Positions 1 through 39,933 of a stretch of 39,933 nt of DNA are shown here, piece by piece. The DNA comes from an uncultured Anaerolineae bacterium. GTDB lineage: Bacteria; Chloroflexota; Anaerolineae; CG2-30-64-16. Both the position numbers and the translations under genes were made by a program. Numbering within the stretch: the first letter of the stretch is position 1; each line of letters starts with the position of its first letter. The notes beneath the pieces were generated by a model. That model was not told the DNA's origin and ran no database searches. It saw nothing but the letters and a program-made list of their open reading frames with translations. The stretch is taken from assembly GCA_937124585.1 (NCBI GenBank), contig CAKZKT010000164.1, positions 1-39,933 on the forward strand. Reading direction: 5' to 3'.

Positions 1-71
1 ATGACATGGTTGCCTGATTGGAGCACTATGTTAACGACTGTTTGTGAAAAATCCAAAACCCAACCGTTCGG

Positions 72-99
72 AGTATAGCGTGGCCATCTTTTCGTAAAA
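72..99 (-). promoter_or_regulatory. Possible leftward promoter in gene-free left edge
   Basis: Read leftward, TTTTAC, a 16-bp spacer and TATACT are seen. The sequence around the -10 (TATACTCCGA) resembles that of the uvrA promoter at 32931. It would drive a gene lying beyond the left edge. Bases 1-184 otherwise hold no coding region that I can recognise and are more AT-rich than their surroundings. The -35 match is weak, so this is a guess. Confidence 0.2.
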
Positions 100-184
100 G
101 TGCCCTTGTCACAGACGACACATTTGTCTTCGACGTGATCAAAGCAATCGGAGTGATGGGGGCGGCAAAGTCGGGATTTCTCGT

Positions 185-618
185 TCACAGTTCCGGCAGC
201 AGCCCGATTTTACGCAACAGCCCGGCGACATCCCAGATGTACACCGCCCGGTAGAGCTTGTCCCCTCGAAACGTGAGCAGCGAGGCGCCGCGCACGCTGA
301 TGCGCCGGCCGCTGGCGGGGATGTTCAGCAGCGGGCCGCGGTGGGTGGCCTCGGCTCGTCAGACCTGGACGACGCGGTCCCCCTGGATGACGATCTCGTC
401 TATGGTGAAGTGCAGGTCGGGGAAGGCCGTCAGGTAGCTCGCCACCGACGCGGCCATCCCTGCCGGCCCGCGATGGGGCACGGCCTCGCCCGCGTTCTCC
501 CCGCGTAGTCCTCGGCGCACAGCGCCGCCACCCGCTGGGGATCGTGCGCGTTCCACGCCTCGATCAACTGCGCAGCCAATCGTGCCAGCTCCTCGTTGCG
601 TCGCCTCTCATCAGTCAC
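185..618 (-). pseudogene. Broken SnoaL-like (ester cyclase/polyketide cyclase-like) gene
   Basis: Two reading frames together give a small NTF2-fold SnoaL-like protein of about 144 residues. The N-terminal part reads ELARLAAQLIEAWNAHD then CAEDYAG. A one-base deletion in a G run near 500-505 then shifts the frame to GENAGEAVPHRGPAG and AFPDLHFTIDEIV. Further on, an in-frame TGA at 359-361 stands where this family normally has Trp (VVQV-stop-RAEATHRGPLL), after which the frame stays open to the natural stop at 185. GTG at 618 is chosen because GGGAG lies 7 bases before it. Proteins of this fold degrade or cyclise small molecules or are simply unassigned, so the substrate is unknown. Two separate lesions make real decay likely, though the G-run change could be a sequencing error. 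Confidence 0.7.
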
Positions 619-646
619 GATCAAACTCCCTATCAGCACGCAAGTC

Positions 647-702
647 ACGCATTACGTTGCACGTTGCACGTTGTACGTTGTACGTTGCACGTTTCACGCC
701 TC
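647..702. repeat. Heptanucleotide-period tandem repeat (ACGTTGC type)
   Basis: Eight consecutive 7-bp words in register: ACGCATT, ACGTTGC (twice), ACGTTGT (twice), ACGTTGC, ACGTTTC, ACGCCTC. They fill the space between the stop of the STAND gene (701-703) and the leader of the broken SnoaL-like gene. The 7-bp period matches the short tandemly repeated repetitive (STRR) sequences known from heterocystous cyanobacteria. Other period-7 tracts with different words occur at 27482, 28468 and 39512. Confidence 0.85.
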
Positions 703-2833
703 ACGCTCCCCCCACCTCGCGCCCCCGCAACGCCTCCGTCACCTGCGCGATCCCGGCCGTCAGATGGCGGCGGTAGGTGCTGAAGGGCAGATCCAGGAGT
801 TCGGCCGCCTGTTCCTGGGTGGCCGCGGGCTGGAAGTAAGTGTGATGGAGCGCCCGATAGAGCTTGAGATCGCGCGGGGAGGCTTGCAGCGCGGCAGCCG
901 CCTCGGTGATGAGCGCCTGCAGGATGGCTGCCCGGTCGCCGGCACCAGCCGACGCGCCTGCGCGTTGGGCCGCGCCCCACACCAGGCGGGAGCGCGCCAG
1001 CGGATTGCTCCGCAGCAGGTCGGGCCGCACGAAGTCGCGCAGCGCATCGCGCACGGCCGCGGCGAAATCGGGCTGGCTGAGCACCACCACCTGCTCGGCC
1101 AGGCGCGGCGCAGATGCCACCGCCGCGGCCTCGCCCACCTCGCGCTCGCCCAGCAGGGTCAGCCAGGCGGCCGGCGGGGTGACGCGCCAGTCGTGGCCGT
1201 AGACGCCGTAGCGCCGGCCGCCGACCTCGAAGTCCGCTTCGGGCAGGCGGGCCAGGTCGGCGTAGGCCAGCACCGGCGCCCAGAACTCGGCCTCGGCGCA
1301 GGGGAAAAAGGTGTAGGCCAGGCCGGGCGTGGTCAGGTAGTGGCTCACCGCCTGGATGAAGACCAGGCTTTGCACGGGCGAGACCGCCTGGTAGGTCTCT
1401 GCGGCCATCCAGAAGCGGAAGATGGTGGCCCGCTCGCCGGGACGCAGCGCCGCATGGGCCTGCAGATAAGCCCAGGTCGCCTGCGCGGCGGGATCGGCCT
1501 GCCGTTCGGCGGCCGTCGTCCGCTCCAGCGCCAGCAGCTCCATGAAGCCGATGGGTTGCCGGCCGGGGTCGCGGAAGACCAGGAAGCCTTCCGGTTGATG
1601 CTCACACCAGCGCGCGGCGATCTGCGCCGACGCCTCGCCCTCGTGCCGCGCCACCATCGCCCGCAGCGCGGCCCGATCCTCCCCGCGCATTGCGTCGGGC
1701 AGGATGCTGCCGCCCTCGGCCCACTCGAAGAAGGGCCGCACGGCCGGGTTGTCGCGGTGCAGGAAGACCAGGTCGAACAGGAGATGCTGTTGGTTGGCGC
1801 GGTCGGTGGCGCCGAGGCGGCCTACGTAGAACGCCCGCGCCCGGCAGTGCAGTTCCCGATACCAGTCGGGGTGGCGCCAGCGCAGATCGGCCACCAGAGC
1901 CTCCCGCGCCAGGTCGTGCAGGAAGAGGCCCAGCGGCCCTGCTTCGATGAAGGAAAGCTCGCGCAGCCAGTCGAACAGCTCGTGCGGATCGGGCAGGTTC
2001 AGCATGGCTGCCAGCAGCGACTCGCTCAGCGTGCGCACCTGCGCGCACGCCTCCAGCGCGGCGCGATGGGCGGGGCCGGGCGCCTTCTGGACGAACTGCT
2101 CGAGGAGGGTCTTGATGATGTCGGGCGCGTCCTCGGGACGGAACACCACCGCCTCGCGCTGGGCGAAGGTGTCGGCCACCAGCGACAGGGCCAGGGGATG
2201 GCCGTGGGTGAAGTCCATGACCGCCTGCTGCTGCCCCGCGGGCACGTTGCGTTGGCTGAGGTAGCGTCGGCTCTCGTCGGGGCTGAGATTGCGCAACGGC
2301 ACCACGCGCACCAACGTCTGCCAGCCGGGATCGGACCGCCAGGCCGGCGACAGCGGGTTGCGGCCGGCCAGCACCACCAGCACATCGGCGGGCAGTTGCG
2401 GCAGGAACACATCGCGCAGCCAGTTGTCCAGCGGCGCCAACCGCTCGCAGGTGTCCACGAGGATGACGGTGCGGCCCTCGCGCGCGGCCAGAACCGCCAC
2501 CGTTCCGCTGACTGCCGCTACTCCGCTGGCCGGCGATGCCTCCGCCGGGCCCACCCCCAGCGCCAGCCGCAGCGCGGTCAGGAACGCGTCCGGCGTCGGC
2601 TCGAAATCGCGAGCGTCCACCGCGCAGGCGGCGATGTCCGCCTCGCCGGCCAGGGCCACGAACTCGCGCAGGAGCGCGGTCTTGCCCACGCCGCCTGGCC
2701 CGCAGATGTAGAGCACCAGGAACGGTAGCTCGGGCGCGGCCAGCGCAGCCTGGAACAGGGCGCGCTCGGCCGCGCGGCCGACGAAGTAGCGTCGCCGCAC
2801 GGCGGACAGCCGATCGGCGAGACGGGTGGACAT
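701..2833 (-). CDS. STAND/AAA-type ATPase with GNAT-like middle and C-terminal HTH
   Basis: About 710 residues. An N-terminal P-loop NTPase has Walker A GPGGVGKT (residues 45-52), Walker B ILVDTCE (Asp127) and a sensor-like VVLAGR near 153-158, followed by a winged-helix-like helical region typical of STAND switches. Residues about 380-560 (EGFLVFRDPGRQPIGFMEL and after) look like a GNAT acetyltransferase fold, but this assignment is mine by eye. Residues about 665-705 (TQEQAAELLDLPFSTYRRHL) look like a sigma-70 region 4 or LuxR-type HTH. The ATG at 2833 is chosen because GAGG precedes it by 6 bases; the longer upstream frame lacks family similarity. Likely a nucleotide-gated regulator or signalling ATPase, with unknown ligand and target. 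No membrane segment or signal peptide is visible. Confidence 0.85.
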   Translation of the reverse strand: MSTRLADRLSAVRRRYFVGRAAERALFQAALAAPELPFLVLYICGPGGVGKTALLREFVALAGEADIAACAVDARDFEPTPDAFLTALRLALGVGPAEASPASGVAAVSGTVAVLAAREGRTVILVDTCERLAPLDNWLRDVFLPQLPADVLVVLAGRNPLSPAWRSDPGWQTLVRVVPLRNLSPDESRRYLSQRNVPAGQQQAVMDFTHGHPLALSLVADTFAQREAVVFRPEDAPDIIKTLLEQFVQKAPGPAHRAALEACAQVRTLSESLLAAMLNLPDPHELFDWLRELSFIEAGPLGLFLHDLAREALVADLRWRHPDWYRELHCRARAFYVGRLGATDRANQQHLLFDLVFLHRDNPAVRPFFEWAEGGSILPDAMRGEDRAALRAMVARHEGEASAQIAARWCEHQPEGFLVFRDPGRQPIGFMELLALERTTAAERQADPAAQATWAYLQAHAALRPGERATIFRFWMAAETYQAVSPVQSLVFIQAVSHYLTTPGLAYTFFPCAEAEFWAPVLAYADLARLPEADFEVGGRRYGVYGHDWRVTPPAAWLTLLGEREVGEAAAVASAPRLAEQVVVLSQPDFAAAVRDALRDFVRPDLLRSNPLARSRLVWGAAQRAGASAGAGDRAAILQALITEAAAALQASPRDLKLYRALHHTYFQPAATQEQAAELLDLPFSTYRRHLTAGIAQVTEALRGREVGGA

Positions 2834-2889
2834 GTATGCCTCTTGAACTGAGAATGTGCAAGCAGATGAAGTGCGTGCCTGACCGGCGC

Positions 2890-3120
2890 TCATGGCGCGT
2901 TGATCTGCTCCGGCCAGTCGGAGCGTTGGATTACCTGGCCGAACCAGCCGCTGGACTGCGAGGCATAGAGCCGATCGGGGTTGAGGGGCGAGCCGTTGAT
3001 GTGATAGGCCTCCCAGCCTGCGAAATGGGGCCCGCTGATGTCCCACTGTGCGCGCTTTGCATCTGCCGTCAGGATGAACGCGCCCTTGCGCGTGCCCACC
3101 AGGACTCTTACGTTGCTCAC
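2890..3120 (-). pseudogene. Truncated BNR/sialidase-like beta-propeller protein (N-terminal fragment)
   Basis: Only 76 residues from a GTG at 3120 with an AAGGAAAG ribosome site. It contains the typical start of bacterial BNR/YVTN-type propellers: [13 protein letters not shown], then [15 protein letters not shown] and [20 protein letters not shown]. In full-length relatives of roughly 350 residues the next residues are DGGxTW. Here the frame instead runs into WPEQINAP and a stop, so the rest of the propeller is gone. The rest is not found in the neighbouring DNA, where the STAND gene begins 56 bases away. A good promoter survives upstream. It could in principle be expressed as a short peptide, but a truncated remnant is the simplest reading. 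Confidence 0.65.
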
Positions 3121-3138
3121 GGTGCTTTCCTTTCGAGG

Positions 3139-3168
3139 ATTATAATAGGACAAGTATAACACAAGTAA
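3139..3168 (-). promoter_or_regulatory. Sigma-70-like promoter of the truncated BNR gene
   Basis: Read leftward: TTACTT, an 18-bp spacer and a perfect TATAAT (3139-3144), ending 18 bases before the GTG start at 3120. The AT-rich stretch stands out against the GC-rich surroundings. It may also transcribe the STAND gene downstream. Confidence 0.5.
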
Positions 3169-3293
3169 GAACGCAAGGCGAATTCAGATGTGCGGAGGCT
3201 GCGCAACCAGATCAGCGTCTGGACACCAGGGGGGCCAGGAACGTGGAAGGACGCCTGTGAGGTCCTGGGAGTCGCGAGTTGTCGGGATGGGTG

Positions 3294-3302
3294 TGGTATA
3301 AT
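3294..3302 (+). promoter_or_regulatory. Extended -10 promoter of the restriction-modification operon
   Basis: TGGTATAAT, an extended -10 (TGn followed by TATAAT), lies 32 bases before the methyltransferase ATG. No good -35 hexamer is seen at 16-18 bases, as is usual for extended -10 promoters. A single promoter would serve both genes because they overlap. Confidence 0.5.
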
Positions 3303-3334
3303 TCCACATAGCATCTTCATGTGAAAGGCGCTGT

Positions 3335-4291
3335 ATGGACACGGTAAAAACCGCAACGCAGTTCGATCCGACGGCCGATCTGATCCTCTACGAGGGGGAC
3401 TGTCTGGCCCTGCTGCCTCAGATCCCTGACCGTTTCGTCAAGCTGGTCGTTACTTCGCCGCCCTACAACCTGGGCAAGCCCTACGAGACCCGCCTGGACA
3501 TGGACGAGTACGTGGCGCAGCAGCGGAAGGTCATCACCGAGTGCGTGCGTGTGCTGGACGGACGGGGCAGTCTCTGCTGGCAGGTCGGGAATTACGTCGA
3601 GGACGGCGAGATCATCCCGCTGGACATCGTCCTCTATCCCGTCTTCGCCTCACGGGGGCTGCACCTGCGCAATCGCATCGTGTGGCACTTCGGCCACGGC
3701 CTGCACGCCTCCAGGCGGTTCTCCGGCCGCTACGAGGTCATCCTGTGGTTCACGAAAGGCCACGACTACACCTTCAACCTGGACGACGTGCGCGTGCCCC
3801 AGAAGTATCCGACGAAGAAGCATTTCAAGGGACCGAGACGAGGGGAGCTTTCGGGCAACCCGCTGGGCAAGAATCCCAGCGACGTGTGGGAGATCCCCAA
3901 CGTGAAGGCGAACCACGTGGAGAAGACGATCCATCCCTGTCAGTTCCCCGTGGAACTGATCGAGCGCCTGGTGCTGGCCCTGACCGACGCGGGCGATTGG
4001 GTGCTCGATCCGTTCATGGGCGTGGGCACCACTGCGATCGCGGCCCTGATGCACGATCGCAAGGCCATCGGTGCGGAGATCATGCCCGAATATGTGCAGA
4101 TCGCCAGGGAGCGCCTTGCCCAGGCCGAGCGCGGCGCGCTGCGCATCCGGCCGATGGAGCGCTCGGTGTACGACCCCGACATGCCCGGCGCCAGCCTGCC
4201 GCCGCAGGTGGTGCGTCTGGGGCCGACGCCGGTACAAGGCCGCTTGTTCGAGCCGCGCGCGTCTTACGACGCAGAGGATGAGCAAGAATGA
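3335..4291 (+). CDS. Type II DNA methyltransferase, beta class (BglII-type partner)
   Basis: 318 residues. It transfers a methyl group from S-adenosylmethionine to DNA to protect host sites. The catalytic motif IV TSPPY is at residues 40-44 and comes before the AdoMet-binding motif I DPFMGVGTT at 225-233, the order of the beta class. The motif fits N4-cytosine or N6-adenine methylation. Because the partner nuclease is BglII-like and M.BglII is an N4-cytosine enzyme, N4-cytosine is my inference. The ATG at 3335 follows AAAGG. The stop overlaps the start of the nuclease gene by ATGA, so the two are probably translationally coupled, with the methyltransferase made first. Confidence 0.92.
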   Translation: MDTVKTATQFDPTADLILYEGDCLALLPQIPDRFVKLVVTSPPYNLGKPYETRLDMDEYVAQQRKVITECVRVLDGRGSLCWQVGNYVEDGEIIPLDIVLYPVFASRGLHLRNRIVWHFGHGLHASRRFSGRYEVILWFTKGHDYTFNLDDVRVPQKYPTKKHFKGPRRGELSGNPLGKNPSDVWEIPNVKANHVEKTIHPCQFPVELIERLVLALTDAGDWVLDPFMGVGTTAIAALMHDRKAIGAEIMPEYVQIARERLAQAERGALRIRPMERSVYDPDMPGASLPPQVVRLGPTPVQGRLFEPRASYDAEDEQE

Positions 4292-4839
4292 AGGTCGTCT
4301 ATGAGTACTCCCATCTGGGCGGGGCCGAGATCTTGCAGGTGCGCTACCCTGATTGTCTGCGCGAGATCTACGAGGTCATCGCTGCCGTGACGGCGAGAAG
4401 GACCAAGATCAGCCAGGAGAAAACGATGGCTGGCAGAGAGTTGTACTCGCCCACGGACATGAACCAGCAGTTTCGCGATGCCTTTAGGGCCAGAGGCTAT
4501 ACCGAATTGCGAGACACGTACACCATAACGGTACCCAACAGCGACGTAGCGATCCCGGGCGCCTTCAAGCAGATTGACTTCGTGAAGGGCAGAGTGCTGG
4601 TAGAGGTGCAGTTCGGCAAGTACGCCTTCATGTTCTACGACATGGCCAAGTTTCAGTACTTCTTCAACGAGAACAAGGCCGACGTAGGAATCGAGATCGT
4701 TCCCTGCCATGCTCTGCATAGGCGCATGTCCACGGGGGTCTCCTACGGCGAGCAACTGGTGTACGATATCGAGCGCCTGAAGCGTCACTTTCCTGCCGTC
4801 CCGGTGAAGGTCATCCTGATTGATACCGACGAGGAATGA
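4288..4839 (+). CDS. BglII/BstYI-family type II restriction endonuclease
   Basis: 183 residues. The segment AFKQIDFVKGRVLVEVQF aligns with the BglII active site: Asp97, then Glu106 and Gln108 in EVQ, with the same 9-residue spacing as Asp84, Glu93 and Gln95 of BglII. Asn84 may correspond to Asn69 of BglII. The N-terminal EILQVRYPDCLREI and PTDMNQQFRDAF also resemble BglII (EILNPQLWKEI, PVGTNQYIKDEL). The family cuts GATC-centred sites such as AGATCT or RGATCY, so such a site is predicted here, but specificity cannot be read from sequence. It is shorter than BglII (223 residues), lacking part of the C-terminus. The start lies inside the end of the methyltransferase gene. Confidence 0.85.
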   Translation: MKVVYEYSHLGGAEILQVRYPDCLREIYEVIAAVTARRTKISQEKTMAGRELYSPTDMNQQFRDAFRARGYTELRDTYTITVPNSDVAIPGAFKQIDFVKGRVLVEVQFGKYAFMFYDMAKFQYFFNENKADVGIEIVPCHALHRRMSTGVSYGEQLVYDIERLKRHFPAVPVKVILIDTDEE

Positions 4840-4892
4840 CGTCAGATGATGGCCTCGTCCGGCCCCACGCATTCACCCGAAAAGAACCGCCT

Positions 4893-4926
4893 GCGTGCCA
4901 GGCGCCCGCTCAGACGCCTGGCACGC
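4893..4926. terminator. Perfect 12-bp palindrome with 10-nt loop between convergent genes
   Basis: GCGTGCCAGGCG (4893-4904), a 10-base loop, then CGCCTGGCACGC (4915-4926). It lies 53 bases after the endonuclease stop and 12 bases after the stop of the giant leftward gene, so it could end both transcripts. Leftward it is followed by a stretch containing TTCTTTTC. The core GTGCCAGGC/GCCTGGCAC and the 12/10 geometry are the same as in each unit of the array at 18037, so it may be a solitary member of that repeat family. Confidence 0.65.
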
Positions 4927-4938
4927 TCCGCCGAGCCC

Positions 4939-7900
4939 CTACCGCCGCATCACCAGCGGCAGGTACGTCTTCAGCTGGGATACCACCTCCAGCGTCGCGG
5001 CGATGCTCTCGGTCTGGCTGTCGCCCTGCGCCTGTACGACGAAGACGTACAGCCCCAGCGGCGTGCCGGCCCCGCGCGTTACGAGCAGATAGGCCCGCCC
5101 CGGCGGGGTGACCGTCACGCTGGCCCCGCCCGCCCCGGTCGGCGTCAGGCTGAGGCCGACCGAGCCGTCGGGGGGCGCGCTGCCGGCCGCCAGGCTCAAC
5201 GTGACCGGCGTCGTCCAGCCGTCCTGGCCGGCCAGGTCGAGGGCGAAGACCGAAACCCCCGGCCGGCCTGCCACCGCGAACTGCCGCGCGGGTTGCACGG
5301 CCGCGAGGAACGCCGGCTCGCGCACGGTCAGGGTCAGCGTCAGCGTTGCGGTCACGCGGCCGTCGCTGCCGACGATGCGCAGCGGGTACTGGCCGCTGGG
5401 CAGGAGCGAGGTGTCGGTCAGCCGCAGGCTCGTCTGGCCGCCGGGTGCCACCGCGTCCGCGGCGAAGCGCCACTCCAGCCCCTCCGGCGCGTCCGCCAGC
5501 GCCAGGTCCACCGGGTCGGCCGCGGCGTTGATAGCCGTCACGCCGATGGTCGCCGTGACCGAGCCGTTGGCCGTCACCGTGGCGCCGGCCGGGCCAGTCA
5601 GTCGGAAGGCCGGCTGCTGCGCCCGCACCCGCAGGTCGAGCCTGCGTTCGACACCGCCCCCGCGCGCCTCGATGGGCACGGTGTAGACGCCGTCAGCCAG
5701 GGCAGCCGTCGTGGAGATCGTGGCGTTCACCTGCACGCCCGCCACCGTCGGCGTCACCACCTCCCGGTCGAAGATCACCGAGATGCCGGCCGGGAGCGGC
5801 TGGCACTGGGCCAGCATGGCCAGCAACGGCCCGGCTGTGGCAACTGCGGGCGACAGCTCGCAGCCGGCAACCAGCGTCACGCCGTCAGGATAGGCCGGAT
5901 CGGTCGTGGCCAACATCAGCGCCACGGCCTGCGCCGCGCCCGATCGCACGGTCACCTCGCCAGCCGGGCCGGTCAGGGTGAACCCCGCGCCGAGCGGCGT
6001 CGCCGTGATCTGCTCGGAGGCCGAGACGCGGCCGGCGCCATCATCCACCGCCTCCAGCCAGAGGGTGTAGGCCTGGCCGGGGTTGAGGCCGACCACCGTG
6101 TAGGCCAGCGCGTCGCCGACGTTGACCTCCTGCTCGGCCACGCCGGGCTGCGTGCCCAGCTTCAGCACGTAGCGGTCCACGTCGGGATTCGGGTGCCGCG
6201 ACCAGGTCACCGCCAGGCTGCGGTAGGCCGGCCGGGCCGCCAGGGCCGCGTTCCACGTCGCAGCCCACGGGTGGCTGACCACGACCGGGGTCGTCGCGTA
6301 GGCGCGGGCCGGGCTGCCGCGGCGGTCGTCGGCCTGCACCCAGATGCGGTACGTGCCGCTGGGCAGGTCGTTCAGGCTGACGCTCCGGCTCTGCGGCGTG
6401 CCGTTGATCCAGGCCGGATCGCTGCCCGTCAGGCCTTGCGTCAGAGGGAAGCCGGCGTACAGCGGAGTGGCAAGGGTTGCGTCCGGGCCGTCCGCGCCGG
6501 CGGCCGCCAGGGTCGTTTCGATGGGGCCGGGGTTGGCGAAGATGCTCACCGTGGCGCTGATCTGCGTGGAAACCAGCCGCCAGCTGACCTGCGCGGTGTT
6601 GCCCGCGGCCGGCGTCGCGGTCACGTCGCTGAGGACGGGGGCCGGGATGTTGCCGGTCACGCTGAGGACGTACTGATCGTCGGCGCCGGTGTTGGTGAGC
6701 ACGGCGCGCCATTCCCCGCGCGCCGGCGCATCCACCTCGTAGGTGAGCTGCGTCGTGCGCTGCGCCGCCTGGTCGAGGGCGACCTCAGCCCTGGGGCCGC
6801 TGTCGCGCACGACGACCGTGTGCACCATCCCCTCGCGCAGGCTCTCGCCGGTCAGCGTGACCAACGGCCGGCCCGAGGCGTTGTCGCGCACCTCCAGGTT
6901 GTACGTGCCGGCCGGCAGCGTGATGTAGCTGCTGGCCGTCCGCCGGCCAACATTCCGGATCAACACCGAGCCGCCCTGGATCGCCAGGTCGAGGGTCCGG
7001 GCGTCTGACCAGGCGTGCAGCAGGCGGATGCGCGTCTGGCCCAGGCCGGGCAGCGTGTTATCGTCGGCCACCGACCAGAGCAGGCCGGGGGTTGCGACGA
7101 GGGTGTAATCCCGATCCGACTGCACATCCAGGTTCAGCGTCGCCACCGTCGTGCCGCCGGGGGTGGTGACCGCGAAGGCGCGCTGGCCGGGCGCAAGCTC
7201 GGCGTAGGCGGTGATCGCGCCCGCGGTGCTGCCTGAAAGGAACGGCACGTTGCTGAAGAGCGAGACGCCGTCGGCCAGCAGGTTCAGCGCCGGCTGGCTC
7301 TCCACGCCATGGACGAAGCGCACCCGGCCCGGCGGCGCGGCGTCCTGGCTGACCACCGCCTGGAGCGCGGCGGGCGACTCGACCCCCGCCTGGCCCGCCG
7401 CGGCCATCTGCCCCATCACGAACACCGTGTAGACGCGGCCCTCGACCAGGGGCATGTCGGGCAGCACGACCAGCGGCGCCGCGAACCCGGCCCGCCGCAC
7501 CTGGAGCGCATATCTCCCCGCGTCCAGCGGCGCGTACTCGCTGGCCCCGCCATAGGCGACGTCGAACAGGATCGGCAGCTCGCCGTCGGCCGACAGGTCC
7601 AGCGCCGGCGCGTTGCGCGACGCGTTGACCAGCCGTACGGCGGCCTTGCCTGCGGCCGGCCGCGCGTTGTCATCGGCCAGGAGGAACAGGCTGGCCGCGG
7701 CGGAAGCCCCGGCAGCCACCGCGGTGTAATCCGCGCCTTCGGCCAGCGTCACCGTGCGGCTGACCAGCGGCGTGCCCGTCGCGCTGGCCAGGACAACACT
7801 GACCGTGTGGTCGCCGGCCGGCACGGTCACGTAAGGCGTGGCCGCCCCGAAGCTGATATTGGAGAAGACCGGTGCGCCGTTCACCAATACGCTCACCGGC

Positions 7901-10900
7901 CCCACGCCCGCTACCGCGTGGACCAGCCGCAGCCGCGCGGTCGGCGTCGTCGCCTGCGCCGAGGTCTCCGACTCGATGGCCGGGCGGACCGATGGATCAA
8001 GGCCCGCCCGCGACGCGAAGCGGTTGGCCAGGATCAGCGCCTGGGTCGCCACCGTCGTCTGGGCCACGACCTCCGGCGCCAGGTCGTCGGTGGGCTGGCC
8101 CAGGGGCGCGTCCCAGCCGGCCGCGGCCGCGCTCAGCCCGCCGGCCGGCCCGCCAGGGAGCGGGCTGGCCGCGGTGAGGGTGACGACCTCGCTGTAGCGC
8201 ACGCCGGCCGGCAGCGAGGTCGGTGTGATGCGCACGCCGTCGGGCCGGATCAGCTCCAGGCCGGGCGTGCTTCCGAAGCGCGTCAGCCCGAAGACCACCT
8301 GGCTGGCCGCCTCCAGCCGCACGGGCGTCTGCACCTCTCCTTCAACCGTGAAGAGCAGGCCGGTTTCGGGGTCGGTCCAGTCGGCGGCCGCGGCGGCCAG
8401 GCCCGCGGCCCGGGCCGCCTGCAGCCGGGCCAGCGCGGCCTGCATCTGCACGGGCGTCACCAGCTTGTACTTGTCCACGTCGCCGCCCACCTTGAGCTTG
8501 CCCGTGGTATCCACGTAGAAACCCGCAGTGTAGCCGGCGATGGTCACCTTGCCCTTCAGGCCCCACACCGTCGTGTTGCTGGGCGTCGTGAACTCGCCCA
8601 CCTCGGCCAGCGCATTGCCGACCTTCCAGTCTTGTCCGGGGATCTTCAGACAGCTCTGGCACTTGCTGGTCTTCCACGGCGCGCAGTTGAAGCCGTTGTA
8701 CGCGCTGCCGTTGGGACAGCAGACCCAGGTGAAGCACTCGTTGACGATAGCGCCCTTGGGAATGCCTACCTCGGCCGTGGCCTTGCCCGCCAGGTGGAAG
8801 CCCTTGTAGTCGCTCCACGCCCACACCTCGACCTGGCCCTTGAGCACCACGATGTCAATCCACACCTTGGCGTAGAACTGATCCTTCTTGACGTTCGCGC
8901 CCGCGCCGGCCACCGTGAAGGTGAACACCTTGACCGCGCCGCTCAGCGCCAGCTCGAACGGGTTGCTGACCACTGTGGCCGAGCCTTTGACGCTGGCCAG
9001 CGCCACGCCGTTGACCTTCTTGCCGGCCGCGATCTCCAGCCCCACCGACACGGTGGTGCTGTTGGCGGTCAGCGTGACCTTGCCCGAGATGCTGGTCAGG
9101 AAGAAGCCGGTGTTGCCGATGGGGATCGAGCAGTCTAGCGACAGGGAGGCTTCCTTCAACTCCAGCCCGGCCAGGCCGTCGGTGTAGCTGGCAGCCCACG
9201 CCTGCGCCTCTTGCGGGGCCGGCTCGATCTCCAGCACGGCCTGCGCGCCCGGCGTCGCGTAGAGCTTCACCCCGACCTTGATGCCGGAGCAGCCCACGGC
9301 CCCGCCCAGGCTGGGCATCTTGAAGATGCCATTGGCGGTGATCATGTAGCCGTCCCCCTCTTTGACCAGGGAGCCGCTGACCTGCAACGTGAAGCCGCCC
9401 GTCTTGATCTCCGGCAGTTGGAAGCTGCCGCCGCCGATGCTCACCGCGTCGGCGCCGCCGCCGGGCTTGATGGTCACGTTGTTGAGGTTCACCCCGCCGC
9501 CGCCGAACCCGCTGGGCAGCTTGAGCGAGGCCGCGGTGATGGAGAGGGCACCGTTGTCCTTGATCTGGATGTTGGTGGCCGACAGGGTCAGCCCGGCCAG
9601 GGCCAGCGAAAAGCTGTTGATCGAGCCACTGATCGCGCCCAGGCTGTTGACGCTGATGCTGCCCGCGGCGCTGGCGTTGCTGCCGGGGATGCTGATCGCG
9701 ACTGTGCCGGTCAGGGTCACCTTGTAGGCCGTACCGTTGTTGGTGATCTCGATTTTCGCTTTGGCGTTGGTGACCGAAAAGCCGCTGGCGCTGCCGATCT
9801 TGAAGTTCGGGATGGTGATATTAGCCGTGCCGCCGCCGATCTGCAGGCCCTGGGCCGTGATGGACACGTTGGTGACGGTCCCTCCGCTGCCGCCCAGCTT
9901 GGCCGGCAGGGTCAGCATGGCGCTGGCCACCGAGAGGCCGGTGTTGCTGACGGTCGCGTTGGTGAGCGCCAGGGTCAGGGTGGCGATGTTCAGGCTGAGC
10001 GCGCTCACCGTGGCGCTGAACGCGCCCGTCGTGCTCATGCTGCCGGTGATGCTGAGGTCCTTCTGGTTGCCCGGCAGCCGCACCTGGAGCTTGCCCCCGA
10101 TCGCCAGGGTGTAGCCGTTGGCGGCCGTGCCCATCGTTGCGGTGGCGCCCGAGAGCTTGAGGGTGTTCCCGCCGCCGAGCTTGAACTCAGGCAGGGGGAT
10201 GGTCGCCGCGGCGAAGGCCAGGCCGTCCTTGGTGATTTTCGCCAGCCCCACCGAGCCGGTCGCGCCGCCCAGGCTGGCCGGCAGGGTCAACATGGCCGTC
10301 TGCACCGAGACGCCCGCCTGGCTCAACGTCGCGTTCTTGAAGGTCAGGGAGGCGCCGGCCAGGTTGAGCGCGAACTGGCCGACGGTCGCGCTCAGGTTGC
10401 CCAGTGCATTCAGCTTGAAAGACGGCAGGTTGAGGACCCACTGGTTGCCCGGCAGGTTGATCCGCAGCGTGCCGAACCCGGCCAGCTCGTATTTGCCGTT
10501 GGTCAGCGCCAGCTTGCCGCCCGCGTCGCTGATCCGCAGCCTGGAGCCATCGCCGAAGTTGATGTTCGGCAGGTTGAAGGTGGCATTTGCGCCTCCCAGG
10601 CTCAGGCTGTTCGGCGTCACCTGCAAGTTGCTGACGGCCGCGGCCAAGCCGCCCAGGGCCGCGGGCAGCGTCAGCGTGACCAAAGGCGCCTGGACCCCGG
10701 CGTTGCTCAGGGTGGCGCCGGCAGGCACGGCGATGGTCGCGCCGGCCACCGGCAGGCTGAACGCTTGCAGCGTCCCGGCAGTGGTGATCCCGCCGCCGGA
10801 GCCGGCCAGGGTGAAGCCGGCGGCGACCGCGACATTGATGCCCGGCGGGGTCAACCGCAGCGTGGCCGAGCCGGTCACCGCGGAGGTCACCAGGTTGATC

Positions 10901-12042
10901 TGGGAGATCGCCAGCCCTACACTCGCGTTGAACCCAGCGATCTTCGACAGCAGATAGCTGGTGCCGCCGCCGAGGGTCGCCAGCCCGTTCCCCACCCCCG
11001 CGCTGAAGCTGCCGGTGAACAGGTTGAGCTGCTGTTCCCCTGCCTGCAGCGCCAGGGTGACGTTGGTCGCGGTCAGCGTGCTGTTGGTGAAGACCAGCGA
11101 GTCCCCGGCGCCGATCAGCACCAGGTAGTCGCCGATGAACACCCTGCCGGAGGCGCGCATGAGGCCGCCGCCCAGGTCGGTGAACTGGTCGGCGGTGATC
11201 TTGACGACGCCGACCGTGCGCGTCTGGCGGTTGGGCGCCACCGCCGGCGCCGGCACGGTGTCGAAGAGCGACACGAGGGGCCGGGCGAGCGATTCATCTG
11301 CGGCGGCATCCAGGTCGGCCGGCTGGGCCTCAGGGGTCGAGGCTGTGCGCAAGCCCCCTTCAGGGTCGGGAAGCTGCGCCTCATCTGGCATCGAGGCCTC
11401 GGCTGGTTGCTCCTCATTCGCGGGCAGACCGGCTGAAACCTCGATCCCTTGGGCCGGGGCGTCCGCTGGGCTGTCGGACGGGAGTTCCTCTAGGGGCGAG
11501 GCGGTGGGCAAACCGCCTTCAGGGTCGGCCGGTTGCCCCTCGTCCCCTGGCAGACCGGCGATGGCCTCGATTCCGGATGGCGGGGCGTCCATCGGGCTGT
11601 CGGACGGGAGTTCCTCTGGACCCGGGGGCCCGGCCAATGCCGCGCCGTAGCCGGCCGCGCCGGCCGCAGCCCTCGTCCCGGCTCGTGGCGCGGCGAGCTC
11701 GGCAGCCGGCAACGCCAGATGGCGCTCCACCAGCTGCTCGAAGTCGTCGCCGGAGGCGTTGGCCGCCGCCGGGTTGTTCAGGACGTACTCCAGGGCGCGC
11801 ACCGCGGCCAATTGCAGCCGCTCGGGGTCGGCCTCGCCGACGCGCGTGAAGAAGGCCTCCCGCGTTTCGCCGGGACGGCGCTGCCAGCCCGCTGCGGGGG
11901 CCGGTTGGCCGGCCTGCGTGGAGGCGGGCGCTGCGATGAGTTCGGAGAGGGCGGCCGCCACGGGCGGAGATAAGAGCTGGGCCGCGATCAGGACGATGAC
12001 GAGCAGAAGCTGAACGGGACGGGGGGCGGGAACTCGAGCCAC
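4939..12042 (-). CDS. Giant secreted multidomain beta-rich protein with YLPLVMRR tail
   Basis: 2367 residues from a GTG at 12042 that has a perfect AGGAGG five bases upstream. A signal peptide covers about residues 1-31 (RPVQLLLVIVLIAAQLL, ending near AAA). Then come a helical and acidic/proline-rich low-complexity region (to about 240, with a tandem duplication), and a long Gly/Ala/Asn/Thr-rich region with four copies, about 126 residues apart, of a module marked by LTLPAxLGG (near 454, 583, 709 and 840). A segment with six Cys lies near 1100-1134. Four DUF4397-like domains start near 1371, 1469, 1575 and 1674 (RLVHA/RLVNA/RFVHG/RLLHA). Fn3-like and Ig-like domains run from about 1800 to 2340 (AYRSLAVTWSRHPNPDVDRY is Fn3-like). 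No catalytic motif is seen; probably a cell-surface or exported structural/adhesive protein. Confidence 0.85.
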   Translation of the reverse strand: MARVPAPRPVQLLLVIVLIAAQLLSPPVAAALSELIAAPASTQAGQPAPAAGWQRRPGETREAFFTRVGEADPERLQLAAVRALEYVLNNPAAANASGDDFEQLVERHLALPAAELAAPRAGTRAAAGAAGYGAALAGPPGPEELPSDSPMDAPPSGIEAIAGLPGDEGQPADPEGGLPTASPLEELPSDSPADAPAQGIEVSAGLPANEEQPAEASMPDEAQLPDPEGGLRTASTPEAQPADLDAAADESLARPLVSLFDTVPAPAVAPNRQTRTVGVVKITADQFTDLGGGLMRASGRVFIGDYLVLIGAGDSLVFTNSTLTATNVTLALQAGEQQLNLFTGSFSAGVGNGLATLGGGTSYLLSKIAGFNASVGLAISQINLVTSAVTGSATLRLTPPGINVAVAAGFTLAGSGGGITTAGTLQAFSLPVAGATIAVPAGATLSNAGVQAPLVTLTLPAALGGLAAAVSNLQVTPNSLSLGGANATFNLPNINFGDGSRLRISDAGGKLALTNGKYELAGFGTLRINLPGNQWVLNLPSFKLNALGNLSATVGQFALNLAGASLTFKNATLSQAGVSVQTAMLTLPASLGGATGSVGLAKITKDGLAFAAATIPLPEFKLGGGNTLKLSGATATMGTAANGYTLAIGGKLQVRLPGNQKDLSITGSMSTTGAFSATVSALSLNIATLTLALTNATVSNTGLSVASAMLTLPAKLGGSGGTVTNVSITAQGLQIGGGTANITIPNFKIGSASGFSVTNAKAKIEITNNGTAYKVTLTGTVAISIPGSNASAAGSISVNSLGAISGSINSFSLALAGLTLSATNIQIKDNGALSITAASLKLPSGFGGGGVNLNNVTIKPGGGADAVSIGGGSFQLPEIKTGGFTLQVSGSLVKEGDGYMITANGIFKMPSLGGAVGCSGIKVGVKLYATPGAQAVLEIEPAPQEAQAWAASYTDGLAGLELKEASLSLDCSIPIGNTGFFLTSISGKVTLTANSTTVSVGLEIAAGKKVNGVALASVKGSATVVSNPFELALSGAVKVFTFTVAGAGANVKKDQFYAKVWIDIVVLKGQVEVWAWSDYKGFHLAGKATAEVGIPKGAIVNECFTWVCCPNGSAYNGFNCAPWKTSKCQSCLKIPGQDWKVGNALAEVGEFTTPSNTTVWGLKGKVTIAGYTAGFYVDTTGKLKVGGDVDKYKLVTPVQMQAALARLQAARAAGLAAAAADWTDPETGLLFTVEGEVQTPVRLEAASQVVFGLTRFGSTPGLELIRPDGVRITPTSLPAGVRYSEVVTLTAASPLPGGPAGGLSAAAAGWDAPLGQPTDDLAPEVVAQTTVATQALILANRFASRAGLDPSVRPAIESETSAQATTPTARLRLVHAVAGVGPVSVLVNGAPVFSNISFGAATPYVTVPAGDHTVSVVLASATGTPLVSRTVTLAEGADYTAVAAGASAAASLFLLADDNARPAAGKAAVRLVNASRNAPALDLSADGELPILFDVAYGGASEYAPLDAGRYALQVRRAGFAAPLVVLPDMPLVEGRVYTVFVMGQMAAAGQAGVESPAALQAVVSQDAAPPGRVRFVHGVESQPALNLLADGVSLFSNVPFLSGSTAGAITAYAELAPGQRAFAVTTPGGTTVATLNLDVQSDRDYTLVATPGLLWSVADDNTLPGLGQTRIRLLHAWSDARTLDLAIQGGSVLIRNVGRRTASSYITLPAGTYNLEVRDNASGRPLVTLTGESLREGMVHTVVVRDSGPRAEVALDQAAQRTTQLTYEVDAPARGEWRAVLTNTGADDQYVLSVTGNIPAPVLSDVTATPAAGNTAQVSWRLVSTQISATVSIFANPGPIETTLAAAGADGPDATLATPLYAGFPLTQGLTGSDPAWINGTPQSRSVSLNDLPSGTYRIWVQADDRRGSPARAYATTPVVVSHPWAATWNAALAARPAYRSLAVTWSRHPNPDVDRYVLKLGTQPGVAEQEVNVGDALAYTVVGLNPGQAYTLWLEAVDDGAGRVSASEQITATPLGAGFTLTGPAGEVTVRSGAAQAVALMLATTDPAYPDGVTLVAGCELSPAVATAGPLLAMLAQCQPLPAGISVIFDREVVTPTVAGVQVNATISTTAALADGVYTVPIEARGGGVERRLDLRVRAQQPAFRLTGPAGATVTANGSVTATIGVTAINAAADPVDLALADAPEGLEWRFAADAVAPGGQTSLRLTDTSLLPSGQYPLRIVGSDGRVTATLTLTLTVREPAFLAAVQPARQFAVAGRPGVSVFALDLAGQDGWTTPVTLSLAAGSAPPDGSVGLSLTPTGAGGASVTVTPPGRAYLLVTRGAGTPLGLYVFVVQAQGDSQTESIAATLEVVSQLKTYLPLVMRR
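11338..11616 (-). repeat. Tandem duplication in the low-complexity region of the giant gene
   Basis: Two adjacent units encode 40 and 51 residues, both starting EELPSDSP and ending DPEGGL-R/P-TAS. The second has an extra 11-residue piece (EASMPDEAQLP). DNA identity is very high over the first bases of each unit (11600-11616 against 11474-11490), which points to a recent duplication. The region is a Pro/Glu/Asp/Ser-rich linker between the N-terminal helical part and the repeated beta modules. Confidence 0.75.
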
Positions 12043-12069
12043 GGGCGCCTCCTGCGCGTGAGAAAAAGG

Positions 12070-12114
12070 TGCGCCGGCCCAAGCCGGTCGCTGGACCGAC
12101 CTCGGGCCGGCGCA
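12070..12114 (-). promoter_or_regulatory. Leader hairpin followed by a T run (attenuator-like) before the giant gene
   Basis: Perfect 11-bp outer arms (12070-12080 TGCGCCGGCCC and 12104-12114) enclose an inner 5-bp stem GGTCG/CGACC with a 6-base loop. Read leftward, the hairpin is followed at once by CCTTTTTCT and then, 11 bases later, by the AGGAGG ribosome site of the giant gene. A terminator shape this close to a start codon suggests premature termination control of the leader. It could instead be the terminator of transcription coming from the acyl-CoA genes upstream. No antiterminator pairing was worked out. Confidence 0.5.
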
Positions 12115-12199
12115 ACAGACGAGTGCAGGCAGTCAGCGCAAATGACAGGCATCGCGCTCTGTCTGGACTAGATATTGTCGGGACTGTACAAACGAGGGA

Positions 12200-12226
12200 A
12201 TAATATCAGAACATATCACAGTGCAA
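12200..12226 (-). promoter_or_regulatory. Weak candidate promoter for the giant gene
   Basis: Read leftward: TTGCAC, a short 15-bp spacer and TATTAT, in an AT-rich stretch. It would give a leader of roughly 150 bases that includes the hairpin at 12070-12114. The spacer is short, so support is limited. Confidence 0.25.
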
Positions 12227-12312
12227 AGTAACAGCGATTCCAGAGGCCGCGGCGAAACCGCCGCGGCCGGCACGCTGCATCGGCGGAGACGGCAGTCCCC
12301 GCAGCGCGAGGA

Positions 12313-12500
12313 TCACGCCGGGCTCGCACACTCGGCGATGAGCTCCTGCAATCGCCGCTCCAGCACGGCAAGGGAGTAATGCCGCTGCGCCAGCGCGTAG
12401 TTGTGCGACGCCCATTGCTCCGCCAGGCCCGGCGTGTCCAGGAGACGGTATACAGCTTGCGGCCATCGGCCGGGGGGCCGCCGCGTTTCGACGTAGCGGC
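12313..12500 (-). pseudogene. C-terminal remnant of a family 4-type glycosyltransferase
   Basis: After the TAG stop of the DUF35 gene the same frame stays open for about 62 codons. It encodes WPQAVYRLLDTPGLAEQW, then YALAQRHYSLAVLERRLQEL, before a TGA at 12313. This is the usual end of GT4 glycosyltransferases (a short helix with RLLDDP, then a helix ending in a REERYSW-like motif and a terminal helix). The nucleotide-sugar binding domain and any start codon are missing. The piece lies directly against the intact DUF35 gene, so it looks like the tail left by a deletion whose other end is at about 12500. Confidence 0.5.
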
Positions 12501-12501
12501 G

Positions 12502-12927
12502 CTAGACGACGCGAAAGGCCAGAAATGTCCTGCGCTGGTCGCCTTCCCCGCGGTCGAGGTACTCGACGGTCAGCCGCGTGCCGATCCAGCTCAAATCGGG
12601 ATTGCGGGCATCCAGGCCCAGGATGCGCGCGCTGATCTGTGGCCCCTCGTCGAGCGCGACGATGCCCGTGACGTAGGGGTTTTCGCGCGTGTAGCCTTCG
12701 GCGATCATGGCACTGGGGCCGACGTAGATGACCGTGAAGGCTGCCAACGCGCCGCGGCCGCTCAGCTCGACCCAGGCGAGCGACTCCTGCCGACAGGTAG
12801 GGCAGAGGCTGCGCGGAGGCAGAAACAGCGCATTGCAGCGCGTGCAGCGCGCGGCCATCAAGCGATGCTCGCCGAGCAGCCGATTGAACGAGGCGGCCGT
12901 GAACGGGAGGGAAATGGTGTCTGACAT
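12502..12927 (-). CDS. DUF35 Zn-ribbon/OB-fold protein, acyl-CoA associated
   Basis: 141 residues. A rubredoxin-like zinc ribbon has four Cys as CTRC (28 and 31) and CPTC (42 and 45), followed by an OB fold (GALAAFTVIYVGP, then NPYVTGIVALDEG and RLTVEYLD). Family members bind thiolases or HMG-CoA synthase and help channel acyl-CoA, in many archaea and bacteria next to a SCP2-like thiolase. That is the case here: the thiolase gene ends 14 bases upstream. GGAGG lies 7 bases before the ATG at 12927. It is likely a subunit of the thiolase complex and has no catalytic residues of its own. Confidence 0.88.
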   Translation of the reverse strand: MSDTISLPFTAASFNRLLGEHRLMAARCTRCNALFLPPRSLCPTCRQESLAWVELSGRGALAAFTVIYVGPSAMIAEGYTRENPYVTGIVALDEGPQISARILGLDARNPDLSWIGTRLTVEYLDRGEGDQRRTFLAFRVV

Positions 12928-12941
12928 GGCGAGCCTCCGCG

Positions 12942-14204
12942 CTATTTCCGTTCGTAAATGTGCACGACGCAGGTGGAACCGGTCGCGCCCACGTTGTGGG
13001 TGAGCGCCAGGGGGATGTCGCGCGTCACCTGTCGCGGCCCGGCTTCCCCGCGCATCTGCTTGAAGATCTCCACGGCCTGGGCCACGCCAGAGGCGCCGAC
13101 CGGATGCCCTTTGGCCTTCAGGCCGCCGGAGGTGTTGATCGGCCGCGCGCCATCGCGCGCAGTCACGCCATCTTCGGCCATTTTGTAGCCGGTTCCGGTC
13201 GCGAAGAAGCCGAGGTCTTCGCCGGCCACCACCTCGGCGATGGTGAAGCAGTCGTGCACCTCGGCGATGCGGATGTCCTGCGCGGTGATCCCAGCCTGCT
13301 CGTAGGCGATGCGCGCCGCCGTGCGAGCAGCCGGCAGCGTGGTCAGGTCGGTGCGGCTGTGCAGCGGTACATCCGAGGCCTGGCCGGTGCCGATCACATA
13401 GATCGGATTATCGGTGAAGGCGCGCGCCCGTTCTGCGGCCACGAGCAGCGCGCACGCCGCGCCATCGGTGATCGGCGAGCAGTCGAAGAGGCGCAGCGGC
13501 CAGGCGATCGGCGGGTTCGCGGCGTCGTCGTGGAGGAAATCCCATTCATCGCGCCAGGTCGGCGCGGGCCGCCCCTTTTTGAGCGCAGCCTGGATGCGAT
13601 TTTGCATCCAGGCCGCGATGGTGATGTTGAACTGCGCCTTCGGATTGAGCGCGCCGTTGGCATGATTTTTCAGGGCGACGTGCATCAGGTGTTCCGGCGT
13701 CATCCCGTAGCGATGCATATAGGCCGTGGCGATGGCCGCATAGAAGCCCGGAAAAGTGAAGCCGGCCGGCGTCTCGTACAGCACATCGGCCGCCGAGCCC
13801 AACGTATCTGTGACCTGGGCCGTGGGCAGCCGGGTCATGCATTCGATGCCGCCGACCAATACTACATCGTACATGCCCGCGGCGACCGCCAGCACGGCCT
13901 GGCGCAATGCGACGCCGCCGCTGGCGCAGGCCGCCTCCACGCGCACTGCCGGTCGCGGGGTCAGCCCCACGGCATCGGCCATGATGGGCGCCGTATGGCC
14001 CTGCCCCTCGAACAGATCGCTGGAATAGTTGCCGATGTAGAGCGCCTCGATCTCGGCGGGATCGAAGCCCTTGTCCACCGAGGCGCACAGCTCCTGAAAG
14101 GCTTCCACGAACAGATCGCGGCTCGTCTTGTCGGGAAAAGCCCCGAACTTCGACATCCCGACGCCGACCAGCGCGACGCCTCGGCCCAATTTCCGGATTA
14201 ACAT
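12942..14204 (-). CDS. Thiolase (SCP2-like, acetyl-CoA C-acyltransferase family)
   Basis: 420 residues. Thiolases cleave or form beta-ketoacyl-CoA. The nucleophile is probably Cys93 in VEAACASGG. The catalytic His-containing loop is NTSGGLKAKGHPVGASG, and HDCFTIAEVV is typical of the SCP2/archaeal-type subfamily. The C-terminal NVGATGSTCVVHIY replaces the CGG loop of classical thiolases with a GSTC form. AGGAGG stands just before the ATG at 14204. Operon order is SDR, thiolase, DUF35, the set expected for a ketoacyl-CoA-forming or degrading complex. Whether it works in acetoacetyl-CoA formation, sterol-like side-chain degradation or polyhydroxyalkanoate metabolism cannot be decided from sequence. 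Confidence 0.9.
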   Translation of the reverse strand: MLIRKLGRGVALVGVGMSKFGAFPDKTSRDLFVEAFQELCASVDKGFDPAEIEALYIGNYSSDLFEGQGHTAPIMADAVGLTPRPAVRVEAACASGGVALRQAVLAVAAGMYDVVLVGGIECMTRLPTAQVTDTLGSAADVLYETPAGFTFPGFYAAIATAYMHRYGMTPEHLMHVALKNHANGALNPKAQFNITIAAWMQNRIQAALKKGRPAPTWRDEWDFLHDDAANPPIAWPLRLFDCSPITDGAACALLVAAERARAFTDNPIYVIGTGQASDVPLHSRTDLTTLPAARTAARIAYEQAGITAQDIRIAEVHDCFTIAEVVAGEDLGFFATGTGYKMAEDGVTARDGARPINTSGGLKAKGHPVGASGVAQAVEIFKQMRGEAGPRQVTRDIPLALTHNVGATGSTCVVHIYERK

Positions 14205-14308
14205 AACACCTCCTGTGATCTATGGTATCCTCAATGTGATGCTGGCGTACCGGTGTGTTTTGTTGAGGGCAGACCCACCTCCCCCTGCCAGCACCTCGGG
14301 GGGCGTGC

Positions 14309-15073
14309 TCAGGTCCCGACCACCAGGCCGCCATCCACCCGCAGCACCGCGCCGCTGATGAAGCTGGCCTCATCGGAGGCGAGGAACAGATAGGCATTGG
14401 CGATGTCTTCGGGCCGGCCCAGGCGGCCGAGCGGCGTGCGGGCGACCATCCCCTCCAGCACCTTTTCGGGCATGGAAGCCAGGATCTCGGTGGCGGTAAA
14501 GCCGGGCGCCACTGCGTTGACCCGGATGTTGTAGCGGCCGAGCTCGCGCGCCCACACCTTTGTCATGCCGATCACGCCGGCCTTGGTCGCCACGTAGTTG
14601 GTCTGCCCGAAGTTGCCGTCCAGGCCGACGACCGAGCTGGCGTTCAGGATGACGCCGCCGCCCTGGCGGATCATGTGGGGTGCCACGGCCTGCGCGCAGT
14701 TGAACACCCCCTTCAGGTTGACCGCGATCACTAGGTCGAACTCGGCCTCGGGCATCTGTTTAACCAGTTGTCCGTCCTTCCAGCGCACGAGCTGATTGTC
14801 GCGCAGGATGCCGGCGTTGTTCACGAGGATGTCTATGCGGCCATAGCGCGCCGCGACATCGTCCACCCATGCCTGCACTGCCTGCCGCTCGGCGACATTG
14901 ACCGCGTAGAACGCTGCGTCCGGGCCCAGCAACGCCACAGTCTCCTGGCCGGCGGTCTCGTTCACATCGCAGATGACGACTTTCGCTCCCTCGGCCGCAA
15001 AACGGATCGCGGTCGCCTTGCCGATCCCGGCTGCGCCGCCGGTGATCAGCGCCACTTTGTCTTTCAAGCGCAT
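14309..15073 (-). CDS. Short-chain dehydrogenase/reductase, 3-oxoacyl-(ACP/CoA) reductase-like
   Basis: 254 residues, a classical SDR. The nucleotide-binding motif TGGAAGIG is at 11-18, NNAG at 85-88, Asn119 in AVNLKG, and the catalytic Ser147, Tyr160 and Lys164 (YVATK) have canonical spacing. Asp36 after beta-2 (VICDVN) favours NAD(H) over NADP(H). The C-terminal ISGAVLRVDGGLVVGT is typical of FabG/PhaB-type reductases. It has an insert near residues 92-108 (DNQLVRWKDGQLVKQ). Position upstream of a thiolase supports reduction of 3-ketoacyl-CoA or its reverse. AAAGGAG precedes the ATG. Confidence 0.88.
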   Translation of the reverse strand: MRLKDKVALITGGAAGIGKATAIRFAAEGAKVVICDVNETAGQETVALLGPDAAFYAVNVAERQAVQAWVDDVAARYGRIDILVNNAGILRDNQLVRWKDGQLVKQMPEAEFDLVIAVNLKGVFNCAQAVAPHMIRQGGGVILNASSVVGLDGNFGQTNYVATKAGVIGMTKVWARELGRYNIRVNAVAPGFTATEILASMPEKVLEGMVARTPLGRLGRPEDIANAYLFLASDEASFISGAVLRVDGGLVVGT

Positions 15074-15187
15074 CTTCGGGCTCTCCTTTCTGGGGTGATA
15101 TTAAACTACATGTTCAGGGTTACGCCGCGGTTACATGGGCCAGGCGCGGCATGGCATCGGCGCTGAAGTGGCGCAAGCAATGCACAA

Positions 15188-15217
15188 TTGACATCTACAA
15201 TCGGCTGCGAGTATAAT
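15188..15217 (+). promoter_or_regulatory. Consensus sigma-70 promoter of the aconitase gene
   Basis: A perfect TTGACA (15188-15193), an 18-bp spacer and a perfect TATAAT (15212-15217). The expected start of transcription is near 15224, giving a leader of about 108 bases before the ATG at 15333. It is the strongest promoter-like sequence in the window. The SDR gene reads away on the other strand from the same intergenic space. Confidence 0.8.
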
Positions 15218-15332
15218 CTCCCCCGGCGGTTCGGCCCTCGACCGGTAACCTTTGGCGCAATGTCGCATCCAAACTCTCGGCGGGGGACGACGGCATCCCG
15301 TATTATACTCCCATAATCAGGAGTCGGCCATA

Positions 15333-18026
<2,694 letters not shown>

Positions 18027-18036
18027 GGGGTGGGAC

Positions 18037-18384
18037 CACGTGCCAGGCACTCTACAAGATGCCTGGCACGTCTGGAGAATCACGTGCCAGGCACTCTACA
18101 AGATGCCTGGCACGTCTGGGGAATCACGTGCCAGGCACTCTACAAGATGCCTGGCACGTCTGGGGAATCACGTGCCAGGCACTCTACAAGATGCCTGGCA
18201 CGTCTGGAGAACCACGTGCCAGGCACTCTGCAAGATGCCTGGCACGTCTGGGGAATCACGTGCCAGGCACTCTGCAAGATGCCTGGCACGTCTGGGGAAT
18301 CACGTGCCAGGCACTCTACAAGATGCCTGGCACGTCTGGGGAATCACGTGCCAGGCACTCTGCAAGATGCCTGGCACGTCTGGG
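18037..18384 (+). repeat. Eight tandem 44-bp hairpin units between aconitase and isocitrate dehydrogenase
   Basis: Eight units start at 18037, 18081, 18125, 18169, 18213, 18257, 18301 and 18345, each 44 bp. Each contains ACGTGCCAGGCA, a 10-base loop (CTCTACAAGA or CTCTGCAAGA) and TGCCTGGCACGT, a perfect 12-bp stem, then a linker CTGGRGAAY. Variation is minimal: A/G in the loop (G in units 5, 6 and 8) and GGAGAA for GGGGAA in units 1 and 4. The array fills the 380-base gap between acnA and icd. It has no stop codon in any forward frame. It is not a CRISPR, because there are no unique spacers. It resembles REP-type palindromes and may protect or separate the mRNA of the two genes. Confidence 0.95.
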
Positions 18385-18406
18385 ATGAATATACGAGGCA
18401 GGAATC

Positions 18407-19651
18407 ATGGGATACGACAAGATCGTTGTGCCAACGGACGGGGCGCGCATCACCGTGCGCGAGGGGAAGCTGAACGTGCCGGACAGCCCGATCCTGCTCT
18501 GGATCGAGGGAGACGGCATCGGGCCGGACATCATGAGCGCATCCCGGCGTATCTGGGACGCTGCGGTGCAGAAGGTCTACGGCGGGCAACGCAAGATCGC
18601 CTGGATGGAGATCTACGCGGGCGAAAAGGCCGCGCGGCTGTACGACGGCGATTTCTTCCCGGCCGAGAGCCTGGCGGCTATCCGCGAGTTTCAGGTGGGG
18701 ATCAAAGGGCCGCTGACGACGCCGGTGGGCGGGGGCTTTCGCAGCCTGAACGTGGCGCTGCGCAAAGACCTCGACCTCTATGCCTGCATCCGGCCGGTCA
18801 AATGGTATCCCGGCGTGCCCAGCCCATTGCGCCGGCCCCAGGACGTGGATGTCGTGATCTTTCGCGAGAACACAGAGGACGTCTACGCCGGCGTCGAGTA
18901 TAAGGCCGGCTCGCCCGAAGCCCAAAAGGTCGAACGCTTCCTGAAGGAGGAGATGGGCGCGCAGTTCTGGCCGAATTCCGGCATCGGCATCAAGCCGATC
19001 AGCGAGTTCGGCACCAAGCGGCTGGTGCGCAAGGCGCTCGATTACGCGATCGTCAAAGGCCGGCGGAGCGTGACGTTCGTCCACAAGGGCAACATCCAGA
19101 AGTTCACCGAGGGTGCGTTCATGCAATGGGGCTATGAGCTGGCGCGCGAGGAATACGGCGACGTCACGATCACCGAGCAGCAGCTGTGGGATGAGTTCGG
19201 CGGGGTGCAGCCGGCCGGCAAGATCGTGGTCAAGGATCGCATCGCCGACATCATGTTCCAGCAGATGTTGCTGCGGCCGGCCGAATACGACGTGATTGCC
19301 ACGCCCAACCTGAACGGCGACTATCTGAGTGATGCGGTGGCGGCCGAGGTGGGCGGCGTGGGCATCGCGCCGGGCGCCAACATCGGCGACACGATGGCCG
19401 TCTTCGAGGCGACTCACGGGACCGCGCCCAAATACGCCAACCAGGATAAGGTGAATCCGGGCAGCCTTCTCCTGTCGGGCGTAATGATGCTCGACTACAT
19501 TGGCTGGAGCGAGGCGGCGCGTGCGGTCGAGGCGGCTTACACCCGTACCGTGGCCGACAAGATCGTCACCTATGACTTCGCCCGCCAGATGGAGGGCGCC
19601 CGTGAAGTGAAGACCTCCGAGTTTGCGTCGGCGGTCATCGAGCGGCTGTAG
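18407..19651 (+). CDS. icd: Isocitrate dehydrogenase, NADP-dependent, E. coli type
   Basis: 414 residues. It oxidatively decarboxylates isocitrate to 2-oxoglutarate. Substrate-site Ser113 lies in [13 protein letters not shown], with the same number as the regulatory Ser of E. coli Icd. [41 protein letters not shown] and [16 protein letters not shown] are all conserved. Lys342, Tyr343, Val349, Tyr389 and Arg393 correspond to the NADP-specificity residues of E. coli, so NADP use is predicted. AGGA precedes the ATG. No separate promoter is seen after the repeat array, so it is probably co-transcribed with acnA through the eight hairpins. No AceK kinase is encoded in the window. Confidence 0.96.
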
Positions 19652-19693
19652 TCCGGCCCGGGCCCCGCGATGCCGCGGGCCCATAGTCCGGTT

Positions 19694-19722
19694 TTGTGCG
19701 TAAACGCGCTTTGTGATATCAT
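19694..19722 (+). promoter_or_regulatory. Candidate promoter of the GH13 gene
   Basis: TTGTGC, a 17-bp spacer and TATCAT (19717-19722), downstream of the icd stop. Transcription would start near 19729, which rules out the upstream codons of the open frame as the start and favours TTG 19764, GTG 19787 or ATG 19793. Confidence 0.45.
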
Positions 19723-19792
19723 CATCCCAATTGACCCGATATCCGTTCGCAGAGGTTCCGACCCGTTGACTCTGACATCGTTGCCCGTGACA

Positions 19793-21649
19793 ATGTGGTC
19801 ATCTTCGACAGCAGACGGTCGGTTGGCTACATGTTTGCCGGTTTTGCGCCCGAACTACCCGCGTGGCGGCGTGCATCGCGACCTGGAAGGTCGCGGCGTC
19901 GCCACGTTTTGTTTAACGGCACCCCAGAAAGAGGCGGCCTGGCTGGTCGGTGATTTCAACAACTGGAATCCCAACGCTACGCCGATGTGGACCGATGGCA
20001 ACGGCTACTTCTGGGTCAACGTGCCCGTGCAGGGCCGTGTGCGCTACCAGTTCGTCCTGCCGCTGGGCGAAGGGAACAAACGCGTCTGGGTAGCCGACCC
20101 GTATGGCCGGGAGATCGTCTGGGATCAATATGGCCCGAAGGCGGTCCTGGCCGATGATCCGCCCTACGAGTGGCACGATCAGGGCTGGCGTCGGCCTCGG
20201 CTGCGCGATCTGGTCATCTACGAGCTGTGCGTGCGCGATTTTTCCGGCGAGAAGCGCAATCACCGGGAACGGTTCGGGACGTTTGTCGGTATCCAGCGCA
20301 AGCTGGACCACCTGGTGGCGCTCGGCGTCAACGCCATCGAGCTGATGCCCATCTGCGAGTTCCCCGGCGATAGCTCGTGGGGGTACAATCCGGTCTTCTA
20401 CATGGCGCCCAAGCATCTGTATGGCCGGCCGCACGAGCTGAAGGCCCTGATAGATGCGGCGCACGGCCGGGGCATTGCGGTCATCCTCGACATGGTCTTC
20501 AACCACGCCTGGCCCGATCAGCCATACTACCGCATGTATCCGCCCCTCTTTGGCCCGGCCGGCGAGCCGCTCGAGGATCGCAATCCGTTCTTCCATCATC
20601 ACAACAACGGCCACGCGAACGGCTGGGGCGGCCTCGATTGGGATCACGCCTCGCCCTGGACCACAGCCTACATGCAGGACGTCGTGCGTTTCTGGCTGCA
20701 CGAGTACCATCTGGATGGCTTCCGCTTCGATTGGTTGGGCGGGGTGGAATACGATCCCCTGCAGCCGGAACGCTCCTCGTTTGATCCGTTTATCGGCATT
20801 GCGCCCATCGCGCGCGCGGCCCGCGCCGCACAGCCCGACTGTTACTTGATCGGCGAGTACTGGCCGATCCATGGCACGAACCCGGCCAAGACCGCAGCGC
20901 GACTGGTGCACGAGACCGACATTGATGCGGTTTGGAACGGCGCGTTTCATCACACGCTGGAGAACTGCCTGTTTCAGACCTGGCAATGGGAAAAGCAGTG
21001 GCTGCCCGGTGCCTTCGGCGGCTTTCGCCAGCAGGGCTTTGACCGCGGGGACCAGATCATCAACTACGTCGTCAGCCACGACGAGCGCCGTCCGGAGCAC
21101 GAGATTCAGTTCTGGGGCGCGCATATCGCCTGGTGCGATCCGACGCCGCCGCCGGAGACCACGCGCTGGGAGCTGGCCATGCGCAAGGCCCGGCTGGGCC
21201 TCGCCGTGCTGATGACCAGCCCCGGCGTGCCCATGCTGTACGCCGGCCAGGAGTTCGGCGAAGACAGCCCGCGCACCATCGAGTTCTGGCCCCTGGACTG
21301 GCAGAAACTGGCCCTGGCCCAGGGCCAGGCGCAGTTCGAGTTTTACCGGAAGCTGATCCGATTGCGCGCCACGCATCCGGCGCTCCGGTCGGATCACATC
21401 GAATACTACTGGGACGACTTTCCGCGTTTCAAGGTGTTGCGTTACAAACGGTGGGATGGCGTCGGCGATGTGGTCATTGTCGGGGTCAATTTCGATTGCG
21501 TGACCCAGCGCGTTGGGCTGGGGTTCCCTCACAACGGCCTGTGGCGCGATGTGCTGGGCGAGGCTACGGTGTCCGTCTCCGGCTATTGGCGCGATTTCGA
21601 CGTCCCACCCTGGAGCGCCCTGATCCTGGTGCCCGTAGAAAGCGAGTGA
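19793..21649 (+). CDS. GH13 alpha-amylase-family enzyme with CBM48 (branching-enzyme-like)
   Basis: 618 residues from the ATG at 19793. An N-terminal CBM48/isoamylase-N domain (AAWLVGDFNNWNPNATPM) precedes the (beta/alpha)8 barrel. The catalytic triad is visible: nucleophile Asp313 in GFRFDW, acid/base Glu355 in LIGEYWP and Asp430 in SHDERR. Region I is ILDMVFNHAW. The order and the SHDE motif resemble 1,4-alpha-glucan branching enzymes and isoamylase relatives, but the WLGGVEYDP stretch after the nucleophile differs from GlgB, GlgX and TreZ, so the exact activity is left open. No signal peptide is seen, so it is cytosolic, acting on glycogen or maltodextrin. The start is uncertain (TTG 19764 or GTG 19787 are possible). 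It stands alone between TCA and respiratory genes. Confidence 0.85.
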   Translation: MWSSSTADGRLATCLPVLRPNYPRGGVHRDLEGRGVATFCLTAPQKEAAWLVGDFNNWNPNATPMWTDGNGYFWVNVPVQGRVRYQFVLPLGEGNKRVWVADPYGREIVWDQYGPKAVLADDPPYEWHDQGWRRPRLRDLVIYELCVRDFSGEKRNHRERFGTFVGIQRKLDHLVALGVNAIELMPICEFPGDSSWGYNPVFYMAPKHLYGRPHELKALIDAAHGRGIAVILDMVFNHAWPDQPYYRMYPPLFGPAGEPLEDRNPFFHHHNNGHANGWGGLDWDHASPWTTAYMQDVVRFWLHEYHLDGFRFDWLGGVEYDPLQPERSSFDPFIGIAPIARAARAAQPDCYLIGEYWPIHGTNPAKTAARLVHETDIDAVWNGAFHHTLENCLFQTWQWEKQWLPGAFGGFRQQGFDRGDQIINYVVSHDERRPEHEIQFWGAHIAWCDPTPPPETTRWELAMRKARLGLAVLMTSPGVPMLYAGQEFGEDSPRTIEFWPLDWQKLALAQGQAQFEFYRKLIRLRATHPALRSDHIEYYWDDFPRFKVLRYKRWDGVGDVVIVGVNFDCVTQRVGLGFPHNGLWRDVLGEATVSVSGYWRDFDVPPWSALILVPVESE

Positions 21650-21662
21650 TGGCGACGGCTGT

Positions 21663-21691
21663 TTGACGAGTCGCAGACGGCAGAGTATAAT
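21663..21691 (+). promoter_or_regulatory. Sigma-70 promoter of the qcr-sdh operon
   Basis: TTGACG (21663-21668), a 17-bp spacer and TATAAT (21686-21691). Transcription would begin near 21698, with a leader of about 78 bases before qcrA. No other clear promoter is seen up to the end of sdhB, so qcrABC-sdhCDAB is probably one transcript. Confidence 0.75.
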
Positions 21692-21776
21692 CGCCCACAA
21701 TGCACACTGCCAAGTGTAGACTCGCATTACGGTCGTCCGTCCTGATCTCATGAGATGACATAAGGAGACCGACCCC

Positions 21777-22274
21777 ATGGCAGACCTGGAAGCTCCGTCT
21801 GCTGAAGAAGCCACTCGACGTAAATTCCTGGCCGGCTTGATCGGTGTCGTGGCCGGTTTGGTCAGCACGATCGTCGCGCTGCCGGCCATCGGTTACCTCG
21901 TCTCGCCGGGCCTGAAACGATCAGGCGAGGAAAAATGGATCAACCTCGGTCCCCTGAGCAGCGTCGTGCCGGGCGTGCCCACGCCCTTCAGGTGGTCCCG
22001 CCGTGTCGAGGACGGCTGGGTGAAGACCACGCAGTCCGGCACGGCCTACGCCGTGCAGTTGGAAGGGCAGGAGCTGAAGGTGCTCTCCGATGTGTGCACG
22101 CATCTGGGATGCCGGGTCACCTGGGACCAGGATCGCCAGCTCTTTGTTTGTCCCTGCCACGACGGTTTCTTCGCGATTGACGGCCGAGTGACGTTCGGCC
22201 CGCCGCCGAAACCTCTGATCAATCTGCCCTATCGCATCGAGAACGGCCAGATTCAGATCCGCCTGGAGGCATAG
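21777..22274 (+). CDS. qcrA: Rieske [2Fe-2S] subunit of the quinol:cytochrome c reductase
   Basis: 165 residues. It takes electrons from quinol at the Qo site and passes them to cytochrome c. Rieske ligands are Cys107 and His109 (CTHLGC) and Cys125 and His128 (CPCHDG); Cys112 and Cys127 form the usual disulfide. An N-terminal TRRKFLAGLIG followed by a hydrophobic helix (residues 18-42) is a Tat-like membrane anchor with a single Arg pair. The GPPPKPL loop is typical of QcrA/PetC. AAGGAG lies 9 bases before the ATG. The gene starts the operon. Confidence 0.96.
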   Translation: MADLEAPSAEEATRRKFLAGLIGVVAGLVSTIVALPAIGYLVSPGLKRSGEEKWINLGPLSSVVPGVPTPFRWSRRVEDGWVKTTQSGTAYAVQLEGQELKVLSDVCTHLGCRVTWDQDRQLFVCPCHDGFFAIDGRVTFGPPPKPLINLPYRIENGQIQIRLEA

Positions 22275-22276
22275 CT

Positions 22277-22966
22277 GTGGCTGATGTTCCCGCTCCCCCG
22301 ACAAGCAGGACACAAGCGCTCTTTCGCTGGCTAGATGAGCGCGCCGGCCTGACTACGATCTGGCGCACGATCTTTGCCCGTCCTGTCCCCAAGACCAACT
22401 GGTTCTACACCCTCGGCAGCGCCACCCTGATCCTGGCGCTGCTGCAGGGGCTCACCGGCATGCTGTTGACCGTCTACTACGTGCCGTCGCCCGACAAAGC
22501 CTACGACAGCATCCAGTACATCATGAACGAGGTGGCGTTCGGCTGGCTGATTCGAGGGATGCATCATTGGGGCGCCACGTTGCTGGTGGTGCTGGTGTTT
22601 CTGCACATGTTGAAGGCCTTTTTCGTGGGCGCCTACAAATATCCGCGCGAGATGACCTGGCTCACCGGCGGCGTGCTGCTTCTGCTTGTCCTGGTTATGG
22701 GCTTCAGCGGCTATCTGCTGCCCTGGAACCAGAAGGCATATTGGGCCACGACCGTCGGCACAAACATCGTCGGCGCGGTGCCTGTGGTGGGTCCGCTGCT
22801 GCTGCGCATCGTGCGCGGCGGCCAGGAGGTGGGCGCGGTCACCCTGGCCCGCTTCTACGGCCTGCATATCTGGTGGATTCCGGCCATCTCGGCCGCGGTG
22901 GTTGCCGCCCACATGTACCTGATCATCCGCATCGGGATCAGCGCGCCGCCCGACCGGGATGAATGA
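22277..22966 (+). CDS. qcrB: Cytochrome b (b6-like, short form)
   Basis: 229 residues with four transmembrane helices, corresponding to the N-terminal half of cytochrome b. Haem b ligands are His96, His110, His197 and His212, with the 14- and 15-residue spacing of the b6 type. The position of the Cys that binds an extra haem covalently in b6f and Bacillus QcrB (FYCLGG) is Thr here (WFYTLGS), so that haem should be absent. A GTG start at 22277 is set by GGAGG seven bases before it, inside the end of qcrA. Only two bases separate it from qcrA, so coupling is likely. It pairs with subunit IV encoded next. Confidence 0.95.
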   Translation: MADVPAPPTSRTQALFRWLDERAGLTTIWRTIFARPVPKTNWFYTLGSATLILALLQGLTGMLLTVYYVPSPDKAYDSIQYIMNEVAFGWLIRGMHHWGATLLVVLVFLHMLKAFFVGAYKYPREMTWLTGGVLLLLVLVMGFSGYLLPWNQKAYWATTVGTNIVGAVPVVGPLLLRIVRGGQEVGAVTLARFYGLHIWWIPAISAAVVAAHMYLIIRIGISAPPDRDE

Positions 22967-22990
22967 GGCGGGTCGCCGGAGGGTTACGCG

Positions 22991-24085
22991 ATGAACGAAG
23001 AAGAGAAGAAGCGCTATCTCGAACGTTATAAGGAGAAGAAGGCTGACGGCGAGCTCTTCTTTCCCCACGCGATCGCCAAAGATGCGGTTGTCTCGCTGGG
23101 GGTCTTCATCCTGCTGCTCTGCCTGGTCGTGTTCGTGGGCATCCCCGAAGAACCGCCTGCCAATCCGGCCGATACCTCGTACATCCCGCGGCCCGAGTGG
23201 TACTTCCTGTGGGCTTTCCAGGCGCTCAAATACTTCCCTGGCCAGCTGGAGGGGGTCGCCATCATGGGGATGGGCCTGCTCATCGCCGTGGGGCTTTTCG
23301 GCCTGCCCTTCTTCGACCGCAACAGCCGACGCCATCCCCGCAATCGGCCCGTTGCCACTCTCAGCATGATCGGGATTGTGGTCGGCCTGATCTTCCTGAC
23401 CATCCAGGCCGTGGTGACGACGCCACATTCAGAGGCGACCGGCACGATCATCGGCGGCACCAAAGAGGAGCGCATTCAGGCCGGCGGTGAATTGTATGCC
23501 CAGCACTGCGCCGAATGCCATGGCGAGAACGGCGAGGGCGCCGAGCTGAAGGGCAAAGCCGGCGAGGTGACCGATCCACTCAACTCCGATGACTTCTTGA
23601 CCGGCCACTTCGACGATACGATCTTCCAGCTCATCAGCTATGGCCAGCCCGGCGCAGGAATGCAGGCGTTCGGCCTGGCCTATGGCGGCCCGCTGACCGA
23701 CCAGGAGATCAACGCGATCATCGCCTTCATGCGCGCCTGGGCCGAGCCGGAGGAGGAGCCAGCCGAGGCCCTCGTCGACCTGGCCGCGATCGAAAATCCG
23801 AGCTTTGCCAAAGACATCAAGCCGATTTTCGACAAGAAATGCGCCAGCTGTCACAGCAAGCGACTGAAGGGCGGCTACAGCGTGGCGACCTACGAGCTGG
23901 TGATGACCAGCGGTGACCACGCGCCCGTCATCATCCCGGGCGATGCAGCAAACAGCATCCTCGCCAAGATGCTGCGCGGCATCAAGACCGAGGCGGGTGG
24001 GTTGATGCCGCCGGGCCGGCCGCTGAAACAGGCGCAGATCGAGCTGATCGAGCGCTGGATCAATCAGGGCGCGCAGAACAATTGA
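22991..24085 (+). CDS. qcrC: Subunit IV-cytochrome c fusion with two c-type haem motifs
   Basis: 364 residues in three parts. Residues 1-145 are subunit IV-like (the C-terminal half of cytochrome b) with about three membrane helices and the Qo-site PEWY at 68-71. Residues 160-250 form a class I cytochrome c with CAECH (173-177) and probable axial Met224. Residues 265-364 hold a second haem motif CASCH (284-288) with Met339 in GLMPPG, in a domain like the planctomycete-type PSCyt1 (VIIPGDAANSILAKML, ELIERWINQGA). Bacillus QcrC has the first fusion but one haem; actinobacterial QcrC has two haems but no subunit IV part. The extra haem domain may pass electrons on to a terminal oxidase. GGAGG precedes the ATG. 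Confidence 0.93.
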   Translation: MNEEEKKRYLERYKEKKADGELFFPHAIAKDAVVSLGVFILLLCLVVFVGIPEEPPANPADTSYIPRPEWYFLWAFQALKYFPGQLEGVAIMGMGLLIAVGLFGLPFFDRNSRRHPRNRPVATLSMIGIVVGLIFLTIQAVVTTPHSEATGTIIGGTKEERIQAGGELYAQHCAECHGENGEGAELKGKAGEVTDPLNSDDFLTGHFDDTIFQLISYGQPGAGMQAFGLAYGGPLTDQEINAIIAFMRAWAEPEEEPAEALVDLAAIENPSFAKDIKPIFDKKCASCHSKRLKGGYSVATYELVMTSGDHAPVIIPGDAANSILAKMLRGIKTEAGGLMPPGRPLKQAQIELIERWINQGAQNN

Positions 24086-24097
24086 CACGAGGGAAAG

Positions 24098-24496
24098 ATG
24101 AGCAAACTGGCCCGCGTCACACTCTCGCAATTTCTGACCTATCGCGGCGGCCAACCGATGTTGGCCTGGCTGTTGCATCGAATCGCCGGGATCGGCATCG
24201 TCCTCTTCGTCGGCATGCACGTGCTGGCCGCGTTCTTCCTCTACGGCGTGACCGGCGGCACGGCGAATACTGTGGCGAATGCCCTGACCGAATTCTACGA
24301 ATCGCGACCGATGCAGATCTTCATCCTGTTCGCCGTCCTGTACCACGGCATTAACGGCCTGCGGATCGTTGTGTTGGACATGTGGCCGGGGCTTCACCGT
24401 TTCCATCGCGAGGCGATGTGGCTGCAGTGGGCGGTGTTCCTGCCGATCTTTTTGATCCCGGCCTTCTTGATCGCGCTCGGCATCAAGATCGGTTGA
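24098..24496 (+). CDS. sdhC: Succinate dehydrogenase cytochrome b subunit
   Basis: 132 residues with three membrane helices. It anchors succinate dehydrogenase and holds haem b and the quinone site. LLHRIAGIGIVLF (His27) is the family signature at helix I, and His83 in LYHGINGLRI is the likely haem ligand. GAGGG precedes the ATG. Twelve bases separate it from qcrC, which ties quinone-reducing and quinol-oxidising complexes to one transcript. Confidence 0.93.
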   Translation: MSKLARVTLSQFLTYRGGQPMLAWLLHRIAGIGIVLFVGMHVLAAFFLYGVTGGTANTVANALTEFYESRPMQIFILFAVLYHGINGLRIVVLDMWPGLHRFHREAMWLQWAVFLPIFLIPAFLIALGIKIG

Positions 24497-24520
24497 CGGG
24501 AGCCATCTCAGGAGGTGCAC

Positions 24521-24958
24521 ATGGCTGCTCACATCGGCTCATCGGCTCGCTCTCGCAGCAAGTTCGAGCTCTACATGTGGTTCTTCACGCGCGTCTCGGG
24601 TGTTCTGATGCTGGTGCTCGGCGCGTACAGCATCATCTATGCCAACCTGATCGGCGGGCCTGGCATGATGGATGCCGCCGCGCAGACTCGCTGGGCGTTC
24701 TTTCCCATCTCGTTCCACGTGACGGCTTCCAAAGTCGAGGTGGAGCCCAATTTCCAGAACGCCTTCTGGCAGTTCTACGGCCTGCTGCTGTTCCTCCTGG
24801 CGGCAACGCACGGCACGAACGGCATCCGCGTGATCCTCAAAGACTATGTCCGCCAGCCGGTACTGTTGGCCTGGCTCAACGCGTTGCTGTTCATCGTGTG
24901 GCTGAGCATGTTGGGCGCGGCCGTCTATCTGCTTTTCGTGGCACAGGGTGTCTCGTAA
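24521..24958 (+). CDS. sdhD: Succinate dehydrogenase membrane anchor subunit
   Basis: 145 residues with three membrane helices. His97 in ATHGTNGIRVILKDY is the candidate haem b ligand or quinone-site residue. ATG 24521 is chosen because GGAGG is five bases upstream; a GTG six bases earlier overlaps that ribosome site. It forms the membrane part together with SdhC. The loop with PISFHVTASKVEVEPNF, between helices I and II, is longer than in E. coli SdhD. Confidence 0.9.
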   Translation: MAAHIGSSARSRSKFELYMWFFTRVSGVLMLVLGAYSIIYANLIGGPGMMDAAAQTRWAFFPISFHVTASKVEVEPNFQNAFWQFYGLLLFLLAATHGTNGIRVILKDYVRQPVLLAWLNALLFIVWLSMLGAAVYLLFVAQGVS

Positions 24959-24973
24959 GGAGTGGTTTCAGGC

Positions 24974-26767
24974 ATGATTCATCGTTTTGACGTGATCGTC
25001 GTCGGCGCCGGCGGCGCCGGCTTGATGGCCGCCCTCTACGCGTCGCGCGGGGCCAAGACCGCTGTCATCAGCAAGCTCTATCCGACCCGCTCGCACACCG
25101 GCACCGCGCAGGGCGGCATCGGCGCCGCGCTGGGCAACATGGAAGAGGACCACCCTGAATGGCACATTTTCGACACCATCAAGGGCTCTGACTATCTGGC
25201 CGACCAGGACGCGGTGAAGATCCTCTGCGAAGAAGCGGTCGGGATGGTGTACGAGCTGGAGCATATGGGGCTGCCGTTCGACCGCACGCCTGACGGCCGC
25301 ATCGCGCAGCGGCCATTCGGTGGGCATACGAACAATGTCACCAAACAGCCTGTGCGCCGGGCCTGTCACGCGGCCGACCGCACCGGCCACATGATCCTGC
25401 AGACCGTTTATCAGCAGTGCATCAAGAACAACGTCACCTTTTTCGACGAGTATCAGGTGCTCGATCTGCTGGTGAACGACGAGGGTCATGTCGCCGGCGT
25501 GACGGCCATCCATATTGACAGCGGCGAGCTGCACACGTTTTATGGTAAGGCGACGATCTTCGCCACCGGCGGCTTCGGCCGGCTCTGGAAGATCACGTCC
25601 AACGCATACGCGCTGACCGGCGACGGCGTGGCCGTGGCCTTCCGTCGCGGCATCCCCCTCGAGGACATGGAGTTCTATCAGTTCCATCCCACCGGCATCC
25701 TCGGCCTCGGCATCCTGTTGACCGAGGGCGTGCGCGGGGAGGGCGGTGTGCTCATCAACGGCGAGGGCGAGCGTTTCATGCCGCGCTACGCGCCCACGGT
25801 CAAAGACCTGGCCTCGCGCGATGTCGTGTCGCGGGCCATCTACCTCGAGGTGCGCGCCGGGCGAGGGATCGGCGGCAAGGACTATGTCTACCTGGACGTG
25901 CGACCGGAGACGGTGAACAAATATTTCGTGGAGGACGGCGTCAAGAATCCCGACGGCACCCCGCGGCGCATCACCGCGCAGGATATCCGTCGCAAGCTGC
26001 CGGATATCTCCGATTTCTGCAAAACCTATCTGCAGCTCGATCCGATCAAATCGCCGCTGCCGATCCAGCCGACGGCCCACTATGCCATGGGCGGCATCCC
26101 CACGAACAACAACGCCGAGGTGGTGATCGACGCGCAGGGCACAGTGATGCCCGGCTTTTACGCGGCCGGCGAGTGCGCATGCGTCTCGGTTCACGGCGCC
26201 AATCGGTTGGGCACCAATTCCCTAGTGGACATCCTGGTGTTCGGTCGCCGCGCCGGGCAGAATGCGGCCATCTACGCGGCACAGGCCGACTGGCCCAGGC
26301 TGCCCGCCGCGGCCGAAGAGCCGGCTCGCGCCGCGCTCGCAGCCATCCGCAACGGCACCGGCCGTGAGGTAGTCGCCCAGATCCGGGCTGAGATGCGCAG
26401 CCTGATGATGGACAACGTCGGCGTCTTCCGCACCGAGGCGCTGCTCAGCGAGGCGCTGGCCAGGTTGCGCGACCTGAAGGAGTGCTTTAGCCGCATCTCC
26501 ATCATGGACAAGGGCAAGCGGTGGAACACGGAGCTGCTCGAGGCGTGGGAGCTCGGCTGCATGCTCGACCTCGCCGAGGTGACCACGGTGGCGGCGCTCA
26601 CGCGCACGGAGAGTCGCGGTGCCCATTTCCGCGAGGATTTCCCCGAACGCGATGACGTCAACTGGCTGAAGCATTCCCTGGCCTATCTGGAGGCCGATGG
26701 CCAGATACGCATGGATACGAAGCCGGTCACGCTCGGCCTGTACGAACCGGCCAGGCGCGTCTATTGA
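24974..26767 (+). CDS. sdhA: Succinate dehydrogenase flavoprotein subunit
   Basis: 597 residues. It oxidises succinate to fumarate with covalently bound FAD. The dinucleotide-binding motif GAGGAG is at 11-16, and His41 in [10 protein letters not shown] is the FAD-linked His. [15 protein letters not shown] and [11 protein letters not shown] carry the dicarboxylate-binding and catalytic residues. The C-terminal [16 protein letters not shown] is typical of SdhA/FrdA. The ATG at 24974 starts [17 protein letters not shown] stands 11 bases upstream, rather far, and a GTG at 24962 is the alternative. Confidence 0.97.
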
Positions 26768-26783
26768 CGAAGGGAGCGCGAGG

Positions 26784-27476
26784 ATGAAGGTCAAGGTCAA
26801 GGTGCGTCGTTTCAATCCGGAAAAGGACCACCGGCCCTATTGGGGCGAGTACCAACTGGAGGCTCAGCCGACCGACCGTGTCCTGGACCTGTTGGTATAT
26901 ATCAAGGGCTACATTGACGGCACGCTTACGTTTCGACGTTCCTGCGCCCACGGCATCTGCGGCTCCGATGCGATGGTGATCAACGGCCGCAATCGGCTGG
27001 CCTGCAAAGAGCTGGTGAAAGATGTGGGGCGCACCATCGTGATCGAGCCGTTGCGCGGGCTGCCGGTGATCAAGGACCTGGCAGTAGACATGGAGCCGTT
27101 CTTCCGCAAATATCGCTCGATCCTGCCGTTCCTGATCAACGATGAGCCGCCGCCGTACACGGAGCGGCTGCAAAGCCCGGAAGCGCGCGAGCGTTTCGAC
27201 GACACGACGAAATGTATTCTCTGCGCTGCCTGTACCACCTCCTGCCCCAGTTTCTGGGCCAATGACAGCTATCTCGGCCCGGCAGCCATCGTGCAGGCGC
27301 ACCGTTTCATTTTCGACGACCGCGACCGCGGCGCGCAGGCGCGCCTGGCCATCCTGGCCGAGGCCGATGGCGTCTGGCGTTGCCGCACGATCTACAATTG
27401 TGTGGATGCCTGCCCGCGTGAAATTGACATCACCAGGGCGATCGGCGAGGTGAAGAAGTTGCTGTTGGTGGAGTGA
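26784..27476 (+). CDS. sdhB: Succinate dehydrogenase iron-sulfur subunit
   Basis: 230 residues carrying three clusters. [2Fe-2S] ligands are Cys54, Cys59, Asp62 and Cys74 (Asp at the third position as in E. coli). [4Fe-4S] ligands are Cys144, 147, 150 and 154 (CILCAACTTSC), the first three bound to that cluster with the last shared in the usual pattern. The [3Fe-4S] motif has Cys200, 206 and 210 (CRTIYNCVDAC). Electrons run from FAD to quinone. AGGGAG precedes the ATG at 26784. It is the last gene of the operon and is followed by a palindrome at 27496. Confidence 0.96.
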   Translation: MKVKVKVRRFNPEKDHRPYWGEYQLEAQPTDRVLDLLVYIKGYIDGTLTFRRSCAHGICGSDAMVINGRNRLACKELVKDVGRTIVIEPLRGLPVIKDLAVDMEPFFRKYRSILPFLINDEPPPYTERLQSPEARERFDDTTKCILCAACTTSCPSFWANDSYLGPAAIVQAHRFIFDDRDRGAQARLAILAEADGVWRCRTIYNCVDACPREIDITRAIGEVKKLLLVE

Positions 27477-27481
27477 GGCAG

Positions 27482-27509
27482 GATGCGTGGCCCGTGATGC
27501 GTCATGCGT
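27482..27509. repeat. Short period-7 repeat after sdhB (GATGCGT type)
   Basis: Four 7-bp words in register: GATGCGT, GGCCCGT, GATGCGT, CATGCGT. The last two form the left arm of the palindrome at 27496-27532. Small, but it has the same period as the tracts at 647, 28468 and 39512. Confidence 0.5.
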
Positions 27510-27532
27510 GATCAGCTCGCGCATGACGCATC
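27496..27532. terminator. Perfect 13-bp palindrome between convergent sdhB and miaB-like genes
   Basis: GATGCGTCATGCG (27496-27508), an 11-base loop, then CGCATGACGCATC (27520-27532). It begins 20 bases after the sdhB stop and lies 5 bases from the stop of the convergent leftward gene, so it can act for both. Rightward it is followed by a short T-rich stretch (GCGTTTCACCCTTTTTG). Likely bidirectional terminator. Confidence 0.7.
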
Positions 27533-27537
27533 GCGTT

Positions 27538-29010
27538 TCACCCTTTTTGTACTTCCCCGATCATAGACCATGGCCCAGCCCAGATGATGCGCACGTGGGC
27601 CAGTTTGCCGCGCCAGTCTGCTGCGTCGGCGAAGAAGACGAGCTTGTTGAGCCGGGTGCGGCCCCGCCATTTCCCTTTGTGCAGATCCTCAACCAACACC
27701 TCGACGGTCTGGCCCAGGAGCCGGCGGTTGATCTCGCCCACGACCTGCTCTTGGAGGCGATCCAGCGCCTCCCAACGTCGCTTTTTCTCCTCAGGCGGCA
27801 CATCATCGGCCATGCGCCGCGCGCTGACGGTGCCCGGCCGGGGCGAGTACATCGCCAGGTGCGCTTTGTCCAGCCGCAGTTCGGCCAGCAGGTCATAGGT
27901 GCGCTGAAATTGCTCGGCCGTTTCGCCCGGAAAGCCCACGATGATATCGGTGTGGATGGCCGCGCCCGGGATCAGCTCTCGGATGTGGCGCACCAGCCGG
28001 CGATACTCATCAGCCGTGTAGCCGCGCTTCATGTTGGCGAGCACTTCGTCGTCGCCCGCTTGCACCGGCACCTCGATCTGTTCGCACACTTTCGGCAGCT
28101 CGGCGACGGCCCGCAGGATGCGGTCGCTCATGTAGTTCGGGTGGCTGGTGAGGAAACGGATGCGCCACAGCCCTTCGATCTCGTGGACGGCGGCCAGCAG
28201 GTCGGCCAGGTCGGGCCGCTGGCCGGGGAAGTCCTTGCCGTAGCGGTCCACGATCTGCCCCAACAACGTTACCTCGCGCACGCCCTGGGCCACCAGCCCG
28301 TGCACCTCGGCCACGACCTCTGCCAGCGGCCGGCTGCGTTCGACCCCGCGGCGATAGGGGATGATGCAGAAGGTGCAGGCGTGCGAACAGCCGTAGACAA
28401 CCGGCACGTTGGCCGCGACGGGCGGATGGCCGTGCAGCGAGATGTGGCGGACGCTCTGGAGGACGGTGGGCAGGGGACCAGGGGCTGAGGGCAGAGGGCT
28501 GGGAGCCAGGGGCTGGAGGGCGTCCGGCTCGGGCGTCCAGTCTTCAACATCCACCAGGCCGATGGCAGCGGCTTCCGGGCTGCCGTAGTCCTGGAAGGCG
28601 TGCCGCGCGGCTGTCCATTCTTCCTCGAGTGTCTTCGCCTCGTCCTCGATCTGCGCTTCCCGCGATTGGAGATAGCCGATCAGCGGGCCGGGCTCGGAAG
28701 GCGGCATGAAGACGTCCACGAACGGAAAACGCTGCCGCAGGGCCGGGTTCGGCTTGATCCCCACCAGGCAGCCCATCAGCGCGATGACGCGCTGTGGGTC
28801 GCGTTCTTTCAACGGTTTCAGCGCCCACAGATGGCCCACCGCGCGATCTTCGGCGCTTTGGCGCACCACGCAGGTGTTGAGCACGATCACGTCGGCCTGT
28901 CTGGGGTCGTTGGTGGGCGCGTAGCCGAGGGCGTCCAGCTCGGCCGCCACGCGTCCCGAATCGGCTTCGTTCATCTGGCAGCCGATGGTCCAGATATGAT
29001 AGCGTTTCAT
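27538..29010 (-). CDS. miaB: MiaB-like tRNA methylthiotransferase (radical SAM)
   Basis: 490 residues. The family adds a methylthio group to N6-modified adenosine-37 of tRNA. The N-terminal UPF0004 domain has Cys11, Cys47 and Cys81 for one [4Fe-4S] cluster. The radical SAM motif CSHACTFC gives Cys208, 212 and 215. IIVGFPGET and DKAHLAMYSPRPGT are typical of MiaB, and a C-terminal TRAM domain covers about 425-490 (GQTVEVLVEDLHKGKWRGRT). It is about 45 residues longer than usual, because of an insert around 112-190 whose Pro/Leu-rich part (residues 164-182) is encoded by a period-7 repeat. Last gene of a leftward run after uvrA and the CBM9-like gene. Confidence 0.9.
   Translation of the reverse strand: MKRYHIWTIGCQMNEADSGRVAAELDALGYAPTNDPRQADVIVLNTCVVRQSAEDRAVGHLWALKPLKERDPQRVIALMGCLVGIKPNPALRQRFPFVDVFMPPSEPGPLIGYLQSREAQIEDEAKTLEEEWTAARHAFQDYGSPEAAAIGLVDVEDWTPEPDALQPLAPSPLPSAPGPLPTVLQSVRHISLHGHPPVAANVPVVYGCSHACTFCIIPYRRGVERSRPLAEVVAEVHGLVAQGVREVTLLGQIVDRYGKDFPGQRPDLADLLAAVHEIEGLWRIRFLTSHPNYMSDRILRAVAELPKVCEQIEVPVQAGDDEVLANMKRGYTADEYRRLVRHIRELIPGAAIHTDIIVGFPGETAEQFQRTYDLLAELRLDKAHLAMYSPRPGTVSARRMADDVPPEEKKRRWEALDRLQEQVVGEINRRLLGQTVEVLVEDLHKGKWRGRTRLNKLVFFADAADWRGKLAHVRIIWAGPWSMIGEVQKG
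28468..28516 (-). repeat. Period-7 repeat read in frame inside the miaB-like gene
   Basis: Seven 7-bp words in register on the + strand: GGGCAGG, GGACCAG, GGGCTGA, GGGCAGA, GGGCTGG, GAGCCAG, GGGCTGG. On the coding strand they give a Pro/Leu/Ser/Ala-rich stretch (residues about 165-182) between the N-terminal cluster domain and the radical SAM domain. Elsewhere in the window this kind of repeat is intergenic. Confidence 0.8.
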
Positions 29011-29038
29011 CTGTCCGTGTTCACCGTGTCAGGGATCG

Positions 29039-29860
29039 TCACAGGTCCTCGACGCAGGTGTGCGAGAACCGGACGCGCGGCCAGCGGTCTGGCAGGTGCG
29101 TGTCGTAGACGCCGTGGCTTTTCATGGCCCAGGCCGGATGCGGGGTGATCTCGACCCCGCCGGCCAGCAGTTTCTCGAAGCGACCAAAGAAGATGCGCCA
29201 GGTGTCGCCGTTCTGCGGCGGCAGCGACCGGCCGTTTGCCAGCCAGGCCATGCCGGCCCAGGGAAAGGCGATCTCGACCGTCCAGCCGCGGTCCACGGTC
29301 GTCGGGTCGTTGAGCACGCCGTCTACGAACACTGCGGACCGGAGGCCGGGGAAATCCCAGTCGAGGAACGCCCAGCGCAGCCCGCGCGGATGCGTGCCCC
29401 ACCAGAAGCTTTCGGGCCGGCGGTCGTAGTCTCCGCCGAAGGTGACCGCCTTGCGGCCGAGGACGTCGAACTCCGGCACGTCGAAGCGGCTGCCACGCGT
29501 GTACGCATCGCGCCAGATGAAGAACACCTCGTAGATGGTGTTCAGCGCGTTGACCTCGAACTCGTAGTAACAGTCGCCGCCGTCAATGAACACCTCGACG
29601 TCGTTTTCCTGGAAGATGATGGCGTCCCGTTCGGTGTGCTGGGCGGCGACGAACGGCTCCTCGATCCAGAAGCCGACGTAGAACGCCTCGTCGTCCCACA
29701 GGGCTGCCACGCGCGTGTCGAAGAAGCCGGGCGCGCCGGTGGCCATGTCCATGAAGCGGGCCGACCGCGGCGTTTTGAGCCAGGCCGCCTCGTCCAGGTG
29801 GCCGTCTACGCGTAGCGGCGTACGCGTACGATAACAGATGTAGTCGGCGGTCTCAGTCAT
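29039..29860 (-). CDS. CBM9-like carbohydrate-binding family protein
   Basis: 273 residues. [27 protein letters not shown] is the usual start of family 9-type modules (DOMON/CBM9-like beta-sandwich), with [51 protein letters not shown] and [12 protein letters not shown] following as expected. Such proteins bind sugars when secreted, but no signal peptide is present, so it seems cytosolic and its ligand is unknown. Its ATG overlaps the uvrA stop by ATGA, so translation is coupled to uvrA. The pairing with a repair gene has no obvious biochemical reason. Confidence 0.85.
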
Positions 29861-32800
29861 CGTGATTCCACAGGCTCCTTTTCTTTGGCCCGCGCTGCGA
29901 TCACCTCGCTCGGCTGCAGCGCCTCGTGGCCGGCCAGGATCGGCCGCAGAAACTGGCCGGTGTACGACTTTTCGACGCGCGCGACCTGCTCCGGCGTGCC
30001 CTCGGCGATCACCCAGCCGCCCGCATCGCCGCCCTCCGGGCCCAGGTCAATGATCCAGTCCGCGCATTTGATGACGTCCAGGTTGTGTTCGATCACCACC
30101 ACTGTGTTGCCCTGATCTACCAGCCTCTGGAGCACGGCCAGCAGCTTCTGGACGTCGTCGAAGTGGAGGCCGGTCGTCGGCTCGTCCAGGATGTAGAAGG
30201 TCTTGCCGGTGGCTCGCCGGCTCAGCTCCTTGCTCAGCTTGACGCGCTGCGCCTCGCCGCCGGAGAGGGTGGTGGCCGGTTGTCCCAGCCGGATGTAGCC
30301 CAGGCCCACCTCCTGCAGGGTGATCAGCTTGTTGCGGATGTTCGGGATGTGTTGGAAGAACATCAGCGCCTCATCCACGGTCATGTCGAGCACATCGGCG
30401 ATGCTCTTGCCCTTGTATTTGATCTCCAGCGCTTCCCGGTTGTAGCGTCGGCCGTGACATACTTCGCAGGGCACGTATACGTCGGGCAGGAACTGCATCT
30501 CGATACGGATGATGCCGTCGCCCTGACAGGCTTCACAGCGGCCGCCCTTCACGTTGAAGCTGAAGCGGCCCGCTTTGTAGCCGCGCATCTTGGCCTCGGG
30601 CAATGAGGCGAACAGATCGCGGATTTCGGTGAACAGGTTGGTGTAGGTTGCCGGGTTCGAGCGCGGGGTGCGGCCGATGGGCGACTGGTCAATGTCCACC
30701 ACTTTGTCGAGGTTTTCGATGCCTTCGATGCCACCGTGTTTGCCGGGCCGGTCCTTCGCCCGATACATGGCCTGGTTGAGCGCTTTGTAGAGCACCTCGT
30801 TGACCAGGGATGACTTGCCGCTTCCGCTGACGCCGGTGACGCAGATGAACTTGCCGAGCGGGAAGCGGACGTCAACGTGCTTGAGGTTGTTTTCGGCGGC
30901 ATCGCGCACGATCAGGTATTCGCCGTTGCCGGGCCGGCGCTCCTTGGGGATCTGGATGCGTTTCTCGTCGCGCAGGTATTGGGCGGTCAGGCTGTCGGCA
31001 CAGGCCATGAAGTCGGCTGTGGGCGCCGAGCAGACGACGTGGCCGCCGTTCTCGCCCGCGCCCGGCCCCAGGTCCACGATCCAGTCGGCCGCGCGCATCG
31101 TCTCCTCGTCGTGCTCGATCACCAGCACGGTGTTGCCCAGATCGCGCAGGTCGAGCAGCGTCCGGATCAGCCGGGCGTTGTCCCGCTGGTGCAGGCCGAT
31201 GCTGGGCTCGTCCAGGATGTAAAGCACGCCCATGAGCTGCGAGCCGATCTGAGTCGCCAGGCGGATGCGCTGCGCCTCGCCGCCGGAGAGGGTGGCCGCC
31301 ATCCGATCCAGGGTCAGGTAGTCCAGGCCCACGTCCATCAGGAAGCGCAGTCGTGCATGCAGTTCTTTGAGGATCTGCCGCGCGATAGTGTATTCGCGCT
31401 GGCTGAGCGGAGAGCCGGCCGGCACCTGCTCGGCCGAGCCGACGATGCGCGAGATATGCGGTGCGGTGCGTGCGCCGTTGTTGCCGTTTGTGTTCTCTCC
31501 CACGCCCGCCAGCCACTCAATCCAGCGCACCGCCTCGGTGATCGAAAAGTGGCTCGCCTGGTCAATGTTGTAGCCGGTGATCGTGACTGCCAACGCCTCG
31601 GGGCGAAGTCGTTTGCCGCCGCAGGTCGGGCAGGGCCGGCTGGTCATGTAGCGCTCGAGCTCGCTGCGGATGTACTCGGAGGTGGTCTCCCGATAGCGGC
31701 GCTGCAGGTTCGGGATGACTCCCTCGTAGCTGGTCTGGAAGCGACGATCGTGCCCTTCATTATTTGTATAGTTCACAAAAATCGTGTCGCCCTTTTTCCC
31801 GCCGTAGAGGATGATGTCCATCTGGTGCTTGCTGAGCTCGCCTACGGGCACATCGAAGGGGATGTGATAGTGGCGGGCCACAGCTTCGAGCATCGAATGG
31901 TAGATCGTCTGCGTCTCCCGATCCCAGGGCTTGATGGCGCCGTCAGCCAGGCTCTTGCTTCGGTCCGGCACGATCAGGTCGGGGTCGAATTCCATCTGGC
32001 TGCCGAGGCCGGTGCAGGTGGGGCAGGCGCCGTGCGGGCTGTTGAAGCTGAAGGTGCGCGGCTCGATCTCCGGCAGGCTGATCCCGCAGACCGGGCAGGC
32101 AAACCGTTCAGAGAAGAGGCGATCCCTCGGCTGGCCGGCGTCGGTCACATCCGACACGAAGACCACGCCGCCTCCCAGGCGCAGCGCGGTCTCGACCGAA
32201 TCGGCCAGCCGCGAGCGCAGCTCGTCAGCTTCGGACGTCGTGCCTGGCCGTCGGATCACCAGCCGATCCACCACGGCCTCGATGGTGTGGTTTTTGTAGC
32301 GGTCGAGATCGGGTGGGTTTTCGGCTTCGTACATCTGGCCGTCCACGCGCACGCGCACGAAGCCTGCCTTGCGCACGTCTTCGAAGATGGCCTTGTGCTC
32401 GCCCTTGCGATCCATCACCAGGGGGGCCAGGATGAGCAGCCGGCTGCCTTCGGGGTATTCCAGAATGGTGTCCACCATCTGCTGGACGGTCTGCGCGCTG
32501 ATCGGCCGGCCGCATTTGTGGCAGTGTGGGATGCCGATGCGGGCATATAACAGGCGCAGGTAGTCGTAGATTTCGGTGATGGTGCCCACGGTCGAGCGCG
32601 GATTGCGCGAGGCGCCACGCTGGTCAATCGAGATCGCCGGGCTCAGCCCTTCGATCTGATCTACGTCCGGCTTTTCCATCAGGCCGAGGAACTGGCGGGC
32701 GTAGGCTGACAACGACTCGACATAACGTCGCTGTCCTTCCGCGTAGATCGTATCGAAGGCCAGTGACGACTTGCCCGAGCCGGATAGACCTGTGATGACG

Positions 32801-32886
32801 ATCAGTTTGTCGCGCGGCAGTTCCAGGTTGATGTTTTTGAGATTGTGCTCGCGTGCGCCGCGCACGATGAGCTTGTCTTGAGGCAT
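29857..32886 (-). CDS. uvrA: Excinuclease ABC subunit A
   Basis: 1009 residues, longer than the usual 940. UvrA finds bulky DNA lesions and loads UvrB. Two ABC ATPase modules: Walker A GLSGSGKS (33-40) and GVSGSGKS (near 684), signatures [11 protein letters not shown] and [11 protein letters not shown], and [13 protein letters not shown] and [13 protein letters not shown]. Zinc sites have CHKC, CPVC/CPTC, CPTC and CEAC/CEVC pairs. An insert of about 33 residues ([17 protein letters not shown] and on) follows [18 protein letters not shown] precedes the ATG. A promoter, TTGCGG-17-TATACT, stands upstream. Confidence 0.98.
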
Positions 32887-32930
32887 AGTGTTTCCTTCAA
32901 ATCATCCGATAGAACAAATGTGTGACTCGG

Positions 32931-32959
32931 AGTATAGCACATTGCCCGGTAATCCGCAA
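32931..32959 (-). promoter_or_regulatory. uvrA proximal promoter
   Basis: Read leftward: TTGCGG (32954-32959), a 17-bp spacer and TATACT (32931-32936). Transcription would begin near 32924, about 38 bases before the ATG. The -35 touches the palindrome at 32960. No clear LexA box is seen. Confidence 0.65.
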
Positions 32960-32994
32960 CGCGCAACGTTGCGCGCGCAGGCGCGATGCCTGCG
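32960..32994. promoter_or_regulatory. Adjacent palindrome and hairpin upstream of the uvrA -35
   Basis: A 16-bp perfect palindrome CGCGCAACGTTGCGCG (32960-32975) abuts the uvrA -35. It is followed at once by a 7-bp hairpin CGCAGGC-GCGAT-GCCTGCG (32976-32994). A position next to the -35 fits an operator or activator site, but the protein is unknown. The core AACGTT recalls the heptamer words at 654-688. Bases 32887-33235 hold no gene; this element, two promoters and two hairpins are all I see there. Confidence 0.4.
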
Positions 32995-33064
32995 GCGGAG
33001 GTCAGAGCCGGTTGTGCGTCATGCTCCATCCGCCCGCGACGCGATTTGCTGGCAGCAACAGATT

Positions 33065-33073
33065 ATTATACCA
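33065..33073 (-). promoter_or_regulatory. Possible distal extended -10 promoter toward uvrA
   Basis: Read leftward: TGGTATAAT, an extended -10 identical to that of the restriction-modification operon at 3294. It would give a leader of about 170 bases that includes the palindrome and hairpin at 32960-32994. No -35 is visible. Confidence 0.3.
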
Positions 33074-33157
33074 CTGGCGAGGATGAACGGTGGAATTTGG
33101 GTAGAGGTGATGCAAGGGCCGGCCGGCTAACCCGAAAATCGCAGTCCAACCAATCGG

Positions 33158-33180
33158 CCGGCCGACCCATCGTCGGCCGG
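33158..33180. terminator. 9-bp GC hairpin downstream of the dynamin-like gene
   Basis: CCGGCCGAC, loop CCATC, GTCGGCCGG. It is 56 bases beyond the stop of the leftward dynamin-like gene. No T run follows, so termination is only a guess. Confidence 0.35.
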
Positions 33181-33202
33181 ACCTGACGGCCCACGTCCAG
33201 AG

Positions 33203-33232
33203 AAGGCGATTGCCGGATCATCTTCTCGCCTT
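33203..33232 (-). terminator. 7-bp hairpin directly after the dynamin-like gene
   Basis: AAGGCGA (33203-33209), a 16-base loop and TCGCCTT (33226-33232), four bases beyond the stop codon. No T run on the leftward strand. It could pair in the 3' end of the mRNA. Confidence 0.3.
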
Positions 33233-33235
33233 TCA

Positions 33236-34990
33236 TCACAGCTGGACGATCTGCTCGGCCAGATCGTCCAGGGCGCGCACCGTTTCGTTGAGATCTTTCT
33301 CGGCTGTGGTCACCGCGATCTCCTGCGCCTCCACGAACTGCGTGTAGGGCTGGAGCGCCTCGCGCAGGCGCCGCACCGACCGCGCCAGCTCGCGCTCGAA
33401 TTGCTCGCTGAGCGCCCGGCTGAGCTGGTCGCGCAGGTTGGTGATTTTGGCTTGCAGTTCCTTTTGCGCGCGGCGGCGTCGGGCCGGGATGACGTATAGG
33501 CCGAGCGCGGCCACTGCGCCGGCCGCCAGCAGGCCGGTGACATCGGCCACCGTGACGGCCAGCACTTTGACCAGTAGCGCGCCCAGGCCGATGGCGCCGG
33601 CCTCGACGATGGCGGTCTGCGCAACCGCGATCTGGAGCGATTCGGCCAGGTTGCGCGCCTCGGCCGCGTGGTCATAGGCCGCCACGGCTGCACGCGCGGC
33701 CTGGCCGACCGACTCCAGCAGCGCCCGCCGGCTGGCTTCGAAGCCTGGCTTGCCCCGGAGCGAAGCCGGGCCATGGTCGGGCCGGCGGCTGCTGCGTTGG
33801 CCGACGATCTCGGCAATCTGTTGCCACTGCGCGTGATCCTGATCCACCAGCCAGTCAATCAGTTCCTGCGTGCGGGCTTCCACCTGGCTCGCAGCGTCGG
33901 CCACTACGGTGCGCTCGAAAAGCGCGCTGATGCGGTCGGCGTTCACCAGATCGAGGATACGGCTCAGACGGATCGTCTCATCGAAAAAGCGGTCCCCACG
34001 CTCGGCCATCGCGTAGAGGGCGTTGTCCACATGGCTCAGGTGATATTTGAAATCGCGGCGCATTCCCTCCTGATAGGCTGCGAGCTGCGCCTCGATAGCC
34101 CGCGTGACCGCGAGATCTTCATGCAGCAACGCGCGGCGTGCGGCAACGGTCTCCAGATAGCGTTTGGCCAGCCGCTGCGCCACGCCCAGGGGATTGGCCA
34201 GCTTCAGCCGCAGACGCTGGCGTTCGTCGAGCGTCCGCAGGATGTGCGTCTCGAGCGGCTCAAAGCGGCTGGCGACCCACCAGCGTGTGCGCTCGTCGGC
34301 ATCTATCGTTTCTTTGGCCAGCTGCGCCAACCGCGCTGAAATCGGATAGATGGTCGGGTTGCGGCCCAACAGCTCGCGGCCGTTGACCTGCACGAAGTTT
34401 ACGATCCGCTCCACATCCGCATCGCTCTGCAGGATGTCAATCTTGTTGATGACGAAGATGACCTTCTTGCCCCATTCGCGGATGCGTTGGAGAAACGCGC
34501 GCTCGCTCTCGCTGAAGGGCCGGTCGGCCGAGGTGATGAAGAGGATCAGGTCGGCCCGGGGCACGAACGACTCGGTGATCTGCTGATGCTGGCGCAGGAT
34601 GGCATTGACGCCAGGTGTGTCCACGATGTTCACATCGCGCAGCCAATCGAGGGGATAGGTGACCACGGCAACGTCGCCGGCCGGCGGCTCATCGGCGGGC
34701 TGCAGCTCGCCATACTTGAGCAGCGTGATCTGCGTGGTCGTCGGGGTCACCCCTTCGGTCAGGATGCGGCGACCGAGCAGCGCATTGATGAACGCGGATT
34801 TGCCGGCATTGAACTCACCGACGACGACCAGCAGGAAGAGCTCGTCCAGTTGCAGGATCGCCCGATCGAGCAGCGCCATGTCTGCCGACGAGGCATCGAG
34901 CGCGGTGAGCGGCCGGCGCAACGCCAGCAATTCCCGGCGTTCGGCCTGCAGAATTTGCTCCTGAGATTCGGTTAACACACGATAAAACAC
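33236..34990 (-). CDS. Bacterial dynamin-like GTPase
   Basis: 584 residues from a GTG at 34990, which has AAAGGAG eight bases before it; an ATG at 35014 lies upstream of that ribosome site. G1 GEFNAGKS (58-65), G2 Thr in TPTTTQ, G3 DTPG (124-127) and G4 NKID (182-185) define a dynamin-family GTP-binding domain. A long helical, partly coiled-coil stalk follows, then a hydrophobic hairpin near 455-505 (VEAGAIGLGALLVKVLAV and TGLLAAGAVAALGLYVIPA) and a C-terminal helical segment. Such proteins reshape or fuse membranes; some bacterial members protect against phage or membrane damage. The gene follows yigZ by 55 bases and probably shares its promoter. Confidence 0.9.
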   Translation of the reverse strand: MFYRVLTESQEQILQAERRELLALRRPLTALDASSADMALLDRAILQLDELFLLVVVGEFNAGKSAFINALLGRRILTEGVTPTTTQITLLKYGELQPADEPPAGDVAVVTYPLDWLRDVNIVDTPGVNAILRQHQQITESFVPRADLILFITSADRPFSESERAFLQRIREWGKKVIFVINKIDILQSDADVERIVNFVQVNGRELLGRNPTIYPISARLAQLAKETIDADERTRWWVASRFEPLETHILRTLDERQRLRLKLANPLGVAQRLAKRYLETVAARRALLHEDLAVTRAIEAQLAAYQEGMRRDFKYHLSHVDNALYAMAERGDRFFDETIRLSRILDLVNADRISALFERTVVADAASQVEARTQELIDWLVDQDHAQWQQIAEIVGQRSSRRPDHGPASLRGKPGFEASRRALLESVGQAARAAVAAYDHAAEARNLAESLQIAVAQTAIVEAGAIGLGALLVKVLAVTVADVTGLLAAGAVAALGLYVIPARRRRAQKELQAKITNLRDQLSRALSEQFERELARSVRRLREALQPYTQFVEAQEIAVTTAEKDLNETVRALDDLAEQIVQL

Positions 34991-35045
34991 CGACCACACT
35001 CCTTTGCGCCGCATGAGATCGCGGCCGCCCGCGCCGACGGTCGCG

Positions 35046-35669
35046 CTATCCTTCTCCGCCCACGACCTCGATCTGGCCGTGGCTCAGCGCGATCAGCGCG
35101 GCGGCCAGGTCGCTGGCGCGATCACTCGGCGCGCGCAGCTGCCACGTGACGTCGGCCGTGTAGACCTGCGAGATGATCCACGCCTCATACTCCTTGACCA
35201 GTCTTGCCACCGGCGTGACCCAGTGATAGGGGCCAACCGCGAGCAGGTCGGTGTACGCGATCTTCTGGCGGAGCGGCAACGCAGTTAACACGGCTTTCAC
35301 ACCGCCGCTGTAGGCCCGCACCAGGCCGGCCGTGCCCAGCTTGATCCCGCCGAAGTAGCGCGTGGCGACCACGGCAATGTCGCCGATGCCGCTGCCCAAC
35401 AGCACCGCCAGCATGGGCCGGCCGGCCGTGCCGCCGGGTTCGCCGTCGTCGCTCATGCCGATCTGGCCCGTATCGCCCGGCGGCCCGACCACGAACGCGT
35501 AGCAGTTATGCGTGGCGTCGGCGAACTCAGCGCGCATCTCGGCCAAGAATGCGCGGGCCTCTTCGACCGTGGCGGCCGGCCCCGCAGTCGTGATAAAACG
35601 CGAGCGCAGGATAGTTTCTTCCACGCGTGCCTGGCCGGCCGGCACCGGGTAACGGCTCTTCGTTGACAA
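35046..35669 (-). CDS. yigZ: YigZ/IMPACT family protein
   Basis: About 207 residues. The N-terminal UPF0029/IMPACT domain has ILRSRFITTAGP, HNCYAFVVG, SDDGEPGGTAGRPML and VVATRYFGGIKLGTAGLVRAYS. A small ferredoxin-like C-terminal domain follows (DLLAVGPYHWV to the end). The family is conserved and linked to ribosome or translation control; no enzymatic activity is sure. An ATG at 35702 overlaps the promoter -10 and would lie before the transcript, so TTG at 35669, preceded by GAGGG, is preferred; this start is inference. The gene is divergent from the C11 peptidase gene. Confidence 0.88.
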   Translation of the reverse strand: MSTKSRYPVPAGQARVEETILRSRFITTAGPAATVEEARAFLAEMRAEFADATHNCYAFVVGPPGDTGQIGMSDDGEPGGTAGRPMLAVLLGSGIGDIAVVATRYFGGIKLGTAGLVRAYSGGVKAVLTALPLRQKIAYTDLLAVGPYHWVTPVARLVKEYEAWIISQVYTADVTWQLRAPSDRASDLAAALIALSHGQIEVVGGEG

Positions 35670-35702
35670 TCGCTCGCCCTCGCATGACAGTTTTCGTGCC
35701 AT

Positions 35703-35732
35703 AGTATACCAGCACAGCGCACTTCGTCCCAA
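35703..35732 (-). promoter_or_regulatory. Promoter of the yigZ-dynamin pair
   Basis: Read leftward: TTGGGA (35727-35732), an 18-bp spacer and TATACT (35703-35708), with transcription expected near 35696. It lies back to back with the rightward promoter at 35763, 30 bases apart, so the two could share regulation. Confidence 0.5.
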
Positions 35733-35762
35733 GAAACGTGTTCCCTGCCCTGTCCTGTGCCA

Positions 35763-35792
35763 TTGGCTGTCATATGGGATGCATGCTATAAT
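35763..35792 (+). promoter_or_regulatory. Promoter of the C11-CHAT protease operon
   Basis: TTGGCT (35763-35768), an 18-bp spacer and TATAAT (35787-35792) with an extended TGC before it. Transcription would begin near 35799, 30 bases before the ATG. Confidence 0.6.
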
Positions 35793-35828
35793 GGGCGCCG
35801 AACAATTCCGCCGTGGAAGGAGCAGCAG

Positions 35829-37112
35829 ATGACATCGGACATGCCTCAGCGACGCCCCTGGACAATGATGGTCTACATGGCCGGCGACAATGGCAAAGTC
35901 TTCAGTACGCAGTACGGCAAGCTGAAGCTGATGGCCGAAATGACCACGGCCGGCTACGATGATCTGGCCGAGATGGGCACGATCGGCACGACCGACAACG
36001 TGGCCGTGACCTGTTTGTTCGACACCAACCAGGATGTCACCTACCTGGTTGAGGTGCGCCGCGGCGGACGTGGGCTGGCCGGCAGCCGCTGTCGGCGTCT
36101 GCCCGGCGTGAACACGGGCGACCCGAACACGCTGCGCCAGTTCATCATCGAAAGCGTGCGCCTTTACCCGGCCGAGCACTATGCGCTGGTGCTCTGGAAT
36201 CATGGCACGGGTTGGCTGGATGTGGATGCCTACGCGACGGTGCGCGCCCTGGGTGTCAGCCGGCCGATCTTTCGCCGGCACCCTCTTGTCCAGCCCGACG
36301 GCGCGACCCGACCGATCGCTTTCGACGACTCGAGCAAAGACTTTCTGGACACGGCCGACCTGCGGCAGGCCTGTGCCGAGGCGCAGGCCGAGACAGGCGT
36401 GCGCCTCGATCTGATCGGCATGGATGCCTGCCTGATGGCGATGATCGAGGGGGCTCATGAGCTGGCCGACTTCGCCGATTACTTCGTCGCCTCGCAGGAG
36501 GTGGAGCCCATCACCGGCTGGCCCTACGCACCGATTCTGGCCGCGCTGAATAAGGAACCAGGTATGGCGCCGGCCCGGCTCGCGGAGCAGATCGTGCGCG
36601 ATTTCGCCCGCAACTACAAGGCTGCCACGCGGCTGGAGGAAACGATCACGCAGTCGGCGATTGACCTGACGCGCGTTGCTGCCACCGTTGACCTGTGCCG
36701 GGCGCTGGTAGATGTCATCGCAGCTCATGCCGACGCATCCCTCAAGGGGATCATCCGGGGGCTACTGGTCGGCGCCGATCCTGTGCTGGTGTTTCAGGAT
36801 CGCAACTATCGCGACCTGGGCGATTTCGCCCTGAAGCTGGCCCGCAAGACGGAGATCGGCCCCTATGCTGCGGTTGCGGCCGCAGCCAGGGCGCTGTATG
36901 ACCACCTGGAGGCGCGCGGTCCGGCCGCGACCGTGTTGCAGGTGGCCTATCGGCCCAGGTACAGGGGCGCTACCGGGCTCTCGGTCTTTCTGCCATCTCG
37001 CCTGCGCGATGTGCTCCCCATTTACCAGGACCTGAAATTCCCCCACGCGACCGGCTGGGACAAACTCTTGACCTGGTTGTTCGATGAATTCAGCTCGCAG
37101 TGGCCTGGGTGA
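35829..37112 (+). CDS. Clostripain-like cysteine peptidase (family C11, clan CD)
   Basis: 427 residues. TMMVYMAGDN (12-21) is the family's first strand, the catalytic His is probably 125 in LVLWNHGTGW and the catalytic Cys 201 in LIGMDACLMAMIEGAHEL. Family C11 enzymes share the caspase fold and usually cleave after Arg or Lys. There is no signal peptide or membrane helix, so this member seems cytosolic, unlike secreted clostripain. AAGGAG lies 6 bases before the ATG at 35829. The next gene, encoding a CHAT peptidase, starts 13 bases after its stop, so they form an operon of two clan-CD peptidases. Targets and trigger are unknown; it may activate, or be activated by, the CHAT protein. Confidence 0.9.
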   Translation: MTSDMPQRRPWTMMVYMAGDNGKVFSTQYGKLKLMAEMTTAGYDDLAEMGTIGTTDNVAVTCLFDTNQDVTYLVEVRRGGRGLAGSRCRRLPGVNTGDPNTLRQFIIESVRLYPAEHYALVLWNHGTGWLDVDAYATVRALGVSRPIFRRHPLVQPDGATRPIAFDDSSKDFLDTADLRQACAEAQAETGVRLDLIGMDACLMAMIEGAHELADFADYFVASQEVEPITGWPYAPILAALNKEPGMAPARLAEQIVRDFARNYKAATRLEETITQSAIDLTRVAATVDLCRALVDVIAAHADASLKGIIRGLLVGADPVLVFQDRNYRDLGDFALKLARKTEIGPYAAVAAAARALYDHLEARGPAATVLQVAYRPRYRGATGLSVFLPSRLRDVLPIYQDLKFPHATGWDKLLTWLFDEFSSQWPG

Positions 37113-37125
37113 GGAGGTTTCCGCG

Positions 37126-39390
37126 ATGTCATTTCGCCACGATTTGGCTGCCGATACGTTGCTGAAAGTTCTGGACGGCCTGCAGGCGGCCTGGCCGACT
37201 CTGCCGGCGACCACGCGCGCCCATATAGAGCAGGAGATCATGGCGCACGGCCCGATCATCGCCGCAAAGAACAAGATGCAGGCGCCGGAGGCCATTGCCC
37301 GGCTTCTGGAGGCCCTATGGGCGAAGCGAGATGAGCTGCCGCCTCAGGTTGTGACAGTGCTCGGTGCCGGCCAGGGACCAATGCCGGTAGGGGGCAGACA
37401 GCCATTGCCGATGGTCCCGGACAGGCAGCGACAGGCCTTGCTCGAGCGCCTGATGGCCCTGGCCGATTTCCGGTCATTCGTGGATGCGCGCGAGACAGCC
37501 CTGGAGGTGATACACTTGACGGCCGGTCACGAGGATCGCCTGGCCGGGGCCGAGCGGGCCGTGCTGCGCCGGCTCCACGAGGCGCTGTCGCGCGGAGACG
37601 ACCCGACGGTGTGTCTGCGGGAAGTGGAGGCGCGCTTGAGCGGCTATCCTGCGGTCAGGGCGCTGCTGGAGGAGCGCAAGGCCTTCGTCATGGAGCAGCC
37701 CAAGGCGATACGCCGCGGGGAGCCGGCACTCCGACCACCCTCATCACCGTCCCTTGAGCCCCTGCATGCCATGATAGAGGTGAGCGATGTGGGCGGTGAG
37801 GCCGCTCCGGATGCCGACCTGGAGCGCTTTGCCAACGTCTACTTTCCCGCCACTGTCTTGATCTCCCAGAAGGATGTGCCGCTGGTCGTCCATGTGGCCC
37901 GACAACGTTCGGCCAGATCGGTGCTGGTCGAAGATGCCTCTCGCATGACCCTGAAGGTGGGCGACCTGACGATTGTGCTCCATGCCGAGGGCTTCGCGAT
38001 GACGGAGAGCATGGGCGGACTGCCCGCCGAGGGCGGCGTGGCGGGACGGGTCGTATCGGTGCAGCCAAACCGGGATTGCGAACCGGTCGTTTTCCTGCTG
38101 ACGCCACAGTCGGTCGGCGAGAAATGCATCCACATCTACATTGATCAATTTGGCCGCAATATCCTGGCGCAGCAGTTTCAGGTGCGCGTGGTAGCAGACC
38201 TCGCCGCGGTCAGCGACCTGGCGAATGTCAGCCTGACGCCGGCCGCGGTCGTCTCGCCCGCGCGCGGCGCGAGCGCGCCGCCGTCCGACCTGGAGCTGCG
38301 GGTGATGCTCTCGGCCGACAGACAGAAGCTTGCCTTCATGCTGCATGGCGGCGGCAAATATCACTACAAGCCGGTCGGCGAGACGGTGCTGACCAGCTCG
38401 TCTCCGCGCGATTTTCTGCAGCCGATGTTCGACCGGCTGAGCTCGCTGGCGGGTCGCAGTGCGGCAACGCGGCCAGAGGCCGACACCGAGGCGATCAGGC
38501 AGGAGTTGACGGCGTTGGGGAACACGCTCTACGACAGGCTTTTCCCGAAGGAGCTGAAGGAGGAATATGGCCGGACGATCCGGACGCAGTTCGCCGGCAA
38601 GAGCCTGTTGATCACCTCCGATGAGCCGTGGATTCCCTGGGAGATCGTGCGGCCGTTCGCCGTGGATGCCGATGGCAATTTGCTCTACGACGATCCGCCG
38701 CTGTGTGAGATGTTCCGCCTGGCGCGCTGGCTGGCCGGGCCGGGCGTGCCGGATCTGGTGGTGCTGAAACAGGGCGTGTGGGTAGCACCGCCGGGCAGCG
38801 CGCCCGAGGCCGAGGCAGAGAATCGTTATTTCCAGGAGTTGCATCGCCGGCAGTGGCAGGTGAGCCTGTTTGGGCCGCTGACGCGCGTGGCCGACCTGCA
38901 GGCACGGCTACAGGCCCGGAACGCCCAACTGTTCCATTTCGCCTGCCATGGCAACTTTGACGCCCAAAACCCCGACAATTCGCTGATCAAACTGGAGGGC
39001 GGCTATTTCAGTCCCGGCCAGCTCGACGCGCGCACGCGGGCAGGCCTCACCGCGGCCAGGCCCCTGGTGTTTCTCAACGCCTGTCATTCCGGCCAGCTCG
39101 GCTTTGCCCTGACCGGGTTAGGCGGTTGGGCCACAGCACTGCTCGGGGCGGGTGCCAGCGTATTCATCGGTTCGCTGTGGGAGATCAACGGCAAGCTGGC
39201 CGCTCGCTTCGCTCAGGAGTTCTATGACCGATTGTGGGGCGTTAACGCGTTCGAAGGCCGGCCGCAGCCGTTGGGCCAGGCCTTCTACGAGGCCCGCATG
39301 GCGATCAAGCAGGCCGACGAGGCCAATCCGACCTGGCTGGCCTACGTGCTCTACGGCGACCCATACGGCCAGGTCGCGCTGGGCGGCTGA
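37126..39390 (+). CDS. CHAT-domain (caspase-like) cysteine peptidase with helical and beta-sandwich N-terminal parts
   Basis: 754 residues. Residues about 1-80 and 100-190 are helical segments that I cannot assign; the second (RQALLERLMALADFRSFVDARE) has the size and place of effector-associated adaptor domains of NTPase/CHAT conflict systems, which is inference. Residues about 210-360 look like a beta-sandwich (ANVYFPATVLIS, then PLVVHVARQ). The C-terminal CHAT domain, about 465-754, has catalytic His608 in HFACHGNF and Cys653 in FLNACHSGQ, with the usual WEIVRPF and SVFIGSLWEI. No signal peptide. GAGGAGG precedes the ATG at 37126. CHAT peptidases include separase relatives and Craspase. No gasdermin is found beside it. 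Confidence 0.9.
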   Translation: MSFRHDLAADTLLKVLDGLQAAWPTLPATTRAHIEQEIMAHGPIIAAKNKMQAPEAIARLLEALWAKRDELPPQVVTVLGAGQGPMPVGGRQPLPMVPDRQRQALLERLMALADFRSFVDARETALEVIHLTAGHEDRLAGAERAVLRRLHEALSRGDDPTVCLREVEARLSGYPAVRALLEERKAFVMEQPKAIRRGEPALRPPSSPSLEPLHAMIEVSDVGGEAAPDADLERFANVYFPATVLISQKDVPLVVHVARQRSARSVLVEDASRMTLKVGDLTIVLHAEGFAMTESMGGLPAEGGVAGRVVSVQPNRDCEPVVFLLTPQSVGEKCIHIYIDQFGRNILAQQFQVRVVADLAAVSDLANVSLTPAAVVSPARGASAPPSDLELRVMLSADRQKLAFMLHGGGKYHYKPVGETVLTSSSPRDFLQPMFDRLSSLAGRSAATRPEADTEAIRQELTALGNTLYDRLFPKELKEEYGRTIRTQFAGKSLLITSDEPWIPWEIVRPFAVDADGNLLYDDPPLCEMFRLARWLAGPGVPDLVVLKQGVWVAPPGSAPEAEAENRYFQELHRRQWQVSLFGPLTRVADLQARLQARNAQLFHFACHGNFDAQNPDNSLIKLEGGYFSPGQLDARTRAGLTAARPLVFLNACHSGQLGFALTGLGGWATALLGAGASVFIGSLWEINGKLAARFAQEFYDRLWGVNAFEGRPQPLGQAFYEARMAIKQADEANPTWLAYVLYGDPYGQVALGG

Positions 39391-39511
39391 TGCAGTGCAT
39401 GGGCCGCCCAACAGGCCCGGCCGAAGACCGGCCCGCGCGAAACAGCAACTGACGTTACCTGCCACCCGATCATTGATGCTCGACGCACGAAACTTGATAC
39501 CTTCTGACGTG

Positions 39512-39546
39512 ACACCTGACACTTGACACTTGACACTTGACACCTG
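39512..39546. repeat. Period-7 repeat just before mutS (ACACTTG type)
   Basis: Five 7-bp words in register: ACACCTG, ACACTTG (three times), ACACCTG. It ends 3 bases before the mutS ATG and takes the place where a ribosome site should be. Bases 39391-39511 hold no recognisable gene and only a weak 5-bp GC hairpin near 39420-39435. Confidence 0.85.
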
Positions 39547-39549
39547 CCC

Positions 39550-39933
39550 ATGCCCACACCCATGCGCTCCCAATACCTAGCGCTGAAGAAGCAGTATCCC
39601 AACATCATCCTCCTCTTCCGCCTGGGCGATTTCTACGAGACCTTCGACGAGGACGCGAAGATCGTCGCGTCCGTCTGCGATATCGTGCTCACCTCGCGGC
39701 CGGTGGGGCCAGACGAGCGCGTCCCCCTGGCCGGTGTGCCCTATCACGCGGTGGACACCTACATCGCCAAACTCATCAACGCGGGCTACAAGGTGGCCAT
39801 TGCCGAGCAGATCGGCAACGAGCCGCCCAAGGGCGAGAAGCTGGTGCCGCGCGTCGTGCGCCGCGTCGTCACGCCGGGCACGCTGGTGGAGCCGGGCCTG
39901 CTGCCGGAGAAGGCGAACAACTATGTGGCCGCG
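39550..39933 (+). CDS. mutS: DNA mismatch repair protein MutS, N-terminal part (cut by window end)
   Basis: The first 128 residues. The mismatch-recognition domain I is clear: QYPNIILLFRLGDFYETFDEDA contains the conserved Phe-x-Glu of mismatch binding (FYETF), followed by PLAGVPYHAVDTYIAKLINAGYKVAIAEQ and VRRVVTPGTLVEP. Start is ATG 39550 or, equally possible, ATG 39562 (MRSQYLALK). Neither has a Shine-Dalgarno sequence, since a heptamer repeat lies directly upstream. The gene continues beyond the right edge. Confidence 0.95.
   Translation, partial: MPTPMRSQYLALKKQYPNIILLFRLGDFYETFDEDAKIVASVCDIVLTSRPVGPDERVPLAGVPYHAVDTYIAKLINAGYKVAIAEQIGNEPPKGEKLVPRVVRRVVTPGTLVEPGLLPEKANNYVAA

What the first reader, a model, noticed from the sequence alone, without database searches (positions are those of the whole stretch)
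22991..24085. Triple fusion: subunit IV, cytochrome c and a second PSCyt1-like haem domain
Subunit IV-cytochrome c fusions occur in Bacillus (one haem) and diheme QcrC in Actinobacteria (separate from b). Here subunit IV carries two distinct CxxCH domains, with CAECH and CASCH. The second is of a planctomycete-like type, suggesting domain transfer and a built-in route to an oxidase.
Basis: partly seen in the sequence, partly recalled or inferred. Interest (0 to 1): 0.55.

Follow-up and report, generated by a model that had tools for sequence, protein, structure and literature searches.

The report
Complex III subunit carrying two haem domains
In a group of Chloroflexota bacteria, one membrane subunit of respiratory complex III is permanently joined to two electron-carrying haem domains (in a few relatives to seven or eight), so the enzyme seems to bring its own wire for handing electrons on; this extends a known theme and does not break it.

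Summary
Window 22991-24085 (+) encodes 364 aa: subunit IV, a class I cytochrome c and a PSCyt1-type haem domain, each above its Pfam cut-off, with Rieske and b6 genes directly upstream and sdh genes downstream. It is not a lone oddity: 31 of 298 sampled genomes of the class match the whole fusion, and all 79 aligned proteins keep both CxxCH motifs and both candidate Met ligands. A predicted model (pLDDT 78) gives residues 268-364 a cytochrome c fold. Transfer from planctomycetes is not supported: the name is Pfam's, Chloroflexota have free PSC-type cytochromes, and the nearest are closer than the one planctomycete sequence obtained. A route to an oxidase is plausible but unshown: the only COX1 found in this genome sits with Alternative Complex III. 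The context goes further: three genomes of the class have subunit IV fused to seven or eight haem domains ending in a PSC-type cap, and one distant genome has PSC-type domains on both subunit IV and oxidase subunit II. Verdict: a real, conserved new variant of the dihaem bc complex.

The parts
21777..22274 (+). Rieske 2Fe-2S subunit (QcrA/PetC-like), 165 aa
   Evidence: PF00355 36.8 bits, cut-off 20.3; Rieske match in 76 of 80 named loci
22277..22966 (+). cytochrome b6-type half of a split cytochrome b, 229 aa; no cysteine at the place where b6f b6 has one
   Evidence: PF00033 178 bits; best solved matches are cytochrome b6 chains, whose 'FYCLG' aligns with 'FYTLG' here
22991..24085 (+). the fusion: subunit IV + cytochrome c + PSCyt1-type haem domain, 364 aa
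22991..23416 (+). subunit IV module, residues 1-142, PEWY at 68-71, long helices 26-48, 86-108, 120-143 in the model
   Evidence: PF00032; model helices
23462..23746 (+). haem domain 1, class I cytochrome c, residues 158-252
   Evidence: PF13442/PF00034; VIA-align rows to cytochromes c6, cbb3 and bcc-complex c subunits, Z 10-11
23507..23521 (+). CAECH haem motif 1, residues 173-177
   Evidence: C, C, H invariant in 79 of 79
23660..23662 (+). Met224, candidate sixth ligand of haem 1
   Evidence: invariant in 79 of 79; ligand role inferred
23789..24073 (+). haem domain 2, PSCyt1 type, residues 267-361
   Evidence: PF07635; model range 268-364 on FoxE, Z 10.5
23840..23854 (+). CASCH haem motif 2, residues 284-288
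   Evidence: C, C, H invariant in 79 of 79
24005..24007 (+). Met339 of 'MPP', candidate sixth ligand of haem 2
   Evidence: M339 and P340 invariant in 79 of 79; ligand role inferred
24098..24496 (+). sdhC-like succinate dehydrogenase anchor, 12 bases after the fusion gene
   Evidence: ORF; name from position and order, no family search; matched in 70 of 80 named loci
24515..24958 (+). sdhD-like anchor
   Evidence: ORF; name from position, no family search; matched in 70 of 80 named loci
24962..26767 (+). sdhA-like flavoprotein
   Evidence: ORF; named from the sequence by eye, no family search; matched in 67 of 80 named loci
26697..27476 (+). sdhB-like iron-sulphur subunit frame (true start probably further downstream)
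   Evidence: ORF; named from the sequence by eye, no family search; matched in 59 of 80 named loci

Best explanation
This is the membrane c-type subunit of a quinol-oxidising Rieske/cytochrome b complex with a split, b6-like cytochrome b. Subunit IV completes the quinol site and anchors, on the outer side of the membrane, two cytochrome c domains in series. Inferred path: quinol -> Rieske cluster -> haem of domain 1 (the cytochrome c1/f equivalent) -> haem of the PSC-type domain (a tethered stand-in for a mobile cytochrome c) -> a separate acceptor, most likely a cytochrome c-bearing haem-copper oxidase or a small anchored cytochrome c. Shown here: gene order, module order, conservation of both haem sites, cytochrome c folds in the model. 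Inferred: haem loading, side of the membrane, order of electron flow, identity of the acceptor.
For: Modules and motifs; Rieske and b6 matches in 76 and 79 of 80 named loci; both haem sites and both Met invariant in 79 of 79; PSC domain about as conserved as the rest (mean column identity 0.67, against 0.69 for subunit IV, 0.71 for domain 1, 0.62 and 0.60 for the linkers); model with cytochrome c folds for both domains; a free PSC-type cytochrome ORF inside the bc gene cluster of G177 and between cox genes and a b6-subunit IV ORF in G089; in G053 a PSC-type domain on oxidase subunit II that is 66% identical to one on its subunit IV; this genome's CoxB carries a cytochrome c domain.
Against: No biochemistry. 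The only COX1 found in this genome is clustered with Alternative Complex III, not with bc, and a bd oxidase is also present, so this complex need not feed a haem-copper oxidase. COX1 and COX2 matches lie near the fusion in only 2 of 80 named loci (flanks of at most 8 kb, often cut by contig ends). The genome has other small cytochromes c, so a built-in wire is not obligatory as it is in actinobacteria. The model has no haems, Foldseek gave no match at E <= 0.001, and only one of 50 VIA-align rows covers domain 2.
Confidence: 0.62

Rival explanations
1. Same dihaem complex, but the PSC domain's partner is not an oxidase: it hands electrons to free or anchored cytochromes, reductases or other outer acceptors, or takes electrons in.
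For: The oxidase of this genome is clustered with Alternative Complex III; a free PSC cytochrome and dihaem cytochromes are encoded elsewhere in the genome; the bc genes sit with sdh, not cox.
Against: Free PSC cytochrome between cox and bc genes in G089, and PSC-type domains on both CoxB and subunit IV in G053; both genomes are of other classes, so this bears on the window only by analogy.
Confidence: 0.27
2. The PSC domain was acquired by transfer from Planctomycetota.
For: Pfam names PF07635 after planctomycetes; the one planctomycete sequence obtained is homologous (33% identity).
Against: PF07635 in 62 of 199 genomes of the class; free domains of the class up to 43% identical, and Bacteroidota and Gammaproteobacteria plasmids hold homologues too; the fused domains form one side of a branch, 100/97. 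Only one planctomycete was sampled and its branch is long, so the root is open.
Confidence: 0.08
3. The second haem domain is a structural or docking piece, or is not loaded with haem, and takes no part in turnover.
For: No direct evidence.
Against: CxxCH and Met339 invariant in 79 of 79; cytochrome c fold; a PSC-type domain is also the C-terminal cap in the three 7-8 haem relatives.
Confidence: 0.03

Closest known systems
Actinobacterial QcrC of the bcc-aa3 supercomplex (Corynebacterium, Mycobacterium)
   Same: Two cytochrome c domains on a bc complex that link complex III to complex IV (PMC8361435, passages seen). Chains of this subunit are among the structure rows for domain 1.
   Different: QcrC is a subunit of its own with its own anchor (anchor recalled); here the domains hang on subunit IV, cytochrome b is split, and the second domain is PSCyt1-type.
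Kuenenia stuttgartiensis Kuste3096-3097
   Same: Dihaem c1 equivalent fused to the b part in one chain (PMC12954380, passage seen).
   Different: Fused with cytochrome b as described there; the passages seen mention no PSCyt1 domain.
Bacillus-type bc complex (subunit IV fused to one cytochrome c)
   Same: Split b, and subunit IV fused to a cytochrome c (fusion recalled; split b in thermophilic bacilli is in the reference list of PMC3578206, passage seen).
   Different: One haem domain in Bacillus (recalled); here two or more.
Chloroflexi bc complexes in Ward et al. 2018 (PMC5826079, passages seen)
   Same: Same broad lineage; a bc complex is described there as vertically inherited in Ca. Thermofonsia, while Anaerolineae are said commonly to use Alternative Complex III. 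L062, titled Ca. Roseilinea mizusawaensis, has this fusion.
   Different: The passages seen do not describe the subunit's domain make-up.
Planctomycete PSCyt1 proteins
   Same: Haem domain family; CxxCH ... MPP pattern also in the Singulisphaera sequence.
   Different: There the domain stands near the start of a large protein annotated 'PSD1 and planctomycete cytochrome C domain-containing'; here it ends a respiratory subunit.

Membership tests
Split-b Rieske/cytochrome b complex | Rieske gene, b6-type gene and subunit IV gene in one cluster | tested here: met
   PF00355, PF00033, PF00032 above cut-off in consecutive ORFs
Split-b Rieske/cytochrome b complex | PEWY quinol-site motif on subunit IV | tested here: met
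   PEWY at residues 68-71, invariant in 79 rows (one of the two scan peptides held this motif)
Cytochrome b6f complex proper | cysteine on b6 that binds haem ci (role recalled) | tested here: not met
   'FYCLG' of b6 chains aligns with 'FYTLG' here; the 229 aa contain no Cys
Cytochrome b6f complex proper | cytochrome f | not tested
   genome not searched for it
Actinobacterial QcrC (NCBIfam NF050122) | score above curated cut-off over the dihaem subunit | tested here: not met
   44.1 bits, cut-off 200
Bacillus QcrC-type fusion | subunit IV fused to cytochrome c | tested here: met
   PF00032 and PF13442 in one ORF; but an extra domain follows
PSCyt1 (PF07635) | score above Pfam gathering cut-off | tested here: met
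   32.9 bits, cut-off 22
c-type cytochrome, domain 2 | cytochrome c fold with a candidate Met ligand | tested here: met
   model 268-364 on 5mab_C, Z 10.5, 2.2 A, 91 residues; M339 invariant; ligand geometry not measured
c-type cytochrome, domain 2 | covalently bound haem | not testable with these tools
   needs haem stain, mass or spectra

The most novel reading that the evidence does not exclude
Chloroflexota complex III carries a modular, covalently built-in haem wire of variable length on subunit IV, from one or two up to seven or eight cytochrome c domains, whose PSC-type end cap is a plug-compatible connector also found free beside bc genes and, in one genome, on oxidase subunit II; complexes III and IV would then be wired by exchanging the same haem module, and chain length would set how far from the membrane the electron is delivered.
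Probability: 0.3. Interest if true: 0.72.

Novelty: new variant of a known kind. Interest (0 to 1): 0.5.

Why it matters
It describes a respiratory complex, recurrent in one class of Chloroflexota, in which the c1 equivalent and its electron carrier are one chain with the quinol-site subunit; I know of no solved structure of such a complex (recalled, not searched by organism). The series of relatives (free PSC gene, dihaem fusion, seven to eight haem fusion, PSC-type domain on CoxB) lets one test how III-IV wiring evolves by moving one haem module, and whether long haem chains let complex III deliver electrons to distant acceptors.

Tried and rejected
Artefact or frame error: rejected, as full-length relatives occur in many separate assemblies.

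Rows dropped from the trees: five loci of the PF07635 survey (L141, L148, L158, L161, L168) that my extraction script did not find; the three Novosphingobium and one of two Catenovulum plasmid hits were not fetched; three free domains had been entered twice and the copies were removed. About 100 columns are too few for deep forks, and the bootstrap had not settled. In one search (quick method) the caps of the seven- and eight-haem forms do not sit clearly inside the fused clade: two (G345, G431) fall on the side of the free domains (89 SH-aLRT) and one (G514) beside the fused clade (89), so common descent of all caps is not settled.

The first structure model, from 14 sequences, was poor (pLDDT 53) and not used. 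Of the 50 VIA-align rows only one covers residues 268-364 (FoxE); the others cover domain 1, some reaching into subunit IV; Foldseek had 0 matches at E <= 0.001. A sequence search of solved structures with domain 2 alone gave only short weak matches: two QcrC-type chains at E 0.0037 over 22 residues and 4rlr_A at 0.0054 over 21.

Prior description: in the listings I saw no paper on subunit IV fused to a PSCyt1 domain or to seven or eight haem domains; I saw listings, starts of abstracts and passages of seven papers, none read in full. Two reviews of bc evolution that I recalled are not held, so a prior mention is possible.

Full report
WHAT IS THERE. The ORF at 22991-24085 (+) encodes 364 residues from an ATG. 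Pfam finds subunit IV (PF00032, 56-142), cytochrome c (PF13442 161-247 and PF00034 163-248) and PSCyt1 (PF07635, 284-341), all above their cut-offs. By the ORF coordinates, 2 bases separate Rieske from b6, 24 separate b6 from the fusion, and 12 separate the fusion from the sdhC-like ORF, so Rieske-b6-fusion-sdhC-sdhD-sdhA-sdhB is probably one operon (inference). The aconitase, isocitrate dehydrogenase and amylase-like ORFs upstream, and the sdh ORFs, were named from sequence and order by eye, not by a family search. The b6 protein is closest to solved b6 chains but has Thr where they have the Cys of 'FYCLG'; that this Cys binds haem ci is recalled, so haem ci in its usual form is unlikely here.

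HOW COMMON IT IS. In 301 genomes of the phylum (own, 37 others of the class, 263 of other classes; the match list was cut at the weak end) subunit IV and the PSC domain lie in one frame in 13 of the 37 (G283 and twelve of family f2; all 13 sequences were read) and, among the listed matches outside the class, in a divergent form in G053. In 298 genomes of the class 31 match the whole fusion model in one frame, counting the window's own: 24 in one piece, 7 in two pieces; two more are cut short (G563, G471). For these 31 the call is by model coverage; not every sequence was read. That match list was also cut at the weak end. In the window's own family 7 of 9 relatives match whole, G471 in part, G430 not. 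The named scan matched 339 stretches, 334 encoding relatives, and kept 80; titles are Anaerolineae, Anaerolineales, Caldilineae, Chloroflexi or Chloroflexota, three Anaerolinea, two 'uncultured bacterium', and one each of Candidatus Roseilinea, Candidatus Desulfolinea, Brevefilum and Chloroflexus sp. Two length classes exist: in one the first CxxCH lies about 105 residues after PEWY, in the other about 55-75 residues later; the extra stretch looks hydrophobic and may hold two further helices (by eye).

CONSTRAINT. Of 79 aligned proteins, all keep both CxxCH, M224, M339 and P340. Mean column identity is 0.69 (subunit IV), 0.71 (domain 1) and 0.67 (PSC domain) against 0.62 and 0.60 for the linkers. 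The rows are related and were chosen as the best matches, so this shows constraint, not independent events.

FOLD. With 79 sequences the model of the window protein reaches mean pLDDT 78, pTM 0.43; the ten-residue blocks from 261 on are 76-95. VIA-align gives cytochromes c6, cbb3 and bcc-complex c subunits for domain 1 (Z 10-11), and FoxE of strain SW2 (listed as a putative iron oxidase) for residues 268-364 (Z 10.5, 2.2 A, 91 residues). Foldseek E-values for the whole chain are weak (best 7.5e-3).

WHERE THE DOMAIN COMES FROM. PF07635 was found in 62 of 199 genomes of the class (own included), often in short free proteins, several with a lipoprotein-like start (by eye). This genome has one besides the fusion (C133). 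In a tree of 117 domains the 79 fused ones lie on one side of a branch with 100/97 support. Identity of the window's domain: 43% to a free domain of G072, 40-43% to the next five free ones, 38% and 35% to those in the bc clusters of G089 and G177, 33% to Singulisphaera, 30-33% to two Bacteroidota and one gammaproteobacterium; some free domains of the class are only 28-32%. A home-grown module is the simpler reading.

RELATIVES THAT EXPLAIN IT. (a) Free form: G177 has a PSC-type cytochrome ORF just before its Rieske ORF; G089 has one between its COX1/CoxB ORFs and a fused b6-subunit IV ORF, with no Rieske matched in the stretch fetched. (b) Shared form: G053 has subunit IV with two PSC-type domains and, on another contig, CoxB with a PSC-type domain followed by COX1; the CoxB domain is 66% identical to the last one on subunit IV and the three form one clade, 100/98. 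On CoxB and on the last subunit IV domain the type is judged by similarity; Pfam's PF07635 is reached only by the first of the three. G053 is the only one of the 7 genomes of that class with it. (c) Long form: G345 (700 aa, 7 CxxCH), G431 (819 aa, 8) and G514 (714 aa, 7) have subunit IV, four extra short cytochrome domains, a domain like domain 1, one or two more, and a PSC-type cap 45-48% identical to the window's; Rieske and b6 ORFs precede each. Of 396 class genomes only these 3 match the long form over 600 residues or more (at most two candidates per genome were scored, so more may exist). (d) Other di-, tri- and tetrahaem forms without a PSC cap occur (L012, L027, L089, L100, L187, L186). 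In a subunit IV tree the fused, long and L089/L187 forms group together with 90 SH-aLRT (quick method).

WHAT IT FEEDS. One COX1, its CoxB with a cytochrome c domain and a SURF1 lie in one cluster with ActD, NrfD, molybdopterin, iron-sulphur and multihaem ORFs, that is an Alternative Complex III cluster (one 485-aa membrane ORF in it had no Pfam match). A bd oxidase is present. Thus the cell has two likely quinol:cytochrome c routes and one detected haem-copper oxidase. The bc complex could share that oxidase through the PSC haem or through other cytochromes; the data do not decide.

COMPARISON WITH THE KNOWN. Function most resembles actinobacterial dihaem QcrC, which links III and IV (PMC8361435, passages), and architecture resembles Kuenenia Kuste3096-3097, where a dihaem c1 equivalent is fused to b (PMC12954380, passages). 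It differs by the split b, the subunit IV anchor and the PSC-type second domain. Nitrospina has a split b beside an octahaem cytochrome gene (PMC3578206, passage), a separate-gene counterpart to the long forms. Hence new variant of a known kind.

Noticed in passing
L180:38-2137 (-), L181:113-2569 (-), L182:3947-6088 (+): Subunit IV fused to seven, eight and seven CxxCH domains with a PSC-type cap, in three genomes of three families of the same class, each with Rieske and b6 ORFs upstream.
   Followed up: partly
L130:5628-6791 and L137:4763-5791: One genome (G053) carries PSC-type haem domains on both subunit IV (two) and oxidase subunit II (one); 66% identity between the last of the two and the CoxB one.
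   Followed up: partly
window 22277-22966: b6-like protein lacks the cysteine that b6f complexes have at 'FYCLG'; here 'FYTLG'.
   Followed up: partly
window 18037-18384: Tandem array of a 44-base unit, 7.9 copies, 97% matches, between the aconitase-like and isocitrate dehydrogenase-like ORFs; the unit holds the inverted pair GTGCCAGGCA / TGCCTGGCAC.
   Followed up: no
L049, L052, L053, L063, L068 (C-terminal ends of the fusion ORFs): Five of 80 named relatives run on for about 170-210 residues after the PSC domain (L052 cut by its contig end); Pfam names nothing in the extension of the three scanned (L049, L053, L063).
   Followed up: partly
L122 (own genome C119:1-20000): Alternative Complex III cluster with the only COX1 detected in the genome and a cytochrome c-bearing CoxB; so bc complex and ACIII coexist.
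   Followed up: partly
L186:2807-5290 (-): One ORF with cytochrome b6, subunit IV and four CxxCH motifs (828 aa); a ten-CxxCH ORF lies upstream and a frame with sixteen lies downstream.
   Followed up: no
window 22991-27476 and L042-L121: SdhC-like match within the fetched flank of the fusion in 70 of 80 named loci: same strand in the window's nearest relatives (L042-L047), opposite strand in the others.
   Followed up: partly
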